A stretch of DNA of 64,000 bases from the NCBI RefSeq assembly GCF_038595005.1, contig NZ_CP151997.1, forward strand, positions 2,418,001-2,482,000, written 5' to 3'. Position 1 is the stretch's first letter. Every line of letters starts with the position of its first letter. The notes beneath the pieces were generated by a model that was not told the DNA's origin, did not search any database, and was given only the letters and a program-made list of their open reading frames with translations. Shown here one piece after another: positions 1-64,000 of this stretch. The position numbers and the translations under genes were made by a program. The DNA is from Chryseomicrobium sp. FSL W7-1435. GTDB lineage: Bacteria > Bacillota > Bacilli > Bacillales_A > Planococcaceae.

Positions 1-21
1 AGCAGCCGGTCGCGGTTTTTT
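1..21 (+). terminator. Right half of a terminator at the window edge
   Basis: GC-rich sequence followed directly by seven T residues. It looks like the 3' arm and T-run of an intrinsic terminator for a plus-strand gene that lies left of the window and converges on ydbT. The left arm is not in the window, so the stem cannot be checked. Confidence 0.35.
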
Positions 22-1496
22 TATGCGTTTGGTAAATACCAGTTCATCACACGTTTCATATCTTCGAGTTCCATTGCCTTCAAGCTATGCTCACTTCCGA
101 GAGCACCTGATTTGATGGTTGCATGAAGAGACCCTGCTTCTGCTCGCTCTTCAAAGTAAGACTGAGAAAGAGTCACTGCTTGAATGCGTTTCTTAGCGAG
201 CCACACAGTCTTGCGAGAGAAAAAGCGGTACTGCATCGCCATGTAAGTTTCTCGAACAGCTACACCACTGGCTTTGTGATTCCAAATATCAAATGCAATA
301 CTTAAAGGCATCAACAAGAAGAACAGCAAGCCATAAGGGAAGAAGAAATAGCTCAATACAGCCCCGATAATCGCGATGAGAAGTAAATTAATACGGTAGT
401 AAAATTTTCGTGTACGTTTCGGTGCTCTTGTGAATTCAGGATTCCAATCCCATTCCGGGAACAATTCAGTAAGCAAGGCAACCGCTTTGTCTTTTTTCAT
501 TAGCGGCACAAGCTTGACCGTTTCACTCTTTTCCAATACGCTACCACCCGCACTATCTAACACGATGGTGACATAACCAAACAATTGACGGAATGGATTT
601 TCAACCAATTGAATGCCTTGAATGCGGTGCATAGGAATCGTAGTCCGTTTCTTCTCTAATAGCCCACGTTGAATAAGTAAGTCCTTGCCATCTCGAGTCA
701 CTGTGTACCCGTAGTTTTGAAGATACGTAAGAGCAATACTGATTACAAAACTGATCAATACGATTACAAATGACAAGAGCGCTACAAACATGGCTCCAAA
801 TTTAAGTAAGTCGATTACTTCATCATAAATTGCTTCATATGGTATAAATTCCGAGAACTGAGACAATACGACCGCCGCACCGGAAAATATAATCCCGATA
901 CCACCAGAAGTTACTGCTAGAACAAGCAAATCTTTTGTCGTCATTCGGTACAGTAGATCCCCAGTCGACGTTGCTTCAATTACTTCTTCTTGGAGTTCGT
1001 CAGTTTGTAAATCAACTGGAGTTGTTCGAGCCTGTTTGGCTGCCATCATTTCTTGTTTGATTTGTTCGGCAGCTTCGAGACGAATGGCGGTTAATTCAGC
1101 TTCAGCTTCCCCACTGGCCCCTCCACCAGCTGTTTCCACTTTCACTTTCACCAAGCCAAACGGTCTGTGGAAAATGGATTCCGTATAGTCCAAACTTTGA
1201 ATTCGATCAAACGGAATATAGCGTTTCTTTTTCACGAACAAGCCGTACTCAATCCGTAATTCCCCGTCTTCGAACCAGTAGACAAACTTCCACCACTTAA
1301 TGATGCCCGAAAGTAAATAAAGCACTAAAGCAAGCGCCGTTAATACATAGGGAACGTAGCGAAACAAGCCACTGTCTTCTCCACCTGATCCCCCGATAAA
1401 AATGAAAAGAATGATGGGGAAGATCAGTTCTTTCAAGCCTTTGACGAATGAAATGACTGCCGCAACCGGGTGCAATTTATAGCGAGTTTCAGACAT
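21..1496 (-). CDS. ydbT: PH-domain membrane protein, YdbT-like
   Basis: 491-residue membrane protein with two bacterial PH (YdbS/YdbT, 'bPH2') repeats. Each repeat follows a hydrophobic pair: segments near residues 23-62 precede the first repeat (about 75-130), and segments near 190-262 precede the second (about 265-330). A third hydrophobic pair (about 375-405) is followed by a third, more degenerate PH-like stretch. The ATG overlaps the end of ydbS by 8 nt, so the two are translationally coupled. The paired arrangement ydbS-ydbT downstream of cshA matches Bacillus subtilis; the molecular role is not established, although YdbS/YdbT have been linked to resistance to heterologous antimicrobial peptides. 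Between the PH repeats is a charged Glu/Ala-rich insert (about residues 125-180) that I do not recognise. Confidence 0.9.
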   Translation of the reverse strand: MSETRYKLHPVAAVISFVKGLKELIFPIILFIFIGGSGGEDSGLFRYVPYVLTALALVLYLLSGIIKWWKFVYWFEDGELRIEYGLFVKKKRYIPFDRIQSLDYTESIFHRPFGLVKVKVETAGGGASGEAEAELTAIRLEAAEQIKQEMMAAKQARTTPVDLQTDELQEEVIEATSTGDLLYRMTTKDLLVLAVTSGGIGIIFSGAAVVLSQFSEFIPYEAIYDEVIDLLKFGAMFVALLSFVIVLISFVISIALTYLQNYGYTVTRDGKDLLIQRGLLEKKRTTIPMHRIQGIQLVENPFRQLFGYVTIVLDSAGGSVLEKSETVKLVPLMKKDKAVALLTELFPEWDWNPEFTRAPKRTRKFYYRINLLLIAIIGAVLSYFFFPYGLLFFLLMPLSIAFDIWNHKASGVAVRETYMAMQYRFFSRKTVWLAKKRIQAVTLSQSYFEERAEAGSLHATIKSGALGSEHSLKAMELEDMKRVMNWYLPNA

Positions 1497-1962
1497 CGTC
1501 TTCCGCCACCCTTGCTAATTCTGAAATCCTTCTGCGCATCGATTCAGCTTCCTGCTCATCTAAAAAAGGAATGGTGTGGGACGTTGCGGCTGTTGAGATA
1601 TGTATGGACGCTAATTGATAGCTTCTTAAAATCGGCCCTTGTTCCGTATCTACATGTTGCACACGCACCATTGGAATCAACGTACGTTTTCTAACAATCA
1701 GCCCGTGTTGAAGTTCAATTTCATGTTCTCTGACTTCATAACGCCAACGTTTCCAACGAAGACTTGGCAAAACACCTGTCAGTAACGCTATGAATAAAAA
1801 CAAAGTGACAACCGTTACAATGTAAACCCATCCTAATTCAAAAAAGAAAAAGTTGAGTGCGCTGATCCCTCCAGCCACTAAAACAAGAAATAGGGATTGA
1901 ATAAGTCCGTAAATTCGCCAGACTGTAAGCCCTTTGCGAGATAAATGATTACCTGTGTACAT
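1489..1962 (-). CDS. ydbS: PH-domain membrane protein, YdbS-like
   Basis: 157-residue protein with two transmembrane segments (about residues 16-38 and 42-66) followed by one bacterial PH domain (about 70-150, with the family's R-Y-E-V and L-I-P-M-V-R-V-Q-H-V-D strings). The start is an ATG behind an AAGGAGGT site. It overlaps ydbT by 8 nt and lies 95 nt downstream of cshA, separated from it by a terminator. Known as the partner of YdbT; function unresolved. Confidence 0.9.
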   Translation of the reverse strand: MYTGNHLSRKGLTVWRIYGLIQSLFLVLVAGGISALNFFFFELGWVYIVTVVTLFLFIALLTGVLPSLRWKRWRYEVREHEIELQHGLIVRKRTLIPMVRVQHVDTEQGPILRSYQLASIHISTAATSHTIPFLDEQEAESMRRRISELARVAEDDV

Positions 1963-2011
1963 AAAACGACCTCCTTAACTACCTATACGAATGTTTGGGG
2001 AAATAAGTTTC

Positions 2012-2047
2012 AAAAAAAAGCTTCTTCCCCGTAAAGGAAAGAAGCTT
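2012..2047 (-). terminator. Terminator after cshA
   Basis: On the minus strand an AAGCTTCTT...AAGAAGCTT inverted repeat closes just beyond the cshA stop codon and is followed by eight T residues. It is a strong rho-independent terminator that separates cshA from ydbS. Confidence 0.85.
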
Positions 2048-2056
2048 GTAAAAGTA

Positions 2057-3577
2057 TTAGTCGTTACGACGAGCTGGACGTGGAGCACGACGACTTGAAC
2101 CATCGCGTGGACCTGATGATGGGCGACGAGCGCCACCACGGTCTCCACCACGGCCTCCGCCTGAACCACTAGGACGAGCGCCACGGCCTCCGCCGCCGCC
2201 ACTTGAACGATTACCGCGGTAACCTCCACGGCCTCCACCAGAACGTTCTCCACGCATAGGTAGTGGACGTTCTTCAGAGATTGATACAGGTTGATCGCTT
2301 GGTTCTTTAGTCATTGATTTAATTGCAGCAGCAACCAAATCAACAGCATCTAAATTCTCAAGAAGTTCTGTTGCTAGAGTACGGTAGTCCCCTAGATCAT
2401 TCTTCTCTACTAATTCAGTTAATGTATCCATTGCTACACGTTGTTGGCCAAGTAGCGCCTCATTTTCACTTGGTGGAAGTAGAGGTGTCATGCGCTTCTT
2501 CGTAGTTTCTTCAACAATACGAAGGTAACCCATTTCACGTGGCGTTACGAATGTGATAGCCATTCCGCTCTTACCTGCACGACCAGTACGGCCGATACGG
2601 TGAACATAGCTTTCAGGATCTTGTGGAATATCGAAGTTGTAAACATGAGTTACACCTGAGATATCAAGACCACGAGCAGCTACATCCGTAGCAACAAGAA
2701 TGTCAATTTTGTTTTCTTTAAATTGTTTTAACACAGACATACGTTTTGCTTGGCTAAGGTCTCCGTGGATTCCCTCAGCTAAATACCCGCGGATGCTAAG
2801 TGCATGTGAAAGTTCATCAACGCGACGTTTTGTACGACCAAAGATGATCGCTAGTTCTGGTTGGTGAACATTGATGATACGTGATAATACATCAAACTTT
2901 TCGCGTTCTGCTGCTTTTACGAAGAATTGTTCGATGTTTTCAACTGTCATTTCTTTTGACTTGATTTTTACTTCAACTGGCTCTTTCATGAACGTGTTCG
3001 CAATTTTGCGAATCGGTCCTGGCATAGTAGCTGAGAATAAAAGCGTTTGACGTGTTGCAGGAACATTCGTAAGGATTGAATTGATATCCTCGATGAAGCC
3101 CATATTCAACATTTCATCTGCTTCGTCTAATATTAGAGTATTAACGTTTTCAAGTTTCAAAGTACGACGGTTGATGTGGTCAAGAATACGACCTGGTGTA
3201 CCCACAATAATTTGTGGATTGTTTTTCAAAGCACGGATTTGACGTGAAATGTCTTGTCCACCGTAAACAGATAGTAATTTTACACGCTTGTCATAGCCAA
3301 GTTTGTATAACTCTTCTGATACTTGAATCGCTAATTCACGAGTCGGTGCAATGATCAACCCTTGAATGTTTGGATTTTTTGGATCAATCTTTTCAATTAA
3401 TGGAATACCAAAAGCAGCTGTTTTACCAGTTCCTGTTTGAGCCTGACCTAAAACGTCACGGCCTTCCATTGCATGAGTGATTGTACCTTCTTGGATAGGG
3501 GTTGCTTCTTCAAAACCCATACGTTTAATAGATTTTAATGTTGAAGCACTGATGTTTAATTCTGAAAAATTTGTCAA
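2057..3577 (-). CDS. cshA: DEAD-box ATP-dependent RNA helicase CshA
   Basis: 506-residue RNA helicase. All family motifs are present in order: Q motif near residue 23, motif I AQTGTGKT, Ia PTRELAI, Ib GTPGR, II DEAD, III SAT, then in the second RecA domain [10 protein letters not shown] and HRIGRTGR. The last 75 residues are a Gly/Arg/Ser-rich RGG tail typical of CshA and used for RNA contact. CshA works in ribosome assembly and mRNA decay with the degradosome, especially in the cold. The start is a TTG 7-9 nt behind GGAGAT; the nearby ATG is out of frame. A long GC-biased reading frame inside the RGG tail in another frame is a composition artefact. The gene has a long upstream leader (see 3578-3932). 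Confidence 0.97.
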
Positions 3578-3787
3578 AATGCATATCTCCTTTGTTTCTG
3601 TTTTGACAAATGGTTACATTTTCAGATGACTGGCGGCAAATTTCGAGCCAATTATAGAGGAACGTCTCCGTTACGAAAATCTCTGTGGTTTATCACGAGA
3701 GGTAATTTAATAATAGGAAAGCCCGGTGATTGCCGAGCGGCTGATTAGTGCGTAAAACACGCCTAAATTGATACAGCCGTTAAGTTC
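3578..3787 (-). promoter_or_regulatory. Long 5' leader of cshA
   Basis: About 210 nt without a gene between the cshA start and the terminator of the upstream esterase. On the minus strand I see a TATAAT-like hexamer at about 3652-3657 with a poor -35 region, and a small GC-rich hairpin near 3720-3738 (CGGCAATCACCG type). A long leader is common for DEAD-box genes, which are often controlled after transcription start. Nothing specific could be recognised. Confidence 0.35.
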
Positions 3788-3826
3788 AAAAAAAAAGCGC
3801 TCTTCACAAATGATAGAAGAGTCTTT
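3788..3826 (-). terminator. Terminator after the esterase gene
   Basis: Minus-strand hairpin with CTCTTC/GAAGAG core arms followed by nine T residues. About 30-40 nt upstream on the same strand is a TTGCTT-N17-TACACT pair, so the hairpin could also end a short transcript or leader in front of cshA. Confidence 0.7.
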
Positions 3827-3932
3827 ACACAAAATGTATCCATTGCTCAAAACAGTGTATCATGCGTCACCCAAAAAAGCAACGCATGTGCACATAGTGT
3901 TTCCCGTCTTTTTGATTCTATTCACAATTCAT

Positions 3933-4661
3933 TCAAGTTGTATGCGCTTGCACCTGCTCAGGTATAGCAATGGGTTGATCAAGGAATGCCAAGGCTTGGG
4001 CAAACCAATCTTCGCAATCATCACTGTAGCAGATGTGATGCTTTCCACCCTCTGAAAAAATGAGTTCTTTTTGTTCAGATCCTAGTTGTTCATATAAGTA
4101 TTCAGCCGCTTGAAATGGTACGATACCATCTTTTTTCCCTTGCACAAGACAAACCGGGATGGTGATTTTACTATAATAAGGTTCGACCAGCTTTAATACG
4201 CGGGTAAATTGATAGGCTGAGCGCAGCGGCGTCTTCCCTACTTTTTGATGATAGCGCATATAGACAGGATTTTGATCAGCTTGCTTTTTCAACAGATCAA
4301 CCGTAATTTCACGAATGTCTTGCAACATCTGACCCGGTGCAATGTATTTTGCAGCAGCACTGAGTAGCACAAGACGTTCTACAGGATAGCGAAGAGATAG
4401 ATACATCGCGATAAGTCCGCCCATGGAAAACCCGACGACATACAGACGGTCGACTTGAGGCATCAATTTGCGTATCGCAATTTCTGCCTCCATCGTCCAA
4501 TCCTCTGCCAACATTTCTGTCAGTTCTAATTGTTCTCCATGTCCCGGTAACGTGACAACAGATACTAACCAATCCGTGCGTGCTTGCACGTAGTCTACAA
4601 ATGGTTCTACTTCATAAGGTGCTCCTGTATAGCCGTGAATAAATAATACACCGGTTTTCAT
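3933..4661 (-). CDS. Alpha/beta hydrolase (carboxylesterase Est30/YvaK type)
   Basis: 242-residue cytoplasmic alpha/beta hydrolase. The oxyanion-hole string HGYTG is at residues 9-13, the nucleophile elbow GFSMGG is near residue 97-102, an Asp lies in KKDGIVPF, and the catalytic His is in the GGKHHI string near residue 208. It hydrolyses short-chain carboxylic esters by family analogy. It begins 13 nt after murF, so it is probably the last gene of the ddl-murF unit, a common Planococcaceae arrangement. The physiological substrate is unknown. Confidence 0.88.
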   Translation of the reverse strand: MKTGVLFIHGYTGAPYEVEPFVDYVQARTDWLVSVVTLPGHGEQLELTEMLAEDWTMEAEIAIRKLMPQVDRLYVVGFSMGGLIAMYLSLRYPVERLVLLSAAAKYIAPGQMLQDIREITVDLLKKQADQNPVYMRYHQKVGKTPLRSAYQFTRVLKLVEPYYSKITIPVCLVQGKKDGIVPFQAAEYLYEQLGSEQKELIFSEGGKHHICYSDDCEDWFAQALAFLDQPIAIPEQVQAHTT

Positions 4662-4674
4662 CTGCTCTTCACAC

Positions 4675-6039
4675 TCACTCTCGGTGCCACGTCTCCATGG
4701 CTCTTTCTACTTTCATACCTCGAGAGCCCTTCAGTAAAACCAAATCCTCAGAAGTTAGTTGAAAGGCAAGATGCTTTTGAAGCTCTTCCATATCCTCTGT
4801 CCAAAAAACCTGAGTGCCGAATGATTCGTGCAATGCGTTATATAAAACTTTCATACGTGAACCAATTAAAGCAACACCTGTAAAGTGCTTTGGTTCAATA
4901 GAAGCCGCCAATTGAGCATGATAAGCCAGTTCTGCTTCACCTAGCTCTAACATATCGCCAAGAACAAGCCATTTCTTTTTACCAAAGTCAGCATCCCGTA
5001 AAAAGTGGATAGCCGCTTGCATCGACGTTGGTGCAGCATTGTATGCATCATTTATGAATGTTGGCCCGGCAGTCTCAATAACTTGCATGCGCATATCCGT
5101 AAGTTGCACTTGCTTCAAACCTTCGTAAATTTGTTCAATAGTTAATCCCAATTCTCTTCCAATGAGGATTGCACCTAATGCATTCTTTGCCTGATGTTCT
5201 CCTAGTACTCGCAATAAGAAGTCTCCTTCTACATCACCAGCCGTTGAAAATTCAGTCCCTTCGTTCGAAAACGAGGTTTTTGTTAATTGAAGGGCACAAT
5301 TGCTTCCTTTTCCATAAGGAATGGCTTTGACACCCTCTGCTTGTGAAACAGCTTGTTGAAGTAATGGCTCATCACCATCGTAGAAAAGAACGCCATTTGA
5401 CTGCATACCCGCTACAATCTCCATCTTAGCTTTGGTGATGCCTTCACGTGATCCAAGATCTTGCAAATGCGCTTCTCCAATATTGGTAATAACCGTGTAA
5501 GAAGGCTTGGCTAGTTTAGATAAAAATTCAATCTCTCCAAATGAACTCATACCCATCTCTAAAACAGCCACTTCCGTATCTTCGTCAATCGCTAGAAGCG
5601 TCAAAGGAAGGCCAAGTTCATTGTTGAAATTGCCTTGAGTTTTGATTGTCTTGAAATAAGGCGAACACAGACCCGCGACCAAATCTTTTGTAGAGGTTTT
5701 GCCGTTAGATCCAGTTATTCCAATGAACGTCGCTGTCAATTCTGCTCGGTAAGCAGCCGCTAGTTGTTGTAAAGCAAGTGCAGCGTCATCTACTAGTAAT
5801 ATAGGGCGATCTGTTGGTGGATTTGGCTCATCTTTTAACCAAAGTGCTGCACTAGCCCCTTGTTCGAATGCCTGCTCGACAAAACGATGTCCATTTACTT
5901 GTTCACCGCGAAATGGAATAAAGAGCTCACCTGGCTGAATGGTGCGAGTATTGAGTGATGCACCTGTGACGATTACTTCACCAAACTCTCCAGCGTCTGC
6001 TCCTAACCATGTGGCTAATTGCTGTAGTTTCTTTTTCAT
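4675..6039 (-). CDS. murF: UDP-MurNAc-tripeptide--D-Ala-D-Ala ligase MurF
   Basis: 454-residue Mur ligase that adds the D-Ala-D-Ala dipeptide to the UDP-MurNAc-tripeptide, the last cytoplasmic step of peptidoglycan precursor synthesis. The N-terminal uridine-binding domain carries SLNTRTIQPGELFI, the ATP-binding P-loop GITGSNGKTS starts near residue 107, the central domain has VLEMGMS and NIGEAH, and the C-terminal domain has the DAYNAAPTSM and LVLGDMLELG strings. The ATG overlaps the ddl stop by 4 nt (ATGA), so the dipeptide-making and dipeptide-using enzymes are translationally coupled. Confidence 0.97.
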   Translation of the reverse strand: MKKKLQQLATWLGADAGEFGEVIVTGASLNTRTIQPGELFIPFRGEQVNGHRFVEQAFEQGASAALWLKDEPNPPTDRPILLVDDAALALQQLAAAYRAELTATFIGITGSNGKTSTKDLVAGLCSPYFKTIKTQGNFNNELGLPLTLLAIDEDTEVAVLEMGMSSFGEIEFLSKLAKPSYTVITNIGEAHLQDLGSREGITKAKMEIVAGMQSNGVLFYDGDEPLLQQAVSQAEGVKAIPYGKGSNCALQLTKTSFSNEGTEFSTAGDVEGDFLLRVLGEHQAKNALGAILIGRELGLTIEQIYEGLKQVQLTDMRMQVIETAGPTFINDAYNAAPTSMQAAIHFLRDADFGKKKWLVLGDMLELGEAELAYHAQLAASIEPKHFTGVALIGSRMKVLYNALHESFGTQVFWTEDMEELQKHLAFQLTSEDLVLLKGSRGMKVERAMETWHRE

Positions 6040-7121
6040 TGGGAACCGTCCTCATCTCTTGTATAGGCACGGTGTTGTTTTTCTTCAAAGCGCTCCAGCC
6101 CAAGTTGAATAAGCTCTTCCACTAACTCAGCATAGGTCTTGCCAGAAGCTATCCATAGTTTTGGGTACATGCTGATTGGTGTAAATCCTGGAAGAGTATT
6201 TACTTCATTAATCAGGACTTCTCCGTTAGTAGTCAGGAAAAAGTCTGCACGTGCTAGTCCTGAACCATCTAAGATTTTAAAGGCTGTGATAGCGGCTTGT
6301 TGAAGGTCATGAAGCTCTTGTTCTGTGATTTCTGCTGGAATTGCGTAATTTGTAGTACCATCCACATATTTTGCAGAATAATCATAGAAGTCTTTTGTTG
6401 GTAACACTTCTCCAGCCAAAGAAACCGTTGGCGTATCGTTGCCCAGCACTGACAGTTCAATCTCACGAGCAACAATCCCTTGCTCCACCACAATTTTACG
6501 GTCGTATTCAAAGGCAAACTGAATCGCTTGTTGTAATTCTTCGCGTGATTTTGCTTTAGAAATCCCCACACTTGAGCCAAGGTTGGCAGGCTTCACAAAC
6601 AATGGGTAAGCAAGTTGCGCCTCACACGCATTAAGGAACTCAGTTTGATTTTCTTCATACTGACTATGTAAGCAGTGGAGATAAGGAACTTGATTCAGTC
6701 CCGCTTGATGGAATAATTGCTTCATGACAACTTTGTCCATTCCAGCAGATGAGGCCAGGACGCCATTGCCCACATAAGGCAAATTCATCATTTCAAACAA
6801 TCCTTGAATCGTCCCGTCTTCCCCGTTTGGTCCGTGAAGAACTGGGAACACAATATCAAAACGCGTGTCTTGATGTGAAGCAAGCTGCACAAATTGTGCA
6901 ATAGAGTTTGGCTGCTCAGAACCCGTAAAGCGAAGACTCTCTGCATCTTCTACTGGCTGCTGTAACGCATCTCCACAGATCCATTCCCCTTCAAGAGTTA
7001 TATAAATAGGTGTTACTAAATAGGTTGAAAAGTCTAATGCTGAGATAACTGCTTTAGCGGTCATTAAAGAAACTTCATGCTCTGCAGATTTCCCTCCGTA
7101 CACGATACCGATCTTTTTCAT
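6036..7121 (-). CDS. ddl: D-alanine--D-alanine ligase
   Basis: 361-residue ATP-grasp enzyme that joins two D-alanines. Visible signatures: GGKSAEHEVSL near the N-terminus, VLHGPNGEDGTIQG (about 92-105), the ATP-binding KPANLGSSVGISK region, and the C-terminal RADFFLTTNGEVLINEVNTLPGFT with the metal-binding Asn/Glu. The active-site Tyr (as opposed to Phe) form could not be assigned with certainty by eye. It overlaps murF downstream by 4 nt and the upstream hypothetical gene by 4 nt. Confidence 0.97.
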   Translation of the reverse strand: MKKIGIVYGGKSAEHEVSLMTAKAVISALDFSTYLVTPIYITLEGEWICGDALQQPVEDAESLRFTGSEQPNSIAQFVQLASHQDTRFDIVFPVLHGPNGEDGTIQGLFEMMNLPYVGNGVLASSAGMDKVVMKQLFHQAGLNQVPYLHCLHSQYEENQTEFLNACEAQLAYPLFVKPANLGSSVGISKAKSREELQQAIQFAFEYDRKIVVEQGIVAREIELSVLGNDTPTVSLAGEVLPTKDFYDYSAKYVDGTTNYAIPAEITEQELHDLQQAAITAFKILDGSGLARADFFLTTNGEVLINEVNTLPGFTPISMYPKLWIASGKTYAELVEELIQLGLERFEEKQHRAYTRDEDGSQ

Positions 7122-7891
7122 TTTAAATCCTCCAGTTTGGAACGAGCTATAAACGGAAGCAGCCCGATAGTAGGTTGTGCTAAATAGGTTTCAACATCTT
7201 CCATGATTTCATCTGGGAATGAAGGATCGGCTATCTCTCGAAGCTCGAGACGAAAGCTACCATCTCCCATACGTGCTAGTGACAATAATGCGCCGTCCTC
7301 AATCAACTCTTCAAAAAGTTGAAATTGTTCATGCAGAAGCTCAGGTACGACTTGTTGTACACGTCTTCTAAAGAACATAGAAGTGCGGGTTTTCTGAATC
7401 GCCAGTTGATTAAACAAGTGGACGATCAATCGCATCATTTCATCATATTCACGGAAGTAAAGTTTTGCTATACGTTCACTCTCATCACTTAAGTAGACGA
7501 AACGATTTTTCAACGTATGATAGAACGGACTTCTGAATGTCTCTTTTTTATGAGCTACATATAAAAGTTCAGCTTGTTCTTGTGGTGACAGTTGAACAAG
7601 TCGTTTATCATCCGCTACGTCTAATAAGCAAAGACGAGATTTTTGATCTCTTAAGGAGTTCACGAACTCTTTAAAATCTTCTTGTACAATATATTCGAAC
7701 TGGGTATGCATATCAAATGATGCATCGTCGTAATCATGTTCGAGCAGCACAATGGCTTGTGTATCTGAATAATAGTGAAGCACTGTGGGGAACGTCAATC
7801 CACTGAACAACGCAAAGTTGTGGGCTTCATTTCCATGAACAAACAAATGGTGGACATATTCATCCACTACGGGTACTTTTACTTTTTTCAT
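7118..7891 (-). CDS. Hypothetical protein, first gene of the ddl-murF unit
   Basis: 257-residue soluble protein that I do not recognise. It is rich in charged and aromatic residues, has no signal peptide or clear transmembrane segment, and has no obvious catalytic motif. The C-terminal half (about 150-225) is predicted by eye to be mostly helical (repeated Leu/Phe/Arg). Its stop codon overlaps the ddl start by 4 nt, so it is co-translated with ddl and murF, and its 5' end is divergent from rodA about 125 bp away. The context suggests a wall-synthesis-linked or regulatory role, which is inference only. The start is an ATG behind a GGAGG-type site. Confidence 0.8.
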   Translation of the reverse strand: MKKVKVPVVDEYVHHLFVHGNEAHNFALFSGLTFPTVLHYYSDTQAIVLLEHDYDDASFDMHTQFEYIVQEDFKEFVNSLRDQKSRLCLLDVADDKRLVQLSPQEQAELLYVAHKKETFRSPFYHTLKNRFVYLSDESERIAKLYFREYDEMMRLIVHLFNQLAIQKTRTSMFFRRRVQQVVPELLHEQFQLFEELIEDGALLSLARMGDGSFRLELREIADPSFPDEIMEDVETYLAQPTIGLLPFIARSKLEDLK

Positions 7892-8028
7892 AAGACGTCC
7901 CTCCTCCCTTTTAGTTTATCACCTTTTACCGCCTGCAACATCTTCCATCTAACTGCGTCTATAGAAACAGGCATAAAAAGTTTTTGTGCGTTATAATAAA
8001 GGGATGAAATTTAGATGTGGGTGACAGA

Positions 8029-9213
8029 ATGAATACTAACAAACAATTTACAGATCGCTTTGACTGGGTACTAGGTTTTCTTTTATTACTATTTTTAATC
8101 GTCAGTTTGATGGCCATATCGTCTGCTCAAACGACTGGCCAGTACGGTATGAATTTTATACCAAGACAATTATTTTGGTACATAGTTGGCATGGTCATTA
8201 TTGCAATGACTATGTTTCTTGAACCAGAGCAATACAAAAAAATGGCTTGGATCATTTACGGTATTGGCCTCGTCCCTTTAATCGTCTTATGGATTTTACC
8301 AGATACTTTATCATTTGTAGAAGCTCGAAATGGCGCTCAAAGCTGGTTTCATTTACCCGGAATCGGCAGTATTCAACCCGCCGAGTTTATGAAAACCTTT
8401 TATATTTTAGGGGTTGCTCGGCTTATTGTGAAGCACCATGAGAACTATCCACTGAAAACGATAAAGAGTGACTTATTGCTCTTAGCCAAAATAGGCGGCC
8501 TGTTCATCGTGCCGTTTGTACTCATCATGCAACAATCAGATTTAGGTACGGGCCTTGTGTTCATTGCCATTACAGCTGCATTGGTTATCGTAGCAGGAAT
8601 CAGCTGGAAGATTATTTTACCTATTGTAGGCTCAGTTGCAGCTTTAGGTGGCTCTTTGATTTGGATGGCGTTAAACATGCAAGATTTTATCGTCAACACT
8701 TTGGGCTTTAGTCCTTATCAACTAGCCCGCATTTATTCCTGGTTAGATCCTTATTCTTACGCATCCAATGAAGGTCTTCATTTAATTAGTTCTTTGAATG
8801 CGATTGGCTCGGGAGAAATTTTCGGTAAAGGGTACGGCGGACGTGAAGTCTACGTTCCGGAAAACCATACAGACTTTATCTTTGCAGTAATCGGTGAAGA
8901 ATACGGATTCATCGGGGCCAGCTTGGTCATCGTTTTGTACTTCGTACTGATCTATCATTTAACAAAAATTACGTTGCAGTTAAAAGATCCATTCAGCACC
9001 TACGTGGCGGCTGGAATTATCGCGATGATCACGTTCCACGTGTTCGAGAACATCGGGATGACGATTCAGCTATTACCGATTACAGGGATTCCGCTTCCTT
9101 TCATCAGTTACGGGGGGAGTTCGTTGATGGGGAATATGCTCGCACTGGGCTTAATCTTCAGTATGAAGTTCCATCACAAGACTTATATGTTTGGGAATCA
9201 AGATGACGATTAA
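8029..9213 (+). CDS. rodA: SEDS peptidoglycan polymerase RodA
   Basis: About 394-residue membrane protein of the FtsW/RodA/SpoVE (SEDS) family, a glycosyltransferase that polymerises lipid II with a class B PBP for rod-shape elongation. About ten hydrophobic segments and the family strings RNGAQSWF, QPAEFMK, QSDLGTG, ENHTDFIFAVIGEEYG and PFISYGGSS are visible. I favour the ATG at 8029 over the GTG at 8017 because GGGTGA is well spaced before the ATG; both are in frame. A TATAAT at about 7992-7997 is a plausible -10. The gene is divergent from the ddl-murF unit, so wall precursor and polymerase genes share one intergenic region. Confidence 0.93.
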   Translation: MNTNKQFTDRFDWVLGFLLLLFLIVSLMAISSAQTTGQYGMNFIPRQLFWYIVGMVIIAMTMFLEPEQYKKMAWIIYGIGLVPLIVLWILPDTLSFVEARNGAQSWFHLPGIGSIQPAEFMKTFYILGVARLIVKHHENYPLKTIKSDLLLLAKIGGLFIVPFVLIMQQSDLGTGLVFIAITAALVIVAGISWKIILPIVGSVAALGGSLIWMALNMQDFIVNTLGFSPYQLARIYSWLDPYSYASNEGLHLISSLNAIGSGEIFGKGYGGREVYVPENHTDFIFAVIGEEYGFIGASLVIVLYFVLIYHLTKITLQLKDPFSTYVAAGIIAMITFHVFENIGMTIQLLPITGIPLPFISYGGSSLMGNMLALGLIFSMKFHHKTYMFGNQDDD

Positions 9214-9214
9214 T

Positions 9215-9335
9215 TTAGATGTGGAGAACGCTTGCCCAGAAATCGCGTGAAAATCAGGCGCACCAAATGAGACGCTTTTTGTCTCAGTTGGGGTGAATGA
9301 TTTTTGCGTGAATTTCTAGCGTTCGCAACTTGATT
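9215..9335 (+). repeat. Long-hairpin repeat unit, family A, copy 1
   Basis: A 121-bp unit that starts with TTAGATGTGG and ends with AACTTGATT, beginning one base after the rodA stop. Nested inverted repeats fill it: GAACGCT pairs with AGCGTTC, AGAAAT with ATTTCT, and an inner GAGAC/GTCTC hairpin closes it. The same layout with different but still pairing arms occurs at 19993-20113 and in two tandem units at 49468-49715. No protein coding seen. Confidence 0.85.
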
Positions 9336-9339
9336 CCAA

Positions 9340-9421
9340 TTAGATGTGGAGAACGCTTGTCCAGAAATCGCGTGAAAATTAGCACTCCATTCGAGGTAAG
9401 ATTCACCTCGAACGGGGTGCT
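9340..9421 (-). repeat. Terminal half-unit and hairpin of the composite repeat, locus 1
   Basis: A second TTAGATGTGG start lies 125 bp after the first, but only its left arm follows (9340-9380). It then gives way to a strong hairpin at 9381-9421 (arms AGCACTCCATTCGAGGT and its near complement, loop about 7 nt). Read on the minus strand, the order is 21-bp array, hairpin, CCACATCTAA, full long-hairpin unit, the same order as at 49330-49725. Confidence 0.75.
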
Positions 9422-9522
9422 TTTGTGATTACGACATTAATTTTATTTATTAGTACACTAATTACTTTTATTAAGACATTAATTTGTTTGATTAGAACAT
9501 TAATTTTTTTCATTAGTACATT
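9418..9522 (-). repeat. Array of five 21-bp repeats, locus 1
   Basis: On the minus strand five units of exactly 21 bp start at 9522, 9501, 9480, 9459 and 9438. Each begins AATGT (once AGTGT), has ATR/ATC at positions 10-12 and mostly ends in ATT. A leader resembling TAGTTTCCATAA precedes the first unit, as in the 49-kb locus. A reading frame of heptads (Asn-Val-x-Ile...) runs through it, but it has no usable start upstream, so I treat it as noncoding. The plus-strand reading frame across it is also not a convincing gene. Confidence 0.8.
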
Positions 9523-9603
9523 CCTGATGTTATGGAAACTATTTTTACTTCAAACGTCCATCTTACACTCCCTGCTCACATTGTTGATTTATAAAATGAG
9601 CAA

Positions 9604-9630
9604 TAAAAAAAGCCCCTCACAATAAGGAGC
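9604..9630 (-). terminator. Terminator after the Lmo0850-like gene
   Basis: On the minus strand, GCTCCTTA pairs with TGAGGGGC (one or two G-U pairs) and is followed by seven T residues, just beyond the stop codon of the small gene. Confidence 0.8.
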
Positions 9631-9632
9631 AA

Positions 9633-9770
9633 TTAACCATGCTGTGGCTTCGGCGCAGCTGGTGATGCTAAAGCTTTGAGCATTTCGAGGCGGGACTTTG
9701 TTTTGGTTACTTTGACGCCTAATTTCGCAAGATTACTCATTAGGTTTTTTACATCCATTTCTGTAGCCAA
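9633..9770 (-). CDS. Small protein, Lmo0850-like
   Basis: 45-residue basic protein starting with TTG, 5 nt behind a strong GGTGAGG ribosome-binding site; an in-frame ATG four codons later is too far from it. The core LAKLGVKVTKTKSRLEMLKA resembles the short 'Lmo0850 family' proteins of Firmicutes (recalled from memory; the signature is the KTKSRLE string). The C-terminus is Ala/Pro-rich. Function unknown. It has its own promoter-like TTTAAA-N16-TATACT upstream (about 9810-9840) and its own terminator, which supports a real gene. Confidence 0.75.
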   Translation of the reverse strand: MATEMDVKNLMSNLAKLGVKVTKTKSRLEMLKALASPAAPKPQHG

Positions 9771-9919
9771 TAATACCTCACCCTTTCCGAAAATTTAAAA
9801 ACCGTTCGTCGTCTTTATTCCATATTAGTATACCACTTAAAATCGGTTTTAAATCTTTCAATTTTGTTACAATCGTAGAAAGTTTGTAAATGCTTTGATT
9901 TGCTAAGGAGATGTTTTTC

Positions 9920-9949
9920 TTTACTTACCCATGCAGGGTATTCTATAAT
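9920..9949 (+). promoter_or_regulatory. csoR promoter with CsoR operator
   Basis: A perfect 15-bp inverted repeat TACCC-ATGCA-GGGTA (9926-9940) sits between a TTTACT -35-like hexamer (9920-9925) and a TATAAT -10 (9944-9949). This is the form and location expected of a CsoR site that blocks RNA polymerase until Cu(I) releases the repressor. Confidence 0.85.
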
Positions 9950-9977
9950 GGCACTAATCCACACATGAGGTGATTTT

Positions 9978-10286
9978 ATGGAAAATCTTCAACCTGCACC
10001 AACCATGCGAAAATCACATCATTCCGAAGATATAAAACGTAATTTGACCGTTCGCCTTAACCGAATTGAAGGTCAGATTCGTGGGATTAAAGGAATGATT
10101 GAACGCGACACATACTGTGATGACATCATCACACAAATTTCTGCAACTCAAGCTGCCTTGAATAGTGTGGCCAATATTTTGCTTGAGGGTCATTTGAAAA
10201 GTTGTGTGCGTAATAAAATGCTGGCGGGTGACGAAGAAATTCTAGATGAATTACTCGTAACTGTACAGAAACTGACCAAGAAATAA
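9978..10286 (+). CDS. csoR: Copper-sensing repressor CsoR
   Basis: 102-residue all-helical repressor of the CsoR/RcnR family. The Cu(I) ligand set Cys47-His72-Cys76 is intact (strings TYCDD and GHLKSC), which separates true copper sensors from CstR and RcnR relatives. Starts with ATG behind GAGGTG. It is followed by copZ 12 nt downstream and then copA, and a CsoR-type operator overlaps its promoter, so the operon is autoregulated by copper. The N-terminus carries an extra HH pair (residues 14-15), not part of the core site. Confidence 0.96.
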   Translation: MENLQPAPTMRKSHHSEDIKRNLTVRLNRIEGQIRGIKGMIERDTYCDDIITQISATQAALNSVANILLEGHLKSCVRNKMLAGDEEILDELLVTVQKLTKK

Positions 10287-10298
10287 GGAGGACTTCTC

Positions 10299-10514
10299 AT
10301 GATCCAACCCATTAAATTACACGTTGAAGGTATGACTTGTGGTCACTGTGTGAAAGCCGTACATGACCGCGTGAAATCTCTAGCAGCAGTTGACGAAGTA
10401 GACGTACACCTTGAAACTGGTGAAGTCGATATCGAGTTTGATCCAGAAGCAATTGAAATCCGTGAAATTATTGCAGCTATCGAAGACGAAGGCTACAAAG
10501 TAAAAACATTTTAA
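10299..10514 (+). CDS. copZ: Copper chaperone CopZ
   Basis: 71-residue single heavy-metal-associated (HMA, ferredoxin-like fold) domain with the Cu(I)-binding MTCGHC motif at residues 11-16. It delivers Cu(I) to the CopA ATPase and to CsoR. ATG behind AAGGAGG, 12 nt after csoR; same operon. Confidence 0.96.
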   Translation: MIQPIKLHVEGMTCGHCVKAVHDRVKSLAAVDEVDVHLETGEVDIEFDPEAIEIREIIAAIEDEGYKVKTF

Positions 10515-10523
10515 TGATAGATA

Positions 10524-10553
10524 AATAACTGCTGGACAAGCAGTTATTTTTTC
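10524..10553 (+). terminator. Intercistronic terminator between copZ and copA
   Basis: A 10-bp perfect stem AATAACTGCT/AGCAGTTATT with a 5-nt loop and a T-run lies within the operon. It would lower copA transcription relative to csoR-copZ unless copA has its own promoter; a possible one follows at about 10560-10580. Confidence 0.8.
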
Positions 10554-10558
10554 ACAAA

Positions 10559-10580
10559 AATATATACCCCTATATAGTAT
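10559..10580 (+). promoter_or_regulatory. Possible second CsoR site in front of copA
   Basis: An AT-rich stretch with TATACCCCTATATAGTATA symmetry carries the TACCCC half of a CsoR site and TATA-rich hexamers usable as a -10. The right half-site is degenerate (TAGTATA rather than GGGTATA). This may give copA an independent copper-controlled start after the intercistronic terminator. Confidence 0.5.
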
Positions 10581-10598
10581 AAAGGAGGGTTGTCACCA

Positions 10599-12977
10599 AT
10601 GAAAACAACAGAAATCCCAATCACAGGAATGACTTGTAGCGCATGCTCCAATCGTGTAGAAAGAGGTCTTTCAAAACTTGAAGGAGTTTCCACAGCAACA
10701 GTCAACTTTGCTAATGAGAAAGCGCATGTCAGTTACGATGAAACCAAATTAACGGCTTCTGATATGGCCTCTACAATTGAAAAACTTGGCTACGGGGTAG
10801 CTTATGAGACAACCGATCTCGCAATTCAAGGAATGACATGTGCAGCTTGTTCGACTCGCATTGAAAAAGGATTGAATAAACTGGAGGGCGTTTCATTTGC
10901 CACAGTCAATTTAGCACTGGAAACAGCTCAAGTGAAGTACAATCCTGCTGAATTGTCTGCAACAGACCTTGTTCAAAAAGTGAGCGCTTTAGGGTACAGT
11001 GCAACAATTCCTAATGAGGAAGAGCCAGTTGACCATCGTGTTGATGCGTACCGTCACAAAAAGAAATTATTCTATCTATCTGCACTTCTCTCCTTGCCTC
11101 TTCTTTGGACAATGGTCGGACACTTCTCCTTTACACAATGGATGTATGTGCCTGATTTGTTGATGAATCCTTATGTTCAATGGGCTCTTGCAACACCTGT
11201 TCAATTCTACGTTGGCGCGATGTTTTATAAAGGCGCGTACAATGCGCTTCGAAATGGCAGTGCCAATATGGATGTGCTTGTGGCACTCGGGACATCCGCG
11301 GCCTACTTCTACAGCGTCTACTTAACGCTTACAGGTGCCGGACATCATGAAGGGCTTTATTTCGAAACAAGTGCCGTACTGATCACATTGATCATACTCG
11401 GGAAAGTGTTTGAAGCACGTGCAAAAGGCCAATCTTCTGAAGCAATCAAAAAGTTGATGCAACTTCAACCAACAACTGCAACAGTCGAACGGAATGGTCA
11501 GTCACAAGAAATTTCAATTCATGATGTGGTTCAGGGCGACATTATCATCATTCGTCCTGGAGACCAGATTCCTGTCGATGGGAAAGTGATCTCAGGAACG
11601 TCTACTGTAAATGAATCTATGTTAACTGGTGAAAGTCTACCTGTCGAGAAAACTGAAGGTGCTATTCTCTACGCTGCAACACTTAACGATCACGGTTCCC
11701 TTCGCATGGAAGCAACAGGTATCGGGAAGCAAACGATGCTTTCGTCCATCATCCGCGTCGTCGAGCAAGCACAAGGTTCTAAAGCGCCAATCCAACGACT
11801 GGCCGACAAGATATCAGGAATCTTCGTGCCCGTCGTCGTCGGGATTGCTATCGTAACATTTGTCGTCTGGTATTTCTTCCTGACAAACGGAAATTTGGAA
11901 ACAAGTTTGATCAGTACGATCGCCGTCTTAGTTATCGCTTGTCCATGTGCTCTTGGACTCGCTACACCTACATCTATCATGGCAGGGTCGGGTCGAGCAG
12001 CTGAACTAGGCATTCTCTTTAAAACAGCAGAAGCAATGGAACAAACAAAACATATTGATACTATTATTCTAGATAAAACGGGAACCATTACTAAAGGGGT
12101 TCCAGAACTTGTTCACATTGAAACAGCACCGGGATTTGAAGAAGCAAACGTACTAGCGCTTGCCTCCTCTGCTGAACAAGGCAGTGAACATCCAATTGCT
12201 CGTGCAATCACTTCCGCTTACTCAGGAGTACTTCAACCAGCAGAATCTTTTCAAGCACTTCCTGGTAAAGGAATCCAAGCCAGTGTGAATGGCTCATCTA
12301 TTGTGATTGGAACGCGTGACTTACTAGCCGAAAAAGAGTGCACAGGCTCCCCTTCCCCACATGTCAATCAATGGGAATCTGAAGGAAAGAGCGTACTATA
12401 CATGGCAGTTGATGGTCAATATGCAGCTACCTTTGCTGTAGCGGATACAATAAAAGCCTCTTCTCAAAAAGCTATTGAACGTCTACATGCAATGGGACTT
12501 CAAGTCATCATGCTAACGGGTGATCAACCTGCGACAGCAAGAGCCATTGCGGATCAGGTAGGAATTAAAGATTTAGTAGCTGGCGTTCTACCTACTGGAA
12601 AAGCCGATGTAGTGAAAGAGTGGCAACTAAAAGGTCACAAAGTCGCTATGGTCGGGGATGGCATCAATGATGCTCCAGCTCTAGCTGCTGCTGATATTGG
12701 CATAGCCATGGGTACAGGTTCTTCTGTAGCAATGGAGACTGCCGACGTGACATTGATGCAAGGTGATTTGATGTCACTTCCCGATACACTGGAAATGAGT
12801 CGTTTAACTGTTCGCAACATCAAACAGAACCTTTTCTGGGCATTCGCTTATAACAGTCTCGGTATCCCTATCGCCGCAGCAGGTTTCCTTGCCCCTTGGT
12901 TAGCAGGTGCGGCAATGGCATTCAGCTCGGTTTCAGTAGTATTAAATGCCCTTCGTCTACAACGCGTAAAACCTTGA
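10599..12977 (+). CDS. copA: Cu(I)-exporting P1B-type ATPase CopA
   Basis: 792-residue copper efflux ATPase. Two N-terminal HMA domains carry MTCSACS (near 11) and MTCAACS (near 79), then eight membrane helices including the ion-conducting CPC motif in [15 protein letters not shown], the phosphorylation loop DKTGT, the ATP-binding EHPIA region and the hinge [11 protein letters not shown] place the start at the ATG at 10599, about 9 nt after AAAGGAGGG, rather than the in-frame TTG at 10590, which abuts that site. It expels cytoplasmic Cu(I) delivered by CopZ. Confidence 0.97.
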
Positions 12978-13003
12978 ACCATCTCTTTGAGGTGGTTTTT
13001 TTC
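12977..13003 (+). terminator. Terminator after copA
   Basis: ACCATCT/AGGTGGT stem with a CTTTG-type loop followed by seven T residues, immediately after the copA stop. Confidence 0.85.
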
Positions 13004-13055
13004 TTTTACAAAAGAGTGTAGAATAAGAAGCACTACGAAGAAAGCAGGTCTTAGG

Positions 13056-14234
13056 ATGAAACAATCAATCGCCCTCCTCATGTCTGTCCAATTTTTTGTT
13101 TACTTGGGCTTCGGCATTATCATCCCTGTTCTTCCTGAAGTGATTCTTCAGCAGAACTATTCAGAAATACATGTAGGCGGCTTACTCTCAGTTTACGCAT
13201 TAGCTTCTTTTTTCACAGCTCCTTTATGGGGAAAATACTCCGACCAAACAGGAAGAAAAAAACTAATCCTTGTTGGCTTGTTCGGCTTTAGTTTAAGTTT
13301 TTGGATCTTTGCTTTTTCATTTGATTCCTTGATCCTTTTATATGCTTCTCGACTTGTCGGAGGATTATTCTCAGGCGCACTCTACAGTGCCGTGACAGGG
13401 TATGCTTCTGATATCTCTACAGAAGAGACTCGCAATAAATATCTAGGTTTACTCGGTATGTCAATTGGACTCGGCTTTATATTTGGTCCTGCGATTGGTG
13501 GCATTTTGGGCGATATAGCCCTTCAACTTCCCTTTATTGTATCGGCGATATTGACGCTTGTTCTGATGATTTATGCACAGATCATTTTAAAAGAACCTGA
13601 ACGCACTGGGGAAGCAAATAAGCGGCAATTGTTGCCTAAAGGTACCAGTACTTTATGGAGTTACCGAATTAAATACCTTTTCTTGTTCTCGTTCATGGTC
13701 ACGCTCTTACTTGCTGGCCTTGAGGCAACGTTCCAATTGTTCCATATCGAACGCATTCAAATAACCCCTCTGCAACTCGGCTACCTATTCTTGTTTAGTG
13801 GATTTGTAGACGCTATCGTGCAAGGTGGAATTGTGAGGCGAATTAAAAACGGGACGGAGACAACATGGATCATTTGGTCTCAGGTCGTTGCTGCAGTTGG
13901 CCTAGCGCTCACATTTTTCACCTCGAGCCTATTCATGGCGGGAGTTACCTTGTGTATTTTTACAGCAGGAAATGCGTTAGCACGCACAACGCTAGTTTCC
14001 CTCACCACTAAAGAATCCGGTGGGAATTATGGGACAGCTGCAGGTGTTAGTTATTCTATGGATAACCTCGGACGTATCATAGGTCCCTTAACATTCGCTT
14101 GGATATTCACGCAATTACCGAATACTCTTTATGTGTTATCGGCGGTTCTTTCTTTACTAAGCATTGTATTGATACTTCGTTTCCGAGCAGACAAACGGTC
14201 TTTGCGCCACATCACTCCTATTGAAAACAGCTAG
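13056..14234 (+). CDS. MFS multidrug-type efflux transporter
   Basis: 392-residue 12-helix major facilitator of the drug:H+ antiporter (NorA/Blt/YttB) kind. The N-terminal string VQFFVYLGFGIIIPVLPEVI is typical, the loop 2-3 motif A reads GKYSDQTGRKKLI, and helix 5 carries the antiporter motif C-like GIGLGFIFGPAIGGILGD pattern (here SIGLGFIFGPAIGGILG). I chose the ATG at 13056 over an upstream in-frame ATG because it opens the typical N-terminus. It stands alone after the copA terminator; a copper role is not implied. The substrate is unknown. Confidence 0.85.
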   Translation: MKQSIALLMSVQFFVYLGFGIIIPVLPEVILQQNYSEIHVGGLLSVYALASFFTAPLWGKYSDQTGRKKLILVGLFGFSLSFWIFAFSFDSLILLYASRLVGGLFSGALYSAVTGYASDISTEETRNKYLGLLGMSIGLGFIFGPAIGGILGDIALQLPFIVSAILTLVLMIYAQIILKEPERTGEANKRQLLPKGTSTLWSYRIKYLFLFSFMVTLLLAGLEATFQLFHIERIQITPLQLGYLFLFSGFVDAIVQGGIVRRIKNGTETTWIIWSQVVAAVGLALTFFTSSLFMAGVTLCIFTAGNALARTTLVSLTTKESGGNYGTAAGVSYSMDNLGRIIGPLTFAWIFTQLPNTLYVLSAVLSLLSIVLILRFRADKRSLRHITPIENS

Positions 14235-14257
14235 CCCCTCATGGGACTAGCTGTTTT
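14224..14257. terminator. Bidirectional terminator between two MFS genes
   Basis: Perfect AAAACAGCTAG/CTAGCTGTTTT stem whose arms include the stop codons of both convergent genes. A and T runs on the two sides let it work in both directions. Confidence 0.85.
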
Positions 14258-15557
14258 AAAGTGGCTGGATTTCTTCTTTTAAAGGTTTACCTTTCTTCTC
14301 TGCCAGTTCAGGATGGGCACGATGCAGGATGGCTGGTCTTGCCAAATACAACACTGTTACGACTAATGTAACCGCTGAAGTCAAAAAGATAGGTTCTGGT
14401 GGGAATGTGTCAAACAAGAAGCCGAATAACACCATTCCGAACGGAATCAACGCTATGGCAAAGGTCTCTAGCAGAGCAAAAACACGTCCTTTATAATCAT
14501 CATCAATAGTCTTTTGGAAATACACTTGCATCGGTGTATTCGTGAAGATAATGATTACACCTTGAATGAACATGATCGCGATGTAGAAGAGTAACATCTG
14601 ATTGTAACTCATAGCGACGAGAAGCGGAACTGTAATGGCAGCAAGCATGACACCTAGCACAAGAATTCCTCTTTTAGAGATCAAAAGAGGAAATTTAAAA
14701 TCTTTTCTTGCAGATAGATAAATGGACGTCAGTAACATCCCAATGGCAAACGCTGCTTCTGTAAATCCGAAATGCTGTGCGGACATCTGCAATTGATCAA
14801 TCAGTACATAGGAATACCCCACTTGGAACGCTCCGAAAATAAAGTTGATCACAAGCGCTATTATCATAAGCGATTTTAGTATTGGCTGTTTACTGACATA
14901 CGAAAGACCTGCTTTCATACTCGCGAACATTTTCTCTTTCTCACCTTCGGCTACTTCTTTCCGTTTCGAGAAAAGAGTGAAATTCATCGTTGCCTCTAAA
15001 AGAACGGCAATAGCTGAAGCACAGGCAAATACAATCAAGAAAACTTCTAGAGACACTGTGCCGTAGAGAATCCCTCCTACTGCCGGACTAGCAATGGCCG
15101 CAAATGAGATAGACATTTGATTCAGCGACATCGCTTTTTGAATGCGTGGTTCGTCAATTAAACTCGATATCGATGAACTGAAAGCAACGCCTGAGAAAGT
15201 AGAAGCCATCGCTAGTATGGCCGTGACCGTGTAGATTGCAGGTAATGATAAACCGTAAGCCATCATATAGAAGATCAAAGCTACGATTGTTGCTACAATC
15301 GTTACTTGCGCTACAATGACAATAGCCTTACGATTATATTTATCGACTACATAGCCAGCAAAAGGTGCAAGAATGGCACGTGGCAAGATACTGAAAATCA
15401 AGTTAATGGCAAAACTAGATGCCGACCCAGTCATCTGCAAGATATAAAAGCTGATCGCAAATGTGTAGACAGATGCACCAAAAGTAGAAATCATTTTACT
15501 GGTAGTAAATGTCCACAAATGCTGCGTAGCTTTTTTCACTTTCCATACTTCGTTCAT
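14256..15557 (-). CDS. MFS transporter (MFS_3/EntS-like)
   Basis: 433-residue 12-helix transporter of the branch that contains macrolide efflux (Mef-type) and EntS-like proteins. The loop motif reads APFAGYVVDKYNRKAI, and the typical SSISSLI.EPRIQKAMSLNQM region is visible near residues 125-150. The ATG follows CAGGAGG. It is divergent from an XRE/TPR regulator, with two identical-class palindromes in the 100-bp gap, so it is very probably a target of that regulator. The substrate (drug or peptide-like) cannot be told from sequence. Confidence 0.85.
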   Translation of the reverse strand: MNEVWKVKKATQHLWTFTTSKMISTFGASVYTFAISFYILQMTGSASSFAINLIFSILPRAILAPFAGYVVDKYNRKAIVIVAQVTIVATIVALIFYMMAYGLSLPAIYTVTAILAMASTFSGVAFSSSISSLIDEPRIQKAMSLNQMSISFAAIASPAVGGILYGTVSLEVFLIVFACASAIAVLLEATMNFTLFSKRKEVAEGEKEKMFASMKAGLSYVSKQPILKSLMIIALVINFIFGAFQVGYSYVLIDQLQMSAQHFGFTEAAFAIGMLLTSIYLSARKDFKFPLLISKRGILVLGVMLAAITVPLLVAMSYNQMLLFYIAIMFIQGVIIIFTNTPMQVYFQKTIDDDYKGRVFALLETFAIALIPFGMVLFGFLFDTFPPEPIFLTSAVTLVVTVLYLARPAILHRAHPELAEKKGKPLKEEIQPL

Positions 15558-15572
15558 GGATATCCTCCTGAA

Positions 15573-15591
15573 AGTTTAATTTTATTAAACT
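15573..15591. promoter_or_regulatory. Palindromic operator O1 (GTTTAAT-N3-ATTAAAC)
   Basis: Perfect 19-bp palindrome AGTTTAATTTTATTAAACT, 16 bp upstream of the MFS start codon on its promoter side. It shares both 7-bp arms with O2 at 15629-15645. Confidence 0.8.
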
Positions 15592-15628
15592 TAATTTACC
15601 ATACAAAAAAGTTGATTGCAAGCTAAAT

Positions 15629-15645
15629 GTTTAATATAATTAAAC
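15629..15645. promoter_or_regulatory. Palindromic operator O2 (GTTTAAT-N3-ATTAAAC)
   Basis: Perfect 17-bp palindrome GTTTAATATAATTAAAC overlapping a TATAAT-like -10 for the XRE regulator gene. Same arms as O1, centre 55 bp away (about five helical turns), so paired or looped binding is possible. Confidence 0.8.
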
Positions 15646-15666
15646 TATGAAAGTAGAGGGATGAAG

Positions 15667-16896
15667 ATGACCTTAGGAGAACGTATTCGCACACTGCGAA
15701 AAGAACGAAAAATGACTCTCCAACAACTAGCTGCTGATGCTATCACTAAAGGTATGCTCAGCCTAATTGAAAACAATAAAGCTAAACCTTCTATGGAAAG
15801 CTTACAACATATTGCAACTATGCTAAATGTATCGGTAAGTGATTTATTGGAAGACTCCTCTTCCCCACAAAAGAAAGAAGTTGTGAAAGAAGGAGAAGAT
15901 CTTTTTCGTAAAATTGATTACTCAAATCTAACTGCTTTTACAGAAATCACTTCACTCATTGAGCCTCTGCTGGCTACTTTAGGAAGAGGTTATTTAGACG
16001 CACGGTTATTAGATCTTTACGCACGTGCAGCCTATGAAACGAATTTAGCTGATTGGGAAACTTCTATTGAGAAAGCCATTCTTCTATATGAAGAAATTCA
16101 AGTAGCTAGAAGAGCTGCCTCCCTACGACTGTTTCGCATCTCTGTCAAATTCCGAGAAAAGCAGTATCAACAAGCTCTTGAACAGCTTTTAAAAGAGCGT
16201 GAAGCCATTGAAGAACACACACTGTGGTCAGATCCCTTGCTTCGGTTAGATTTTGATTATTCAGAAGCTGTCTTTTACTACGCGGTGGGCCAAAAGGAAA
16301 AAGCGCTGGAAACCATGCACGCAGCCATCGATTTTTCGAAGCAACAAAAAGTTTTTTACCGCTTAGACCATTTATATCGATTGGCTGTTGTCCATGCGAT
16401 AATGGCAGGCGATAAGCAGGAAGCAGAAACGTATATTAGTCGCTTAAAGGCTTACGCGCTATTTACAGATGACAAAGAAATCGAAGAGTTTACGCAGCTG
16501 ATTTGGATTCACTACAATACAAGTTATTCAAAAGATATTGAACGTGCTGATGAGCTGATGACGAAGCTCTTGCAAACATCAAAACCGCTTGACCAATTAG
16601 ATTTTGAGCGTGTTGAATATGCAAAAATAGCTTACTATAAAGGAAATCTTGCTCTAGCACAACAGGTATTAGAAGAAACACCTCCCGCTCCATCCTTTGT
16701 TAGTCATCCAGTTGACTTGAGTCTTTATTCCGAGAGGGAATACTACTTGGCTTTGATTTATCTCAATCAAGGGGATACAGCTAAAGCACTTGAGGTTCTT
16801 GAAACAAGTTGGGACCAGCTGCAACATTTTCCCGAAACACCTTACCAAACTCGCATGAAAAAACTTCGTGAAGATTTGCTAAAAGACGTCCAGTAA
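15667..16896 (+). CDS. XRE-family regulator with TPR-like sensor domain
   Basis: 409-residue regulator. Residues about 5-60 form an XRE helix-turn-helix (LGERIRTLRKERKMTLQQLA, then the recognition segment ITKGMLSLIENNKAKPS). The remainder is an all-helical tetratricopeptide-like array (repeated Tyr/Ala/Leu patterns such as YYAVGQKEKALETMHAAI), as in peptide-binding Rap/Rgg/PlcR-type sensors. I place the start at the second in-frame ATG (15667), 6 nt after AGAGGG; the first at 15661 abuts it. It is divergent from an MFS exporter with two palindromic operators between them. Autorepression and control of the exporter are inferred. The ligand is unknown; no pheromone precursor gene is visible nearby. 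Confidence 0.87.
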   Translation: MTLGERIRTLRKERKMTLQQLAADAITKGMLSLIENNKAKPSMESLQHIATMLNVSVSDLLEDSSSPQKKEVVKEGEDLFRKIDYSNLTAFTEITSLIEPLLATLGRGYLDARLLDLYARAAYETNLADWETSIEKAILLYEEIQVARRAASLRLFRISVKFREKQYQQALEQLLKEREAIEEHTLWSDPLLRLDFDYSEAVFYYAVGQKEKALETMHAAIDFSKQQKVFYRLDHLYRLAVVHAIMAGDKQEAETYISRLKAYALFTDDKEIEEFTQLIWIHYNTSYSKDIERADELMTKLLQTSKPLDQLDFERVEYAKIAYYKGNLALAQQVLEETPPAPSFVSHPVDLSLYSEREYYLALIYLNQGDTAKALEVLETSWDQLQHFPETPYQTRMKKLREDLLKDVQ

Positions 16897-16930
16897 GAAA
16901 CAACTCTAGAACGGTGCTCAATACAAACAA

Positions 16931-16977
16931 AAATCAGTGAGTTCTCTGGAATTTAATCTAGAGAACCCACTGATTTT
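16931..16977. terminator. Family B terminator hairpin, copy 1
   Basis: ATCAGTGAGTTCTCT pairs with AGAGAACCCACTGAT (one mismatch) followed by T-rich sequence; lies between the convergent XRE regulator and tcyP genes. It belongs to the CAGYA..TTCTCT hairpin family found at seven gene ends in the window, here without the GC-rich partner element. Confidence 0.85.
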
Positions 16978-16999
16978 TATTATTCTAATCTATTTAAGT

Positions 17000-18385
17000 T
17001 TAATAACTTTCTACTGTTTGTTCTGACTGAGGTTGATTATACACCGTCTCGTCAAGTTCACCCGTTACTTTCGCAGTTGTAACACCAGCCGTCATTGAAC
17101 CACTTACATTGACAGCTGTACGTCCCATATCAATTAAAGGCTCAACTGATACTAATAAACCAGCTAACGCTACAGGTAGATCAAGTGCAGACAATACTAG
17201 GATGGCAGCAAATGTAGCTCCGCCCCCTACTCCTGCAACTCCAAAAGAACTGATGGCAACGATACCAACTACCGTTAAAATAAATCCTATATCAAGAGGA
17301 TTGATTCCTACTGTTGGGGCAATCATGAACGCTAACATGGCTGGATAAATTCCTGCACATCCATTCTGGCCAATAGAAAGCCCGAAAGAACCTGAGAAGT
17401 TTGCAATTCCTTCTGGAACACCTAGTTTTTGCGTTTGTGTATGAATGTTTAGTGGTAAAGTACCTGCACTAGAACGTGAGGTGAACGCAAATAATAGAGC
17501 TTCAGAAGCTTTTTTTACATACGTAATTGGATTTACACCTGAAATCAATAGAATTACTAAATGAAGCAGGAACATAACACCTAACGCTACATAAGAAGCG
17601 ACAACAAATTTTCCGAGTGTATAGATTGCTTCAAAATTAGATGTTGCGACTGTTCGCGCCATAATCGCCAAAATACCGTATGGTGTTAAGCGAAGTACGA
17701 TTCGAACGATTCCCATGACCAGCTCATATAATGCATCAATCCCCTTTTTCAAGGTCGCAGCGGTTTCAGGTGAACGGCGCACTACAGATAGATACGCAAA
17801 ACCTATGAACGCAGCAAAAATAACAACTGCAATCGTTGAAGTGGGTCTTGCACCCGTTAAATCTAAGAATGGATTTGCAGGTAACAAGCTCAATAATTGC
17901 TCAGGCAATGTTTGATCTGCCACTTCAGCAGAACTCTCTTCTATTGCTAGACCTCTTGATTGCTCTGCTTCTCCACTAAAAATTTGCTCTGCATTTAAAT
18001 CGAATAGAGCTGCAGATGAAATTCCTACAACGGCTGCAACAGCTGTTGTACCGATTAATATAGCCAAAATAATACCAGCAATCTTCCCTAACTGATTGCC
18101 CAACTTTAATTTAGCAAATGCACCAATGATAGAAATAAACACCAAAGGCATGACGATCATTTGAAGCAGTCGAACATAGCCTACCCCAATGACATTATAC
18201 CAAGCAGACGTGTCTGCTAAAATTTCTGAATCTGACCCATAGGCTAAGTTTAAAATGAGACCTAATGCAATACCTAAGCCAAGTGCAGTAAAGACGCGAG
18301 TCGAAAATGATTTATTTTTACGCTTCATCCAAACTAATACAGCGATAAATAAAATAAGTGCAAAAATGTTTACCCAAACGAGCAC
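17000..18385 (-). CDS. tcyP: L-cystine:cation symporter TcyP
   Basis: 461-residue transporter of the dicarboxylate/amino acid:cation symporter (DAACS/SLC1) fold. The hairpin-1 string SRSSAGTLPLNI and the C-terminal substrate/ion region (GVAGVGGGATFAAI, then VEPLIDMGRTAVNVSGS) match the TcyP cystine branch rather than glutamate (GltP) or dicarboxylate (DctA) transporters. GTG start 7 nt behind GGAGG. Imports cystine as a sulfur source; in related bacteria it is under CymR, but I could not point to a CymR site. Confidence 0.9.
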   Translation of the reverse strand: MLVWVNIFALILFIAVLVWMKRKNKSFSTRVFTALGLGIALGLILNLAYGSDSEILADTSAWYNVIGVGYVRLLQMIVMPLVFISIIGAFAKLKLGNQLGKIAGIILAILIGTTAVAAVVGISSAALFDLNAEQIFSGEAEQSRGLAIEESSAEVADQTLPEQLLSLLPANPFLDLTGARPTSTIAVVIFAAFIGFAYLSVVRRSPETAATLKKGIDALYELVMGIVRIVLRLTPYGILAIMARTVATSNFEAIYTLGKFVVASYVALGVMFLLHLVILLISGVNPITYVKKASEALLFAFTSRSSAGTLPLNIHTQTQKLGVPEGIANFSGSFGLSIGQNGCAGIYPAMLAFMIAPTVGINPLDIGFILTVVGIVAISSFGVAGVGGGATFAAILVLSALDLPVALAGLLVSVEPLIDMGRTAVNVSGSMTAGVTTAKVTGELDETVYNQPQSEQTVESY

Positions 18386-18529
18386 GATAACTCCTCCTTT
18401 TTTTCACGATGTAACGTATTCTACTCCTTTAAAACCAACCTGTAAAGTATGAATAACTGATAAACTATATTAATCTGGAAGCATTCGGTATACTACTAGT
18501 AATACTTCCAAAGATAAGGAGGACTTGTC

Positions 18530-19984
18530 ATGACAGCAACATTATTCAGTATCGCAGCTTCACTCGTCATCATTTTAAATATTTTCTTGGCAATTGCCCT
18601 CATCTTTTTAGAACGTCGTGATGCCAGTGCTACCTGGGCATGGATTCTCGTGTTATTTTTCATCCCCATTCTCGGTTTTATTGTCTATTTATTCTTTGGA
18701 CGCCAACTTCGTAAAAAGACCTTATTTCGCTGGGAAGGTCGAAAAAAAGTGGGAATTGAACAGCTTATCAATTACCAACGAAGTGCAATCGAAGAAGACC
18801 GCTTTGAGTTTCGTTTAGATGATGCACAAAACTACAAAGATTTAATCGTAATGCATCTGAACAATAACCAAGCGGTTCTCACTCAAGACAATAGCGTCCA
18901 GATTTTTAATGACGGACGGGAAAAGTTTGATGCTTTATTAGAAGATATGCGTTCAGCTAAAGATCATATTCATCTGCAGTACTATATTTTACGATTAGAC
19001 AACCTAGGAAATGAAATCTATAACGTGTTACTTGAACGAGCTCGTCAAGGTGTAAAAGTACGCGTATTATATGATGAAATGGGTTCTCGTACTTTAAAGA
19101 AACGACACTTTAAAGAACTAATCGACCTCGGAGGACGTGTCGAAGCATTCTTCCCGGCTATTTTTCCAATGATTAACATGCGATTGAATTATAGAAATCA
19201 CCGCAAAATTGTAGTTATCGATGGAAAGATTGGTTACATTGGTGGCTTTAATGTGGGGGATGAGTATTTAGGGCTTGATAAAAAGTTCGGCTACTGGCGT
19301 GATACCCACTTGCGCATTGAAGGTAGTTCTGTTCATCCGCTACAAACACGATTTATCCTTGATTGGAACCAAGCATCCGCAGACCATGACATCGAATACG
19401 ATGAGCGTTACTTCCCAACCATCCCGATGAAAGGATCTGTAGGTTTGCAAATTGTTTCTAGTGGTCCCGATGAAGAATGGGAACAAATTAAAAATGGGTA
19501 CTTAAAACTGATTACCTCTGCTAAAAAGTATATTTATATCCAAACACCATACTTCATACCAGATGCTAGTTTTATGGACGCTCTGCGCATCGCTGCTTTA
19601 TGTGGCATTGATGTACGAATTATGATTCCGAACAAGCCTGACCATATCTTTGTGTACTGGGCAACCTACTCCCATGTAGGTGATTTACTAAAGGCTGGCG
19701 CTAAAATATACATTTATCAAAATGGCTTCTTACACACGAAAATGATTGTGATTGATGATGAAGCCTCGACAGTTGGTACTGCTAATATTGATGTACGCAG
19801 TTTCAAGTTGAACTTTGAAGTGAACGCATTTATTTATGACCGTGAAACGTCACATCAATTGGCCTTATTATTTGAAGAGGATATGACGTATTCAACTGAG
19901 TTAACTCGCGACATCTATTTAAATCGTACCCGAATGATCAAAGCCAAAGAATCCATGGCTCGATTACTTTCTCCTATTTTATAA
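18530..19984 (+). CDS. cls: Cardiolipin synthase
   Basis: 484-residue membrane enzyme of the phospholipase D superfamily that condenses two phosphatidylglycerol molecules to cardiolipin. Two N-terminal membrane helices (about 3-25 and 34-55) are followed by two HKD motifs: HRKIVVIDGKIGYIGG near residue 224 and HTKMIVIDDEASTVGT near residue 403. Length and layout match Bacillus ClsA. ATG behind AAGGAGG. Divergent from tcyP; followed by repeat elements. Confidence 0.96.
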   Translation: MTATLFSIAASLVIILNIFLAIALIFLERRDASATWAWILVLFFIPILGFIVYLFFGRQLRKKTLFRWEGRKKVGIEQLINYQRSAIEEDRFEFRLDDAQNYKDLIVMHLNNNQAVLTQDNSVQIFNDGREKFDALLEDMRSAKDHIHLQYYILRLDNLGNEIYNVLLERARQGVKVRVLYDEMGSRTLKKRHFKELIDLGGRVEAFFPAIFPMINMRLNYRNHRKIVVIDGKIGYIGGFNVGDEYLGLDKKFGYWRDTHLRIEGSSVHPLQTRFILDWNQASADHDIEYDERYFPTIPMKGSVGLQIVSSGPDEEWEQIKNGYLKLITSAKKYIYIQTPYFIPDASFMDALRIAALCGIDVRIMIPNKPDHIFVYWATYSHVGDLLKAGAKIYIYQNGFLHTKMIVIDDEASTVGTANIDVRSFKLNFEVNAFIYDRETSHQLALLFEEDMTYSTELTRDIYLNRTRMIKAKESMARLLSPIL

Positions 19985-19992
19985 AACACGAC

Positions 19993-20113
19993 TTAGATGT
20001 GGAGAACGTCATGCTAGAAAGTCCGAGAAAATCAGGCGTGCCAAGTGAGGCGCTCTTGGCCTCGGTTGGTGCGACTGCTTTTGGAGCGTCTTTCTGACGT
20101 TCGCAACTCGATT
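19993..20113 (+). repeat. Long-hairpin repeat unit, family A, copy 2
   Basis: 121-bp unit with the same end motifs as the copy at 9215 (TTAGATGTGG ... AACTCGATT). Arms differ but still pair: GAACGTCA with TGACGTTC, AGAAAG with CTTTCT, inner GAGGC/GCCTC. It sits between the convergent cls and VanY genes. No 21-bp array is attached here; instead a short family B derivative abuts it at 20115. Confidence 0.85.
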
Positions 20114-20114
20114 C

Positions 20115-20171
20115 CATTGAGTTGTAGACACAGCGCGCCCACGGAACGCAGCCCCGGAACGGAACTCAATG
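20115..20171 (-). repeat. Short 57-bp derivative of the GC-rich family B element
   Basis: Bounded by CATTGAGTT and AACTCAATG. Read on the minus strand it matches the first 40 bp of the elements at 53959 and 63196 (GTTGAGTTCCGTTCCGGGGC type start, then GTGGGCGCGC) but lacks the rest, consistent with an internal deletion that kept both ends. Confidence 0.75.
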
Positions 20172-20177
20172 TAAACG

Positions 20178-20229
20178 AAAAACAGTAGATTCTCTAGGTT
20201 TATGAAATGCCTGAGAGTCTACTGTTTTC
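20178..20229. terminator. Family B terminator hairpin, copy 2
   Basis: CAGTAGATTCTC pairs with GAGAGTCTACTG, flanked by A- and T-runs; it can end both cls and the convergent VanY gene. Confidence 0.85.
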
Positions 20230-20266
20230 TTTACGTTAAGTTCTTTAAATATGGTTTGTTCCGATT

Positions 20267-21082
20267 TTATTGTTCAATAAACTCTTCTACTGTTAAACCA
20301 GACTCTAAAATTTCTTGAGAAGTCTCTTTTCCAAGATAACGGAAATGCCAGGGTTCATACATATAGCCTGTCAGTTTCTCTTTTCCTTCTGGGTAACGTA
20401 AGATAAAGCCGTAATTGTGGGCATTTTCCGCAAGCCATTTGCCTGCCTCTGTCTCCCCAAAACTTACCCGGGCAAAATGTTCTTCAAAGTTTTCTTCTCC
20501 GATATCAAATGCTAAGCCGGTCTGATGTTCGGAATGGCCCGGACGAGCACTGTAGCGGTCTGCTTCTTCTTGGCCATCATTGCTGACGTAACGTTCATAT
20601 AATTCTTGCTGGCGCTCAAATGAGCGGTACGTACTAAACGCCACAAGAGAAAAGCCATCGAGTTTTGCCGCAGCGGCCATTTCGTTAAAGGCTTCGCGTG
20701 CCTCTGCACTCTCTCCCGGTGCATAATCTGATGGAAGTGGATATTGTTTGCTGGCCATTAAGATATCCTTGATAACTGTCGGCTCTTGAGGAAGTGTTTC
20801 ATTCCCTTCATAACCTTTTGCACCAGACCTGTCAATTTCTGGTTCGGGTTCTGGTTCTAGCTCCGGTTCTGGATCAGTTACAATTGGTTGTTCAGGCTCT
20901 AAAGCGGGTTCTTGTTCGACCGGCTCTTCCTCCTGCGTGGTAATACTAGGGATTGAAAACGGAAGATATCCTTGAGCACCTGCCCAATAAGTTCCTCCTG
21001 CAGAAAGGATTACTAAAATGGCTACAATCCAAGGCCATTTACTCTTTTTTTTCGATTGATAAAGGTACGAGCGCGTATTCAT
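20267..21082 (-). CDS. D-alanyl-D-alanine carboxypeptidase, VanY/M15B family
   Basis: 271-residue membrane-anchored zinc peptidase that trims the terminal D-Ala from peptidoglycan stem peptides. An N-terminal signal anchor (about residues 17-37) leads to a Pro/Glu-rich wall-spanning linker (about 45-85), then the LAS-type domain with SEHQTGLAFDIG (His and Asp zinc ligands) and EPWHFRYLG (catalytic Glu and His ligand). Starts with ATG behind AAGAAGG. It stands alone. There are no vancomycin-resistance genes nearby, so a housekeeping wall-remodelling role is likely. Confidence 0.92.
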   Translation of the reverse strand: MNTRSYLYQSKKKSKWPWIVAILVILSAGGTYWAGAQGYLPFSIPSITTQEEEPVEQEPALEPEQPIVTDPEPELEPEPEPEIDRSGAKGYEGNETLPQEPTVIKDILMASKQYPLPSDYAPGESAEAREAFNEMAAAAKLDGFSLVAFSTYRSFERQQELYERYVSNDGQEEADRYSARPGHSEHQTGLAFDIGEENFEEHFARVSFGETEAGKWLAENAHNYGFILRYPEGKEKLTGYMYEPWHFRYLGKETSQEILESGLTVEEFIEQ

Positions 21083-21206
21083 GATAAGCCTTCTTTCATT
21101 TCTTCTCAGTTGTTTAAGTGTATCATGTTCCTACGAATAATTCTTCCTTTCTCCTGGTAGTGGCGTATAATGAAAGGATTGAATCATACGAGTAGGAGTC
21201 GTTCAC

Positions 21207-22361
21207 ATGAGTTCTCAAAAATGGATGTCTGTACAATTTTTTATTTTCTTCTTCACATGGGGTGTCTTTCTCCCTTACTGGACTGGCTACTTAACCAATG
21301 TAAAAGATATGAGTGTCTATGCAGCAAGCTTAATCATGGGTGCTGGTATGATTGCTCGAGCATTTTCTACCCTAGTTCTATTTCCTGAGCTAACAAAACG
21401 CTATAGTATTCATATATTTTTACGTATTCTTGCTCTAGGGTCCTTGTTAACTTTCGTACTTTATATCCCACTTTCTTCGTTCATAATGTTACTACTTATT
21501 ACCGTGTTGTTCAGTCTTGTCTATCCTAATTTATTACCTGCTATGGAAAGCTGTGCTTCTTTGCTCATGCAGAGGGATCGAATCCATTACGGACGTAGTC
21601 GCTCCTTTGGGTCAGCAGGATTTATGGCTGCTGTATTGACCATTGGCTTTTCAACAGCACAATTTGGTGAAGAGGCGATTCTTTGGGTGATGATTGCTGC
21701 ATTGGCTTTTGTTGTACTTGCTTCTTCTTGGAAAGCACCTGAAGCATTGACGGACAAACCTATTCGTGAAGATCAGCAAAGTACATGGCAATTAGCAAAA
21801 GTGTTGCTGAAGCAAAAAGAGTTTTTAGCTGCGTTAGTCATCGTCGTATTGATACAAGGCTCCCACGCTTCGTATAACTCCTACAGTTTTATTTATTTGC
21901 AGGATATTGGTGTCAGTAACGGCTGGATTGGCGTTATCATTAACGTGGCTGTTCTTGCGGAAATTGTTTTATTCATGGTCGCTGATCGCTTTTTCGGAAA
22001 ATCAAAAGTCAGTACACTCTTTATGATTGCAGCAGTTGGTGCAACCGTGCGCTGGGTAGCTATTTGGCTGTTCCCAATCGCCGCAGTGTTCATCGCTACA
22101 CAAGCACTACATGCCATATCATTTGGCCTTGCTCACTATGCATTTATACAGTTCATCGCACGTACTTTACACAAGTCGGCAATCCCAACAGCACAAGGTC
22201 TGTATGCCGCTTTTGCCATGAGTTTAAGTAGCGCACTGCTCACATTCTTAGGAGGATATTTGTATGATATCCAAGCTGGCTACGCCTTCTTAGGTATGGC
22301 ACTGTTCTCTTTCCCAGCAATCGTGTTATTGATTCTACAACGCGATAAACTTAGCTACTAA
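21207..22361 (+). CDS. MFS transporter, HcaT/YwbF-like
   Basis: 384-residue 12-helix transporter resembling the 3-phenylpropionate permease (HcaT) and Bacillus YwbF group: N-terminus MSSQKWMSVQFFIFFFTWGVFLPYW and the GRSRSFGSAGFM string between helices 4 and 5 are characteristic. ATG 8 nt behind GGAG. It is convergent with the yidC2 pair; substrate not assignable. Confidence 0.82.
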   Translation: MSSQKWMSVQFFIFFFTWGVFLPYWTGYLTNVKDMSVYAASLIMGAGMIARAFSTLVLFPELTKRYSIHIFLRILALGSLLTFVLYIPLSSFIMLLLITVLFSLVYPNLLPAMESCASLLMQRDRIHYGRSRSFGSAGFMAAVLTIGFSTAQFGEEAILWVMIAALAFVVLASSWKAPEALTDKPIREDQQSTWQLAKVLLKQKEFLAALVIVVLIQGSHASYNSYSFIYLQDIGVSNGWIGVIINVAVLAEIVLFMVADRFFGKSKVSTLFMIAAVGATVRWVAIWLFPIAAVFIATQALHAISFGLAHYAFIQFIARTLHKSAIPTAQGLYAAFAMSLSSALLTFLGGYLYDIQAGYAFLGMALFSFPAIVLLILQRDKLSY

Positions 22362-22397
22362 AAAAACGTGTGAACCCTCATGGGCTCACACGTTTTT
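22362..22397. terminator. Bidirectional terminator
   Basis: AAAAACGTGTGA/TCACACGTTTTT stem (12 bp) between convergent genes, with A and T runs on both sides; the right arm reaches the stop of the minus-strand gene. Confidence 0.88.
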
Positions 22398-22662
22398 ATG
22401 TTAGAATTACGATCAAAACAACTACAAATGCTACGGCGAAGAAAATCGCCATACCCTTCATCCATTTTGCTTCTTTTTCCATTCCTTGTTCTTTAAATCG
22501 AATCGCTCGGTAGCTATTTGTAAACACAAATACGAGTGTCATAAAGAGTACCGCAAGATTCAAGGAGTTTTGAATAACAAAATAAACGGCTAGCAAACTA
22601 GACAGTACTACAGGGATACCAAACAGTAAGTTGCGCGAGCGCGATGGCATTTTATCACTCAT
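22396..22662 (-). CDS. Small membrane protein co-translated with YidC2
   Basis: 88-residue protein with three likely transmembrane segments (about 12-28, 31-48 and 68-87) and a basic, Glu/Lys-rich loop (about 52-68). I do not recognise it. Its ATG overlaps the yidC2 stop by 4 nt (ATGA), so its production is tied to that of the insertase. A role as insertase partner, or just a small membrane protein carried along, cannot be decided. Confidence 0.8.
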   Translation of the reverse strand: MSDKMPSRSRNLLFGIPVVLSSLLAVYFVIQNSLNLAVLFMTLVFVFTNSYRAIRFKEQGMEKEAKWMKGMAIFFAVAFVVVLIVILT

Positions 22663-23426
22663 GCTGCATCGACTGCTTTCTCAGGGTGCTCCGAGTAAAA
22701 CTTACGACCCAAGTATGTTTGGAAAATCAGTAGTAAACCACCAACAGTCCAGTAAAGTGGGAGTGCAGCCATGGATGTGAAGGAAATCAACATAATCATA
22801 ATAGGAGATATCCAAATCATGATTTTCATTTGTTGTTTCTGCTGTTCAGGAACTGTCCATAACGATACTTTGGCCTGAGCAAAATAGACGATACCTGCAA
22901 TTAAAGTCATCGCAATATCAGGAGACCCTAGACTGAACCAAATGAATTCATGTGTTTTCACATCTTCTGAATATAAAATGGCAAAATACAGTCCCATAAT
23001 AATTGGCATCTGAATCAAAATTGGTAAACAGCCCATGTTGAGAGGATTCACGTTGTGTTTGCGGTACAATCCCATCATCTCTTGTTGAAGAGCCATTTGA
23101 TCTTCTTTTGACTTTGTTTCTTTTAAACGTTTTTGGATATCATCCATCTCTGGCTTCAGTTTATCCATTTTCACTTTCATACCTTGTTGTGCTTTGTAAT
23201 TGCGAAGCATTAAAGGCATTAAAACTACACGGATAATGACTGTGATGGCGATGATTGCCAAGCCGTAACTACCATTAAACAAAGTCCCGAAGTAATCGAG
23301 TGCCCAGTCAAATGGTCGAACAAAAATCGAATAAAACGTACCTTCTTTATTTTCCACACCGGAACATCCGCTGAGGAATAAAACAGTTGCTACAAGTAAT
23401 GCAGCCAAACTCCATTTTTTCTTCAC
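22659..23426 (-). CDS. yidC: Membrane protein insertase YidC/OxaA (YqjG-type lipoprotein)
   Basis: About 255-residue YidC2-class insertase that places small membrane proteins in the bilayer. A lipoprotein signal ends in the lipobox LSGC (Cys21), followed by five membrane segments; the key groove arginine is R66 in IIRVVLMPL, and the cytoplasmic hairpin QKRLKETKSKEDQMALQQEMM plus NPLNMGCLPILIQMPI are canonical. I prefer the GTG at 23426 because AAGGTGA is well spaced before it and it gives a compact signal peptide; an in-frame ATG at 23441 lacks such a site. It is likely the second copy (YqjG/MisCB-like), since the usual spoIIIJ neighbours rpmH-rnpA are absent. Confidence 0.93.
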   Translation of the reverse strand: MKKKWSLAALLVATVLFLSGCSGVENKEGTFYSIFVRPFDWALDYFGTLFNGSYGLAIIAITVIIRVVLMPLMLRNYKAQQGMKVKMDKLKPEMDDIQKRLKETKSKEDQMALQQEMMGLYRKHNVNPLNMGCLPILIQMPIIMGLYFAILYSEDVKTHEFIWFSLGSPDIAMTLIAGIVYFAQAKVSLWTVPEQQKQQMKIMIWISPIMIMLISFTSMAALPLYWTVGGLLLIFQTYLGRKFYSEHPEKAVDAA

Positions 23427-23471
23427 ATTGGTCACCTTCATTTTTCAAACTAACCCTACTATATACTAAAG

Positions 23472-23502
23472 CTTCCCTATTAATCAAACGCTAATAGGGA
23501 AG
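23472..23502 (-). terminator. Hairpin between the AraC gene and yidC
   Basis: Perfect 11-bp stem CTTCCCTATTA/TAATAGGGAAG with a 9-nt loop, 6 bp beyond the AraC-type gene stop. The following T-run is weak, so it may be a terminator for that gene or an attenuating leader hairpin for yidC. Confidence 0.6.
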
Positions 23503-23507
23503 TTCAC

Positions 23508-24317
23508 TCACTTGACACTTTCTTCAAATGCAAATTGGAAAAAGGATGTGGCTGGTTGGTCACGGAATTGTTTCGGTGTAACAGTGGTGTATTTTTTAAA
23601 AATTCGCGTGAAGTAGGATTGATTACAAAAATGAAACTGGTCAGAAATGTCTGAAATAGATTTTGATGTATGACGTAAGAAATACTGAGATTCCTCTACT
23701 TTACGAATATTTAAATATTCCACTAACGTAATACTTGTATGCTCTCTAAAAATGCGGGACAAGTGACTTGTACTGATTGAAAACTTCTGCGCTATAGCTT
23801 CTACTGAGAGGTCGCTTTCAATTTCGTCGTTTATGTAGAGTATGACCTTATTAACGGTTTGATGAGTAAATTGTGGTTTTGTGCGCTCAGACAAGACGTG
23901 CACATAGAATTCTATGAGTTCTTCTCCACATTGAAGAAACAACACATCGCTCATTCGATTATCAATCACTTCCATGCATGATCTGCTGAAGGCAAAGGCT
24001 TTAACCGGCGGCACTTGGCTATCAATTAATTTTCTCGCCATAGTTGCAGCAAGATGTATGTAGAAAAAACGTGCAGCACGTATCATATCTTTACCTGTAA
24101 GATGACTGAGTGCATCAATAATTAAACGCAGTCGTTCTCTTGCTTGGTCTAAATCAAGCGTCTGCATATCATGAAACATTTCTTTTTCAAGCAAGAAATA
24201 GCGTTCGGCTAGCGCATCTTGGCTAGAGTCTGCGCTATTTTCTTGAAAAGAACTTGAAAAAGCTTCTAAAAATAATTTGTCTGAGGAAAGCGGATTTTTA
24301 TGAATTTTAGTGAGCAT
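23508..24317 (-). CDS. AraC-family transcriptional regulator
   Basis: 269-residue regulator with a C-terminal AraC double helix-turn-helix (about residues 165-262): first HTH VEAIAQKFSISTSHLSRIF, second in SISDISDQFHFCNQSYFTRIFKKYTTVTPKQFR. The N-terminal 150 residues are helical with no recognisable ligand domain. The ATG at 24317 is 9 nt behind AGAGG; an in-frame GTG further upstream has no ribosome-binding site. No adjacent transporter or enzyme suggests a ligand. Confidence 0.85.
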   Translation of the reverse strand: MLTKIHKNPLSSDKLFLEAFSSSFQENSADSSQDALAERYFLLEKEMFHDMQTLDLDQARERLRLIIDALSHLTGKDMIRAARFFYIHLAATMARKLIDSQVPPVKAFAFSRSCMEVIDNRMSDVLFLQCGEELIEFYVHVLSERTKPQFTHQTVNKVILYINDEIESDLSVEAIAQKFSISTSHLSRIFREHTSITLVEYLNIRKVEESQYFLRHTSKSISDISDQFHFCNQSYFTRIFKKYTTVTPKQFRDQPATSFFQFAFEESVK

Positions 24318-24395
24318 ATGATTTAACCTCTTTTTCTTAACCACATAGTATCTATTTATTTTAAACCATTATGCTCACTTAACCAATAGTTTTTA

Positions 24396-25295
24396 CTAAT
24401 TATTTTCCATTTTTTCCGGTACTAGGACACGAAGATGCTGTGGCAACACTTCAATATCTACTGGGGTGCAGCTTCCTTCATCTCCATCAACATTACAAAA
24501 TAGCTCTTGTGATGTTTTTATATGCACTTTTTGAGTGCGAATATAATCGACTCCATCATCTTCTGCTAGTTTTCCTTGAAGTAGTTTAGATCCTACACGT
24601 AAAAAGCCAGGAATTCCTGATTCACGTACAACCATCACATGAAGAGTACCGTCATCCACTTGTGCTTCAGGCGCCAATTTTTCAAAGCCACCTACAGAGT
24701 TAGTAAGTGCGATTAATACAAGCGTCATATTCCCTTTCCATTCTCCATGGTCGTGAGTAATCGTCAATTCTACTTCATTGTCTTGTAGAATTGCTTTTGT
24801 ACCTTCTAATAAGTAGGCTAATGGCCCAAGACGAGTTTTAGACTCTACCGAAGTATCCGCCACTTTTGAAGCGATTTCTCCTATAGCGACGATATTCATA
24901 AAGTAAGAATCCCCTATTTTACCGATATCTGCTCGTTTTTCTTTCCCTACTTTTAAGGACTCGATTGCTTCTTCTGCATCTAACGGAATGCCAAGTGCTC
25001 GGGCAAAGTCATTGACAGTACCAAGGGGAATAAAAGAAAACAGAGGTCTATGAGGTTGCTCAGCTAATCCATTAACAATCTCATTGATTGTTCCGTCTCC
25101 GCCCATCCCTACTACAAAATCGACTTCAGCAGCACATGCTTCTTTTGCAAAACGTGTTGCATCTTTAGGACCTTGTGTCTCTTTAACATCTATTTCGTAA
25201 TTCATAGAAGTTAATACTTCTACTACGCGATCTATGTACTCTGTCGCGAGCTCTTTACCTGATGATGGATTGTAGATTAATACGGCTTTTTTCAT
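24396..25295 (-). CDS. Diacylglycerol/lipid kinase (DagK/YegS/BmrU family)
   Basis: 299-residue cytoplasmic lipid kinase of the DAGK_cat fold. The ATP-binding GGDGTINEIVNG string is at about residues 63-74, followed by PLGTVNDFARALGIP (about 92-106). The family phosphorylates diacylglycerol (DgkB) or related lipids for phospholipid and lipoteichoic-acid turnover. A region near 271-285 (NVDGDEGSC) fits the second domain. DgkB, YegS and BmrU are close relatives, so I give no symbol. ATG behind AAAAGGAG. Confidence 0.88.
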   Translation of the reverse strand: MKKAVLIYNPSSGKELATEYIDRVVEVLTSMNYEIDVKETQGPKDATRFAKEACAAEVDFVVGMGGDGTINEIVNGLAEQPHRPLFSFIPLGTVNDFARALGIPLDAEEAIESLKVGKEKRADIGKIGDSYFMNIVAIGEIASKVADTSVESKTRLGPLAYLLEGTKAILQDNEVELTITHDHGEWKGNMTLVLIALTNSVGGFEKLAPEAQVDDGTLHVMVVRESGIPGFLRVGSKLLQGKLAEDDGVDYIRTQKVHIKTSQELFCNVDGDEGSCTPVDIEVLPQHLRVLVPEKMENN

Positions 25296-25329
25296 AGTTA
25301 TTGTCTCCTTTTCAACATTTTTTTCTATA

Positions 25330-25354
25330 AAAAAAGAGCTACGAGAGCTCTTTT
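25330..25354 (-). terminator. Terminator after the 109-residue hypothetical gene
   Basis: Minus-strand AAAAGAGCT/AGCTCTTTT stem with a CTCGT loop and a T-run, directly after the stop codon at 25360. Confidence 0.85.
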
Positions 25355-25359
25355 AGGTA

Positions 25360-25689
25360 TTATTGATAATCGACTTCTTTATTAGAGACGTCTGTTTTTT
25401 CTTTTTTTGAAGATTTATCTTGAACTTCTTCATTGTAATATTGAACACTAGTCATAGCGCCTTCATCAACCATTTTGTTGTCATCCACATCTTGTGGGTC
25501 TGGGTGACCGGCTGTTCCATAGCTTGATTTACTTGTCGCGTTTTGATCCATATAAGCATTGAACTTAGTTTTCAAGTTGTTTACCTGTACCATTGCTTTA
25601 TCGCGATTTTCTGGTTTGCTAAAATATGCGTACGCTGCAGCAGCTATTCCTGCTACCATTAGTGATGAACCATTTGATTTTCTTCCCAT
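25360..25689 (-). CDS. Hypothetical small protein with N-terminal hydrophobic segment
   Basis: 109-residue protein. Residues about 9-24 form an Ala-rich hydrophobic segment that may span or anchor to the membrane; the rest is hydrophilic, with Asp/Lys-rich stretches and predicted disorder. The overall shape (short anchor, SKPENRDKAM string, polar tail) recalls YtxH-like general stress proteins, but I cannot assign it. ATG behind TGGAGG; has its own terminator. Confidence 0.75.
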   Translation of the reverse strand: MGRKSNGSSLMVAGIAAAAYAYFSKPENRDKAMVQVNNLKTKFNAYMDQNATSKSSYGTAGHPDPQDVDDNKMVDEGAMTSVQYYNEEVQDKSSKKEKTDVSNKEVDYQ

Positions 25690-25772
25690 TTGTAAAACCT
25701 CCAGTTAGTGAATTCTATTGCTTCTATTTCTAGTAATACCCGTATAAAGGATTCATTAACCATTTAAGGAGA

Positions 25773-26207
25773 TTATTTTTTCAACATATAGATATGGGGG
25801 ATGCCATCCTCTAAAAATTCTTCAGAGATCGCTTGGAATCCAAAGCTACCATAAAAGGATTGCAAATGTGCTTGAGCGCATAAGCGAATAGGTTGCTGAC
25901 CATATTCTGATTCAACGGCTTGTAAGGCTTGCTTTATTAACTCTTGCGCCAGTCCCGAGCCTCTCTTCTCTTTTCGAACAATAACACGTCCAATTGACAC
26001 TTCTTCATACTTTCCTGCAGGAACGATTCGACAGTAAGCTTGTAAGTCATCATCTTGGTTATAACTAATATGTAAGGAAGCTTGATCATAGTTGTCGATA
26101 TCCGGATAGACACAATTTTGTTCAACTACAAAAACGTCTGCCCGAAGTTTAAGTGCCTCATATAATTCATTTACAGTCAATTCATGAAACTTTTTACATG
26201 TCCACAT
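25773..26207 (-). CDS. GNAT N-acetyltransferase, ElaA family
   Basis: 144-residue single-domain acetyltransferase. The N-terminus (LYEALKLRADVFVVEQNCVYPDID) is the hallmark of the ElaA subfamily, and acetyl-CoA motif A reads GRVIVRKEKRGSGLAQEL. The start is the ATG at 26207, 8 nt behind GGAGG; a GTG three codons upstream overlaps the ribosome-binding site. Substrate unknown. Confidence 0.9.
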   Translation of the reverse strand: MWTCKKFHELTVNELYEALKLRADVFVVEQNCVYPDIDNYDQASLHISYNQDDDLQAYCRIVPAGKYEEVSIGRVIVRKEKRGSGLAQELIKQALQAVESEYGQQPIRLCAQAHLQSFYGSFGFQAISEEFLEDGIPHIYMLKK

Positions 26208-26305
26208 GATGTCCACCTCCTTCTTTCTGTTTAATTATGGCATAATCTGTAGCCACAGAACCAGAAATTTGTTATGCTAGTTGAAATAGTTTCGAGGTGA
26301 TGGCC

Positions 26306-26803
26306 ATGATTCGTGTGATGACTGAAAAAGATATCCATTCTGTAAGAGAAGTCGCCCTGGCCAGTTGGGGAGAAACTTACAGCGCTCTTTTTCCTGACGA
26401 AATTTTAGCAGAGTGGTTCGAGAGAAATTATTCTGCGCCCATGCTCAGTAAACAACTAGAAAAAACAAAAATGTTTGTTATTGAAGAAGAACAACAAGTT
26501 GTTGGTTTCGCTAGTTTTACAAAAGTGGATGAAGACGGGGATAGTGAATTAACTGCCCTTCATATTTCTCCTGCGCATACACAAAAAGGCTACGGTACTT
26601 CCTTGGTTGGAAAAGGTATTGAAGAATTGCAAAAAAGAGGCCTGCACTTGTATGTATACGTAGAAAGTTTGAATCTTGCTGCTCGCGCTTTTTATGAAAA
26701 GCTCGGATTTCATTTATTAGAAGAATTCGACGAGTACTTTGAAGGCTACCCTACAACAACAGCTCAATATGTCCTACCATTAAAAACTCCCACCCTCATT
26801 TGA
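26306..26803 (+). CDS. GNAT N-acetyltransferase
   Basis: 165-residue single GNAT domain with motif A LHISPAHTQKGYGTSLVGKG and the C-terminal NLAARAFYEKLGF motif B that is typical of the fold. The ATG at 26306 is about 6 nt behind GAGGTG; upstream GTG and ATG codons in frame overlap that site. Divergent from the ElaA-like gene. Substrate not predictable. Confidence 0.88.
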   Translation: MIRVMTEKDIHSVREVALASWGETYSALFPDEILAEWFERNYSAPMLSKQLEKTKMFVIEEEQQVVGFASFTKVDEDGDSELTALHISPAHTQKGYGTSLVGKGIEELQKRGLHLYVYVESLNLAARAFYEKLGFHLLEEFDEYFEGYPTTTAQYVLPLKTPTLI

Positions 26804-26819
26804 TTGAGGTGGGAGTTTT
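26783..26819. terminator. Bidirectional terminator
   Basis: AAAACTCCCACC...GGTGGGAGTTTT stem between convergent genes, with A and T runs at both ends. Confidence 0.88.
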
Positions 26820-26825
26820 GTTTGC

Positions 26826-27332
26826 TTATAGGGGACGATTTGGTTCGTAATAATCTAAATCCTCTGAAGTACGCGTTGTGTCAGTAGTATATGGTGCTTT
26901 ACGTACAAATGACATGATTGCTGCAATATAAAGCAGAATTGATGTAAATGACAATAAGTAAGCAAACAATCCAGCTAAGATGAAGAAGATACCTGCAAGC
27001 TTCGGATTTTTGTTGTTACGGATATTTAAGATAGCTAAAATATTGAAAATCAAACTGATGACCAAAGTAATCACAAGTCCCCATCCAAAAATGCCGAACA
27101 GTCCCATGCCGCTTTCAACAAAATCTAAAACCATCTGTTGTTCTTCTACTCCAAGAGTAGGATCTTCTTGTATCCCGGTAACGATTTCCTGTTCAAGTTC
27201 AGCCATAGTAGTTGGATCATTTAAAGCCGCACTACCAGTTGAGACAAAGATGGCAAGTAGAATGATAGAAATCGTGGTAAAGACAGCGCCAATGACACCA
27301 AGAACTATTTCTCCCGTTCGTGAAAATTTCAT
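26826..27332 (-). CDS. DUF4064-type membrane protein
   Basis: 168-residue membrane protein with four hydrophobic segments (about 8-31, 76-101, 109-124 and 127-147) and an extracytoplasmic acidic segment (about 35-72). The N-terminal string SRTGEIVLGVIGAVF is typical of DUF4064 proteins. I chose the ATG at 27332 because AAGGAGG sits directly before it; a longer reading frame extends upstream without initiation signals. Function unknown. Confidence 0.85.
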   Translation of the reverse strand: MKFSRTGEIVLGVIGAVFTTISIILLAIFVSTGSAALNDPTTMAELEQEIVTGIQEDPTLGVEEQQMVLDFVESGMGLFGIFGWGLVITLVISLIFNILAILNIRNNKNPKLAGIFFILAGLFAYLLSFTSILLYIAAIMSFVRKAPYTTDTTRTSEDLDYYEPNRPL

Positions 27333-27499
27333 AATGTGTTCCTCCTTGTTTAGTTGTTCATTAATGATACGGTTCATAACAGAAAACGTTTCATTAATTT
27401 TAGTATCCCCTAAAAATAGTACAAAAAAACTAGATTTAGAAACAAAGACCCGGGTATACATCTAATAAGACACATTACATAAACGAGAGGATGAGAAAA

Positions 27500-27592
27500 A
27501 TGGAAAAGAAACTAGTATTTTCACAAGGTGACTTCTTATACACATTGGCTGGAGCTTCTGCACTAACTGCTTTAGTGGTGTTCTTCGTATGA
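27500..27592 (+). CDS. 30-residue single-pass membrane protein
   Basis: Short open frame with ATG 9 nt behind GAGAGG. Polar N-terminus (MEKKLVFSQGD) and one hydrophobic segment to the C-terminus (residues about 12-30, Leu/Ala/Val/Phe). It ends 25 nt before a strong terminator. No homologue recognised. The isolated position with its own ribosome-binding site and terminator supports a real small gene. Confidence 0.6.
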   Translation: MEKKLVFSQGDFLYTLAGASALTALVVFFV

Positions 27593-27616
27593 TCAAACGC
27601 TTAACCTTAGACGAAT

Positions 27617-27658
27617 AAAAAGGCAATCACCGTTCATAAGAACAGGGATTGCCTTTTA
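27617..27658. terminator. Bidirectional terminator
   Basis: AAAAGGCAATC/GATTGCCTTTT perfect stem between the 30-residue gene and the convergent acetyltransferase gene. Confidence 0.88.
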
Positions 27659-27940
27659 TTATGCTTTTACATCTTCATAATCTTTATAGCGATCAAATGC
27701 TGTTACCACGTATGAGCAAACAGCCTCCATTTTGTAGTCATGCTCACGAGCATAGTCTGCGGCTTTGTCTAGAAGTTGCTTTGCAACCCCTCCACCTCGG
27801 AGTTTTGGTGAAACAAATGTATGATCCATTACCATAATATCTCCAAGTAATGTCCACGTAATTTCTCCAACCTTTTCATTGCCTTCACGTACTTGATAGG
27901 CAAATACATCATTTCCTACTTCTGTTAACTGAAAATCCAT
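27659..27940 (-). CDS. GNAT-like acetyltransferase, YjdJ/CG type
   Basis: 93-residue compact GNAT of the short 'GCN5-related, CG' family: GEITWTLLGDIMVMDHTFVSPKLRGGGVAKQLL contains the acetyl-CoA loop, followed by CSYVVTAFDRY. These minimal proteins lack parts of the normal GNAT fold. Substrate unknown. ATG behind AAAAGGAG. Confidence 0.88.
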   Translation of the reverse strand: MDFQLTEVGNDVFAYQVREGNEKVGEITWTLLGDIMVMDHTFVSPKLRGGGVAKQLLDKAADYAREHDYKMEAVCSYVVTAFDRYKDYEDVKA

Positions 27941-27974
27941 GAATCACCACTCCTTTTCTTCAGTCTATCATATT

Positions 27975-28943
27975 TTATGCTTCAAACGGTAATGGACGCA
28001 ATTTAGATTCGATCTCTTTTCTTCGTCCTTCTAAAAATGGTGGCAAGGCAAGGTTTTGACCTAATGTTTCAATGGACTCATCTGAGGCAAAACCAGGTTC
28101 GTCTGTTGCCAGTTCATATAAAATGCCATTTGGCTCTCTGAAATAAATGGATTTAAAGTAATAACGATCCACTAACCCAGACGTTTGATAGCCTGCTTGG
28201 GTCAGACGTTCTTGCCATTTTGGATAGTCGTCCATAGACGGGATACGAAATGCTACGTGATGAACACTGCCTCTTCCCGGCCGCTCTACAGGTAGATCTG
28301 TTCTTGTATGAATGTGAACTTCTCCAGCAGGACCACCCTCTCCACTTGAAACAACTATGGTTTCTGGTTGACCCGCCACTGGAGATGGATAGTGACCCAC
28401 TTCAGTAAATCCTAAGATAGTCGTTAAGGTTTCTTGTGTTCGCGCTGCATGGCGCACAGTTATATAGGAAGGTCCGAGTCCTACAATTGCAAATTCAAGC
28501 GGTATGTCGTCTTTTTCCCATGCCTCGCCATACGGAATTCCTGTACCATCGTCGACTACTAAGTGCAGGCGCGATCCTTCAAAATCTTCAAAGTATAAGA
28601 CTTCTCGGTGAAATGCTACACCTCTCTCAAGAACCGGCACTTCGAAACTAGCAAGTCGTTGCTGCCAAAAGTCCAAAGCTTCAAGCGATTTTACGCGGAA
28701 TCCTGTATTTGAAATACTTGATACACCTGGATACGTCTTACCTGCCATTGGAATATCAAAATAGGTCATGTCTGTGCCTGGAGTCCCAATAGCATCTGCA
28801 TAAAATAAATGATACGAACTAGGCGAATCTTGATTGACACTCTTTTTCACAAGACGCATGCCGAGAATATGAGTAAAGAAATAATGATTTTTCACTGCAT
28901 CTTTTGTAATTGCGGATACATGGTGAATGCCAGCTACTTGCAT
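27975..28943 (-). CDS. Ring-cleaving dioxygenase (MhqO/MhqE-like, two VOC domains)
   Basis: 322-residue extradiol-type dioxygenase made of two vicinal-oxygen-chelate halves (about 1-135 and 150-290). Fe/Mn ligands are plausible at H7 (AGIHHVSA), the His pair in SVHHVAFRI and the Glu in GILYELATDEPGF. In Bacillus, homologues (MhqA, MhqE, MhqO) detoxify hydroquinones and catechols and are controlled by MhqR. A near-perfect MhqR-type palindrome lies 17 bp upstream of the start codon, which supports that function. ATG behind AAGGGG. Confidence 0.9.
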   Translation of the reverse strand: MQVAGIHHVSAITKDAVKNHYFFTHILGMRLVKKSVNQDSPSSYHLFYADAIGTPGTDMTYFDIPMAGKTYPGVSSISNTGFRVKSLEALDFWQQRLASFEVPVLERGVAFHREVLYFEDFEGSRLHLVVDDGTGIPYGEAWEKDDIPLEFAIVGLGPSYITVRHAARTQETLTTILGFTEVGHYPSPVAGQPETIVVSSGEGGPAGEVHIHTRTDLPVERPGRGSVHHVAFRIPSMDDYPKWQERLTQAGYQTSGLVDRYYFKSIYFREPNGILYELATDEPGFASDESIETLGQNLALPPFLEGRRKEIESKLRPLPFEA

Positions 28944-28959
28944 GTGGATGCAACCCCTT

Positions 28960-28977
28960 TATCTTGAATTCGAGATA
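28960..28977. promoter_or_regulatory. MhqR-like operator of the dioxygenase gene
   Basis: TATCTTGAATTCGAGATA, an 18-bp near-perfect palindrome matching the remembered B. subtilis MhqR consensus (TATCTCGAATTCGAGATA type). It is positioned between promoter and start codon. The mhqR gene itself is not in the window. Confidence 0.75.
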
Positions 28978-29008
28978 ATTACAGTGTACCTCATTCGTAA
29001 TAAAAAGA

Positions 29009-29035
29009 AAAGAAACACCACTTGGGTGCTTCTTA
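29009..29035 (-). terminator. Terminator after the DUF1002 gene
   Basis: Minus-strand GAAGCACC/GGTGTTTC stem (one G-U pair) with a CAAGT loop, followed by a T-run, right after the stop codon. Confidence 0.8.
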
Positions 29036-29036
29036 C

Positions 29037-29930
29037 TTAGTTAAATATAGAACGAATCGAAGAAATTAAATCATTAAAGAATTTACGAACTCCGTTCCAG
29101 AAGCCCTCATTTTCAACAATTGTTCCTAGTTGTTCTTGTATCGAGTTGCTTAAATCTTCAAGTTGCGTAGACCATTGGCTAAAATCAATGTCAAGCTGGC
29201 GAATACGGTCCATCAAATCTATTAAAAGCTGACGGTCTTGTTCAGAAAGCTCTATTTGTAGATTGGCTAATTGATCGCTAACAATCTGCTCAACATCTTC
29301 TCGTGTTGCCGGATTTTGCTCAGCAATTTGCTGTTTAATTTCCGTTAATAATTCACTTACCTTTTCTGGATCCACGCCTGATTCTTCCGATAAGATTGTA
29401 GCTACTGAAAGTTCTTCATTGGCTACATCCGTACGCTCAGAATCAAGTTGTCCTCCAGTTGCTTCATAAGCTTTATAGATTCCTACTAAAGCTGAGTGAC
29501 CTGTTACGGGGCTTGGGGCTGCTACTTCAACAGTTGCATTTTCAATCCCTGCTGTTAGCATAGCATTAGCATACATTTCATTAGTCACTTGAGTAATGTT
29601 TTCAGGTGTGACAATTGAAATTACCAACCCTTCTCCTGCATCGGTACGTGTGATTTTAGCGGATGAAAACATGCGAGCAGACGGGTTTCCATCTGTGATA
29701 TAAGTAGCAAGGTCTTCTCCAGTGACAGTAATTTCTTCAACAGTGGAGTCTTGAGAAACTTGTAAGGCATTTTGAACGCTGACTTTTTGTTCAGCTGTTA
29801 AATTTGCTCCATAAACTACAATTGGGACACCTAATTTTTCGTCGATTACTTCTTGATTTTCCCCGTTAGCAAAAGTGACAGTTGGGAATAGAAGGACAAG
29901 TGCGAGTAAACTAACTAACCATTTTTTCAT
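29037..29930 (-). CDS. DUF1002 secreted protein, YpuA-like
   Basis: 297-residue secreted protein. A clear signal peptide (KK, hydrophobic core, cleavage near VTFA-NG at residue 21-22) precedes a DUF1002 region (about 25-190, including VVYGANLTAEQK and TGHSALVGIYKAYEATGG). The C-terminal 100 residues are coiled-coil-like (Gln/Leu/Ile-rich) and end in a short hydrophobic helix. Known from Bacillus YpuA; function not established, probably envelope-related. Confidence 0.88.
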   Translation of the reverse strand: MKKWLVSLLALVLLFPTVTFANGENQEVIDEKLGVPIVVYGANLTAEQKVSVQNALQVSQDSTVEEITVTGEDLATYITDGNPSARMFSSAKITRTDAGEGLVISIVTPENITQVTNEMYANAMLTAGIENATVEVAAPSPVTGHSALVGIYKAYEATGGQLDSERTDVANEELSVATILSEESGVDPEKVSELLTEIKQQIAEQNPATREDVEQIVSDQLANLQIELSEQDRQLLIDLMDRIRQLDIDFSQWSTQLEDLSNSIQEQLGTIVENEGFWNGVRKFFNDLISSIRSIFN

Positions 29931-29981
29931 TGTGTAACCCCTTTCTGCTTATTCAAACGTTCTCCCTAGCAAAAGGTTTCC

Positions 29982-30845
29982 TTACAATTTCGAAAGTGTC
30001 CAACCATCTTGCTGCTGAATTTTCCCGTCCTTCATTAGTTTACCTAAAGCACGCTTAAATGATGCCTTACTCATAGAAAACATTTCTTGAATTTCATCAG
30101 GTGTAGATTTATCACCAAAAGGCATCTTGCCCCCTACTGTTTGCAGGTAGCGCCAAATCGTTTCGGCATCATCTGAAAGTCGCTCTTGTTTTCGTGGTAA
30201 CAGAGAGCCATTTAGTGTTCCATCTTCTTTAACTTCAATAATACGAACTGTTACTTCTTCGCCCAGTCTTGGTTCATGCTGACGCTCTGTTTGGTGGACA
30301 AAAATACGGTACATTCCTTTTGTGGATAATAAGAACGTTCCAATTGGAAGCAACCGATACGCGCGAGCAGAGATGTCACTATTGTAAACAGTTGTTGGCG
30401 CCTCGACATAAAGCTCTTCAATTTTCTCTTCTGTTGCAAGGCGACCCAATAAATTGCCATCGCGATCTGTACGAAGGGTCATAAAAATACAATCACCTGG
30501 CTGTGGCCATAGTTCTCGAATTTTTGGTAAATCTTCGCCTTTTACAATTGCTGCTTGTGTTCCACCAATATCAACAGTCGCTCCATCACGGTCTGTGACT
30601 TTAACAACTTTTGCCCAGCCGTAAGCACCTTTGCGGATGGTTGGAATATGGCCAGTGGCTACTAAGTTTCCTTTTCTGTCAGCGTACGTAAAGACAGAAA
30701 CTTCTTGGCCCTCTTCCCACTGTTCTATAGCTTCTGATTCATTGATTACCAATACATCTTTATCCTCTGTGACAGCAACCCATTTTGAACCATCTTTTTC
30801 GAGTAATTTTACTTTAACAACTGCAGCAATTTCTAATTCTGCCAT
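29982..30845 (-). CDS. cvfB: S1-domain RNA-binding protein CvfB
   Basis: 287-residue protein matching CvfB (YitL): tandem S1-like OB folds over residues about 1-215 and a C-terminal winged-helix (about 225-285, TPDEIQEMFSMSKASFKRALGKL). In staphylococci CvfB binds RNA and affects virulence-gene expression; elsewhere its role is unclear. ATG behind GAGGAGGG. Follows mntR by 12 nt on the same strand, so the two may be co-transcribed. Confidence 0.92.
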   Translation of the reverse strand: MAELEIAAVVKVKLLEKDGSKWVAVTEDKDVLVINESEAIEQWEEGQEVSVFTYADRKGNLVATGHIPTIRKGAYGWAKVVKVTDRDGATVDIGGTQAAIVKGEDLPKIRELWPQPGDCIFMTLRTDRDGNLLGRLATEEKIEELYVEAPTTVYNSDISARAYRLLPIGTFLLSTKGMYRIFVHQTERQHEPRLGEEVTVRIIEVKEDGTLNGSLLPRKQERLSDDAETIWRYLQTVGGKMPFGDKSTPDEIQEMFSMSKASFKRALGKLMKDGKIQQQDGWTLSKL

Positions 30846-30857
30846 ATGAGCCCTCCT

Positions 30858-31283
30858 CTAATCTTCTACTTTTGTATCTGAGCGAAACTGTTCCAACTTC
30901 TGTTGAAGTTCAGGGTGTTCTTCAAAGAATAGAACGAGCTCTGCAATACGATCAATTGATTCCCAGCTTAAATGATGCTCGATCCCTTCAACATCCTGAT
31001 AAATTAATTCTTCAGAAACGCCTGTAAGGCGCAAAAAATTCTCTAACAGGTCATGTCGCTTCACGAGTTTTTTTCCTAACTTATTTCCTTTTGGGGTCAA
31101 TGTTAAACCACGGTACTTTTCGTAATGCAAGTAACCGTCCTTATCCAGCTTTTGCACCATCTTTGTTACGGACGAAGGAAGGACTTCCAAGGCTTCCGCG
31201 ATATCAGATACACGTGCATACCCTTTTTGTTCGATCAATTGATAGATTTGTTCAATGTGGTCTTCCATACTTGGTGTTGGCAC
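30858..31283 (-). CDS. mntR: Manganese-dependent regulator MntR (DtxR family)
   Basis: 141-residue regulator. With the GTG start at 31283, 7 nt behind AAAGGAAG, Asp8 and Glu11 ([11 protein letters not shown]) fall exactly at the metal-site positions of B. subtilis MntR; the remaining ligands are visible as KRHD (His77 region) and VEGIEHH (Glu99, Glu102, His103). The longer frame upstream has no initiation signal. The winged helix is [24 protein letters not shown]. It represses Mn(II) uptake genes when manganese is sufficient; no such transporter is in the window. Confidence 0.94.
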
Positions 31284-31366
31284 TTGCGTTCTTCCTTTCC
31301 TACTCAGTGTTCTAAGTTTACTACACTCCAAGTGTGTGGACAAACCGCTAAATTAATTTCATGTCC

Positions 31367-31385
31367 TAGGTTTAAGTAAAACCTA
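31367..31385. promoter_or_regulatory. Inverted repeat upstream of mntR
   Basis: TAGGTTT-N5-AAACCTA in the divergent gap between mntR and the small membrane protein gene. It resembles DtxR-family half-sites (TTAGGTTA type) but not the B. subtilis MntR box, so the binding protein is uncertain. Confidence 0.5.
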
Positions 31386-31448
31386 TGAAGGGTATTCATC
31401 TATTAGCCAAGCAAATATTACATATTGTTGAAGAAGGAGGTGGCATAC

Positions 31449-31604
31449 ATGGGCCGTATTCTATGGTTAGTGATTGTCGTACTTATTGTTATTTGGTTAT
31501 TAGGATTCTTATTTGAAATTGGTGGAGGATTAATTCATACACTTCTCATCATCGCTGGTATCATCTTCGTGGTACAGTTATTGATGGGTAAACGATCCCT
31601 ATAG
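31449..31604 (+). CDS. Small membrane protein, lmo0937-like
   Basis: 51-residue protein with two hydrophobic segments (about 4-22 and 28-45) separated by a Gly-rich turn (FEIGGGLIHTLL) and a short basic tail (MGKRSL). This is the pattern of lmo0937-family small membrane proteins of Firmicutes, often stress-induced. ATG 6 nt behind GAAGGAGGTGG; followed by a very strong terminator. Too short for ordinary ORF cut-offs. Confidence 0.85.
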   Translation: MGRILWLVIVVLIVIWLLGFLFEIGGGLIHTLLIIAGIIFVVQLLMGKRSL

Positions 31605-31609
31605 AAATA

Positions 31610-31640
31610 GGCCGCAGCTTAATCGCTGCGGCCTTTTTTT
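31610..31640. terminator. Strong bidirectional terminator
   Basis: GGCCGCAGC/GCTGCGGCC perfect stem with a 6-nt loop and seven T residues between convergent genes. Confidence 0.92.
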
Positions 31641-32742
31641 ATTGAATGCGTGAGTAGATACAAGTATCAGCAAACTCTTTTGAATCCGCCTTGCGCGCAC
31701 TTTTTCGCAAGATCCCTTCTAATTCATAGCCACAGCGTTCGGCAACTCGTCGACTGCCCTGATTGTCTTCGTCACAACGAATTTCAACTCGCACTGCTTT
31801 TAACTCGCGGAAAGCAAACTCCGTAAGCATCTGAACAGTTTCTGTGATATAGCCCTTCCCCTCGTAACTCGAGCGTAACCAGTAACCAATTTCAAAACGC
31901 CCTAGATTCCAGTCGATACGATGAAAGCCGGTAGAGCCAATGAAATTACCTGTTTCTTTTTCAAACAAATGCATACGGAAATCTTCTTGCGTGACAAAAG
32001 CGGCGATTGCTTTTCGCATGCTCGTCTCTGTTTCTTCCATTTTAGGAGGCTGCTGCGCCCATATCATCCATGGTTTGAGTGTCGCCATACTTTCAGAAAT
32101 CGCTTCCCAGACATCGGGTACGTCTTCAAGTTTTGGCGCACGCACGATGAGGCGTTCAGTCTCCAAGTAGTCCGGCACTAATGGCTTTTTCGGTTGGTCC
32201 TGCACCGCCATCATTTCATCCCATGCAACTGGCGTCGATGTACCCTTCAGAAAATCTTCACGCGTCATCCCGTAAGTAACTGCATCGTAATAACGCTCTT
32301 CTTTTGGTGAAAACCACGCTTGGCGTAGCTGTGCTTCTTTCACAAACCCTGCACGTTCAAAGGTCTTGCGCATGGCCACATTATCTAAACGTGTGTGACC
32401 CTCCAGACGAATTTTCTTCTCTTGTAAGGAAAACACGTATTCCGTCACTAATTTTAACGCCTTGGAACCATAGCCTTTCCCGCGCGCAGTTTCTGCAATT
32501 CTTAGGTCAAATAGCGGTATTTCATCTTGTAGATCATGTATTTTTACAATGCCGACCTTATCCGCTTGTTCGTTCTCTACCCAAAACGTCTTCACATCGT
32601 CAGACTCATAGCCGCCCTCTCCAATTGTTTTTTCAATTAGTTCGCGTTCTGGTGTGGCATTTCCATGAAATGGCCATGAGTTTGTCGTAAGAAAATGTAT
32701 GAGTTGCTCTTGTTCTTCCATTGTCCATTCTGTAAGTCTCAT
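31639..32742 (-). CDS. Tandem GNAT protein (two acetyltransferase domains)
   Basis: 367-residue protein with two GNAT domains. The N-terminal domain (about 1-165) has motif A LRIAETARGKGYGSKALKLV and the typical LDNVAMRKTFERAGF. The C-terminal domain (about 192-367) is a RimJ/RimL type: ETERLIVRAPKLEDVPDVWEAI, GRFEIGYWLRSSYEGKGYITE and NQGSRRVAERCGYELEG. A Pro/Lys-rich linker (about 175-190) joins them. The N-terminal half resembles RimJ/L-like proteins too, so this may be an old duplication or fusion. Substrates unknown. ATG behind GGGAGG. Confidence 0.87.
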   Translation of the reverse strand: MRLTEWTMEEQEQLIHFLTTNSWPFHGNATPERELIEKTIGEGGYESDDVKTFWVENEQADKVGIVKIHDLQDEIPLFDLRIAETARGKGYGSKALKLVTEYVFSLQEKKIRLEGHTRLDNVAMRKTFERAGFVKEAQLRQAWFSPKEERYYDAVTYGMTREDFLKGTSTPVAWDEMMAVQDQPKKPLVPDYLETERLIVRAPKLEDVPDVWEAISESMATLKPWMIWAQQPPKMEETETSMRKAIAAFVTQEDFRMHLFEKETGNFIGSTGFHRIDWNLGRFEIGYWLRSSYEGKGYITETVQMLTEFAFRELKAVRVEIRCDEDNQGSRRVAERCGYELEGILRKSARKADSKEFADTCIYSRIQ

Positions 32743-32826
32743 AAAGACCTCCCGTATAGCACGTTTGCATTGCTAGTCTTAAAGCAAAGATATACTTTTC
32801 GAGCCTTTTTTGCAATCTTTTGCACA

Positions 32827-35184
32827 TCATTTAGGGAGAAGTCGTAGTATATGAGCCTCTTTATAGTCAGCAGTCAACGAAGTTTCATGATAAGTACCCG
32901 TTGCCCAGTCCTCTACTTGATTATGGAACCAAGGTGATTTTACATGTCCGCTCTGGCCTGGACCAACAATATGATAGGCAGAAGATAAATCACTTAAATC
33001 TGCTACAAAACGCCAAGATGCTCCGTGCGTCACTTCTCCCTGTTCGTTAAACGCGGCCGCTTGCGCAGTAATTCCGGATCCACCAATAGGTATAGGTTCT
33101 GGGTTAAGCACTCGCGCTAAGATAGGAGAAGCACCGGCTAATGGATGAGAAAATGTCAGCAGATGCTCATTTCCCCATTGCCACTCTGTCCAATCTTCCC
33201 CGTGTTTCTCTTGCATTTCTTCCATCATTTCGTTGAAAGCTAGCTCCAACCATTTATCAAAGCCACCTACATCTTCTACCCACGCACTGACCTCTCCATC
33301 TGCATAGGTTTGCAGCAGTTGATCGGTAATATTTGCTTTCCCGGGCATCATCTCGTAGACATCCTCTGGAATCTCTTGCGCAAACAACACATCCGGAAGC
33401 TTCTTCATCCATTTATTAAAAATCAGAGGTTGTGCTAGTTCAGCTTCATCTATTTTTGTCCATTCTTGCATCGACGAAATCAATTCATCATTATTTTTCC
33501 CTGTTTCTGTAGTGGCTAATGAGTCTAGCATCTGGTCCAGAAATCTTCTGGCCTGGAGGTTGTGTTGGTCCATTTGTAGATCCATCATGTCTTGTACGGA
33601 TAACTCATCAGTTTCTTGAAGAACTTCGGCAATACGTTCATAACGATACGATTGAGCCCAGAAATCCGTAATGTGGTAAGGATAGCTGTCATCAACAACT
33701 TGGTTGTTCGCTGTAGCTATAAACCCTTCTTGTGGATTGACAGCTGTTGGCAACTCCTCGTAAGGTACATAACCATTCCAACCGTACTCTGAAGAATCAC
33801 CTGGAACCGGCAATTGCCCATCTCCTTGTTTCCGAAGCGGAAGCCTACCGTTTGCTTTATAAGCGATTGTTCCATCTTTAGCTGCAAAAACAAAGTTTTG
33901 TGCTGGTGCATGGAATTGTTCAAGTGCTGCTTCAAATTGATCCCAATTAGAAGATTTATTCATTTCTAAGATGGCTTGGAGTTCTTGTGTTGGTTCAAGT
34001 GCTGTCCATTGCATGGAAAATACAGCTTCAGCATCCGTGTCCTCATATAACAAATCAGAAATAATCGGACCATGACGGGTAACCACAACTTCATAAGGAA
34101 CCGCTTCTTGATCTTTCACTAAAATTTCGTAAGAGCGCACTTCAGCATCTTCCCATTCACCATCGTAAGAAAATTGATGCGGGTTTTCGGGATTCGGTTT
34201 CTCAATATACAAGTCTTGCACGTCAGGTCCGACATTCGTCACGCCCCATGCCACTTGTTCATTGTGACCTAAGATAATACCTGGTATTCCAGCAAAAATT
34301 ACCCCACTCACATTTTGTTCAGGAGATTTTAAATGCATTTGATACCAAATAGAAGGTGTGCTTAACCCAAGATGAGGATCATCAGCAAGCAACGGTTCTC
34401 CAGTTGCCGTCTTCTCTCCCGAAACTACCCAGTTATTACTCCCATTGAATGAGTGTGGCAGAACATCAATCGGAAAATTCATACCGACTTGCACAGCTGT
34501 ATTTTTGTTTGCTTCTAAAATGGCAGGGTCACCCTCTGGATAGGTGATGAATAATTCACGAGCTTTTTGTTCCTCTAAATTTTGTACAGCCCAATGACGA
34601 ATGGCAAGTGAGGACCAGTTGCCCCCTAAATCATAGGCCATGTATTTTCCTATAGTCAGGGAATCGACAGGCGTCCATGGTTCAGGCTCATAGCCGAGTA
34701 GGTTGAACTCGTAGCTTAGCTTTCCATCTTCTTTGGCATGGGTGATAAAATCGTTGACGCCCTCTGCATACCAAGCCAATACTTGCTTTGCCTCTTCACT
34801 ATATCCTTCATACGACTTTTCAGCCGCGTCCCTCAAGCTAAATGTTAAAAAGAATTGATCCGTCGACAAAGCCGCTTCCCCAACGACTTCAGACAATTGC
34901 CCACTTGCTTGTCTACGTGCAAGGTCCATTTGAAACAGGCGGTCTTGTGCCTGCACAAATCCTTGTGCTCGGTACAAATCAGCATCTGATGCAGCCTCTA
35001 TATGAGGGACTCCCTCTTCATCCCGAGTCACCACGATTTCGTCAGTAATAGATGTAAGTGCCATTTCCCCTTCAATTTGCGGCTTTGAATTTGCCACAAA
35101 CCAGTTCAAACCGAGCAATGCAAGAGTTAGCAGAACAAGCAGTGACCCCATTACCCACAATGTAATTTTTATTCCTTTTCTCAT
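32827..35184 (-). CDS. Penicillin acylase family protein (Ntn hydrolase)
   Basis: 785-residue protein of the penicillin G/cephalosporin acylase family. A membrane anchor (about 5-30) suggests an extracytoplasmic enzyme. The precursor should self-cleave before Ser249 (GSNNW), which becomes the N-terminal nucleophile of the beta chain; ADDPHLGL follows, as in the family. Natural substrates are unknown; amide-bond hydrolysis of acylated amino acids, homoserine lactones or beta-lactam side chains is seen among relatives. The ATG at 35184 follows GGGGGAAGG; a longer in-frame start 15 codons upstream lacks such a site. Confidence 0.9.
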   Translation of the reverse strand: MRKGIKITLWVMGSLLVLLTLALLGLNWFVANSKPQIEGEMALTSITDEIVVTRDEEGVPHIEAASDADLYRAQGFVQAQDRLFQMDLARRQASGQLSEVVGEAALSTDQFFLTFSLRDAAEKSYEGYSEEAKQVLAWYAEGVNDFITHAKEDGKLSYEFNLLGYEPEPWTPVDSLTIGKYMAYDLGGNWSSLAIRHWAVQNLEEQKARELFITYPEGDPAILEANKNTAVQVGMNFPIDVLPHSFNGSNNWVVSGEKTATGEPLLADDPHLGLSTPSIWYQMHLKSPEQNVSGVIFAGIPGIILGHNEQVAWGVTNVGPDVQDLYIEKPNPENPHQFSYDGEWEDAEVRSYEILVKDQEAVPYEVVVTRHGPIISDLLYEDTDAEAVFSMQWTALEPTQELQAILEMNKSSNWDQFEAALEQFHAPAQNFVFAAKDGTIAYKANGRLPLRKQGDGQLPVPGDSSEYGWNGYVPYEELPTAVNPQEGFIATANNQVVDDSYPYHITDFWAQSYRYERIAEVLQETDELSVQDMMDLQMDQHNLQARRFLDQMLDSLATTETGKNNDELISSMQEWTKIDEAELAQPLIFNKWMKKLPDVLFAQEIPEDVYEMMPGKANITDQLLQTYADGEVSAWVEDVGGFDKWLELAFNEMMEEMQEKHGEDWTEWQWGNEHLLTFSHPLAGASPILARVLNPEPIPIGGSGITAQAAAFNEQGEVTHGASWRFVADLSDLSSAYHIVGPGQSGHVKSPWFHNQVEDWATGTYHETSLTADYKEAHILRLLPK

Positions 35185-35319
35185 GATACCTTCCCCCTTC
35201 ACAGGTAGGTATTCGGCATAAAACGTCATTATCCTTTAAATCAAGAGACTGGGTTAGAACAAATTAATAAAACTCGAACACATTGAAACCGGAAAGGAAC
35301 TCAGCGTAAACAAAAAAAA

Positions 35320-35357
35320 CAGCAGATTCTCTGGAATTCATCCTCGAGAATCTGCTG
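35320..35357. terminator. Family B terminator hairpin, copy 3
   Basis: CAGCAGATTCTC/GAGAATCTGCTG perfect stem downstream of murB. Upstream at about 35270-35305 lies a decayed trace of the GC-rich partner (GAAACCGGAAAGGAACTCAGCGT type). Confidence 0.85.
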
Positions 35358-35386
35358 AATTGTTTTTGTACAGCCTCAGTAACTTC

Positions 35387-36298
35387 CTATTCTTCTCCTA
35401 CTATCTTCACTTCCAGCTCTAAGTCGACGCCAAATTTTTCTTTGACCGTCTTTTGCACAAGCTGAATCGTACGAATATAATCAGTTGCCGTAGCGTTATT
35501 TTTATTGACGATGAATCCTGCATGCTTTGTTGAGACTTCTGCACCACCAAAGCCCTTCCCTTGAAGATCACTGTCTTGAATCAGCTGACCTGCAAAGTAA
35601 CCAGGTGGACGTTTAAACACACTTCCAGCAGACGGATATTCTAGCGGTTGCTTAGAAGTTCGCTGGTGAGTCAAATCTGCAATTTTTGTATCAATGATTT
35701 GTTGTTCCCCAGAAGAGAGCTCAAATTCTGCTGATAACACAAAGTACCCTTTTTTCGAAATTATACTTGAACGGTACCCTAGATCTAAATCTTCTTTTTT
35801 CAGAATCAAAAGCTCTCCTTCAGGCGTAACCACTGTGCACTGTTTGATGACATCTTGAATTTCCCCACCATAAGCTCCAGCATTCATTACCATAGCACCA
35901 CCCACTGTACCTGGGATGCCACATGCAAATTCTAGACCCGTCAATCCTTGAGTCGCTGCATGTTTTGACACATCTATGATAGCTGCACCACTCTCTGCAT
36001 AGACATGCGTATTCGTAATTGTAATTTCTTTAAGCTTCGTCAGTTGCAGAACGATGCCACGAACGCCTCCATCACGGACAACCATGTTTGAGCCATTGCC
36101 TAACAATAATAATGGCACTTTATACTGTGCTGCATAATTGATAATGACGATGGCTTCAGCCTGTGATTCAGGAGAGGTAAATACATCTGCTGGACCCCCC
36201 ATTCGTGTAATCGTGTGTAGTGATAGTGGTTCATCTAACTTAACTGTATGTTCAGGCAGGACTGCCGAAAGATCTTCAAACCATTTTTGTTTAGACAA
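35387..36298 (-). CDS. murB: UDP-N-acetylenolpyruvoylglucosamine reductase MurB
   Basis: About 303-residue FAD enzyme that reduces UDP-GlcNAc-enolpyruvate to UDP-MurNAc. The FAD-binding strings MGGPADV, LGNGSNMVVRDGGVRGIV and GIPGTVGGAMVMNAGAYGGE are clear; the catalytic Ser is in PSAGSVFKRPPG, and the C-terminus has EVSTKHAGFIVN. It matches the type II MurB of staphylococci. Both plausible starts are TTG (36307 and 36298); I take 36298 because the AAAGGA site is too close to the first. Confidence 0.96.
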   Translation of the reverse strand: MSKQKWFEDLSAVLPEHTVKLDEPLSLHTITRMGGPADVFTSPESQAEAIVIINYAAQYKVPLLLLGNGSNMVVRDGGVRGIVLQLTKLKEITITNTHVYAESGAAIIDVSKHAATQGLTGLEFACGIPGTVGGAMVMNAGAYGGEIQDVIKQCTVVTPEGELLILKKEDLDLGYRSSIISKKGYFVLSAEFELSSGEQQIIDTKIADLTHQRTSKQPLEYPSAGSVFKRPPGYFAGQLIQDSDLQGKGFGGAEVSTKHAGFIVNKNNATATDYIRTIQLVQKTVKEKFGVDLELEVKIVGEE

Positions 36299-36373
36299 TG
36301 ATGCCAAATCCTTTCTATTTAAAGCCTTATACTAAGTATGAGAGAGCTGTTGCCTTTTCACAAGAACCAATTG

Positions 36374-36679
36374 TTACGTCCATTGCTGTGACCATTGCTC
36401 TATGCCTTCGATAACCGAACGAAGTGCTTGGCCTTTTTCTGTTAACGAGTACTCTACACGTACAGGCACTTCTGAATAAATTTTACGGGTAACTAACCCT
36501 TCTAACTCAAGTTCTTTTAATCGTTCAGATAACAGTCTCCCGCTGATTGGCATTGAAGACTCTAATTCATTAAATCGTTTAGAACCATTCAACAACTGAT
36601 AAATGATTAATGCTGTCCACCGTTTTCCTAATAAATCCATAGCGCTAGAGAGCCTTGGACAAAGTTCTGATTCTTTCAT
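36374..36679 (-). CDS. HxlR-family redox-type regulator
   Basis: 101-residue winged-helix regulator of the HxlR/YodB family. It carries a cysteine at position 7 (SELCPRL), matching the redox-sensing N-terminal Cys of YodB-like quinone/diamide sensors. HTH strings GKRWTALIIYQLLNGSKRFNEL and SGRLLSERLKELELEGLV are typical. The start is the ATG 8 nt behind TAGGAG; a GTG three codons upstream is in frame. Divergent from yceI, with inverted repeats in the gap. Confidence 0.9.
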   Translation of the reverse strand: MKESELCPRLSSAMDLLGKRWTALIIYQLLNGSKRFNELESSMPISGRLLSERLKELELEGLVTRKIYSEVPVRVEYSLTEKGQALRSVIEGIEQWSQQWT

Positions 36680-36695
36680 TATATTCACTCCTAAT

Positions 36696-36705
36696 TACTA
36701 TAGTA
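36696..36705. promoter_or_regulatory. Palindrome TACTATAGTA near the HxlR start
   Basis: 10-bp perfect palindrome 17 bp upstream of the HxlR-type gene. It overlaps the likely promoter and resembles the TACTAT..ATAGTA halves of YodB-type sites, so autorepression is plausible. Confidence 0.5.
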
Positions 36706-36778
36706 TAAAAAAAATTGCACAAAAACGCAAAAAACATTATTTAATTACTTGACGTGTGTTTATTATTATTTTATAGTA

Positions 36779-36795
36779 AGTTACGTAAAGTAACT
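36779..36795. promoter_or_regulatory. Inverted repeat AGTTAC-N5-GTAACT
   Basis: Perfect 6-bp arms in the divergent HxlR/yceI gap, about 40 bp upstream of the yceI -35. It is a candidate operator for the neighbouring HxlR-type regulator. Confidence 0.55.
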
Positions 36796-36818
36796 AGTGA
36801 TTTATTTTTTTAATCATA

Positions 36819-36851
36819 TATCTTGATTTCGAAATAAATTACGGGTATACT
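36819..36851 (+). promoter_or_regulatory. yceI promoter overlapped by an MhqR-like operator
   Basis: TTGATT (36823-36828) and TATACT (36846-36851) are spaced by 17 bp: a near-ideal sigma-A promoter. TATCTTGATTTCGAAATA (36819-36836) covers the -35 and agrees at 16 of 18 positions with the palindrome in front of the ring-cleaving dioxygenase gene. Confidence 0.75.
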
Positions 36852-36887
36852 TTTAGAAGATTATGAAAACAAAGGAGAGACTTTAAA

Positions 36888-37421
36888 ATGACAAAGTACA
36901 CAGATGACACAGCTCACTCAAGCATTGGATTTTCAGTAAAACACATGATGGTTTCAAAAGTACGCGGGAACTTTAACGAATTCTCAGCTAACCTTGAAGG
37001 ACAAGAGACAGATCTTACTGGCTCAACTATCGAATTTACAATTGATGTAGCATCAATTAATACTAATAATGAAGACCGTGACAACCACTTACGTTCTGCA
37101 GATTTCTTCGATGTAGAAACATACCCATCTATCACTTTCAAAGCTACAGACATCCAGTCTAAAGGCGGAGACGAGTATAAAGTAACTGGTGATCTTACAA
37201 TTAAAGATGTAACTAAAGAAGTTACGTTTGATGCAGAATATGAAGGTAAAGGCACAAACCCATGGGGTCAAGAAGTTGTAGCTTTCTCTGCTAACTCTAA
37301 AATCAACCGTAAAGACTTCGGTCTTACATGGAACCAAACACTTGAAACAGGCGGCGTATTAGTCGGCGAAGATATCAAAATTGATATCGAACTTGAATTG
37401 AATCCTGCTCAAGAAGCGTAA
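36888..37421 (+). CDS. YceI family lipid-binding protein
   Basis: 177-residue lipocalin-like beta-barrel of the YceI family, whose members bind polyisoprenoid or amide lipids. Strings AHSSIGFSVKHMMVSKVRGNF, STIEFTIDVASINTNNEDRDNHLRS.DFFDVETYPSITFKAT and GLTWNQTLETGGVLVGE are diagnostic. No signal peptide, so probably cytoplasmic as in other Bacillales. ATG behind AAAGGAGAG. The regulatory region suggests control by an MhqR-like and an HxlR-like repressor, implying a role in quinone/electrophile stress (inference). Confidence 0.94.
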   Translation: MTKYTDDTAHSSIGFSVKHMMVSKVRGNFNEFSANLEGQETDLTGSTIEFTIDVASINTNNEDRDNHLRSADFFDVETYPSITFKATDIQSKGGDEYKVTGDLTIKDVTKEVTFDAEYEGKGTNPWGQEVVAFSANSKINRKDFGLTWNQTLETGGVLVGEDIKIDIELELNPAQEA

Positions 37422-37427
37422 ATCAAA

Positions 37428-37452
37428 AAGCAGCCTTGGCTGCTTTTTTTTT
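37428..37452 (+). terminator. Terminator after yceI
   Basis: AAGCAGCC/GGCTGCTT stem with a 2-nt nominal loop and about nine T residues. Confidence 0.88.
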
Positions 37453-37512
37453 TGAAACTTTTAGTATCTCTGTCTCGTAAAAGAAAAGAAACAAGTGAAG
37501 GTGGAGTGTTAA

Positions 37513-37788
37513 ATGTTGTGGATTGTAGCAATCGTAGCCATTGTAACTACAGCAGGTGTGATTGAAAAATATATGAAACATCAAGTTCGAATCGCTGAAA
37601 TCAAAAATCAAGCTGTAAAAGATGAACTTGCACTCGAGCAACAACGCTATGAAAATTTTGTTTTAGAAACAGAAAAGATGCGTCTAGAGCTTGATTACAA
37701 ACGAGATGCTCTAACTTACACGAAAGATCCCGTGGTGGAAGATCTCGAAAAACATTCGAGCAGCTCTAGTAATTATGGACAAAATTAA
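37513..37788 (+). CDS. Small membrane-anchored coiled-coil protein
   Basis: 91-residue protein with one N-terminal membrane helix (about 2-17) followed by a charged amphipathic helix (about 20-66, Glu/Lys/Arg/Leu heptads) and a Ser-rich tail. The layout resembles PspB-like small proteins, but no clear homology is seen. ATG behind GGTGGAG. Not in an operon; ends at a family B terminator. Function unknown. Confidence 0.75.
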   Translation: MLWIVAIVAIVTTAGVIEKYMKHQVRIAEIKNQAVKDELALEQQRYENFVLETEKMRLELDYKRDALTYTKDPVVEDLEKHSSSSSNYGQN

Positions 37789-37836
37789 ATCAGTAGGTTC
37801 TCTAGATTAAATCCAGAGAATCTACTGATTTATTTT
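37789..37836. terminator. Family B terminator hairpin, copy 4
   Basis: ATCAGTAGGTTCTC/GAGAATCTACTGAT stem (one G-U pair) between the convergent small gene and the dehydrogenase gene. About 25 bp of the GC-rich partner (TTGAATTCCGTCCCGCCGT) remains at 37842-37860. Confidence 0.87.
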
Positions 37837-37870
37837 TTATATTGAATTCCGTCCCGCCGTAAATAACGAT

Positions 37871-39250
37871 TTAATAGAGCTTACCTTGGCGATAGAGCAC
37901 TTCTGAAAGTCTTCCAACTGCATGAATGAATGCGTTTTGGCGAAGTGCGAAAGGATCTGCGTAGTACTGCGGAAGAATGGTCTCCATTGTCTGACCCATT
38001 TTTTCGTAAAGCTTCGAAAACACTTCTTCTTCCGAATAGAATTGCGTCTCTCGTCCTTGCAGCCATTCTAGATAGGAAACGATTACTCCTCCTGCATTGG
38101 CTAAGATATCCGGAATTATAACTACCCCTTTTTCTGCCAATAGCTCGTCTGCTTCTTGGGTTACAGGTGCATTAGCTCCCTCAACTAAGATACGCGCTTT
38201 AATATCTTTCCAATTGTCTTGGTGAATTTGATCTTCCAGTGCAGCTAGAATTAGTACATCGATATCCATTGTCAACACTGCTTCACGTGCTTCTACAGTT
38301 GCTACAACATTGATTGCTTTCAATTGTTCTGCTGTGACCGGTAAATCGCCTTTGTTATTAGCTGTAAATTCTACTAAGGCCGGAATATCCAGGCCATCTA
38401 AATTTGTTAATGTAACATTCCGATCTGACACAGCCACAACTTTATTTTGAATCTTTTGATCACGATAGGCTTCTAATGCTGTCACGGACCCTACATTCCC
38501 AAATCCTTGAATTGCTACTGTCAAAGGTCTGCCTGAATGTTCTAATGTAGTTTTAGCAAAGATATTCTCTGAGTTCTCAAGGTTCGTGCGATTTTTCTCC
38601 ACATAGTCATGAAGTAGGTATCTCATGGTAAAGTACACGCCCTTACCCGTGGCTTCACGTCTGCCTAATGATCCACCATTGATAACACTCTTCCCCGTAA
38701 AACTGCCGAGATAAGGTTGTCCATGATTAATTTTCTTATATTCTGCCATCATCCAATCCATTTCTCGTTCCCCTGAACCAACGTCTGGCGCAGGGATATC
38801 CTTGTCAGGACCTAAAACATCATTGAAGTTACGTACATATTTTACACATAAAGCATGAAGTTCCTTCTCAGATAAAGAACGTGGATCGATGACAATGCCA
38901 CCTTTACCACCACCGTAAGGTACATTGTGCAACGCATTCTTTAAAGTCATCAGGAAAGAGAGATTTTCCACTTCATGCTCATTAACGGACTCATGAAAAC
39001 GGATTCCTCCTTTGTAAGGACCTGATGCATTGTTATGTTGCACGCGAAAAGAAGGAATTCTCACAATTTCTCCGTTTTCTAACGGCATACGTATGTAAGC
39101 CTTATGAATTTGATTAGGAGTTGATAAGATAGCTTCCATTGATTTAAAGGCTTTATCCCGACTTTCCCCTTTACAGACGGGTAAAAATTCATGACGCTTT
39201 AGTAGTGCTTGTAATGCTTGTTTTACGATCGGATGCGATACTTTACTCAT
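37871..39250 (-). CDS. Glutamate dehydrogenase (Glu/Leu/Phe/Val family)
   Basis: 459-residue NAD(P)-dependent amino-acid dehydrogenase. The N-terminal substrate domain has PYKGGIRFHESVNEHEVE and the catalytic Lys region PYGGGKGGIVIDPR; the Rossmann domain carries VAIQGFGNVGSVTA, and ANAGGVIVSYLEWLQG is typical of GDH. It is about 35 residues longer than RocG/GudB; the surplus includes a segment around residues 225-245 (VEKNRTNLENSENIFAKTT) just before the Rossmann fold. Glutamate is the most likely substrate. ATG at 39250 behind GGAGG. Confidence 0.88.
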   Translation of the reverse strand: MSKVSHPIVKQALQALLKRHEFLPVCKGESRDKAFKSMEAILSTPNQIHKAYIRMPLENGEIVRIPSFRVQHNNASGPYKGGIRFHESVNEHEVENLSFLMTLKNALHNVPYGGGKGGIVIDPRSLSEKELHALCVKYVRNFNDVLGPDKDIPAPDVGSGEREMDWMMAEYKKINHGQPYLGSFTGKSVINGGSLGRREATGKGVYFTMRYLLHDYVEKNRTNLENSENIFAKTTLEHSGRPLTVAIQGFGNVGSVTALEAYRDQKIQNKVVAVSDRNVTLTNLDGLDIPALVEFTANNKGDLPVTAEQLKAINVVATVEAREAVLTMDIDVLILAALEDQIHQDNWKDIKARILVEGANAPVTQEADELLAEKGVVIIPDILANAGGVIVSYLEWLQGRETQFYSEEEVFSKLYEKMGQTMETILPQYYADPFALRQNAFIHAVGRLSEVLYRQGKLY

Positions 39251-39290
39251 CCGAACCACCTCCTTGAATTGAGTTTCTCTTCTAGTAAAA

Positions 39291-39327
39291 GCTTTACCCC
39301 TCCGTCATTAAAGTAAACGGAGGGGTA
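39291..39327 (-). terminator. Terminator after the AGCS symporter gene
   Basis: Minus-strand TACCCCTCCGT/ACGGAGGGGTA perfect 11-bp stem with an 11-nt loop followed by AAGCTTTT. Confidence 0.85.
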
Positions 39328-39342
39328 GGTATGACAAGGCGC

Positions 39343-40749
39343 TTATTTAGTTTCTGGTGAATTCTCTTCCCAACACTCTGTATTGGTTAGTCCTGAAATA
39401 TTTTTAGCATAAAATTGAGGGTCTAGACCACGCTTACGTTGTGCGACATAATCGTCAAGTACTTGACCCGCCAGTTTACCTAAGATAATGATGATCACAA
39501 TGTTAATGACCGCCATTAACCCCATAAATAGATCTGCCATGTTCCAAACCAATTGAACTTTTGCTAAAGCTCCGAACATGACCATAGCGAGTACTAACAC
39601 ACGGTACCCTTGTAACCAACCACGATGTGCATTGATCAACTCAATATTCGTTTCGCCGTAATAGTAGTTTCCAACGATTGAACTGAATGCAAAGAAGATG
39701 ATGGCAATTGCCACGAAATAAGGCGCCCAACTTCCTACATGATCAGCCAGTGAATTTTGAGTTAGGACGATTCCATCATCAGTAGCCGTTTTATAAAAAT
39801 CAGATAGCAAGATGATAAACGCTGTTGCTGTACAAATGATGATTGTATCAAAGAATACTCCTAGACTTTGTACTAAACCTTGTTTAGCTGGATGGGAAAC
39901 GTTAGCTGTTGCTGCCGCATTAGGGACTGAACCCATCCCTGCTTCATTGGAGAACAATCCACGTCTTACCCCTTGCATAATTGCTGCACCAACCCCGCCC
40001 CCTACTGCCTCTTGTAAACCAAAAGCATGGCTAAAAATGAGCGAGAAAAATGCTGGAATTTCTGATAAATTTGTAGCTACTACAAACAACGCAATTAAAA
40101 TATAAAGCACTGCCATAACGGGAACAATGACTTGTGTTACTTTCACAATTCGGTGAACACCACCAAAAATAATTGTTGCTGTTAACCCAACTAACGCTAA
40201 CCCAATAACCCATGTTGGAATGTTAAAAACGTCGCTGACCGAAACAGCAATTGTGTTTGATTGAACAGAATTGAAGATAAATCCAAAGCTAAGTGTCAAT
40301 AAAATACTGAAGACAATTGCTAATTTGCGTTGGCCTAAAGCTTTTTCCATGTAATAGGCCGGACCACCGCGAAACTCGTTGCCATCACGCACCTTATAGA
40401 CTTGTGCAAGCGTACTTTCTACGAAAGCTGTGGCCATACCGATGATAGCAATTAGCCACATCCAGAATACGGCTCCAGGACCCCCGATTCCAATGGCTAA
40501 GGCAACTCCAGTAATATTACCCGTTCCTACTCGAGATGCTGTACTAATGGTAAAGGCTTGAAATGCAGATACACCTGTATCTGTTTCTTTCTTTTCGGTG
40601 ATAACGCGAAACATTTCACCAAACATGCGGAACTGAACAAATTTAGTACGGATTGAAAAATAAAGACCAGCACCGATTAAAAGGGCAATTAATATGTAAG
40701 TCCATAAATAATTATTTGCCCAGTCCACAAATGAGTTTAACCACTCCAT
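39343..40749 (-). CDS. Alanine/glycine:cation symporter (AGCS family)
   Basis: 468-residue Na+-coupled amino-acid transporter with about 11 membrane helices. Family strings TKFVQFRMFGEMFRV, the Gly-rich SRVGTGNITGVA region, FRGGPAYYMEKALG and GLFSNEAGMGSVPNAAA are all present. It matches AlsT/YrbD-type alanine, glycine or glutamine carriers; which one cannot be told. Lies upstream of the glutamate-type dehydrogenase on the same strand but is separated from it by a terminator. Confidence 0.93.
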   Translation of the reverse strand: MEWLNSFVDWANNYLWTYILIALLIGAGLYFSIRTKFVQFRMFGEMFRVITEKKETDTGVSAFQAFTISTASRVGTGNITGVALAIGIGGPGAVFWMWLIAIIGMATAFVESTLAQVYKVRDGNEFRGGPAYYMEKALGQRKLAIVFSILLTLSFGFIFNSVQSNTIAVSVSDVFNIPTWVIGLALVGLTATIIFGGVHRIVKVTQVIVPVMAVLYILIALFVVATNLSEIPAFFSLIFSHAFGLQEAVGGGVGAAIMQGVRRGLFSNEAGMGSVPNAAATANVSHPAKQGLVQSLGVFFDTIIICTATAFIILLSDFYKTATDDGIVLTQNSLADHVGSWAPYFVAIAIIFFAFSSIVGNYYYGETNIELINAHRGWLQGYRVLVLAMVMFGALAKVQLVWNMADLFMGLMAVINIVIIIILGKLAGQVLDDYVAQRKRGLDPQFYAKNISGLTNTECWEENSPETK

Positions 40750-40839
40750 AAAGTTTCCCGCTTACTCATTTAGATTTCATTCTCTACATACCCCAAAAGT
40801 CGCAGATAGCAAACAAAAAAGAGACTGAGAAATAGAAAA

Positions 40840-40883
40840 ATCAGTAGCTTCTCTAGGTTGAATTCCAAAGAGAATCTACTGAT
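40840..40883. terminator. Family B terminator hairpin, copy 5
   Basis: ATCAGTAGCTTCTC pairs with GAGAATCTACTGAT apart from one C-T mismatch. It is 7 bp from the full GC-rich element at 40891 and serves the end of the DsbA-like gene after that element. Confidence 0.8.
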
Positions 40884-40890
40884 TATTTAC

Positions 40891-41001
40891 GTTGAGTTCC
40901 GTTCCGTGGGCGCGCCGTGAATCTTCTCGTCGCAAGCTCCTGCGGGGCCTCACGTTCCGACTTTTGACCCCACTGGAGTCAGCCCCTACACTCCACTCAA
41001 C
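40891..41001. repeat. GC-rich family B element, 111-bp form
   Basis: Ends GTTGAGT and ACTCAAC are inverted repeats. Inside are CGTGA/TCACG and GACT/AGTC pairs. It is nearly identical to the elements at 53959 and 63196 but lacks a 13-bp GGGGCTGCGTTCC segment lying between short GTTCC repeats. No coding seen. Confidence 0.88.
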
Positions 41002-41051
41002 TTCAGATTAATTAAATTTTTTAACTATAGTCTGAATGGGCTTCTATTTCC

Positions 41052-41756
41052 TTAAAAATCACATACGTCGCCATCACAAGTAGCACCTTGACCACCAATG
41101 GTTTGAAGGGTAGGTTTTAAGCCTTCTTCTTCGGCAACTTTTTGTAGCGCCTCTTTGAATACTTCAATAGGTTGTGCGCCAGAAATGGCATATTTATTGT
41201 TGAGGACAAAGAATGGTACTCCTTGAACACCGATTTGCGCAGCCTCTGTTTGGTCGATTTGGATTTCTGGGAAGAATTGATTACTCATGAGTACCTCTTC
41301 CGTTCCTGAGGCATCCAGGCCAACTGAAGTAGCTAACTCGATAAGAATAGCCGAATCATTAATATTTTTTCCATCGATGAAATAGGCTTGCAGCAAGGCT
41401 TCTCCTAAATCATTTCCCTTACCTTGTGTATCTGCCCATTTTACTAGACGATGTGCACGAGCCGTATTGGCCGGTTTTGCATTATCAAAATTGTACTCTA
41501 GCCCTTCTGATTTTGCTTGCTCGATGACATTAGCTGTCATCGCTTTTGCTTGTTCAATAGTTGTATTATATTTTCGAGCCAAGGATTCGTAAATAGATTC
41601 AGTTACAACTTCGGGGGTACCGGCATCTAGCTGGTAACTCTTCAAATGTACTGTTACCTGACTTGAAAACCCAGTCTCTTCTAGCGCGCGTTCTAAGCGG
41701 CGTTTTCCAATATAACAAAAAGGACAAACGTAGTCTGACCAGATTGCGATTTCCAT
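41052..41756 (-). CDS. DsbA-family oxidoreductase, FrnE/YwbO-like
   Basis: 234-residue thioredoxin-fold protein with the active-site CPFC at residues 11-14 (WSDYVCPFCYIGKRRLE), the cis-Pro region GVQGVPFFV, and a C-terminal CDGDVC Cys pair that may form a second disulfide. FrnE relatives handle disulfides in oxidative stress or polyketide synthesis. Cytoplasmic, since there is no signal peptide. It follows ppaC by 56 nt on the same strand. Confidence 0.9.
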   Translation of the reverse strand: MEIAIWSDYVCPFCYIGKRRLERALEETGFSSQVTVHLKSYQLDAGTPEVVTESIYESLARKYNTTIEQAKAMTANVIEQAKSEGLEYNFDNAKPANTARAHRLVKWADTQGKGNDLGEALLQAYFIDGKNINDSAILIELATSVGLDASGTEEVLMSNQFFPEIQIDQTEAAQIGVQGVPFFVLNNKYAISGAQPIEVFKEALQKVAEEEGLKPTLQTIGGQGATCDGDVCDF

Positions 41757-41812
41757 ACAATCACCTCTTAGTCAGCATAGTTTGTTCTTCTTAGAAAATC
41801 AATAATTTGAGC

Positions 41813-42739
41813 TTATTCTGATAAGGCTTCTGTAAGTGCTGGAACCACTTGCTTTTTACGTGAGACCACACCTTTTAGTAAGGCAGTGTGATTTGTAAAA
41901 GCAACGTTAAACGCTTCTTCCGCTTTGTTTGCCATCTTACCTAAAGCAAGTGCTACTGAATCGTTATTTAAAATATCTGTCACGACGAAGAAGTACAGAT
42001 CCAACTCTTTTTCAGAAATCCGGTCATAAATGGCCTTTTCAATTTCTGATTGACGATTGAACACGTCTTGTGGATCTACGACGTTGACTTGAGCTATTTC
42101 AACTTTGTAATTGCCCATACCAAATTCTTTTGCGTCCAATGTCAGTAGATCATCAATTGTTTTTGAGGATACATCTGCTCCTGCTTTTAGCAGGGATAAT
42201 CCATATTCTTGTGCATCTACTTGAGCAAGAGCTTCTAATTCTTTTGCAGCTTTTAAATCCTGCTCTGTACAAGTAGGTGATTTAAATAGTAAAGAGTCTG
42301 AAATGATAGCTGACAACATTAAACCTGCCATAGCTTGAGGTACTTCAACCCCATGCTCTTTGTATAGCTTGAATAATATCGTTGCCGTACAACCTACTGG
42401 TTCTGCACGATAATAGAGTGGATCAGCAGTTTCAAAGTTAGCAATACGGTGGTGATCAATGACTTCTAAAATATGGGCATCGCTTATACCCTCTGCGCTT
42501 TGTTGGAATTCATTGTGATCGACAAGAATGACCGGTTGTCCTTCTTCTACTGCCACTATTTCACGTGGAGCTTCCACTTGAAAATGAGTTAAAGCAAAAG
42601 CAGTTTCTTCTGTAATATCACCGAGACGAACTGCCTCTGCTTCGTGACCGATTTGATTTTTCAAGTATGCATAGACGATAGCTGACGTTACAGAGTCAGT
42701 ATCGGGATTTTTATGACCAAATACTAGTGTTCTAGACAT
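41813..42739 (-). CDS. ppaC: Manganese-dependent inorganic pyrophosphatase
   Basis: 308-residue family II (DHH) pyrophosphatase that hydrolyses PPi to drive biosynthesis. Metal ligands are in [10 protein letters not shown] (residues 8-17), VDHNE and the DHH string VIDHHRI; the C-terminal DHHA2 domain carries the substrate-binding SRKKQ near residue 295. Length matches B. subtilis PpaC (YybQ). ATG behind GAAGGAGG. Confidence 0.96.
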
Positions 42740-42880
42740 GGAAATGCCTCCTTCAATTTTTGTGCTTCTTCAGTTTAGCATATTTTTTCCCAAATCGACA
42801 TTATGGATATAACGCATTTCGACTGAATTTTCATGGTATACTAAAAGATATTTTGGCAAAGTGTAAAAGAGGGTGATAGG

Positions 42881-43681
42881 ATGGCACGGACAACCGAAGC
42901 AAAGTATTTACCGCTTCATGATTTTTTTAAAAAGACGGAACAAAAGACAGTGAAACTGACATTTCCTCAAATGGAGGCTATTTTAGGACAACCACTTCCC
43001 AATGCGGCTTATTTAAGTAGAAGTTGGTGGAAGAAAACAAAGCCTCCCGCTCTCCATTATTTTGCATGGACTGACAATGGCTATGGTGTCAGTGAGATCG
43101 AACTCAATCAATACGTTATCTTTCAAAACTCGATTCATGAACACGATACATCGCATGAGCGGGAGAAGCAGGATATTTTAATTGTTCGTGAAGCAGAAAC
43201 AGAAGACGCTCGTGCATTTATCCAACTGCAAGAAGCTATTTATTCAGAGACGGATTTTATGCTTTACGGCAAGTCTGAACAAAAACAATCTGTGCAAGGC
43301 ATTAGAAAGCGTTTAGAAGAATGGAAACAAGCGCGCAATTCTAATCTATTTTTAGCAATTATGAATGGTGAATATGCTGGTTATCTAGTGGTGATCGGGG
43401 GCCCTTCTCCACGTGCTTCTCATAGAGCATCTATTGTTATAGGTGTGAAACAGCAATTCTCAAATAAAGGCATCGCCTCTACTTTAATGTATCACGGAGA
43501 GAACTGGGCTAAGGATGTCGGTATTGAGAAACTTGAACTGACTGTAATTAAAGAAAATGTCATCGCTCAAAAATTGTATAACAAACTAGGTTTCGAATTA
43601 GAAGGCACTCGTAAAAATGCACTGCGCATTCAAGGCCATTATGTTGATGAATATTATATGGGCAAGATGATTGATGCCTAA
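42881..43681 (+). CDS. DUF7662-like domain fused to GNAT acetyltransferase
   Basis: 266-residue two-domain protein. Residues about 8-88 look like a DUF7662-type module (LPLHDFFKKT, then LTFPQMEAILGQPLPNAA, RSWWKK and a WTDNGYGVSEIELNQYVIF closing strand). Residues about 105-266 are a GNAT domain with motif A IVIGVKQQFSNKGIASTLMYHG and KENVIAQKLYNKLGFELEGTRKN. The first domain name is from memory of the pattern and needs a profile check. Function unknown. ATG behind GAGGGTGATAGG. Confidence 0.8.
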   Translation: MARTTEAKYLPLHDFFKKTEQKTVKLTFPQMEAILGQPLPNAAYLSRSWWKKTKPPALHYFAWTDNGYGVSEIELNQYVIFQNSIHEHDTSHEREKQDILIVREAETEDARAFIQLQEAIYSETDFMLYGKSEQKQSVQGIRKRLEEWKQARNSNLFLAIMNGEYAGYLVVIGGPSPRASHRASIVIGVKQQFSNKGIASTLMYHGENWAKDVGIEKLELTVIKENVIAQKLYNKLGFELEGTRKNALRIQGHYVDEYYMGKMIDA

Positions 43682-43682
43682 A

Positions 43683-43722
43683 AAAACAGCCACTTAGCGA
43701 GTATCGCTAGGTGGCTGTTTTG
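43683..43722. terminator. Bidirectional terminator
   Basis: AACAGCCACTTAGCGA/TCGCTAGGTGGCTGTT stem with a 3-nt loop between convergent genes; it overlaps the last codons of the glycosylase gene. Confidence 0.88.
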
Positions 43723-44308
43723 GCGTCCGGTATTTGGAGACATAGGGATTATCGGTTTCCCAGAACCGGTACGGGTAGTGAACCGCTTCTCCACTATTGT
43801 CGATACCGATTCGAGGGCCCGTGGATACAGATTGAGGGATTCTTCCTTCTGCAATGTAAAGCGGTGGTTCACTCCACAGACTACCGTAATGCTGCATCGT
43901 GATTCCAAGCGCTTTTGTCAATTTACCCGGACCGTTTGTCCACTGTTTCATTGGTAGCTGATTACGATTACGTGCCATAGTGGCCTGGCCTTCTAGAGGC
44001 TCAAGAGCTCTGATCAAGATAGCATGAGGTTCCCCTACATCTTCTGCCACCACATTGATCAGTGTATGTGTGTGCATTTGGTAAGTGTAAATATGACCTG
44101 GTTCAGAAAACATGACTTCTGTACGCTTCGTCTTTCTCCCACCAAAACTATGAGCCGCCTGATCCAAGACTCCCATATAGGCTTCTGTTTCTACAATGTA
44201 GCCGGATAGTCTTCCTTCATCTGTATCATGAACAAGTAGTTTGCCAATCAGGGAATTCGCTAGCTCCAGAGTGGGAAGATGATAAAACTCGTCAGGTAAT
44301 ATTTTCAT
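43694..44308 (-). CDS. 3-methyladenine DNA glycosylase (AAG/Mpg)
   Basis: 204-residue alkyladenine DNA glycosylase that starts base excision repair of alkylated purines. Signatures: IVETEAYMGVLDQAAHSFGGRKTKRTEVMF with the catalytic Glu, and IRALEPLEG; the NGPGKLTKALGI loop is present. The family's usual length. Its ATG directly follows the stop of the CoA-transferase gene (TAA then ATG), so they may be co-transcribed although functionally unrelated. Confidence 0.95.
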   Translation of the reverse strand: MKILPDEFYHLPTLELANSLIGKLLVHDTDEGRLSGYIVETEAYMGVLDQAAHSFGGRKTKRTEVMFSEPGHIYTYQMHTHTLINVVAEDVGEPHAILIRALEPLEGQATMARNRNQLPMKQWTNGPGKLTKALGITMQHYGSLWSEPPLYIAEGRIPQSVSTGPRIGIDNSGEAVHYPYRFWETDNPYVSKYRTPKQPPSDTR

Positions 44309-45580
44309 TTACAGGATCAACCCAAGCTTCTTCGCTTCAAAGCGCAGTTCATCTCGGAAGTCTGGATGAGCAATCGCAATCAGTTGTTCTGCACGCTCTG
44401 ATAAAGGACGACCAAACATCTCAGCTACGCCGTACTCCGTGACAATGTGATCAACATCGTTTTTATTGGTTGTGACAATCGAGCCCGGTGCAAGTGAAGC
44501 TTTAATGCGAGACATTTCCCCATTTTTAATCGTAGAGGTCATGGTGATAAACCCTTTACCATTTTTCGAAAAACGTACTCCTCGCGCAAAATCTGCCTGG
44601 CCACCTGTAGATGAATAATAACGACCAGCAACTGTCTCACTAGCACATTGGCCAAACAAATCGACTTCGGTTGTCGCATTGATTGAAATCATATTCTCTT
44701 CTTTACCAATTTCTCGTGGATCATTGACTGTTGTTACCGGCAAGAATTCAATCGCTGGATTGCCATGTAAAAAATCATAAAGTCGTTGAGAACCATGAGC
44801 AAATGTTGAAATCATTTTTCCTTGATTGGTAAATTTACGCGTTCCATCTACTGCTCCAGCTTCCACTAAGTCAATAATTCCGTCTACAAACATCTCTGTA
44901 TGAATACCTAAATGACGATGTGTTTTCAACTGGCTTACAACCGCATTCGGTATTCCACCAATCCCAATTTGTAAGGTATCTCCGTCTTGAATACGTTCTG
45001 CTACATAAGAAGCGATTTTCATATCCATCTCAGAGATCGGTGCTGGCTCATCACTAACAAGAGGCTGATGATTGACTACAAATCCTTCGATTTGGCTTTT
45101 ATGAATCTGATTTTGACCAAACGTTCGTGGCATATGTTCATTCACTTCTACGATAAATGGTACTTTTCCGATAAACTCACTGACGATATCTGCCTGGGTC
45201 CCTAATGAATAATAACCAAACTCATCCATAGGTGAAACGACCGCCATAACCATCAACCTTCTTCCAACTTTACGTAGTATGCGTGTGACTTCATGAAAAT
45301 TATTCGGCATCAAATCAGCGGTGCCTTGATGAAACTCCTTTCGATTTGCGCCACTAAGAAAGTAACTGATGTGTTTTAAGTGGGCATCTGATGCATTGTT
45401 CATGTACGATCGACCACGTAAAGGCAGAAGTTGATGAATACGCACTTCTCTTAGTTGCTCTTGGTGTTGTTCCAAATAATCAAGCAAGCGGTTAGGCTCC
45501 CCATTTGTTAAGGGAAAGATAATATCTGCCTGTGCAGGAATACTAGTAATCACTTGTTGTGCGGTTAATTCCTTTGTCAT
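44309..45580 (-). CDS. Acetyl-CoA hydrolase/CoA-transferase family protein
   Basis: 423-residue class I CoA-transferase of the acetyl-CoA hydrolase / 4-hydroxybutyrate (butyryl) CoA-transferase group. The LQIGIGGIPNAV glycine loop (about 218-229) and the catalytic-Glu region ISINATTEVDLFGQ are visible, with GGQADFARG further on. It transfers CoA between acetate and other acyl groups or recycles acyl-CoA; the exact acyl partner is uncertain. ATG behind GAAGGACG. Confidence 0.87.
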   Translation of the reverse strand: MTKELTAQQVITSIPAQADIIFPLTNGEPNRLLDYLEQHQEQLREVRIHQLLPLRGRSYMNNASDAHLKHISYFLSGANRKEFHQGTADLMPNNFHEVTRILRKVGRRLMVMAVVSPMDEFGYYSLGTQADIVSEFIGKVPFIVEVNEHMPRTFGQNQIHKSQIEGFVVNHQPLVSDEPAPISEMDMKIASYVAERIQDGDTLQIGIGGIPNAVVSQLKTHRHLGIHTEMFVDGIIDLVEAGAVDGTRKFTNQGKMISTFAHGSQRLYDFLHGNPAIEFLPVTTVNDPREIGKEENMISINATTEVDLFGQCASETVAGRYYSSTGGQADFARGVRFSKNGKGFITMTSTIKNGEMSRIKASLAPGSIVTTNKNDVDHIVTEYGVAEMFGRPLSERAEQLIAIAHPDFRDELRFEAKKLGLIL

Positions 45581-45633
45581 GATTCCACGTCCTTCGAGAA
45601 TAGAGTTAGCTTTAGTGTAAACGAATTGCGAAT

Positions 45634-45666
45634 GAAAAAAAAGAAGCCACTGCCGAGGCAGTGACT
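45634..45666 (-). terminator. Terminator after the NiaP-like gene
   Basis: Minus-strand AGTCACTGCC/GGCAGTGGCT stem (one G-U pair) followed by TTCTTTTTTTT; it overlaps the stop codon. Confidence 0.85.
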
Positions 45667-46888
45667 ACAAGGTATCTTGTAACTCTTGTTGTTTCGTTTC
45701 TGTTCCGAGAAATGCAACTGCAAGAACGCCAATGACGATCGCCACACAGAAGATCCCAAAGATGATACCAATCTCGTAATTAGCAGCCACCATAGTTCCG
45801 ACAAGAAGTGGTCCAAGAATTCCTCCTATCCGGCCAACGCCAGCAGCCATTCCCGAACCTGTCGTTCGAATCACAGTAGGGTATTGCTCTGGAGAATACG
45901 CATAGAGTGCACCCCAAGCGCCTAAGTTAAAGAAGGATAGGAGCATACCAGAAATCATTAGCATTGTCAGTGTTTCAGCTGAACCAAACACAGCCGCACT
46001 TGCTGCTGTTCCAAGAAGATAGGTAATTAAAACAAACTTGCGCCCCATTTTTTCAATAAGCCAAGCTGCTGAGAAATAACCTGGCAATTGAGCCAGTGTC
46101 ATGATCAAGACATACTCTAACGTTTTAATTAAACTGAAGCCTTTAAGTACCATGACAGAAGGCAACCACAAGAACATACCATAGTAAGAAAACACTACTG
46201 TAAACCAGAGAATCCACAACATCAACGTTCTTCTCCGATATGTCGGTGCCCATAATTCTTTAATATTTTGAATGACAGTTCGCTTCACTTTTTCTACATT
46301 TTTATACCGAGGTGAATCAGGTAATTTCAAGCGTAGATAAATTGCATAAAAAGCAGGTAAAGCTGTTAAAGCCAATGCCCAACGCCATCCGTAGTCTGGG
46401 ATAACAAAGTAAGCAATCAACGCTGCTAATATCCACCCTAATGCCCAAAAGCTTTCTAAAAGCACGACCACTCTTCCGCGCTCTTCAGCTGGAACTGATT
46501 CTGCCACAAGTGTAGCAGCAACTGGCAATTCTCCACCAAGTCCCATTCCTACAAAGAAACGTAAGACTAGAAATACCGCTAGTCCACCTGCTAATGCTGA
46601 TGCACCGGAGGCGAGACTAAACATCAATAGCGTAATCATAAAGACATTTTTACGGCCAATCTTATCTGCTATTAAGCCAAAGAAAATGGCTCCTACTGCC
46701 ATACCGATAGAATTGACACTACCAATCCATCCCATTTGTTCAGGGGAGAGGCTCCACTCAATCGCTAAAGCGGCAATAATAAATGAAAGAATACCAACAT
46801 CCATCGCATCGAACATCCAGCCAAGACCAGCAATACCGAGTAATTTGTTACGTGACATCGGTTTAGGTTCTACAGTTTTATTCATCAT
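45665..46888 (-). CDS. MFS transporter, niacin permease NiaP-like
   Basis: 407-residue 12-helix MFS protein of the aromatic-acid/sugar porter branch. LLGIAGLGWMFDAMDVGILSFIIAAL, the DKIGRKNVF loop motif, RFFVGMGLGGELPVAATLVAE and LPDSPRY match my memory of the niacin transporter NiaP (B. subtilis YceI/NaiP) closely. A NiaR-like site lies 10 bp upstream of the start. No NAD-synthesis gene is adjacent. ATG behind CAGGAG. Confidence 0.85.
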   Translation of the reverse strand: MMNKTVEPKPMSRNKLLGIAGLGWMFDAMDVGILSFIIAALAIEWSLSPEQMGWIGSVNSIGMAVGAIFFGLIADKIGRKNVFMITLLMFSLASGASALAGGLAVFLVLRFFVGMGLGGELPVAATLVAESVPAEERGRVVVLLESFWALGWILAALIAYFVIPDYGWRWALALTALPAFYAIYLRLKLPDSPRYKNVEKVKRTVIQNIKELWAPTYRRRTLMLWILWFTVVFSYYGMFLWLPSVMVLKGFSLIKTLEYVLIMTLAQLPGYFSAAWLIEKMGRKFVLITYLLGTAASAAVFGSAETLTMLMISGMLLSFFNLGAWGALYAYSPEQYPTVIRTTGSGMAAGVGRIGGILGPLLVGTMVAANYEIGIIFGIFCVAIVIGVLAVAFLGTETKQQELQDTL

Positions 46889-46897
46889 TCAAGCTCC

Positions 46898-46957
46898 TGT
46901 CTTTACACGTGTCCTGTTAACCAACATGAGTATACGCTTATTTTCATGCATTTACAA
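46898..46957 (-). promoter_or_regulatory. niaP promoter and NiaR-like operator
   Basis: On the minus strand TTGTAA (46952-46957) and TATACT (46929-46934) are spaced by 17 bp. Downstream, between the likely start site and the ATG, is TGTCTTTACACGTGTCCTG (plus-strand 46898-46916), similar to the TGTCTTGACAC.TGTC-type niacin repressor box as I recall it. Position fits a road-block operator. Confidence 0.6.
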
Positions 46958-46971
46958 CTAAAATATTACGG

Positions 46972-47021
46972 TTGAAAAACCTTCTGTCGTACTGTAAAAT
47001 GTCCATTATGAAAAGACATTT
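46972..47021 (+). promoter_or_regulatory. thrC promoter with inverted repeat
   Basis: TTGAAA (46972-46977) and TAAAAT (46995-47000) with 17-bp spacing. An inverted repeat AAATGTC-N11-GACATTT (46997-47021) overlaps the -10 and start site and could bind a regulator or form a small leader hairpin. There is no room for a T-box leader. Confidence 0.6.
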
Positions 47022-47056
47022 GTTTTCACTAAAAGTACAGAGAGGCGGAATGAACA

Positions 47057-48118
47057 ATGGCTTGGTCCGGATTACTTCATCACTATAAAGAATATTTACC
47101 TATTACAGAGGAAACTCCGCTTCTCACCTTGTTAGAAGGCAATACACCATTACTTTATGCCGAAAATCTATCTAAACAGTTGGGTATTCATCTTCATTTG
47201 AAACTTGAAGGCGCGAATCCTACAGGATCTTTCAAAGACCGTGGAATGGTGCTAGCCGTGGCTAAAGCCAAAGAGCAAGGCAGCACCGCTGTCATTTGTG
47301 CCTCTACTGGAAATACTTCAGCTGCAGCTGCTGCTTATGCAGCACGAGCAGGCATGAAGGCAATCATTGTTATTCCAGAAGGGAAAGTCGCAGCAGGCAA
47401 GCTGGCGCAAGCTTATATGTATGGTGCTGAAGTCATCCAAATTCAAGGGAATTTTGATCGGGCACTTGAAATGGTGCGCGCTATCAGTGAGACATCGCCC
47501 GTGACACTTGTGAATTCAGTGAACCCTTACCGGATCGAAGGTCAGAAAACGGCTAGTTTTGAAATTATTGATGCACTAGGTAAAGCACCAGATATTTTAG
47601 CTATTCCGGTCGGTAATGCTGGGAATATCACAGCGTATTGGAAAGGGTTTGTTGAATACAACCAATTGCACCAATCTGGCCTTCCGAAAATTTACGGCTA
47701 TGAAGCAGAAGGAGCAGCAGCAATTGTCAAAGGCTATCCTATTGAACACCCAGAAACTATTGCCACAGCCATACGTATCGGGAATCCTGCTTCTTGGAAA
47801 TTTGCAGAACAAGCGCGAGACCAGTCTGATGGGCTTATCGAAGCCGTCACAGATGACGAAATGCTTGCGGCTTATCAGCTTTTAGCCGGAACGGAAGGTG
47901 TCTTTGTTGAACCGGCATCAAGTGCTTCTGTCGCAGGAATTTTACGTGCCGTTAAACAAGGTGAAATTCAACCAGGCTCTACTGTTGTAGCCGTCCTGAC
48001 TGGTAATGGGTTGAAGGATCCTCAGACTGCTATGGATTGTCGATTTACTCGACCCCGTCAATTAGAATCAAGTGCACCTGCACTTCAAGACTATCTAGAG
48101 GAGGTGCTTCAAAGATGA
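47057..48118 (+). CDS. thrC: Threonine synthase
   Basis: 353-residue PLP enzyme converting O-phosphohomoserine to threonine. The PLP lysine lies in [11 protein letters not shown] (near residue 60), with [20 protein letters not shown] for the phosphate-binding region, [15 protein letters not shown], and [14 protein letters not shown] near the C-terminus. Matches the short Firmicutes ThrC. ATG behind AGAGGCGGAA. Overlaps thrB by 3-4 nt (ATGA). The homoserine dehydrogenase gene hom, usually first in this operon, is not upstream here. Confidence 0.96.
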
Positions 48119-49014
48119 CAGTAAGTATCCGTGTGCCAGCGAGTACCGCTAATTTAGGACCGGGTTTTGATTCCATTGGAGTAGCTTTACCCTTCTATTT
48201 AACTGTTGAAGCATCTCCTCACGAATTTTGGGAAGTGATTCATGAAGGCGCACATCTTCCACCGGTTGAAGATGTGCCTACTCATTTAATTTTTCAGACA
48301 GCCTGTGAGCTCGCGCATCGTCACGGAAAAGTAATGCCGTCCCTTCGTCTACATCTAACAAGTGAAATTCCTCTTGCACGAGGGCTAGGAAGCAGTGCAG
48401 CTGCCATTGTAGCCGCTTGTTTACTGGCGAACCATTTTGCAGAGCTGGACTTGGAGAAAGCCGACCTTCTAGAGTTTGCTTCCCTTTGCGAAGGTCACCC
48501 GGATAATGTCGCCGCAGCTCTCTACGGAGGTTGCATCGTGAGTTATCATTCCTCGGAGCAGTTGGTTTTCTCACGTTTCGAACTTCCTACTTTTCAGTGG
48601 CTACTAGCTATCCCGGCTATAGAATTGAAAACAGAGAAAGCGCGACAAGTGTTGCCAGCAAGCTACACACGTGAGCAAGCTGTTGCAAGTAGTGCAGCTG
48701 CCAACATGTTAGTCGCTGGACTTGCTACGGATAATCACCAACTTGTCGGTTCCATGATGAGTTGCGATCAGTTCCATGAACCCTACCGAATGTCGCTCAT
48801 CCCATCTGCATCTGATTATAAAGCGTTTGTAAATGGGTTAGGCGCATATGGAACGGCTATCAGTGGAGCAGGTCCGACGTTGATTTCAGTCATTCCTCCG
48901 TGTTTCGATGTTATGTCAGTTCAGGAGAAGTTCCCGCACTTCAAACTCTATAAGGTTTCTACAGCTCCCTTTGGCGCAGAGCTTAGCCTACAAAAAATCA
49001 GCATGTTCTCATAA
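48115..49014 (+). CDS. thrB: Homoserine kinase
   Basis: 299-residue GHMP kinase that phosphorylates homoserine for Thr[17 protein letters not shown], the ATP loop [16 protein letters not shown] and [14 protein letters not shown] are the three GHMP motifs in order. The ATG overlaps the thrC stop (ATGA) and has GAGGAGG before it; an upstream frame from 48037 is not initiated. The C-terminal codons are within the terminator stem. Confidence 0.96.
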
Positions 49015-49045
49015 ATTTTCATGAGAACATGCTGATTTATTTAAT
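48996..49045 (+). terminator. Terminator after thrB
   Basis: AATCAGCATGTTCTCAT pairs perfectly with ATGAGAACATGCTGATT over about 17 bp, 8-nt loop, then T-rich sequence. It overlaps the last four codons of thrB. Confidence 0.92.
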
Positions 49046-49077
49046 TCTTGTTGTGTAACTCAATTTGAGACGGGTGT

Positions 49078-49202
49078 TTAGTTTCCATAAAAGCAGCAAT
49101 GTAAGAGTGGGAACCGCTAACGTCAGAATGGGCAAAGTTAATGTAAGAATGGAAGAAGCTAATGTCACAATCAATGCACTTAATGTAATAATCATCCAAC
49201 TA
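49078..49202 (+). repeat. Array of five 21-bp repeats, locus 2, first copy
   Basis: Leader TTAGTTTCCATAA is followed by 21-bp units starting at 49098, 49119, 49140, 49161 and 49182, each beginning AAYGT. About 115 bp of it is repeated almost without change 232 bp downstream. A heptad reading frame (Asn-Val-Arg-Met/Val...) runs through it from a TTG without a ribosome-binding site; I do not call a gene. Confidence 0.85.
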
Positions 49203-49309
49203 AAGTATTTCTCCAATACATACTTTATGATTTTTCTAGGAAGGGCTTTTGATACTCAAGATCTTACTAGGAAAAAGCTTCAACACATTTAGGGGTTCTG
49301 GCTGCGAGA
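49203..49309. other. Spacer between the two array copies
   Basis: About 107 bp of AT-rich sequence between the duplicated arrays. I see short imperfect palindromes but no gene, promoter or further repeat unit in it. Confidence 0.5.
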
Positions 49310-49434
49310 TTAGTTTCCATAAAAGCAGCAATGTAAGAGTGGGAACCGCTAACGTCAGAATGGGCAAAGTTAATGTAAGAATGGAAGAAGCTAATGTCAC
49401 AATCAATGCACTTAACGTCACAATCAAAAACGCC
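49310..49434 (+). repeat. Array of five 21-bp repeats, locus 2, second copy
   Basis: Same leader and units as 49078-49202, with units starting at 49330, 49351, 49372, 49393 and 49414. The last unit runs into AATCAAAAACGCC, the same junction (AATCA.AAA.GC) as at the end of the 9.4-kb array, followed by a hairpin. The two arrays in this locus are 232 bp apart and differ in the fifth unit. Confidence 0.87.
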
Positions 49435-49467
49435 CCCAGGGAAATGGTTCTTTTCCCGAGCGGCGTT
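49429..49467 (+). repeat. Junction hairpin of the composite repeat, locus 2
   Basis: AACGCC/GGCGTT and GGGAAA/TTTCCC nested arms enclose a 6-nt loop, ending exactly at CCACATCTAA (49468). The counterpart at 9381-9421 has unrelated arm sequences but the same position. Confidence 0.8.
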
Positions 49468-49591
49468 CCACATCTAACTCAATCGAGTTCCAGGCGTTAG
49501 AAATACATTCGAAAATCAATTGCACACATAGAGGCATAGAGCACCTCTATGCACACCCTTGATTCCCGAAGCATTTCTAGGCAAACGCCTT
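49468..49591 (-). repeat. Long-hairpin repeat unit, family A, copy 3
   Basis: 124-bp unit beginning CCACATCTAA on plus (TTAGATGTGG on minus), with CAAGTT-type end motif next to it. Arms AGGCGTT/AACGCCT and AGAAAT/ATTTCT pair, and an inner TAGAGG/CCTCTA hairpin closes it. Tandem with the next unit at about 97% identity. Confidence 0.87.
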
Positions 49592-49725
49592 CCACATCTA
49601 ACTCAATCAAGTTCCAGGCGTTAGAAATACATTCGAAAATCAATTGCACACATAGAGGTATAGAGCACCTCTATGCGCACCCTTGATTCCCGAAGCATTT
49701 CTAGGCAAACGCCTTCCACATCTAA
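49592..49725 (-). repeat. Long-hairpin repeat unit, family A, copy 4
   Basis: Second tandem 124-bp unit (49592-49715) plus the closing CCACATCTAA motif (49716-49725), which ends 3 bp before the ZIP transporter stop codon. It differs from copy 3 at only a few positions. Confidence 0.87.
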
Positions 49726-49728
49726 AAA

Positions 49729-50541
49729 TTAAACAGAAAATAGCACTAAACTTGCTGCCATTACCATCATTCCAGCGACTACTCCATAAATTGATGAGTG
49801 TGCCTCGTCGAATTCTTTAGCGGCCGGCAATAGCTGATCTAGTGAAATAAACACCATAATCCCAGCTACTCCTGCAAACACTATACCGAACATGATATCT
49901 GACAAAAATGGCATTAAGATTAAAAACGCCACAATTGCACCGACCGGTTCTGCTAAACCTGATAGAAATGATAACTTGAAGGCACGCTTTCGACTCCCCG
50001 TCGCATAATAAATAGGAACTGCTACAGCTATCCCTTCTGGAATATTGTGAATGGCCACAGCAATTGCAATGGCGATACCTAAGCTCGGGTCAGCCATTGC
50101 GGACATAAACGTTGCAATCCCCTCAGGAAAGTTATGAATACCAATAGCTAGTGCAGTGAACATCCCCATTTTCATCAAGCGAGCATGCTCTGCAGGTGTA
50201 GGCCCTTCATCCATCGCCTCTACAGACTTCACTTCATGCGGGTTACCTAAAGACGGCAATAGCCGGTCTATCAAGCCAATAAGGAGCATACCCCCGAAGA
50301 ATCCTACCAATGTCATCCAGTAGCCATTTGTTGCTCCGAGCTCTGCCACTAAAGCATCTTTTGCCTTAAAGAAAATTTCAACTAGCGCTACAAAAATCAT
50401 GACCCCCGCCGAAAAACCAAGGGAAACTGATAAAAACTTTTTATTTGTTCGTGAAGTAAAAAGCGCTATTAAGCTACCAATCCCTGTTGCTAGTCCTGCT
50501 AAAACCGTTAACCCCAGTGCAAAGAGAACATTCCCATCCAT
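49729..50541 (-). CDS. ZIP family metal transporter
   Basis: 270-residue eight-helix ZIP transporter (GufA/ZupT-like). The metal-path motifs are on two helices: HNFPEGIATF (near residue 137) and HNIPEGIAVAVP (near 165). It imports zinc or other divalent cations (Mn, Fe, Co in relatives). A charged loop (about 95-125) is present where many ZIPs have a His-rich loop, but few His occur. ATG behind TAGGATG. No Zur-like site was recognised. Confidence 0.92.
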   Translation of the reverse strand: MDGNVLFALGLTVLAGLATGIGSLIALFTSRTNKKFLSVSLGFSAGVMIFVALVEIFFKAKDALVAELGATNGYWMTLVGFFGGMLLIGLIDRLLPSLGNPHEVKSVEAMDEGPTPAEHARLMKMGMFTALAIGIHNFPEGIATFMSAMADPSLGIAIAIAVAIHNIPEGIAVAVPIYYATGSRKRAFKLSFLSGLAEPVGAIVAFLILMPFLSDIMFGIVFAGVAGIMVFISLDQLLPAAKEFDEAHSSIYGVVAGMMVMAASLVLFSV

Positions 50542-50621
50542 AAAAAATCATCCTACTCTGTCTTTTTTTATTAGTATATGCGAAATGTTTCCTCTGCGCA
50601 ACTTTTTTTGTCTTGCGAAAT

Positions 50622-51275
50622 TCAAAGACCCACTTGTTGTAAATACTTTTCAATTTCAAGCCAGTTCTGCTCTACTTCTGTCCGAATTTTTGGATTGTAA
50701 AAGACCGCTGCAGGATGATAGGTGGGCAAGATAGTATAACTCTCAGAAGTCCATTCGAACTCTTCCGATTGTAGATCACGCAACCTTTGAACTGGGTGAT
50801 CGATCAGTTTCCCTTGCCATTCGGAAACTTTATAGTCTTTTCCTAGCAATCGTTGCAATCCGACATTGCCTAATGTAACTATCAGCAACGGGTCTAGTTG
50901 CGCGATTTCATAATCTAAAATAGGTGCATGCGCCAAAATTTCTTCTTTTTTTGGAGCTCGGTTATATTTCTTTTGAATAACTTCACCAGAGCGTAGTTTT
51001 TTAGCTTTCCATTGATAGGGGCGACTACGTACAGGACTAGTCATGTACACATCTTCTCGGGTTAACCCAATACTCGTAAGAGATTTATCCAATTCTGCTC
51101 CTGCTCTTCCGACAAACGGCTTTCCTTGGATAGCTTCGTTTTCACCAGGGGCTTCTCCTATCAATAGAAGTTTCGGTTTTAGTGGGCCCCCACCTCGTAC
51201 AAATCCCTCTACTGCATGCCCTTCCATTCGCTGTTTTGCAAGCGCCACAAGCTGTTCCGTTACTTGAAACTCCAT
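50622..51275 (-). CDS. Uracil-DNA glycosylase family protein lacking Fe-S cysteines
   Basis: 217-residue UDG-superfamily protein closest in motifs to family 4: LLIGEAPGENEAIQGKPFVGRAG near residue 36, VTLGNVGLQRLLG in the middle and LPTYHPAAVF near residue 190. Family 4 enzymes hold a 4Fe-4S cluster with four cysteines; this protein has no cysteine at all. Similar cluster-free proteins occur in other Bacillales as far as I recall. Uracil removal is likely but should be tested. ATG behind TTAGGAGG. Confidence 0.82.
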   Translation of the reverse strand: MEFQVTEQLVALAKQRMEGHAVEGFVRGGGPLKPKLLLIGEAPGENEAIQGKPFVGRAGAELDKSLTSIGLTREDVYMTSPVRSRPYQWKAKKLRSGEVIQKKYNRAPKKEEILAHAPILDYEIAQLDPLLIVTLGNVGLQRLLGKDYKVSEWQGKLIDHPVQRLRDLQSEEFEWTSESYTILPTYHPAAVFYNPKIRTEVEQNWLEIEKYLQQVGL

Positions 51276-51298
51276 CTTACTACCTCCTAACGGGAAAA

Positions 51299-51327
51299 CC
51301 CTCTCAACCTAAGTTGAAGAGGGTCGG
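51299..51327 (-). terminator. Terminator after the PAP2 gene
   Basis: Minus-strand ACCCTCT...AGAGGGT stem with an inner CAACTTAGGTTG extension and a short T-run; overlaps the last codons. Confidence 0.75.
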
Positions 51328-51935
51328 TGTTTTTTAAATTGTCGTTCTCTGTACTCATACCACCACATCACTAACGCAAACCAGACATACCCAATTGACC
51401 AACCTGCCACAACATCTGAACCGTAATGATGAATTTCGGCTACTCGGGAAAGTCCAATCAATAGCGCAAGAAGAAGTGCGGCTGACCAGATGAGCACCTG
51501 TTTTTTTCGTTCGTACATATATTCAGTAAGAAAATAGGCCAAAGTTAATAAATAAATAATCCCTGCCATAGAATGACCTGAAGGAAAACTAAAGGACAAA
51601 AGCTGACCTTCCAGTTCAGGTCGTTCTCGTTCAATTAATGTCTTGAGCAACTGATTGAGCACACTACCTCCACCCACTGAGGCTAATACAAATAACATTC
51701 CTCGGTAATTCTTTTTAAAAATCCATAGATAGAGAACTAATACTAGAGAGACAACAGTGACAGTAGGAGGATTGGCAAAGAAATCAAAAACTCCTATTAT
51801 CAAGTTCCCTTCAAACCACTCGCTAAATACACGGTCCGTCCATAATTCTTCTTTATTTACATAGTAATAATACATAATAAAAAAGAGACCGAGGGCTGGC
51901 AGTGCAAGTATGTATTTCCAATTATTCATGGTCAC
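51309..51935 (-). CDS. PAP2-family membrane phosphatase
   Basis: 208-residue membrane phosphatase with five to six helices. Family motifs: KTLIERERPE (near 100), FPSGHSMAG (catalytic His, near 118) and SRVAEIHHYGSDVVAGW (near 165). Likely dephosphorylates undecaprenyl pyrophosphate (BcrC-like) or phosphatidic acid/PGP; which is uncertain. The start is either the GTG at 51935 or the ATG two codons later; GGAGGAG suits both. Confidence 0.9.
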   Translation of the reverse strand: MTMNNWKYILALPALGLFFIMYYYYVNKEELWTDRVFSEWFEGNLIIGVFDFFANPPTVTVVSLVLVLYLWIFKKNYRGMLFVLASVGGGSVLNQLLKTLIERERPELEGQLLSFSFPSGHSMAGIIYLLTLAYFLTEYMYERKKQVLIWSAALLLALLIGLSRVAEIHHYGSDVVAGWSIGYVWFALVMWWYEYRERQFKKHRPSST

Positions 51936-52116
51936 TTAACTCCTCCCCCTTGTTTACTATTGTTCTACCCGAACTGTAGTCAGGAATAAACGTTTGTCGT
52001 TAAAGTATTCCAGCATTTTAGCATATCCACCTTCTTTATTCCCGTTAATTAAATTCTCATCGACATTTCGACTTATTTCGCTATACTAAATAGTAGTACT
52101 TGAAAGGAGAACCCTC

Positions 52117-53856
52117 ATGCTTCGTAAATTCTTTAGTTATTACAGGCCTCACAGAAGGCTTTTCATCATTGATTTTTCAAGTGCAATCATCGTTGCTATT
52201 CTTGAACTTGCCTTCCCTGTAGCTGTCCAATACTTTATTGATGACCTGCTACCAACGGGTGATTGGGATCTCATTGTTCAAACAGGGGTCTTGTTATTAT
52301 TCGTCTATATTCTTAGTACATTTTTACAATACGTGGTCAATTACCTTGGCCATAAACTCGGTATTAATATTGAAACTGATATGCGTCGAGAGCTTTTCAA
52401 CCATGTCCAGAAACAATCGTTTCGTTTCTTTGACAACACCAAAACCGGTCATATCATGAGCCGGATCACGAATGATTTATTTGATATTGGAGAGCTTGCT
52501 CACCATGGTCCTGAGGATATTTTTATAGCCATCATGACCTTGATAGGTGCCTTCCTCCTTATGTTCAACATCAATCCTGAATTGGCAGTCATCGCAATAG
52601 TTATGGTGCCTTTCTTATCGATTGTTGCAACTTATGGAAATATTCAAATGAACAAAGCTTGGAAAAAGATGTATGGCAAAATTGCTGATGTCAACGCCCG
52701 TGTAGAAGACAGTGTTTCAGGCGTACGCGTTGTTCAATCTTTTACAAATGAAAGCTTTGAAATGGATCGTTTTCAACAGGATAACAATCAATTCCGTTTG
52801 GCTAAATTACGTGCTTACAAAGTAATGGCGCAAACACACTCTAGTATTTTCATGATGACACGTCTTGTTACGTTAGTTGTGTTAGTTGTGGGTGCATGGT
52901 TTACATTGTCAGAACAAATTTCTTACGGGGATTTTGTGGCGTTTGTGTTATTCGTCAATGTACTGATAAAGCCTGTGGACAAAATTACAGCGCTTCTTGA
53001 ACTTTATCCAAAAGGAATGGCCGGATTTAAACGGTTCATGGAGTTAATTGAGCAAGATCCGGAAGTTCAAAACCTTCCGCATGCAAAATCAGCTCCTGCA
53101 TTACAAGGAGATATTGACTTTACAGATGTAACTTTTGGATACGACGACCATAAAAAAGTCCTTAAATCGATTAATTTATCGATACCAGCTGGACAAACCG
53201 TTGCTTTTGTCGGACCTTCAGGAGCTGGAAAAACAACTATTTGTTCTTTGATTCCGCGATTCTATGATGTAAATGAAGGCGAAATTTCAATCGATGGCAT
53301 TCCGATTCAAGATATGACGACTGAATCACTACGATACCAAATCGGAATTGTGCAACAAGATGTATTCTTGTTTACAGGGACCATTCGTGAAAACATTGCC
53401 TATGGAAATCTTGCTGCAAGTGATGAAGAAATTATGAATGCTGCTCAAAAAGCGCATTTAGAAGAGTTTGTCGCGGGTCTACCAGATGGCTATGAAACGC
53501 AGATTGGGGAACGTGGTTTGAAGTTGTCTGGTGGTCAGAAGCAACGTCTAGCAATTGCTCGGATGTTCTTAAAGAACCCGCCAATTCTGATTTTGGACGA
53601 GGCGACTTCAGCCCTGGATACAGCAACTGAACAAATTATACAGACTGCCCTTGCAGAGCTTGCTGAAAATCGAACAACGCTTATTATTGCTCACCGTTTA
53701 GCTACAATTCGTGACGCTGATCGTGTCGTTGTAGTGACTGAAAATGGCATAGAAGAACAAGGCAGTTATGATGATTTGGTCGCACAGGGTGGCGTTTTTG
53801 CCACTCTTCACAATAGTCAATTCCGAGAGAGTAAGCTTGGGATTACACAAGAATAA
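52117..53856 (+). CDS. ABC exporter half-transporter (permease-ATPase)
   Basis: 579-residue type IV (MsbA/Sav1866-like) half-transporter: six helices in residues about 1-320, then an ATPase with Walker A GPSGAGKTT (near 365), Q-loop VQQDVFLF, signature LSGGQKQR and Walker B ILILDEATSALD, H-loop AHRLAT. It must form a homodimer, as no partner gene is adjacent. Exports lipids, drugs or peptides; substrate unknown. ATG behind GAAAGGAG. Confidence 0.93.
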   Translation: MLRKFFSYYRPHRRLFIIDFSSAIIVAILELAFPVAVQYFIDDLLPTGDWDLIVQTGVLLLFVYILSTFLQYVVNYLGHKLGINIETDMRRELFNHVQKQSFRFFDNTKTGHIMSRITNDLFDIGELAHHGPEDIFIAIMTLIGAFLLMFNINPELAVIAIVMVPFLSIVATYGNIQMNKAWKKMYGKIADVNARVEDSVSGVRVVQSFTNESFEMDRFQQDNNQFRLAKLRAYKVMAQTHSSIFMMTRLVTLVVLVVGAWFTLSEQISYGDFVAFVLFVNVLIKPVDKITALLELYPKGMAGFKRFMELIEQDPEVQNLPHAKSAPALQGDIDFTDVTFGYDDHKKVLKSINLSIPAGQTVAFVGPSGAGKTTICSLIPRFYDVNEGEISIDGIPIQDMTTESLRYQIGIVQQDVFLFTGTIRENIAYGNLAASDEEIMNAAQKAHLEEFVAGLPDGYETQIGERGLKLSGGQKQRLAIARMFLKNPPILILDEATSALDTATEQIIQTALAELAENRTTLIIAHRLATIRDADRVVVVTENGIEEQGSYDDLVAQGGVFATLHNSQFRESKLGITQE

Positions 53857-53904
53857 TAAGGTTTTTAATTCTATCAAAATGGAAAAAGGTTAGGACAAAA
53901 TTAA

Positions 53905-53952
53905 ATCAGCAAGTTCTCTAGGTGAATTCCCAGAGAATTTGCTGATTTATTT
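53905..53952. terminator. Family B terminator hairpin, copy 6
   Basis: ATCAGCAAGTTCTC/GAGAATTTGCTGAT stem (one G-U pair) between convergent ABC and hflX genes, 6 bp from the GC-rich element. Confidence 0.87.
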
Positions 53953-53958
53953 GTGTAT

Positions 53959-54082
53959 GTTGAGTTCCGTTACGGGGCTGCGTTCCGTGGGCGCGTCGTG
54001 AGTCTCCTCATCGCAAGCTCCTGCGGGGCCTCACGTTCAGACTTTAAATCCCACTGGAGTCAGCCCCTACACTCCACTCAAC
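53959..54082. repeat. GC-rich family B element, 124-bp form
   Basis: Bounded by GTTGAGT and ACTCAAC inverted repeats, more than 90% identical by eye to 63196-63319. Internal palindromic segments CGTGAG/CTCACG and GACT/AGTC. No coding seen. Confidence 0.88.
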
Positions 54083-54128
54083 CTTCTAACTAGTTAAGTC
54101 CTAATACTATATTTGTCCCAATCTTTTC

Positions 54129-55397
54129 CTATGCATGCAAGAAGCCTTCTAAGCGAGCAGCATCTTTTGCAGACAATTCTACTGTCATCAATGTACCTTG
54201 CTCATCATACTCCGTATCAAGTACACTCGCATGTGTATTGAGGTAATCCACTAATTCCCCTTGATCAAAAGGAATCAAAAGTGAAAGCGTTGTGTAGTCT
54301 TGGAAGATGCGTGACTTAATTTGATCAATTAACTCGTCAATCCCTGCTCCTTCTTTTGCAGAAATCCAAAGTTGATCATCTTTGTACACAGGGTATTCCC
54401 TCTCAGCACGATCACTTTTATTAAATACATAAAGTGTCGGAACATCTTCTACACCGATTTGATCAAGAGTCTTGTTTGTGACATCAATCATGTAACGGTA
54501 CTCATCATTCGATACATCTACTACATGCAATAAAAGGTCGGCATCCCGCGCTTCTTCAAGTGTAGAACGGAAAGCTTTGACCAAGTGAGTGGGCAGCTTA
54601 CTAACAAATCCAACGGTATCTGTCAGTAAAAATTGCTTTTGGTCTTCTAGCTTCACTTGGCGAACAGAAGTTTCGAGCGTAGCAAACAGCATATCTTTCT
54701 CAAATACTTGTTTTTGTTCTTTCCCTGCCTGCAGCATCACTTGATTCATAATCGTCGACTTACCAGCATTGGTATACCCAACTAATGAAACTACAGGTAA
54801 CCCTTCTTTTTGTCGGCGCTTACGCTGTGTATCTCGTTGGCTTTTAACTGTTTCTAGTTCTCGTTTGATGCGTGAAATTTGCTCCTCGATTTTTCGACGA
54901 TCTAGCTCTAACTTTGTCTCACCCGCACCACGGTTTTTAAATCCGCCACCCGTACCACCACCTTGACGAGAAAGGGATGCACGTAAACCGACAAGTCGTG
55001 GCAGCATGTATTGCAGCTGTGCAAGGTCTACTTGAAGTTTTGCCTCACGTGTCTTTGCCCGTCGTGAGAAGATGGCAAGGATGAGCATCGTTCTATCCAT
55101 TACTTCGCACTCTAATAATTCTTCTAAATTGCGGATTTGTGAAGGGGACAGCTCATCATTAAAAATGACTACGTTAGCTTCAGTTGCTTCGAAGAGCATT
55201 TTGATTTCTTCCACTTTCCCTGTACCTACATAAGTGCCCGCATGGATTCGCTCTAAATTTTGAGTCACAGTACCGGCTTTTTCAATTTCTATTGCAGACG
55301 CTAAATTTTCGAGTTCTTCCATTTCATACTCAAAATGATGATCTTTTTGTCGCTGAACGCCGACAAGGATGGCTCTTTCTCGTTGTGTTTCTTCCAT
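54129..55397 (-). CDS. hflX: Ribosome-associated GTPase HflX
   Basis: 422-residue GTPase that binds the large ribosomal subunit and can split stalled ribosomes. An N-terminal HflX domain (residues about 1-180: YVGTGKVEEI, FNDELSPSQIRNLEE, MDRTMLILAIFSRRA) with a glycine-rich GGGTGGGFKNRGAGETKLE linker precedes the G domain: G1 GYTNAGKST, G3 DTVGF, G4 NKSD, G5 SAKEG. ATG behind TAGGAGG. Confidence 0.96.
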   Translation of the reverse strand: MEETQRERAILVGVQRQKDHHFEYEMEELENLASAIEIEKAGTVTQNLERIHAGTYVGTGKVEEIKMLFEATEANVVIFNDELSPSQIRNLEELLECEVMDRTMLILAIFSRRAKTREAKLQVDLAQLQYMLPRLVGLRASLSRQGGGTGGGFKNRGAGETKLELDRRKIEEQISRIKRELETVKSQRDTQRKRRQKEGLPVVSLVGYTNAGKSTIMNQVMLQAGKEQKQVFEKDMLFATLETSVRQVKLEDQKQFLLTDTVGFVSKLPTHLVKAFRSTLEEARDADLLLHVVDVSNDEYRYMIDVTNKTLDQIGVEDVPTLYVFNKSDRAEREYPVYKDDQLWISAKEGAGIDELIDQIKSRIFQDYTTLSLLIPFDQGELVDYLNTHASVLDTEYDEQGTLMTVELSAKDAARLEGFLHA

Positions 55398-55408
55398 TTT
55401 GGCACCTC

Positions 55409-56149
55409 CTATGGCAAGAGCGTATAAATTCCGCCCTCTATCTCTACCGTATTTTCCTTTCCGGTTCCAACGATGTCAACTCGCTGCAAACGGCATAGGT
55501 CTTGTTCTGACTCCACAAAAGTAATACGTGTATTCGAAAGTATTATTTGTGTACCTTGCTGAGCCACTTCTAATAAGTTTGCCCACTTCTCTGCAGTTTG
55601 AAACGGTGTCTTAGTAGCAATTACTAATTCTTGCACTCGTAACTCTTCTACACGCGGTGGAAGTTGCTTTTGTTGTTCTAAATCGGCATATTTTTCTTGC
55701 TGCGATTGCTCCCACTCGATAAAGAAAGGTAACGGCAAGTCTTCACTTGGATTTTCTTTCACAAAAAGCATTTTCCAACGAAGGACATCCCCATTTGGCG
55801 TTTTCCGAGAGGCATCGAGAATTTCTGTAGTTTGTATCCCTTGCGTTTGAAAGCGATTATAGACTCGTTCAATGGAGTCAGGACGCAAACAGATCGTCCC
55901 AAATCCAGGCCCATTTTTAAGGTCAAACAATAATAATTTAGTGAGTGGATGATCCGCATCTTTTGCAACTGAAAGATTCACAAGGGATAACCACTCTATA
56001 TAGCTTGAAGCTAGAAAAGCTAATGTATTTGCGGTTCCCCATTGTACATGTTCCCCACCCAACACACTTGAAATTCCTGCATAATTTGTTTTTTCAACGA
56101 CTTCTTTAGGTGATTCTGACACAAAATGAACGATATGATCTAAATTCAT
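55409..56149 (-). CDS. Glyoxalase-like (VOC) domain protein
   Basis: 246-residue protein with an N-terminal glyoxalase-like VOC fold (MNLDHIVHFV, GGEHVQWGTANTLAFL, YIEWLSL, then FFIEWE near 165) similar to the 'Glyoxalase_3-like' domain of Bacillales. The metal site is H5 plus two Glu, plausible but not certain. The C-terminal part repeats a weaker VOC half. It lies 11 nt upstream of hflX on the same strand; function unknown. Confidence 0.83.
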   Translation of the reverse strand: MNLDHIVHFVSESPKEVVEKTNYAGISSVLGGEHVQWGTANTLAFLASSYIEWLSLVNLSVAKDADHPLTKLLLFDLKNGPGFGTICLRPDSIERVYNRFQTQGIQTTEILDASRKTPNGDVLRWKMLFVKENPSEDLPLPFFIEWEQSQQEKYADLEQQKQLPPRVEELRVQELVIATKTPFQTAEKWANLLEVAQQGTQIILSNTRITFVESEQDLCRLQRVDIVGTGKENTVEIEGGIYTLLP

Positions 56150-56194
56150 CTTATTCTCCTGTCTATTGCTGTCTATTTCCCGGGAAATAACGCC

Positions 56195-57790
56195 TCAGTT
56201 TGTCACTTTTTGTTGCCCGAGTTCACGTAGCATATACTTTTGTATTTTACCAGATGCCGTCATAGGATACGCCTCTGTGAATTCAATATAGCGCGGAATT
56301 TTATGGTGTGCGATTGTTCCTTTTGCAAATTCTCTGACCTCTTGAGCTGTCAGAGAGTGTCCCTCTTTGACAATGATCCATGCCATGAGTTCTTCTCCAT
56401 ACTTGGTATCAGGAATACCAATCACTTGAACATCTTGGATACTTGGATGCTGGTATAAAAATTCTTCAATTTCTTTTGGGTAAATATTTTCTCCTCCTCG
56501 GATGACCATATCCTTAATTCTACCTGTTATATCGATATAACCATTTTCGTCCATTACCGCAATGTCGCCTGTATGAAGCCAACCATGATGGTCTATTGCT
56601 TGTTTTGTGGCCTCTTCATTTTTGTAGTACCCTTTCATAACTAAATAGCCGCGAGTACAGAGTTCACCAGGTACACCTGTTGGGGATTCCTCACCTGTTG
56701 CAGGGTCAATGATTTTCACTTCCACCCCTGGATGAGCACGACCAACCGAACTTACTCGTTTCTCGATAGCATCATCTGTTTTGGTTTGCGTAATAACAGG
56801 AGAAGATTCAGTTTGGCCATAAGCAATGGTGATTTCTTTTGCGCCCATATCATGAATAACCCGCTTCATCACTTCCATCGGACAAATGGAACCAGCCATT
56901 ATACCTGTCCGAAGTGAAGAAAGGTCAAAACTAGCAAAGTCAGGATCGTTTAATTCGGCAATGAACATGGTGGGTACCCCATACAAACCCGTGCACTTTT
57001 CATCTTGGATTGCTTGAAGTACTTTGTTCGGATGAAATTGTTCCAAAATCACCATTGTTGTGGCATGGATCACACTCGATAAAGTTCCCATGACACAGCC
57101 AAAACAATGGAAAAATGGGACAGGTATGCAAAGTCGGTCATTTTCCGTTAAATGAATATAATCACCAACTAATTGTGCATTGTTGACGATATTTCGGTGA
57201 GATAGCATAACGCCTTTTGGAAACCCAGTCGTTCCAGATGTGTACTGCATATTGATAACATCTTCATTGGATAGTGACTGAAAGCGTTCTTCAAGTTGTT
57301 TGCCAGAAACGTTGGGAGCGCCGTTCTCCAGCTCAGACCACGTCATCATGCCCTCTTCTTGTTGCTCATTCAATAAAATAACGCGCTTCAGATAAGGTAG
57401 CTGATTTCTCTCCAAATTTTTGACGATGTCGATATACGAGGTCCCTTTAAACGAATCAGCTAACAGTAATGTTGTACTGTCTGACTGCTGCAAAAGGTAT
57501 TCTAATTCTTTCTTTTGATAGCTAGTATTAACGGTTACCAATACAGCACCTATTTTAGCTGTGGCAAACTGCGTGAGTAACCACTCCCTTTTATTATCTG
57601 CCCAAATGGCCACGTGCTCCCCTTTTTGAATACCTAGACTCATAAATGCGCGAGCGAGTGTATCCGTTTCTTCATCAAACTCTTTGTACGTTTTTCGAAT
57701 CCCGTGTTCAGGGTAAACATACGCTTCTTGATGTGGAAATTCTGTTGCCGTTTTTCTCAGCACTTGCCCTATTGTTAATTCATTAAACAA
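56195..57790 (-). CDS. Acyl-CoA synthetase (AMP-binding)
   Basis: 531-residue adenylate-forming enzyme resembling fatty-acyl-CoA synthetases YngI/LcfA. Core motifs: YTSGTTGFPKGVMLSH (A3), YGQTESSP (A5), GWLHTGDIAVMDENGYIDITGRIKDMVIRGGENIYP (A7-A8) and the catalytic C-terminal Lys in TASGKIQK (A10). It activates a carboxylic acid to its CoA thioester; chain length not predictable. TTG start 6 nt behind GGGGAG. Confidence 0.92.
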   Translation of the reverse strand: MFNELTIGQVLRKTATEFPHQEAYVYPEHGIRKTYKEFDEETDTLARAFMSLGIQKGEHVAIWADNKREWLLTQFATAKIGAVLVTVNTSYQKKELEYLLQQSDSTTLLLADSFKGTSYIDIVKNLERNQLPYLKRVILLNEQQEEGMMTWSELENGAPNVSGKQLEERFQSLSNEDVINMQYTSGTTGFPKGVMLSHRNIVNNAQLVGDYIHLTENDRLCIPVPFFHCFGCVMGTLSSVIHATTMVILEQFHPNKVLQAIQDEKCTGLYGVPTMFIAELNDPDFASFDLSSLRTGIMAGSICPMEVMKRVIHDMGAKEITIAYGQTESSPVITQTKTDDAIEKRVSSVGRAHPGVEVKIIDPATGEESPTGVPGELCTRGYLVMKGYYKNEEATKQAIDHHGWLHTGDIAVMDENGYIDITGRIKDMVIRGGENIYPKEIEEFLYQHPSIQDVQVIGIPDTKYGEELMAWIIVKEGHSLTAQEVREFAKGTIAHHKIPRYIEFTEAYPMTASGKIQKYMLRELGQQKVTN

Positions 57791-57920
57791 AACAATCTCC
57801 CCTTTGTCATGTTGTCCCTTCTATATTATCACAAAATTCTGACGAGACTTCTTCCATTCCTGCCCCATTTTGAATGTGCTATGATGAACAGTAGAAAATT
57901 GATGAACGGAGGTGTTCGCA

Positions 57921-59096
57921 ATGGAACTTGAACAGTTGCAACTTGAACTGATTACACGATTCAGCGAACAACAATTAATAAGCGGGGTTATCAGTCAATC
58001 ACGTTCAAAAACTGAATCGGCAGGAAAAATCAAAATCAAGCCTGTTGAAATCAAAGGACTGTATCACATCCAGTTAGAATATCATTTCGACCAAACCATC
58101 ACGCATGAGAATAAGCTCCCTTCCGAAATGGAGGAGACAGTAAGAGAGCTTTTAGATCGGTATCGCCAGTTGCAAATGAATTGGGCAGGTGAATCGGTGC
58201 ACATCCAGCTTTCTAAGAAGAAAAAAGTAACCATGAAACGTTCGGTTACTGACAATCAGCCACCTGTAGAACTCTCGCATAACCGCAAAAAAAATTATGT
58301 GCTTGATCCCGATGTTGTCCATCCATTTTTAGTTCATTTAGGCGTACAAACAAAAGATGGCAAAATTAAAAATCAGAAACATGATAAATTTAAACAAATC
58401 AACCGGTTTGTCGAGTTTGTCGAAGACTCTCTTGCTTATCTACCAACTGATCAACCACTTCGAATTATTGATTTCGGTTCTGGAAAGTCTTATCTCACAT
58501 TCGCCCTCTACTATTATTTGAAAGAATTAAAAGGGTACGAAGTGAACATTACAGGTCTTGATTTGAAAAAAGATGTCATTGCCCATTGTGAAAAGTTGGC
58601 ACGAGAATTGCAGTATGATGGATTGCATTTTAAAGTTGGTGATATCACTGACTACAATAACGTTCAGCAAGTGGATATGGTTGTGACATTGCACGCGTGT
58701 GACGTAGCAACGGACATGGCGTTAGGGCGAGCAGTGAAATGGGGAGCTCGTGTCATTCTAAGTGTGCCTTGCTGTCAACATGAATTGTTCACTCAGCTGG
58801 ATTCTCCAGCCCTTGCTGTGATGACACGTCACGGACTCATCAAAGAGCGGTTTGCGTCTTTAGCCACCGACTCCATCCGTGCACAAGTTTTAGACCTTGT
58901 AGGCTACGAGACCCAGCTGGTTGAGTTCGTCGACCTCGAAAATACACCGAAAAATATTTTAATCCGTGCCTACTATACTGGCGCGCAACCAAAGCCAGAA
59001 ACGATTGCTGAGACAAAGGCGTTTGTTGCGTTTTTGCAAGCCAAACCGTTTCTAGTGAATGAGCTGCAAGAGGAATTGAAAGGGGTTCTGACATGA
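57921..59096 (+). CDS. SAM-dependent methyltransferase (Methyltransf_32-like)
   Basis: 391-residue class I methyltransferase. The SAM-binding motif I is DFGSGKSYLTFALYYYL (near residue 182), followed by ITGLDLKKDVIAHC and VTLHACDVATDMAL with the post-I and motif IV acids; SVPCCQHEL follows. The fold resembles METTL25/Methyltransf_32 proteins, thought to act on RNA or other macromolecules. Residues 1-150 form an extra N-terminal domain. The ATG is 8 nt behind GGAGG; the GTG three codons upstream overlaps it. Target unknown. Confidence 0.87.
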   Translation: MELEQLQLELITRFSEQQLISGVISQSRSKTESAGKIKIKPVEIKGLYHIQLEYHFDQTITHENKLPSEMEETVRELLDRYRQLQMNWAGESVHIQLSKKKKVTMKRSVTDNQPPVELSHNRKKNYVLDPDVVHPFLVHLGVQTKDGKIKNQKHDKFKQINRFVEFVEDSLAYLPTDQPLRIIDFGSGKSYLTFALYYYLKELKGYEVNITGLDLKKDVIAHCEKLARELQYDGLHFKVGDITDYNNVQQVDMVVTLHACDVATDMALGRAVKWGARVILSVPCCQHELFTQLDSPALAVMTRHGLIKERFASLATDSIRAQVLDLVGYETQLVEFVDLENTPKNILIRAYYTGAQPKPETIAETKAFVAFLQAKPFLVNELQEELKGVLT

Positions 59097-59365
59097 CAAC
59101 ACAGCAGTACACGGTCCGTAAATTGATTAACGGAGCCATCTTAATTCCTGCAGTTTTTATTGCCTTACTGGCGACTGCTTATTTTGAATGGCCTATATGG
59201 ACAACCGTACTTTTTGCTATTGGTTTAACGGCGATATTTGTTATTCTCGTAAACCGCTGGCAGGCACTGGATCGTCCTATTTCTAAAAATGCTTATACGG
59301 TATGGAATGTTGTCATCATTTTAACCTTTGTTATTATCTACTACACCATTCGTAGTTCTATGTAA
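59093..59365 (+). CDS. Small membrane protein co-translated with the methyltransferase
   Basis: 90-residue protein with three hydrophobic segments (about 13-29, 33-52, 67-85). The ATG overlaps the methyltransferase stop by 4 nt. Not recognised; the pairing with a methyltransferase gene has no obvious meaning. Confidence 0.78.
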   Translation: MTTQQYTVRKLINGAILIPAVFIALLATAYFEWPIWTTVLFAIGLTAIFVILVNRWQALDRPISKNAYTVWNVVIILTFVIIYYTIRSSM

Positions 59366-59408
59366 AAAACTCAGCTGACCGCTTATGGCCAGCTGAGTTT
59401 TTTTATAT
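59363..59408. terminator. Bidirectional terminator
   Basis: AAAACTCAGCTG(ACC)/(GG)CCAGCTGAGTTTT stem between convergent genes; both arms flanked by A or T runs and overlapping the fumC stop. Confidence 0.9.
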
Positions 59409-60779
59409 CATTTTTTGTGGTTGCACATACTCATCAAACTGCTCTTCTGTTAAAAGCTCCAAGTAAAGAGCTGCTTCTTTTAAGGTTGTTCCATTTTCAT
59501 GTGCATATTTTGCAATTTTCGCAGCATTTTCATAGCCGATATACGGATTTAACGCAGTCACTAACATGAGCGAGTTATCCACATGACGTCCAATAACCTC
59601 TCGATTAGGTTCAATTCCTACTGCGCAGTTATCGTTGAAACTGTGCATAGCATCTGCTAATAAACGGACAGACTGCAAGAAGTTGAAAATAATAACTGGT
59701 TTAAATACATTCAATTGATAATTCCCCTGACTAGCAGCAAAGGAGATTGTTGTATCGTTCCCCATCACTTGAGCTACAACCATAGTCATTGCTTCACTTT
59801 GAGTAGGATTTACCTTTCCAGGCATAATCGAGCTGCCCGGCTCATTTGCAGGAATCGTTAATTCCCCTATCCCCGAGCGAGGTCCACTTGCTAGCATACG
59901 CACATCGTTAGCGATCTTCATCAAATCGGCCGCGAGACCTTTTACAGCACCGTGGACGGTGACAACATCATCATACGATGTGAGTGAATGAAACTTATTT
60001 TCAGCTGACGAAAACTCACTCTCGACTAGCTTAGAAATTTCTTTCGCCACCAAGTCACCAAACTCCTTTGGTGCATTGATCCCGGTTCCTACAGCTGTGC
60101 CGCCAATTGCCAATTCGCGCATAAATGGAAGAACGGCTTCAATCATCTGTTTCGATTTTTCCAACATCCTTACCCAACCACTGAACTCTTGGCCAAGCGA
60201 AAGTGGTGTGGCATCTTGCAGATGGGTCCGCCCTATTTTCACAATAGTCCCATACTCTTCTGCTTTTTGTTCAAATGTTTTATGAAGCGCATCGATTGCC
60301 GGCAATAACCGCTGTTCGACAGCCAACACTCCTGCTACATGTAACGCTGTTGGAAATGTATCGTTCGAGCTTTGAGATTTATTCACATCATCATTGGGAT
60401 GCAAACGTTCTGATGAACCAGATCTCTCTAGCAATTGATTTCCTCGATTGGCAATGACTTCGTTGACGTTCATATTGGTTTGAGTGCCACTACCTGTCTG
60501 AAAAACCACGAGTGGAAAATGTTCATCCCATTGCCCAGTACGAATCTCATGAACGGCTTCTACTATAGCATCACGTTTTTCCTTAGACAGATTGCCAAGT
60601 GAATAACTGACTTCTGCTGCAGCGGCTTTAACGGCTGCTTGCGCGTAGACTACTTCTAGTGGCATTTGATCCGTGCCAATTTTAAAATTTTGTTTACTTC
60701 GTTGTGTTTGGGCTCCCCATAGCTTATTTGCCGGAACTTGAATCTCACCCATTGAATCTTTTTCAATACGATAATCCAT
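59403..60779 (-). CDS. fumC: Class II fumarate hydratase
   Basis: 458-residue TCA-cycle enzyme, aspartase/fumarase superfamily. The diagnostic [16 protein letters not shown] loop with the catalytic Ser is near residue 315; [14 protein letters not shown] and [13 protein letters not shown] are the other substrate-site segments; [17 protein letters not shown] carries the catalytic His. These choices (NMN, THLQDA) fit FumC rather than aspartase. ATG behind AAGGAGG. Confidence 0.96.
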
Positions 60780-60984
60780 TCAAAAATCCTCCTTCACTTT
60801 GCTGGAAGTGCCTTCATCTTCCGTTTAATCATACTGGCCTACATGATGCACTTCAACAAAAGTGGCTTGTTTGTGTACAAGAGTCCATCAATTAATTTCT
60901 TACTATAGCAATTAAAATTCGATTCCCGTAAGATGTTGCAGTAAACTAGTAGAATACGAATAAAATCAACAAGGAGGAACATAC

Positions 60985-63117
60985 GTGAAATCTTTAGCTG
61001 CGTTTGTAACGCGTTTTTATAAATCCATTATTGCGTTTTGGGTTTTAGTATTAGTGGCGTCCGTCTATTTTGCCATACAGTTACCTGATACATTACAAGG
61101 GGACGGCTTTCGAACAGATGGTGAACATCAAGAAGTAATGACCACCTTAACAGAAACTTTCGATATTCCTAATGAAACCATCTTAATGGTCTTTGAAGGG
61201 TCTTCTGATGAAGTCATCGAGCAGTCTTTACAACAAGTGGACGAGCTCGGAGTAGCGGACACTATTGTTTCACCACTCGAGGATGACTCTTTACGTGATG
61301 GAGATTTAGCCTATGCTCAAATTCATTTCTCTGAAGAAACGGAAGATCTTCCTGCCATTGTGGATGATTTAAAAGAAATTGCGAACGAAGAAGAATCCGT
61401 AACGCTAACAGGTGGTCCTGTAATCAATAAAGACATCAATACAGCCAGTCAGCGTGATTTAGCAAGCGCAGAAGCTATTGGGTTGCCGATTGCTATTGTC
61501 GTTTTATTGCTTGCTTTTGGAAGTGTTATGGCCTCGTTTGTTCCACTGATCATAGGAATTATGACCGTTGTCATCTCGCTAGGAATATTAGGGGTCATCG
61601 GCAACTCGCTGGACCTATCTATCTTTATTCTCAATATCATTCCCATGCTTGGTCTGGCATTAAGCATTGACTTTGCCTTACTATTTATTAATCGATATAA
61701 AGAAGAACGAGTCCATTCATCCATTAGTGACGCTGTACAAACAGCCGTCCGGACATCAGGCCGTTCTATTATCTTTTCGGCGATTTGTGTCTTCATTGGT
61801 TTAGGTGCCATGCTTGTCATGGAAGTTGATATTTTCATGAACATCGCACTTGGCGGGACATTGGTAGTCACGCTTGCAGTACTCTCTTCCCTTACATTAC
61901 TTCCTGCTCTTTTAATGTTAATTGGAGACCGAATCAACAAGTGGACTATTCTACGTGTACGCCCTGGTGGTAGCACACGTTGGCAGCAATTTGCTGCATT
62001 CGTCATGAAGCGACCAGTAGCGTTGATAGTGGTTGCCCTTGTGTTATTAGGTATTGCTATTATTCCGGTAAAAGATATGACGCTTTCAATTCCACAAGTC
62101 GACTCGTTACCTGAACAATATGAGTCGCGCCAGTCATATGACTTATTAGACAACCGCTTTGGATTTGGTGAAGAATCAACGGTTTACATACTTGCAGAAC
62201 GACCTGAAGGCTGGGATTCTGAACAAGCAAGAACTGATATTTTTGATTTACAAGAGTTTTTGTTAGAGGATGAAGCAGTTACTAATGTGTCCACCATATA
62301 CACAGCTACAGACATTCCTTCTCCAGAAGCACTAGAACAACAATTGCAAGTGCCTGAAGCTGCCGCTGCACTGACACCTGCATTTGAAGGATTTATTCAA
62401 GACGAATTATTATTTGTTCCTGTGACGCTTGATTATGAAGGATCTTCTAGTGAGGCCCAACAATGGGTTCGTGATCTTGGGGAAAGAGAATTTGATTACT
62501 CCCTCTCTATTGGAGGGCAACCAAAATTCAACCAAGAGATATTTGATGAAATTTCAAGCAAAATTGGCTTATTGCTAGCCATCATTCTTGGTTCGACTTT
62601 CATTATCTTGATGATTGCTTTCCGTTCATTAGTCATTCCATTGAAAGCCATTCTTATGAATATCATTGGGCTGGCTGCGACATTCGGAATACTCGTCTAC
62701 ATTTTCCAGTTCGGTCACTTTGGGTTACCTGAGACAGAGATCGCTCTTATCATTCCTGTCATTGTGTTTAGTCTTGTATTTGGCCTAAGCATGGATTACG
62801 AAGTGTTCTTGATCTCAAGGATTCAAGAAGAGTATGTCAAATCACAAGACAATACAGCCGCTACGATTGCTGGTCTTGTATCAACAAGTAAGATTATCAC
62901 TTCGGCTGCATTAATTATGATTGTTATTACAGGTGCTTTCGCCTTCACAGACGTAATGCCTGTTAAACAGATTGGTGTGGGGATTGCTATTGCCATTGCC
63001 ATTGACGCAACAATCATTCGTCTGCTGCTTGTGCCAAGCTTGATGAAACTCTTTGGAAAGTGGAATTGGTGGTTACCATTCCGCAAGGGCCCTTATAAAG
63101 CTGGTGGCTTTCATTAA
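60985..63117 (+). CDS. MMPL/RND-family transporter (YdfJ-like)
   Basis: 710-residue 12-helix transporter of the MMPL (actinobacterial-type RND) family. Two symmetrical halves each have an external domain (about 35-145 and 370-510) and a six-helix bundle. The proton-relay motifs are LALSIDFALLFINRYKEE (first half) and GLSMDYEVFLISRIQEEY (second). It is most like B. subtilis YdfJ; substrate likely a lipid or drug. GTG start behind AAGGAGG. No adaptor or outer-membrane partner, as expected in a Gram-positive. Confidence 0.92.
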   Translation: MKSLAAFVTRFYKSIIAFWVLVLVASVYFAIQLPDTLQGDGFRTDGEHQEVMTTLTETFDIPNETILMVFEGSSDEVIEQSLQQVDELGVADTIVSPLEDDSLRDGDLAYAQIHFSEETEDLPAIVDDLKEIANEEESVTLTGGPVINKDINTASQRDLASAEAIGLPIAIVVLLLAFGSVMASFVPLIIGIMTVVISLGILGVIGNSLDLSIFILNIIPMLGLALSIDFALLFINRYKEERVHSSISDAVQTAVRTSGRSIIFSAICVFIGLGAMLVMEVDIFMNIALGGTLVVTLAVLSSLTLLPALLMLIGDRINKWTILRVRPGGSTRWQQFAAFVMKRPVALIVVALVLLGIAIIPVKDMTLSIPQVDSLPEQYESRQSYDLLDNRFGFGEESTVYILAERPEGWDSEQARTDIFDLQEFLLEDEAVTNVSTIYTATDIPSPEALEQQLQVPEAAAALTPAFEGFIQDELLFVPVTLDYEGSSSEAQQWVRDLGEREFDYSLSIGGQPKFNQEIFDEISSKIGLLLAIILGSTFIILMIAFRSLVIPLKAILMNIIGLAATFGILVYIFQFGHFGLPETEIALIIPVIVFSLVFGLSMDYEVFLISRIQEEYVKSQDNTAATIAGLVSTSKIITSAALIMIVITGAFAFTDVMPVKQIGVGIAIAIAIDATIIRLLLVPSLMKLFGKWNWWLPFRKGPYKAGGFH

Positions 63118-63141
63118 TAATTAAGAGTCTTACAGAAAAAG

Positions 63142-63190
63142 AAACTCAGCAAGTTCTCTAGTGTAATTCCAGAGAATTTGCTGAGTTTTA
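63142..63190. terminator. Family B terminator hairpin, copy 7
   Basis: AAACTCAGCAAGTTCTCT pairs with AGAGAATTTGCTGAGTTT (one G-U pair) after the MMPL gene, then the GC-rich element follows 5 bp later. Confidence 0.88.
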
Positions 63191-63195
63191 TTTAC

Positions 63196-63319
63196 GTTGA
63201 GTTCCGTTCCGGGGCTGCGTTCCGTGGGCGCGTCGTGAGTCTCCTCGTCGCAAGCTCCTGCGGGGCCTCACGTTCCGACTTTTGATCCCACTGGAGTCAA
63301 CCCCTACACTCCACTCAAC
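63196..63319. repeat. GC-rich family B element, 124-bp form
   Basis: Second 124-bp copy with the same GTTGAGT/ACTCAAC ends as 53959-54082. Contains GGGGCTGCGTTCCGTGGGCG and CGCAAGCTCCTGCGGGGCC blocks shared by all long copies. Confidence 0.88.
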
Positions 63320-63371
63320 TTCTTTGCTAATTAAGTTTTGTGAAAATGTCTTATACCAGTATATCTGACGC

Positions 63372-63438
63372 TTGACTATATACCCATATAGGTATAAGGT
63401 AATCCATAGAAGGCATCTTCATTATTTTATGCTATACT
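63372..63438 (+). promoter_or_regulatory. cstR promoter and CstR-type operator
   Basis: TATACCCATATAGGTATA (63379-63396) is a near-perfect palindrome with the CC...GG halves used by CsoR/CstR repressors. It follows a TTGACT -35-like hexamer (63372-63377) and overlaps a TATAAG hexamer; a second, extended -10 TGCTATACT lies at 63430-63438. Confidence 0.7.
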
Positions 63439-63471
63439 TTTTGGCAATGAAGAGTTTCGGGAGGGTAGAAC

Positions 63472-63732
63472 ATGAATTATGATGCAAAGACTAAAAACCG
63501 AATCAAACGCATTGAAGGCCAGCTACGTGGAATTCTCCGAATGATGGAAGAGGAACAAGATTGTAAAGATATTATCACGCAACTTTCTGCCTCTCGATCA
63601 GCTATCGATCGTTCAATTGGTGTAATCGTTAGTGAAAATCTTGTTGCCTGTGTCCGCAAAGCTGAAGAAGATGGGGAACCGTCAGATGCCTACGTAAAAG
63701 AAGCGGTGGATCTGCTCGTCAGAAGCCGCTAA
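63472..63732 (+). CDS. cstR: Persulfide-sensing repressor CstR
   Basis: 86-residue CsoR-family repressor. Cys31 (EEQDCKD) and Cys60 (ENLVACV) are at exactly the positions of the Staphylococcus CstR dithiol site, while the copper-ligand His of CsoR is replaced by Asn56. So it should sense sulfane sulfur (persulfide/polysulfide) by forming interprotein tri- or tetrasulfide links, not copper. It is the second CsoR-family gene in the window (compare csoR at 9978). ATG behind GGGAGG. A rhodanese gene follows 41 nt downstream, as expected for a cst-type operon. Confidence 0.92.
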   Translation: MNYDAKTKNRIKRIEGQLRGILRMMEEEQDCKDIITQLSASRSAIDRSIGVIVSENLVACVRKAEEDGEPSDAYVKEAVDLLVRSR

Positions 63733-63773
63733 AAGTCTACTATATCTATCACATTTAAAGGAGCGATTTTGGG

Positions 63774-64000
63774 ATGAAAACAATCACACCACAAGAAGTT
63801 GAACAACAATTAAAAGAAGGTAAACAATTGAATTTAATCGATGTACGTGAAGCCGATGAAGTAGCTTCAGGTCACATTAAAGGGATTACACATATTCCAC
63901 TCGGCGTTTTAGAGTTTCGTATGAATGAGCTAGACAAAAACAAAGAATACGTAATGGTTTGTCGTTCTGGCGGACGTAGCGGTCAAGCAACAATGTTTTT
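63774..64000 (+). CDS. Rhodanese-like sulfurtransferase (partial, cut by window end)
   Basis: First 75 codons of a rhodanese-domain gene. The catalytic loop CRSGGRS (Cys near residue 63) and LIDVREADEVASGHIKGITHIPLG are visible. Downstream of cstR this fits CstA/CstB-like sulfur detoxification or a stand-alone rhodanese; the rest is outside the window. ATG at 63774, 10 nt behind AAAGGAG. Confidence 0.9.
   Translation, partial: MKTITPQEVEQQLKEGKQLNLIDVREADEVASGHIKGITHIPLGVLEFRMNELDKNKEYVMVCRSGGRSGQATMF

Follow-up and report, generated by a model that had tools for sequence, protein, structure and literature searches.

Bacterial intergenic repeats are usually grouped by one consensus. Plasmid iterons are direct repeats about two helical turns apart, present in a handful of copies with a class-specific motif, as in the arrays described below; unlike iterons, these arrays are chromosomal and dispersed at dozens of gene ends, and no rep gene was noticed beside them in the loci that we read. 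The BOX elements of Streptococcus pneumoniae have a middle unit larger than the unit found here. According to the accessible part of a previous study (PMC3049150), BOX elements are mosaics of modules with a repeatable middle, are enriched between convergent genes and are nested with other repeats, in all of which they resemble the present elements, but they possess terminal inverted repeats and target duplications, and a tight spacing from terminators is not described in that part of the study. The BrickBuilt MITE of Porphyromonas gingivalis, as presented in the consulted part of PMC4596501, is likewise intergenic and similar in having a leader, a tail and internal 23-nt tandem repeats, one half of which is conserved and the other variable; 10 of its 19 copies are flanked by predicted terminators or polyadenylation sites, and the repeat number varies between strains. 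It differs in its IS5-like terminal inverted repeats and in the long predicted stem-loops formed by the 23-nt repeats (PMC4596501, same part), whereas the arrays here have unlike ends, are unstructured, and carry about five units with at least eight motif classes on one leader. REP and REPIN sequences resemble the hairpin units described here in being small palindromes scattered through the genome that bear a conserved tag at the hairpin foot (PMC3733652, available portion), but the units here are 124 bp long, stand in tandem, carry CCACATCTAA at one end and are lacking beside both RAYT-like genes of this genome. On the available portions of these papers, our best reading is that pneumococcal BOX and Porphyromonas BrickBuilt are the nearest published kinds and that the elements described here are a distinct variant; in a literature search that had subscription journals mostly outside its scope, we recognised no description of these repeats.

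The window analysed here is a stretch of 64,000 nt of Chryseomicrobium sp. FSL W7-1435 (Planococcaceae; contig NZ_CP151997.1, positions 2,418,001 to 2,482,000). Within it, thrB ends at 49014 and the stop codon of the convergent ZIP gene starts at 49729, and the gap between them (49015-49728) contains two copies of a AGTTTCCATAA leader with five 21-bp units, a terminator-like hairpin, two 124-bp hairpin units and a closing CCACATCTAA, so that the coordinates and repeats bear out the parts list of the preliminary description. At the end of thrB, an inverted repeat with 24-nt arms and a 2-nt loop followed by T-rich sequence (48992-49041, forward strand) is likely the thrB terminator. The first array copy consists of the leader AGTTTCCATAAAAGCAGC (49080-49097), a member of the leader family, and five 21-bp units (49098-49202) of class A by the class consensus; the second has the same 18-nt leader (49312-49329) and five class A units (49330-49434), all on the forward strand, and a CTAG-rich spacer separates the copies. 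By inspection, a CTAG-centred near-palindrome in the spacer, TTTTCTAGGAAGGGCTT...AAGATCTTACTAGGAAAAAGCTT (49232-49280), recurs beside arrays elsewhere. The array copies form a direct repeat of 117 nt (49078-49194 versus 49310-49426, 97% identity), and their fifth units are unlike (AATGTAATAATCATCC.. in the first, AACGTCACAATCAAAA.. in the second); hence the array duplication reported previously comprises the leader and units 1-4 and does not extend to unit 5. The feature described as a hairpin before the first CCACATCTAA is present, and by inspection it is a GC-rich hairpin followed by TTTTT on the reverse strand (49426-49466) that reads as an intrinsic terminator of the ZIP gene; similar layouts were seen at loci L084, L093, L099 and L033. 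The boundary motif CCACATCTAA starts on the forward strand at 49468 (49468-49477), 49592 and 49716, and the two forward hairpin units, each of 124 bp with its closing CCACATCTAA included, occupy 49478-49601 (delimited by the direct repeat and by covariation) and 49602-49725. They belong to a direct repeat of 124 nt (49463-49586 versus 49587-49710) with 97% identity, which agrees with the earlier statement that the tandem units are nearly alike, and the final CCACATCTAA stops 3 nt short of the ZIP stop codon.

The same order of parts had been proposed for 9.2-9.5 kb of the window, and it is real but lies on the opposite strand: a leader (9523-9540) with five class A 21-bp units (9418-9540, reverse) and one hairpin unit (9215-9349, reverse) between CCACATCTAA motifs at 9340-9349 and 9215-9224, the outer one 1 nt from the stop codon of the adjacent gene. 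A further single hairpin unit of the same family is located at 19993-20112 (reverse) with no leader found beside it. A solitary CCACATCTAA without a recognised hairpin was also observed at 8011-8020 on the reverse strand. In the whole 2.71-Mb genome (G000), TTCCACATCTAA occurs 43 times and the reversed pattern 0 times, and leader matches (RGTTTCCATAA) number 61 in G000, 81 in Chryseomicrobium aureum DSM 105437 (G001), and 19 and 12 in two remoter congeners (G002 and G003), with 3, 3, 6 and 3 matches of the reversed controls. Similar loci are thus abundant in all three congeners searched, which contradicts the reading of the gap as a decayed unique region. The class A array pattern matched in 4 of 261 family genomes, all of this genus, and the searched pattern also matched in a record named Tetzosporium hominis. 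The idea of a modular intergenic element with amplification was strengthened by seven tandem hairpin units at 703 kb of G000. Array, hairpin and CCACATCTAA do not form the single composite that had been suggested, however: arrays and hairpin units occur together at some loci and separately, or beside other repeats, at others, and the content of the gap is two dispersed non-coding families side by side.

For the array family, 73 arrays were taken from 86 distinct leader matches in the examined loci as those with lag-21 identity of at least 0.40 (38 in G000, 34 in G001, 1 in G003; 16 of the 73 sit in mechanically open frames); the examined loci include 41 of the 81 leader matches of G001, and in G000 leader matches listed to 1.46 Mb and, beyond, loci known from other searches. 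Hand-written patterns, which 2 of the 73 arrays did not fit, assigned them to at least eight sequence classes that have in common the leader, the 21-bp pitch and about five units. The unit consensus is AAtGTcA.AATgg in class A, cAGGgCACAAAaa in class G, tcGGtAGAA.AAAt in class H and tcGGtCGTTAA in class E, and units of different classes are on average 0.24-0.40 identical, which ranges from about chance level to a weak resemblance. The spacing was measured 208 times and came to 21 bp in 193 cases, 20 bp in 10, 13 bp in four and 29 bp in one. In each of the six classes compared, unit k is closest to unit k at other loci, from 0.67 versus 0.44 for other units in class C down to 0.60 versus 0.58 in class E, where the difference is only slight. 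A CRISPR array was rejected, as same-numbered units are alike across loci and there are no unique spacers between identical repeats. The array at L108 of C. aureum has been amplified again in double units of 42 bp, which indicates slippage inside arrays; CTAG palindromes recur between arrays, and a one-unit array followed by such a palindrome (AAAGTTCTTGCTAGCAAGAACTTT at L122) is kept in two species (L122/L112). Could the 21-bp units be coding sequence for a small protein made of heptapeptide repeats? Frame +1 of class A is open in 11 of 13 arrays, but the six frames are open in 21, 15, 0, 17, 33 and 6 of the 73 arrays, none of them in all classes, and the 20-bp spacings shift the frame, so we consider coding almost certainly wrong. 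The arrays could themselves account for spurious heptapeptide-like ORFs in gene predictions. Relative to shuffles, classes B, C and H are clearly more curved and D weakly so, as computed from wedge values, while A, E, G and I are not, and intrinsic curvature was therefore dropped as a common property of the arrays. From its regular pitch, an array may be a series of sites for a binding protein that lie two helical turns apart and so face the same side of the DNA.

Array copies at different loci end abruptly on the left. Among 42 array pairs of at least 80% identity, which are clustered and not independent, 31 are no more than 50% identical over the 20 nt preceding AGTTTCC, a segment in which unrelated arrays have a mean identity of 0.36; these near-identical pairs thus share nothing left of AGTTTCC, and the left end is sharp. 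In the remaining 11 pairs the left flank is more than 50% identical, indicating that some copies come from larger duplications. At L084/L106 the match spans AGTTTCC to CCACATCTAA and the sequences are unlike outside it; no target-site duplication was seen at the two pairs placed side by side, L084/L106 included, and the bare orthologous gap is too divergent to read for one. Terminal inverted repeats are absent by inspection, as the left AGTTTCCATAA and the right end read on the reverse strand, TTAGATGTGG, share at most TTAG. The elements are, like MITEs, short, dispersed and without coding capacity and, like BOX, they have constant ends and a repeatable middle module between genes; conserved secondary structure is found in the hairpin units and not in the arrays.

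Orthologous gaps across Chryseomicrobium show both presence and absence of the insert. The thrB-ZIP gap of G002 and G003 is a short bare terminator without the insert, and that of G001 has a class G array and another hairpin in the same place. Twelve orthologous gaps of G000 and G001 were compared, all from examined loci chosen for carrying elements, so the following counts are not turnover rates: the class is kept at three (L125/L108, L126/L109 and the one-unit L122/L112); the position is kept and the class changed at six (thrB-ZIP/L067, L129/L098, L130/L104, L039/L117 and two around the NERD-type gene, L021/L142); and three are otherwise different, with extra arrays (L027/L110), an array on the opposite strand (L031/L105) or none in G000 (L044/L107). 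Among classified arrays, all 17 of class H came from G001 and all 8 of class C from G000. The spread of repeats by gene conversion and unequal exchange between existing copies, with no enzyme of their own, would agree with L098/L129, where the leader and last unit are constant and the middle is swapped, with the 11 pairs sharing a left flank, with the truncated hairpins that also occur and with the 42-bp re-amplification in L108. Recombination alone does not predict the sharp left end of the 31 pairs, nor, barring a loss of the insert in G002 and G003, would it by itself create newly occupied sites like the thrB-ZIP gap; we regard it as unlikely. Taken together, the scattered distribution, the abrupt left boundary and a gap that is filled in some species and bare in others favour non-autonomous mobile elements that target gene ends.

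The position of the arrays relative to terminators is also regular. In 37 of 73 arrays, the 110 nt upstream contain a terminator-like site on the strand of the array, compared with 8 arrays for the opposite strand upstream and, downstream, 2 for the same and 8 for the opposite strand; after redundant upstream sequences were removed, the numbers were 35 of 68 on the same strand versus 8 on the opposite strand, and by the test used half of the arrays have no such site upstream. The T-run begins 12 to 79 nt before the leader, most commonly at 24-25 nt (10 of 35 arrays, all at different loci), which is about the front edge of a terminating RNA polymerase as judged from polymerase footprints. The upstream gene is co-directional in 54 of 73 arrays, and the gene arrangement is convergent in 25, with both neighbours along the array in 27, both against it in 11, divergent in 8 and unassigned in 2. 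Class B arrays at L024, L025 and L026 (G000 360, 379 and 445 kb) lie directly behind the apparent terminators of three rRNA operons, as judged by eye from 5S-like sequence upstream; some hairpin units of G002 and G003 are found where contigs end, perhaps likewise from rRNA operons. The placement behind terminators and the fixed geometry fit both a mobile element and a binding array owned by the host. The latter, our main rival explanation, supposes that a chromosomal DNA-binding protein on the five sites behind the terminator forms a roadblock or insulator against read-through or collisions and that the classes are co-evolving specificities. The constancy of pitch and unit number in every class despite the low unit identity between classes, the retention of orthologous positions with a swapped motif and a like architecture with other motifs in another genus (see below) all speak for such a host-maintained array. 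On the other side, the almost identical, sharply starting copies found at unrelated loci resemble dispersal, about 61 leader matches in a 2.7-Mb genome would serve only a small share of terminators, and the mixed gene arrangements, with only 25 of 73 convergent, mean that protection from antisense read-through is not a general explanation. We consider a host-maintained array possible but doubtful.

At the right end, we examined 57 outer CCACATCTAR motifs, 48 of which had an assignable gene on the opposite strand, and 564 control CTAA tetramers, 443 of which were used. The right end is located within -4 to +8 nt of the stop codon in 26 of 48 cases (52 of 443 controls) and within 1-8 nt in 17 of 48 (15 of 443 controls), and in nine cases, as determined mechanically with ORFs of at least 60 codons, the stop codon is formed by the element's own CTA. 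This bias toward gene ends could reflect tolerance rather than targeting. In the hairpin units, changes on both sides were found in 17 of 24 pairs among 49 aligned units (shuffled mean 14.1), pairing cells reach 94.5% versus at most 52.4% with one arm slid, and the covariation score is 0.481 versus at most 0.164 when slid; further pair types (31 versus 34.3 in shuffles) show no excess, a control that runs opposite to the other covariation measures. This strong covariation, together with the location right at stop codons, would suit a structured RNA in which hairpin units serve as 3'-UTRs or small RNAs and the arrays are accessory. Against a structured RNA, wobble cells are about equally frequent on both strands (30 G-U on the strand shown versus 28 A-C), which singles out no strand and is compatible with folding as DNA or as RNA; the predicted RNA structure of the arrays is hardly above that of shuffles (mean z -0.17 on the forward and -0.37 on the reverse strand, 73 arrays), and Rfam gave no above-threshold match in 48900-49900, where eight of nine sub-threshold matches were to microRNA models. 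We hold a structured RNA to be very unlikely. At L085, L106, L107, L113 and L114 of C. aureum, a further dispersed element, GGAGGGGCTGACTCC...GGAAAGCAGCCCCGCA..GGAACTCAACG, adjoins ends of the CCACATCTAA type.

No transposase, recombinase or binding protein linked to either family was found, Y1_Tnp being the sole genome-wide transposase search. That search gave two PF01797 (Y1_Tnp, RAYT-like) genes in G000, at L074 2727-4710 and L075 3653-5446 (about 950 and 992 kb); three congeners have one or two such genes each. REPIN-type repeats moved by such resident transposases would be consistent with these genes and with the GTGG beside the hairpin foot on the reverse strand, GTGG being reported as a variant of the GTAG tag in one species (PMC3733652). 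Each Y1 gene of G000 is flanked by two direct copies of its own palindrome, however (GGTGCCTGTCCC.. and GGTACCTGTGC.., respectively), and not by CCACATCTAA hairpins or arrays, for which reason RAYT transposases were rejected as movers and a REPIN origin appears highly improbable. The palindrome GGTACCTGTGC also adjoins hairpin-family sequence at several loci. The possibility of an autonomous copy between neighbouring arrays was dismissed too, as the genes in L021, L141, L142, L143 and L144 look ordinary from their sequence, for example a NERD-type protein. An integron attC site was dropped since the two ends carry direct and not inverted motifs, and the hairpin followed by CTAA was considered as a rolling-circle or Helitron-like 3' end. 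For a phage or plasmid origin, no match was obtained in 50,697 phage and 72,556 plasmid records, and one class H pattern had no match in viral contigs.

Beyond the genus, the hairpin covariance model matched in 15 of 81 genomes (6 of 48 genera) and the array profile in 14 of 81 genomes (9 genera). Ten of the array-profile genomes are outside the genus, including one outside the family (G043, where periods of 20 and 21 bp fit about equally), and the listed matches outside the genus start at profile positions 11-35, missing all or part of the 18-nt leader. In one other genus (G031, 29 matches; G116, 11 matches), units such as CACGTCTGAAAAA and CACGTAGGAAAAATCG stand behind leaders of their own, a description based on 20 loci, 16 of them of G031. 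Of eight loci chosen for a hairpin alone, two have a 21-bp array directly beside the hairpin unit (L157, by eye, and L158), and a third, L163, has one some 340 nt away. Several hairpins in other family genera (L156-L163) have, by eye, a GGCAAARAGCGCC-type apical loop like that of the 124-bp units, and this suggests that they and the 124-bp units are one old and wide family. In an unbiased survey, 20-kb samples were taken irrespective of repeats and compared at lags 14-30. At a threshold of 0.60, lag 21 gave 3 matches versus 1 for the other 16 lags in other family genera (400 kb; two of the three in mechanically open frames), 2 versus 0 in this genus (160 kb) and 0 versus 9 outside the family (240 kb); at 0.54, with slightly different filters, the numbers were 5 versus 12, and 2 versus 19 outside the family, and at 0.52 there was no excess at lag 21. 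The excess vanishes at looser thresholds, and a family-wide claim therefore rests on few loci. A rather unlikely candidate is an undescribed family-wide system of arrays with about five sites, spaced by two helical turns, at the front edge of terminator-stopped RNA polymerase. Each class would be cognate to its own fast-evolving recognition protein, and one class would take the place of another across the whole genome between sister species, with no change in leader, pitch or unit number.

For the loci of Chryseomicrobium, we tentatively favour, at somewhat short of an even chance, non-autonomous and gene-end-targeted modular interspersed repeats of two families that have been copied into gene ends. 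With a constant layout and an internal sequence that differs between species, the array looks like an undescribed kind of mobile intergenic element. The array element begins sharply at AGTTTCCATAA and presents about five sites spaced 20-21 bp, as would be expected of a row bound by a protein, and its class-specific site motif has been exchanged at the same loci between sister species. The hairpin element ends in CCACATCTAA and multiplies in tandem, and its terminal CTAA tends to lie at the stop codon of the neighbouring gene. In the mechanism that we envisage, a putative enzyme acting in trans, guided by the array or the hairpin, would copy the elements, and its preferred target may be the stretch of DNA immediately in front of an RNA polymerase halted by an intrinsic terminator.

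From one species to the next, the repeated units at the same loci change in sequence but not in geometry, which directs attention to a searchable recognition event, by a protein that reads sites 21 bp apart. It also raises the question whether such a reader acts on the DNA ahead of a terminating polymerase. If the arrays are mobile, they would be an element class aimed at terminators; if they are owned by the host, they would represent a new component of gene ends in the family Planococcaceae.
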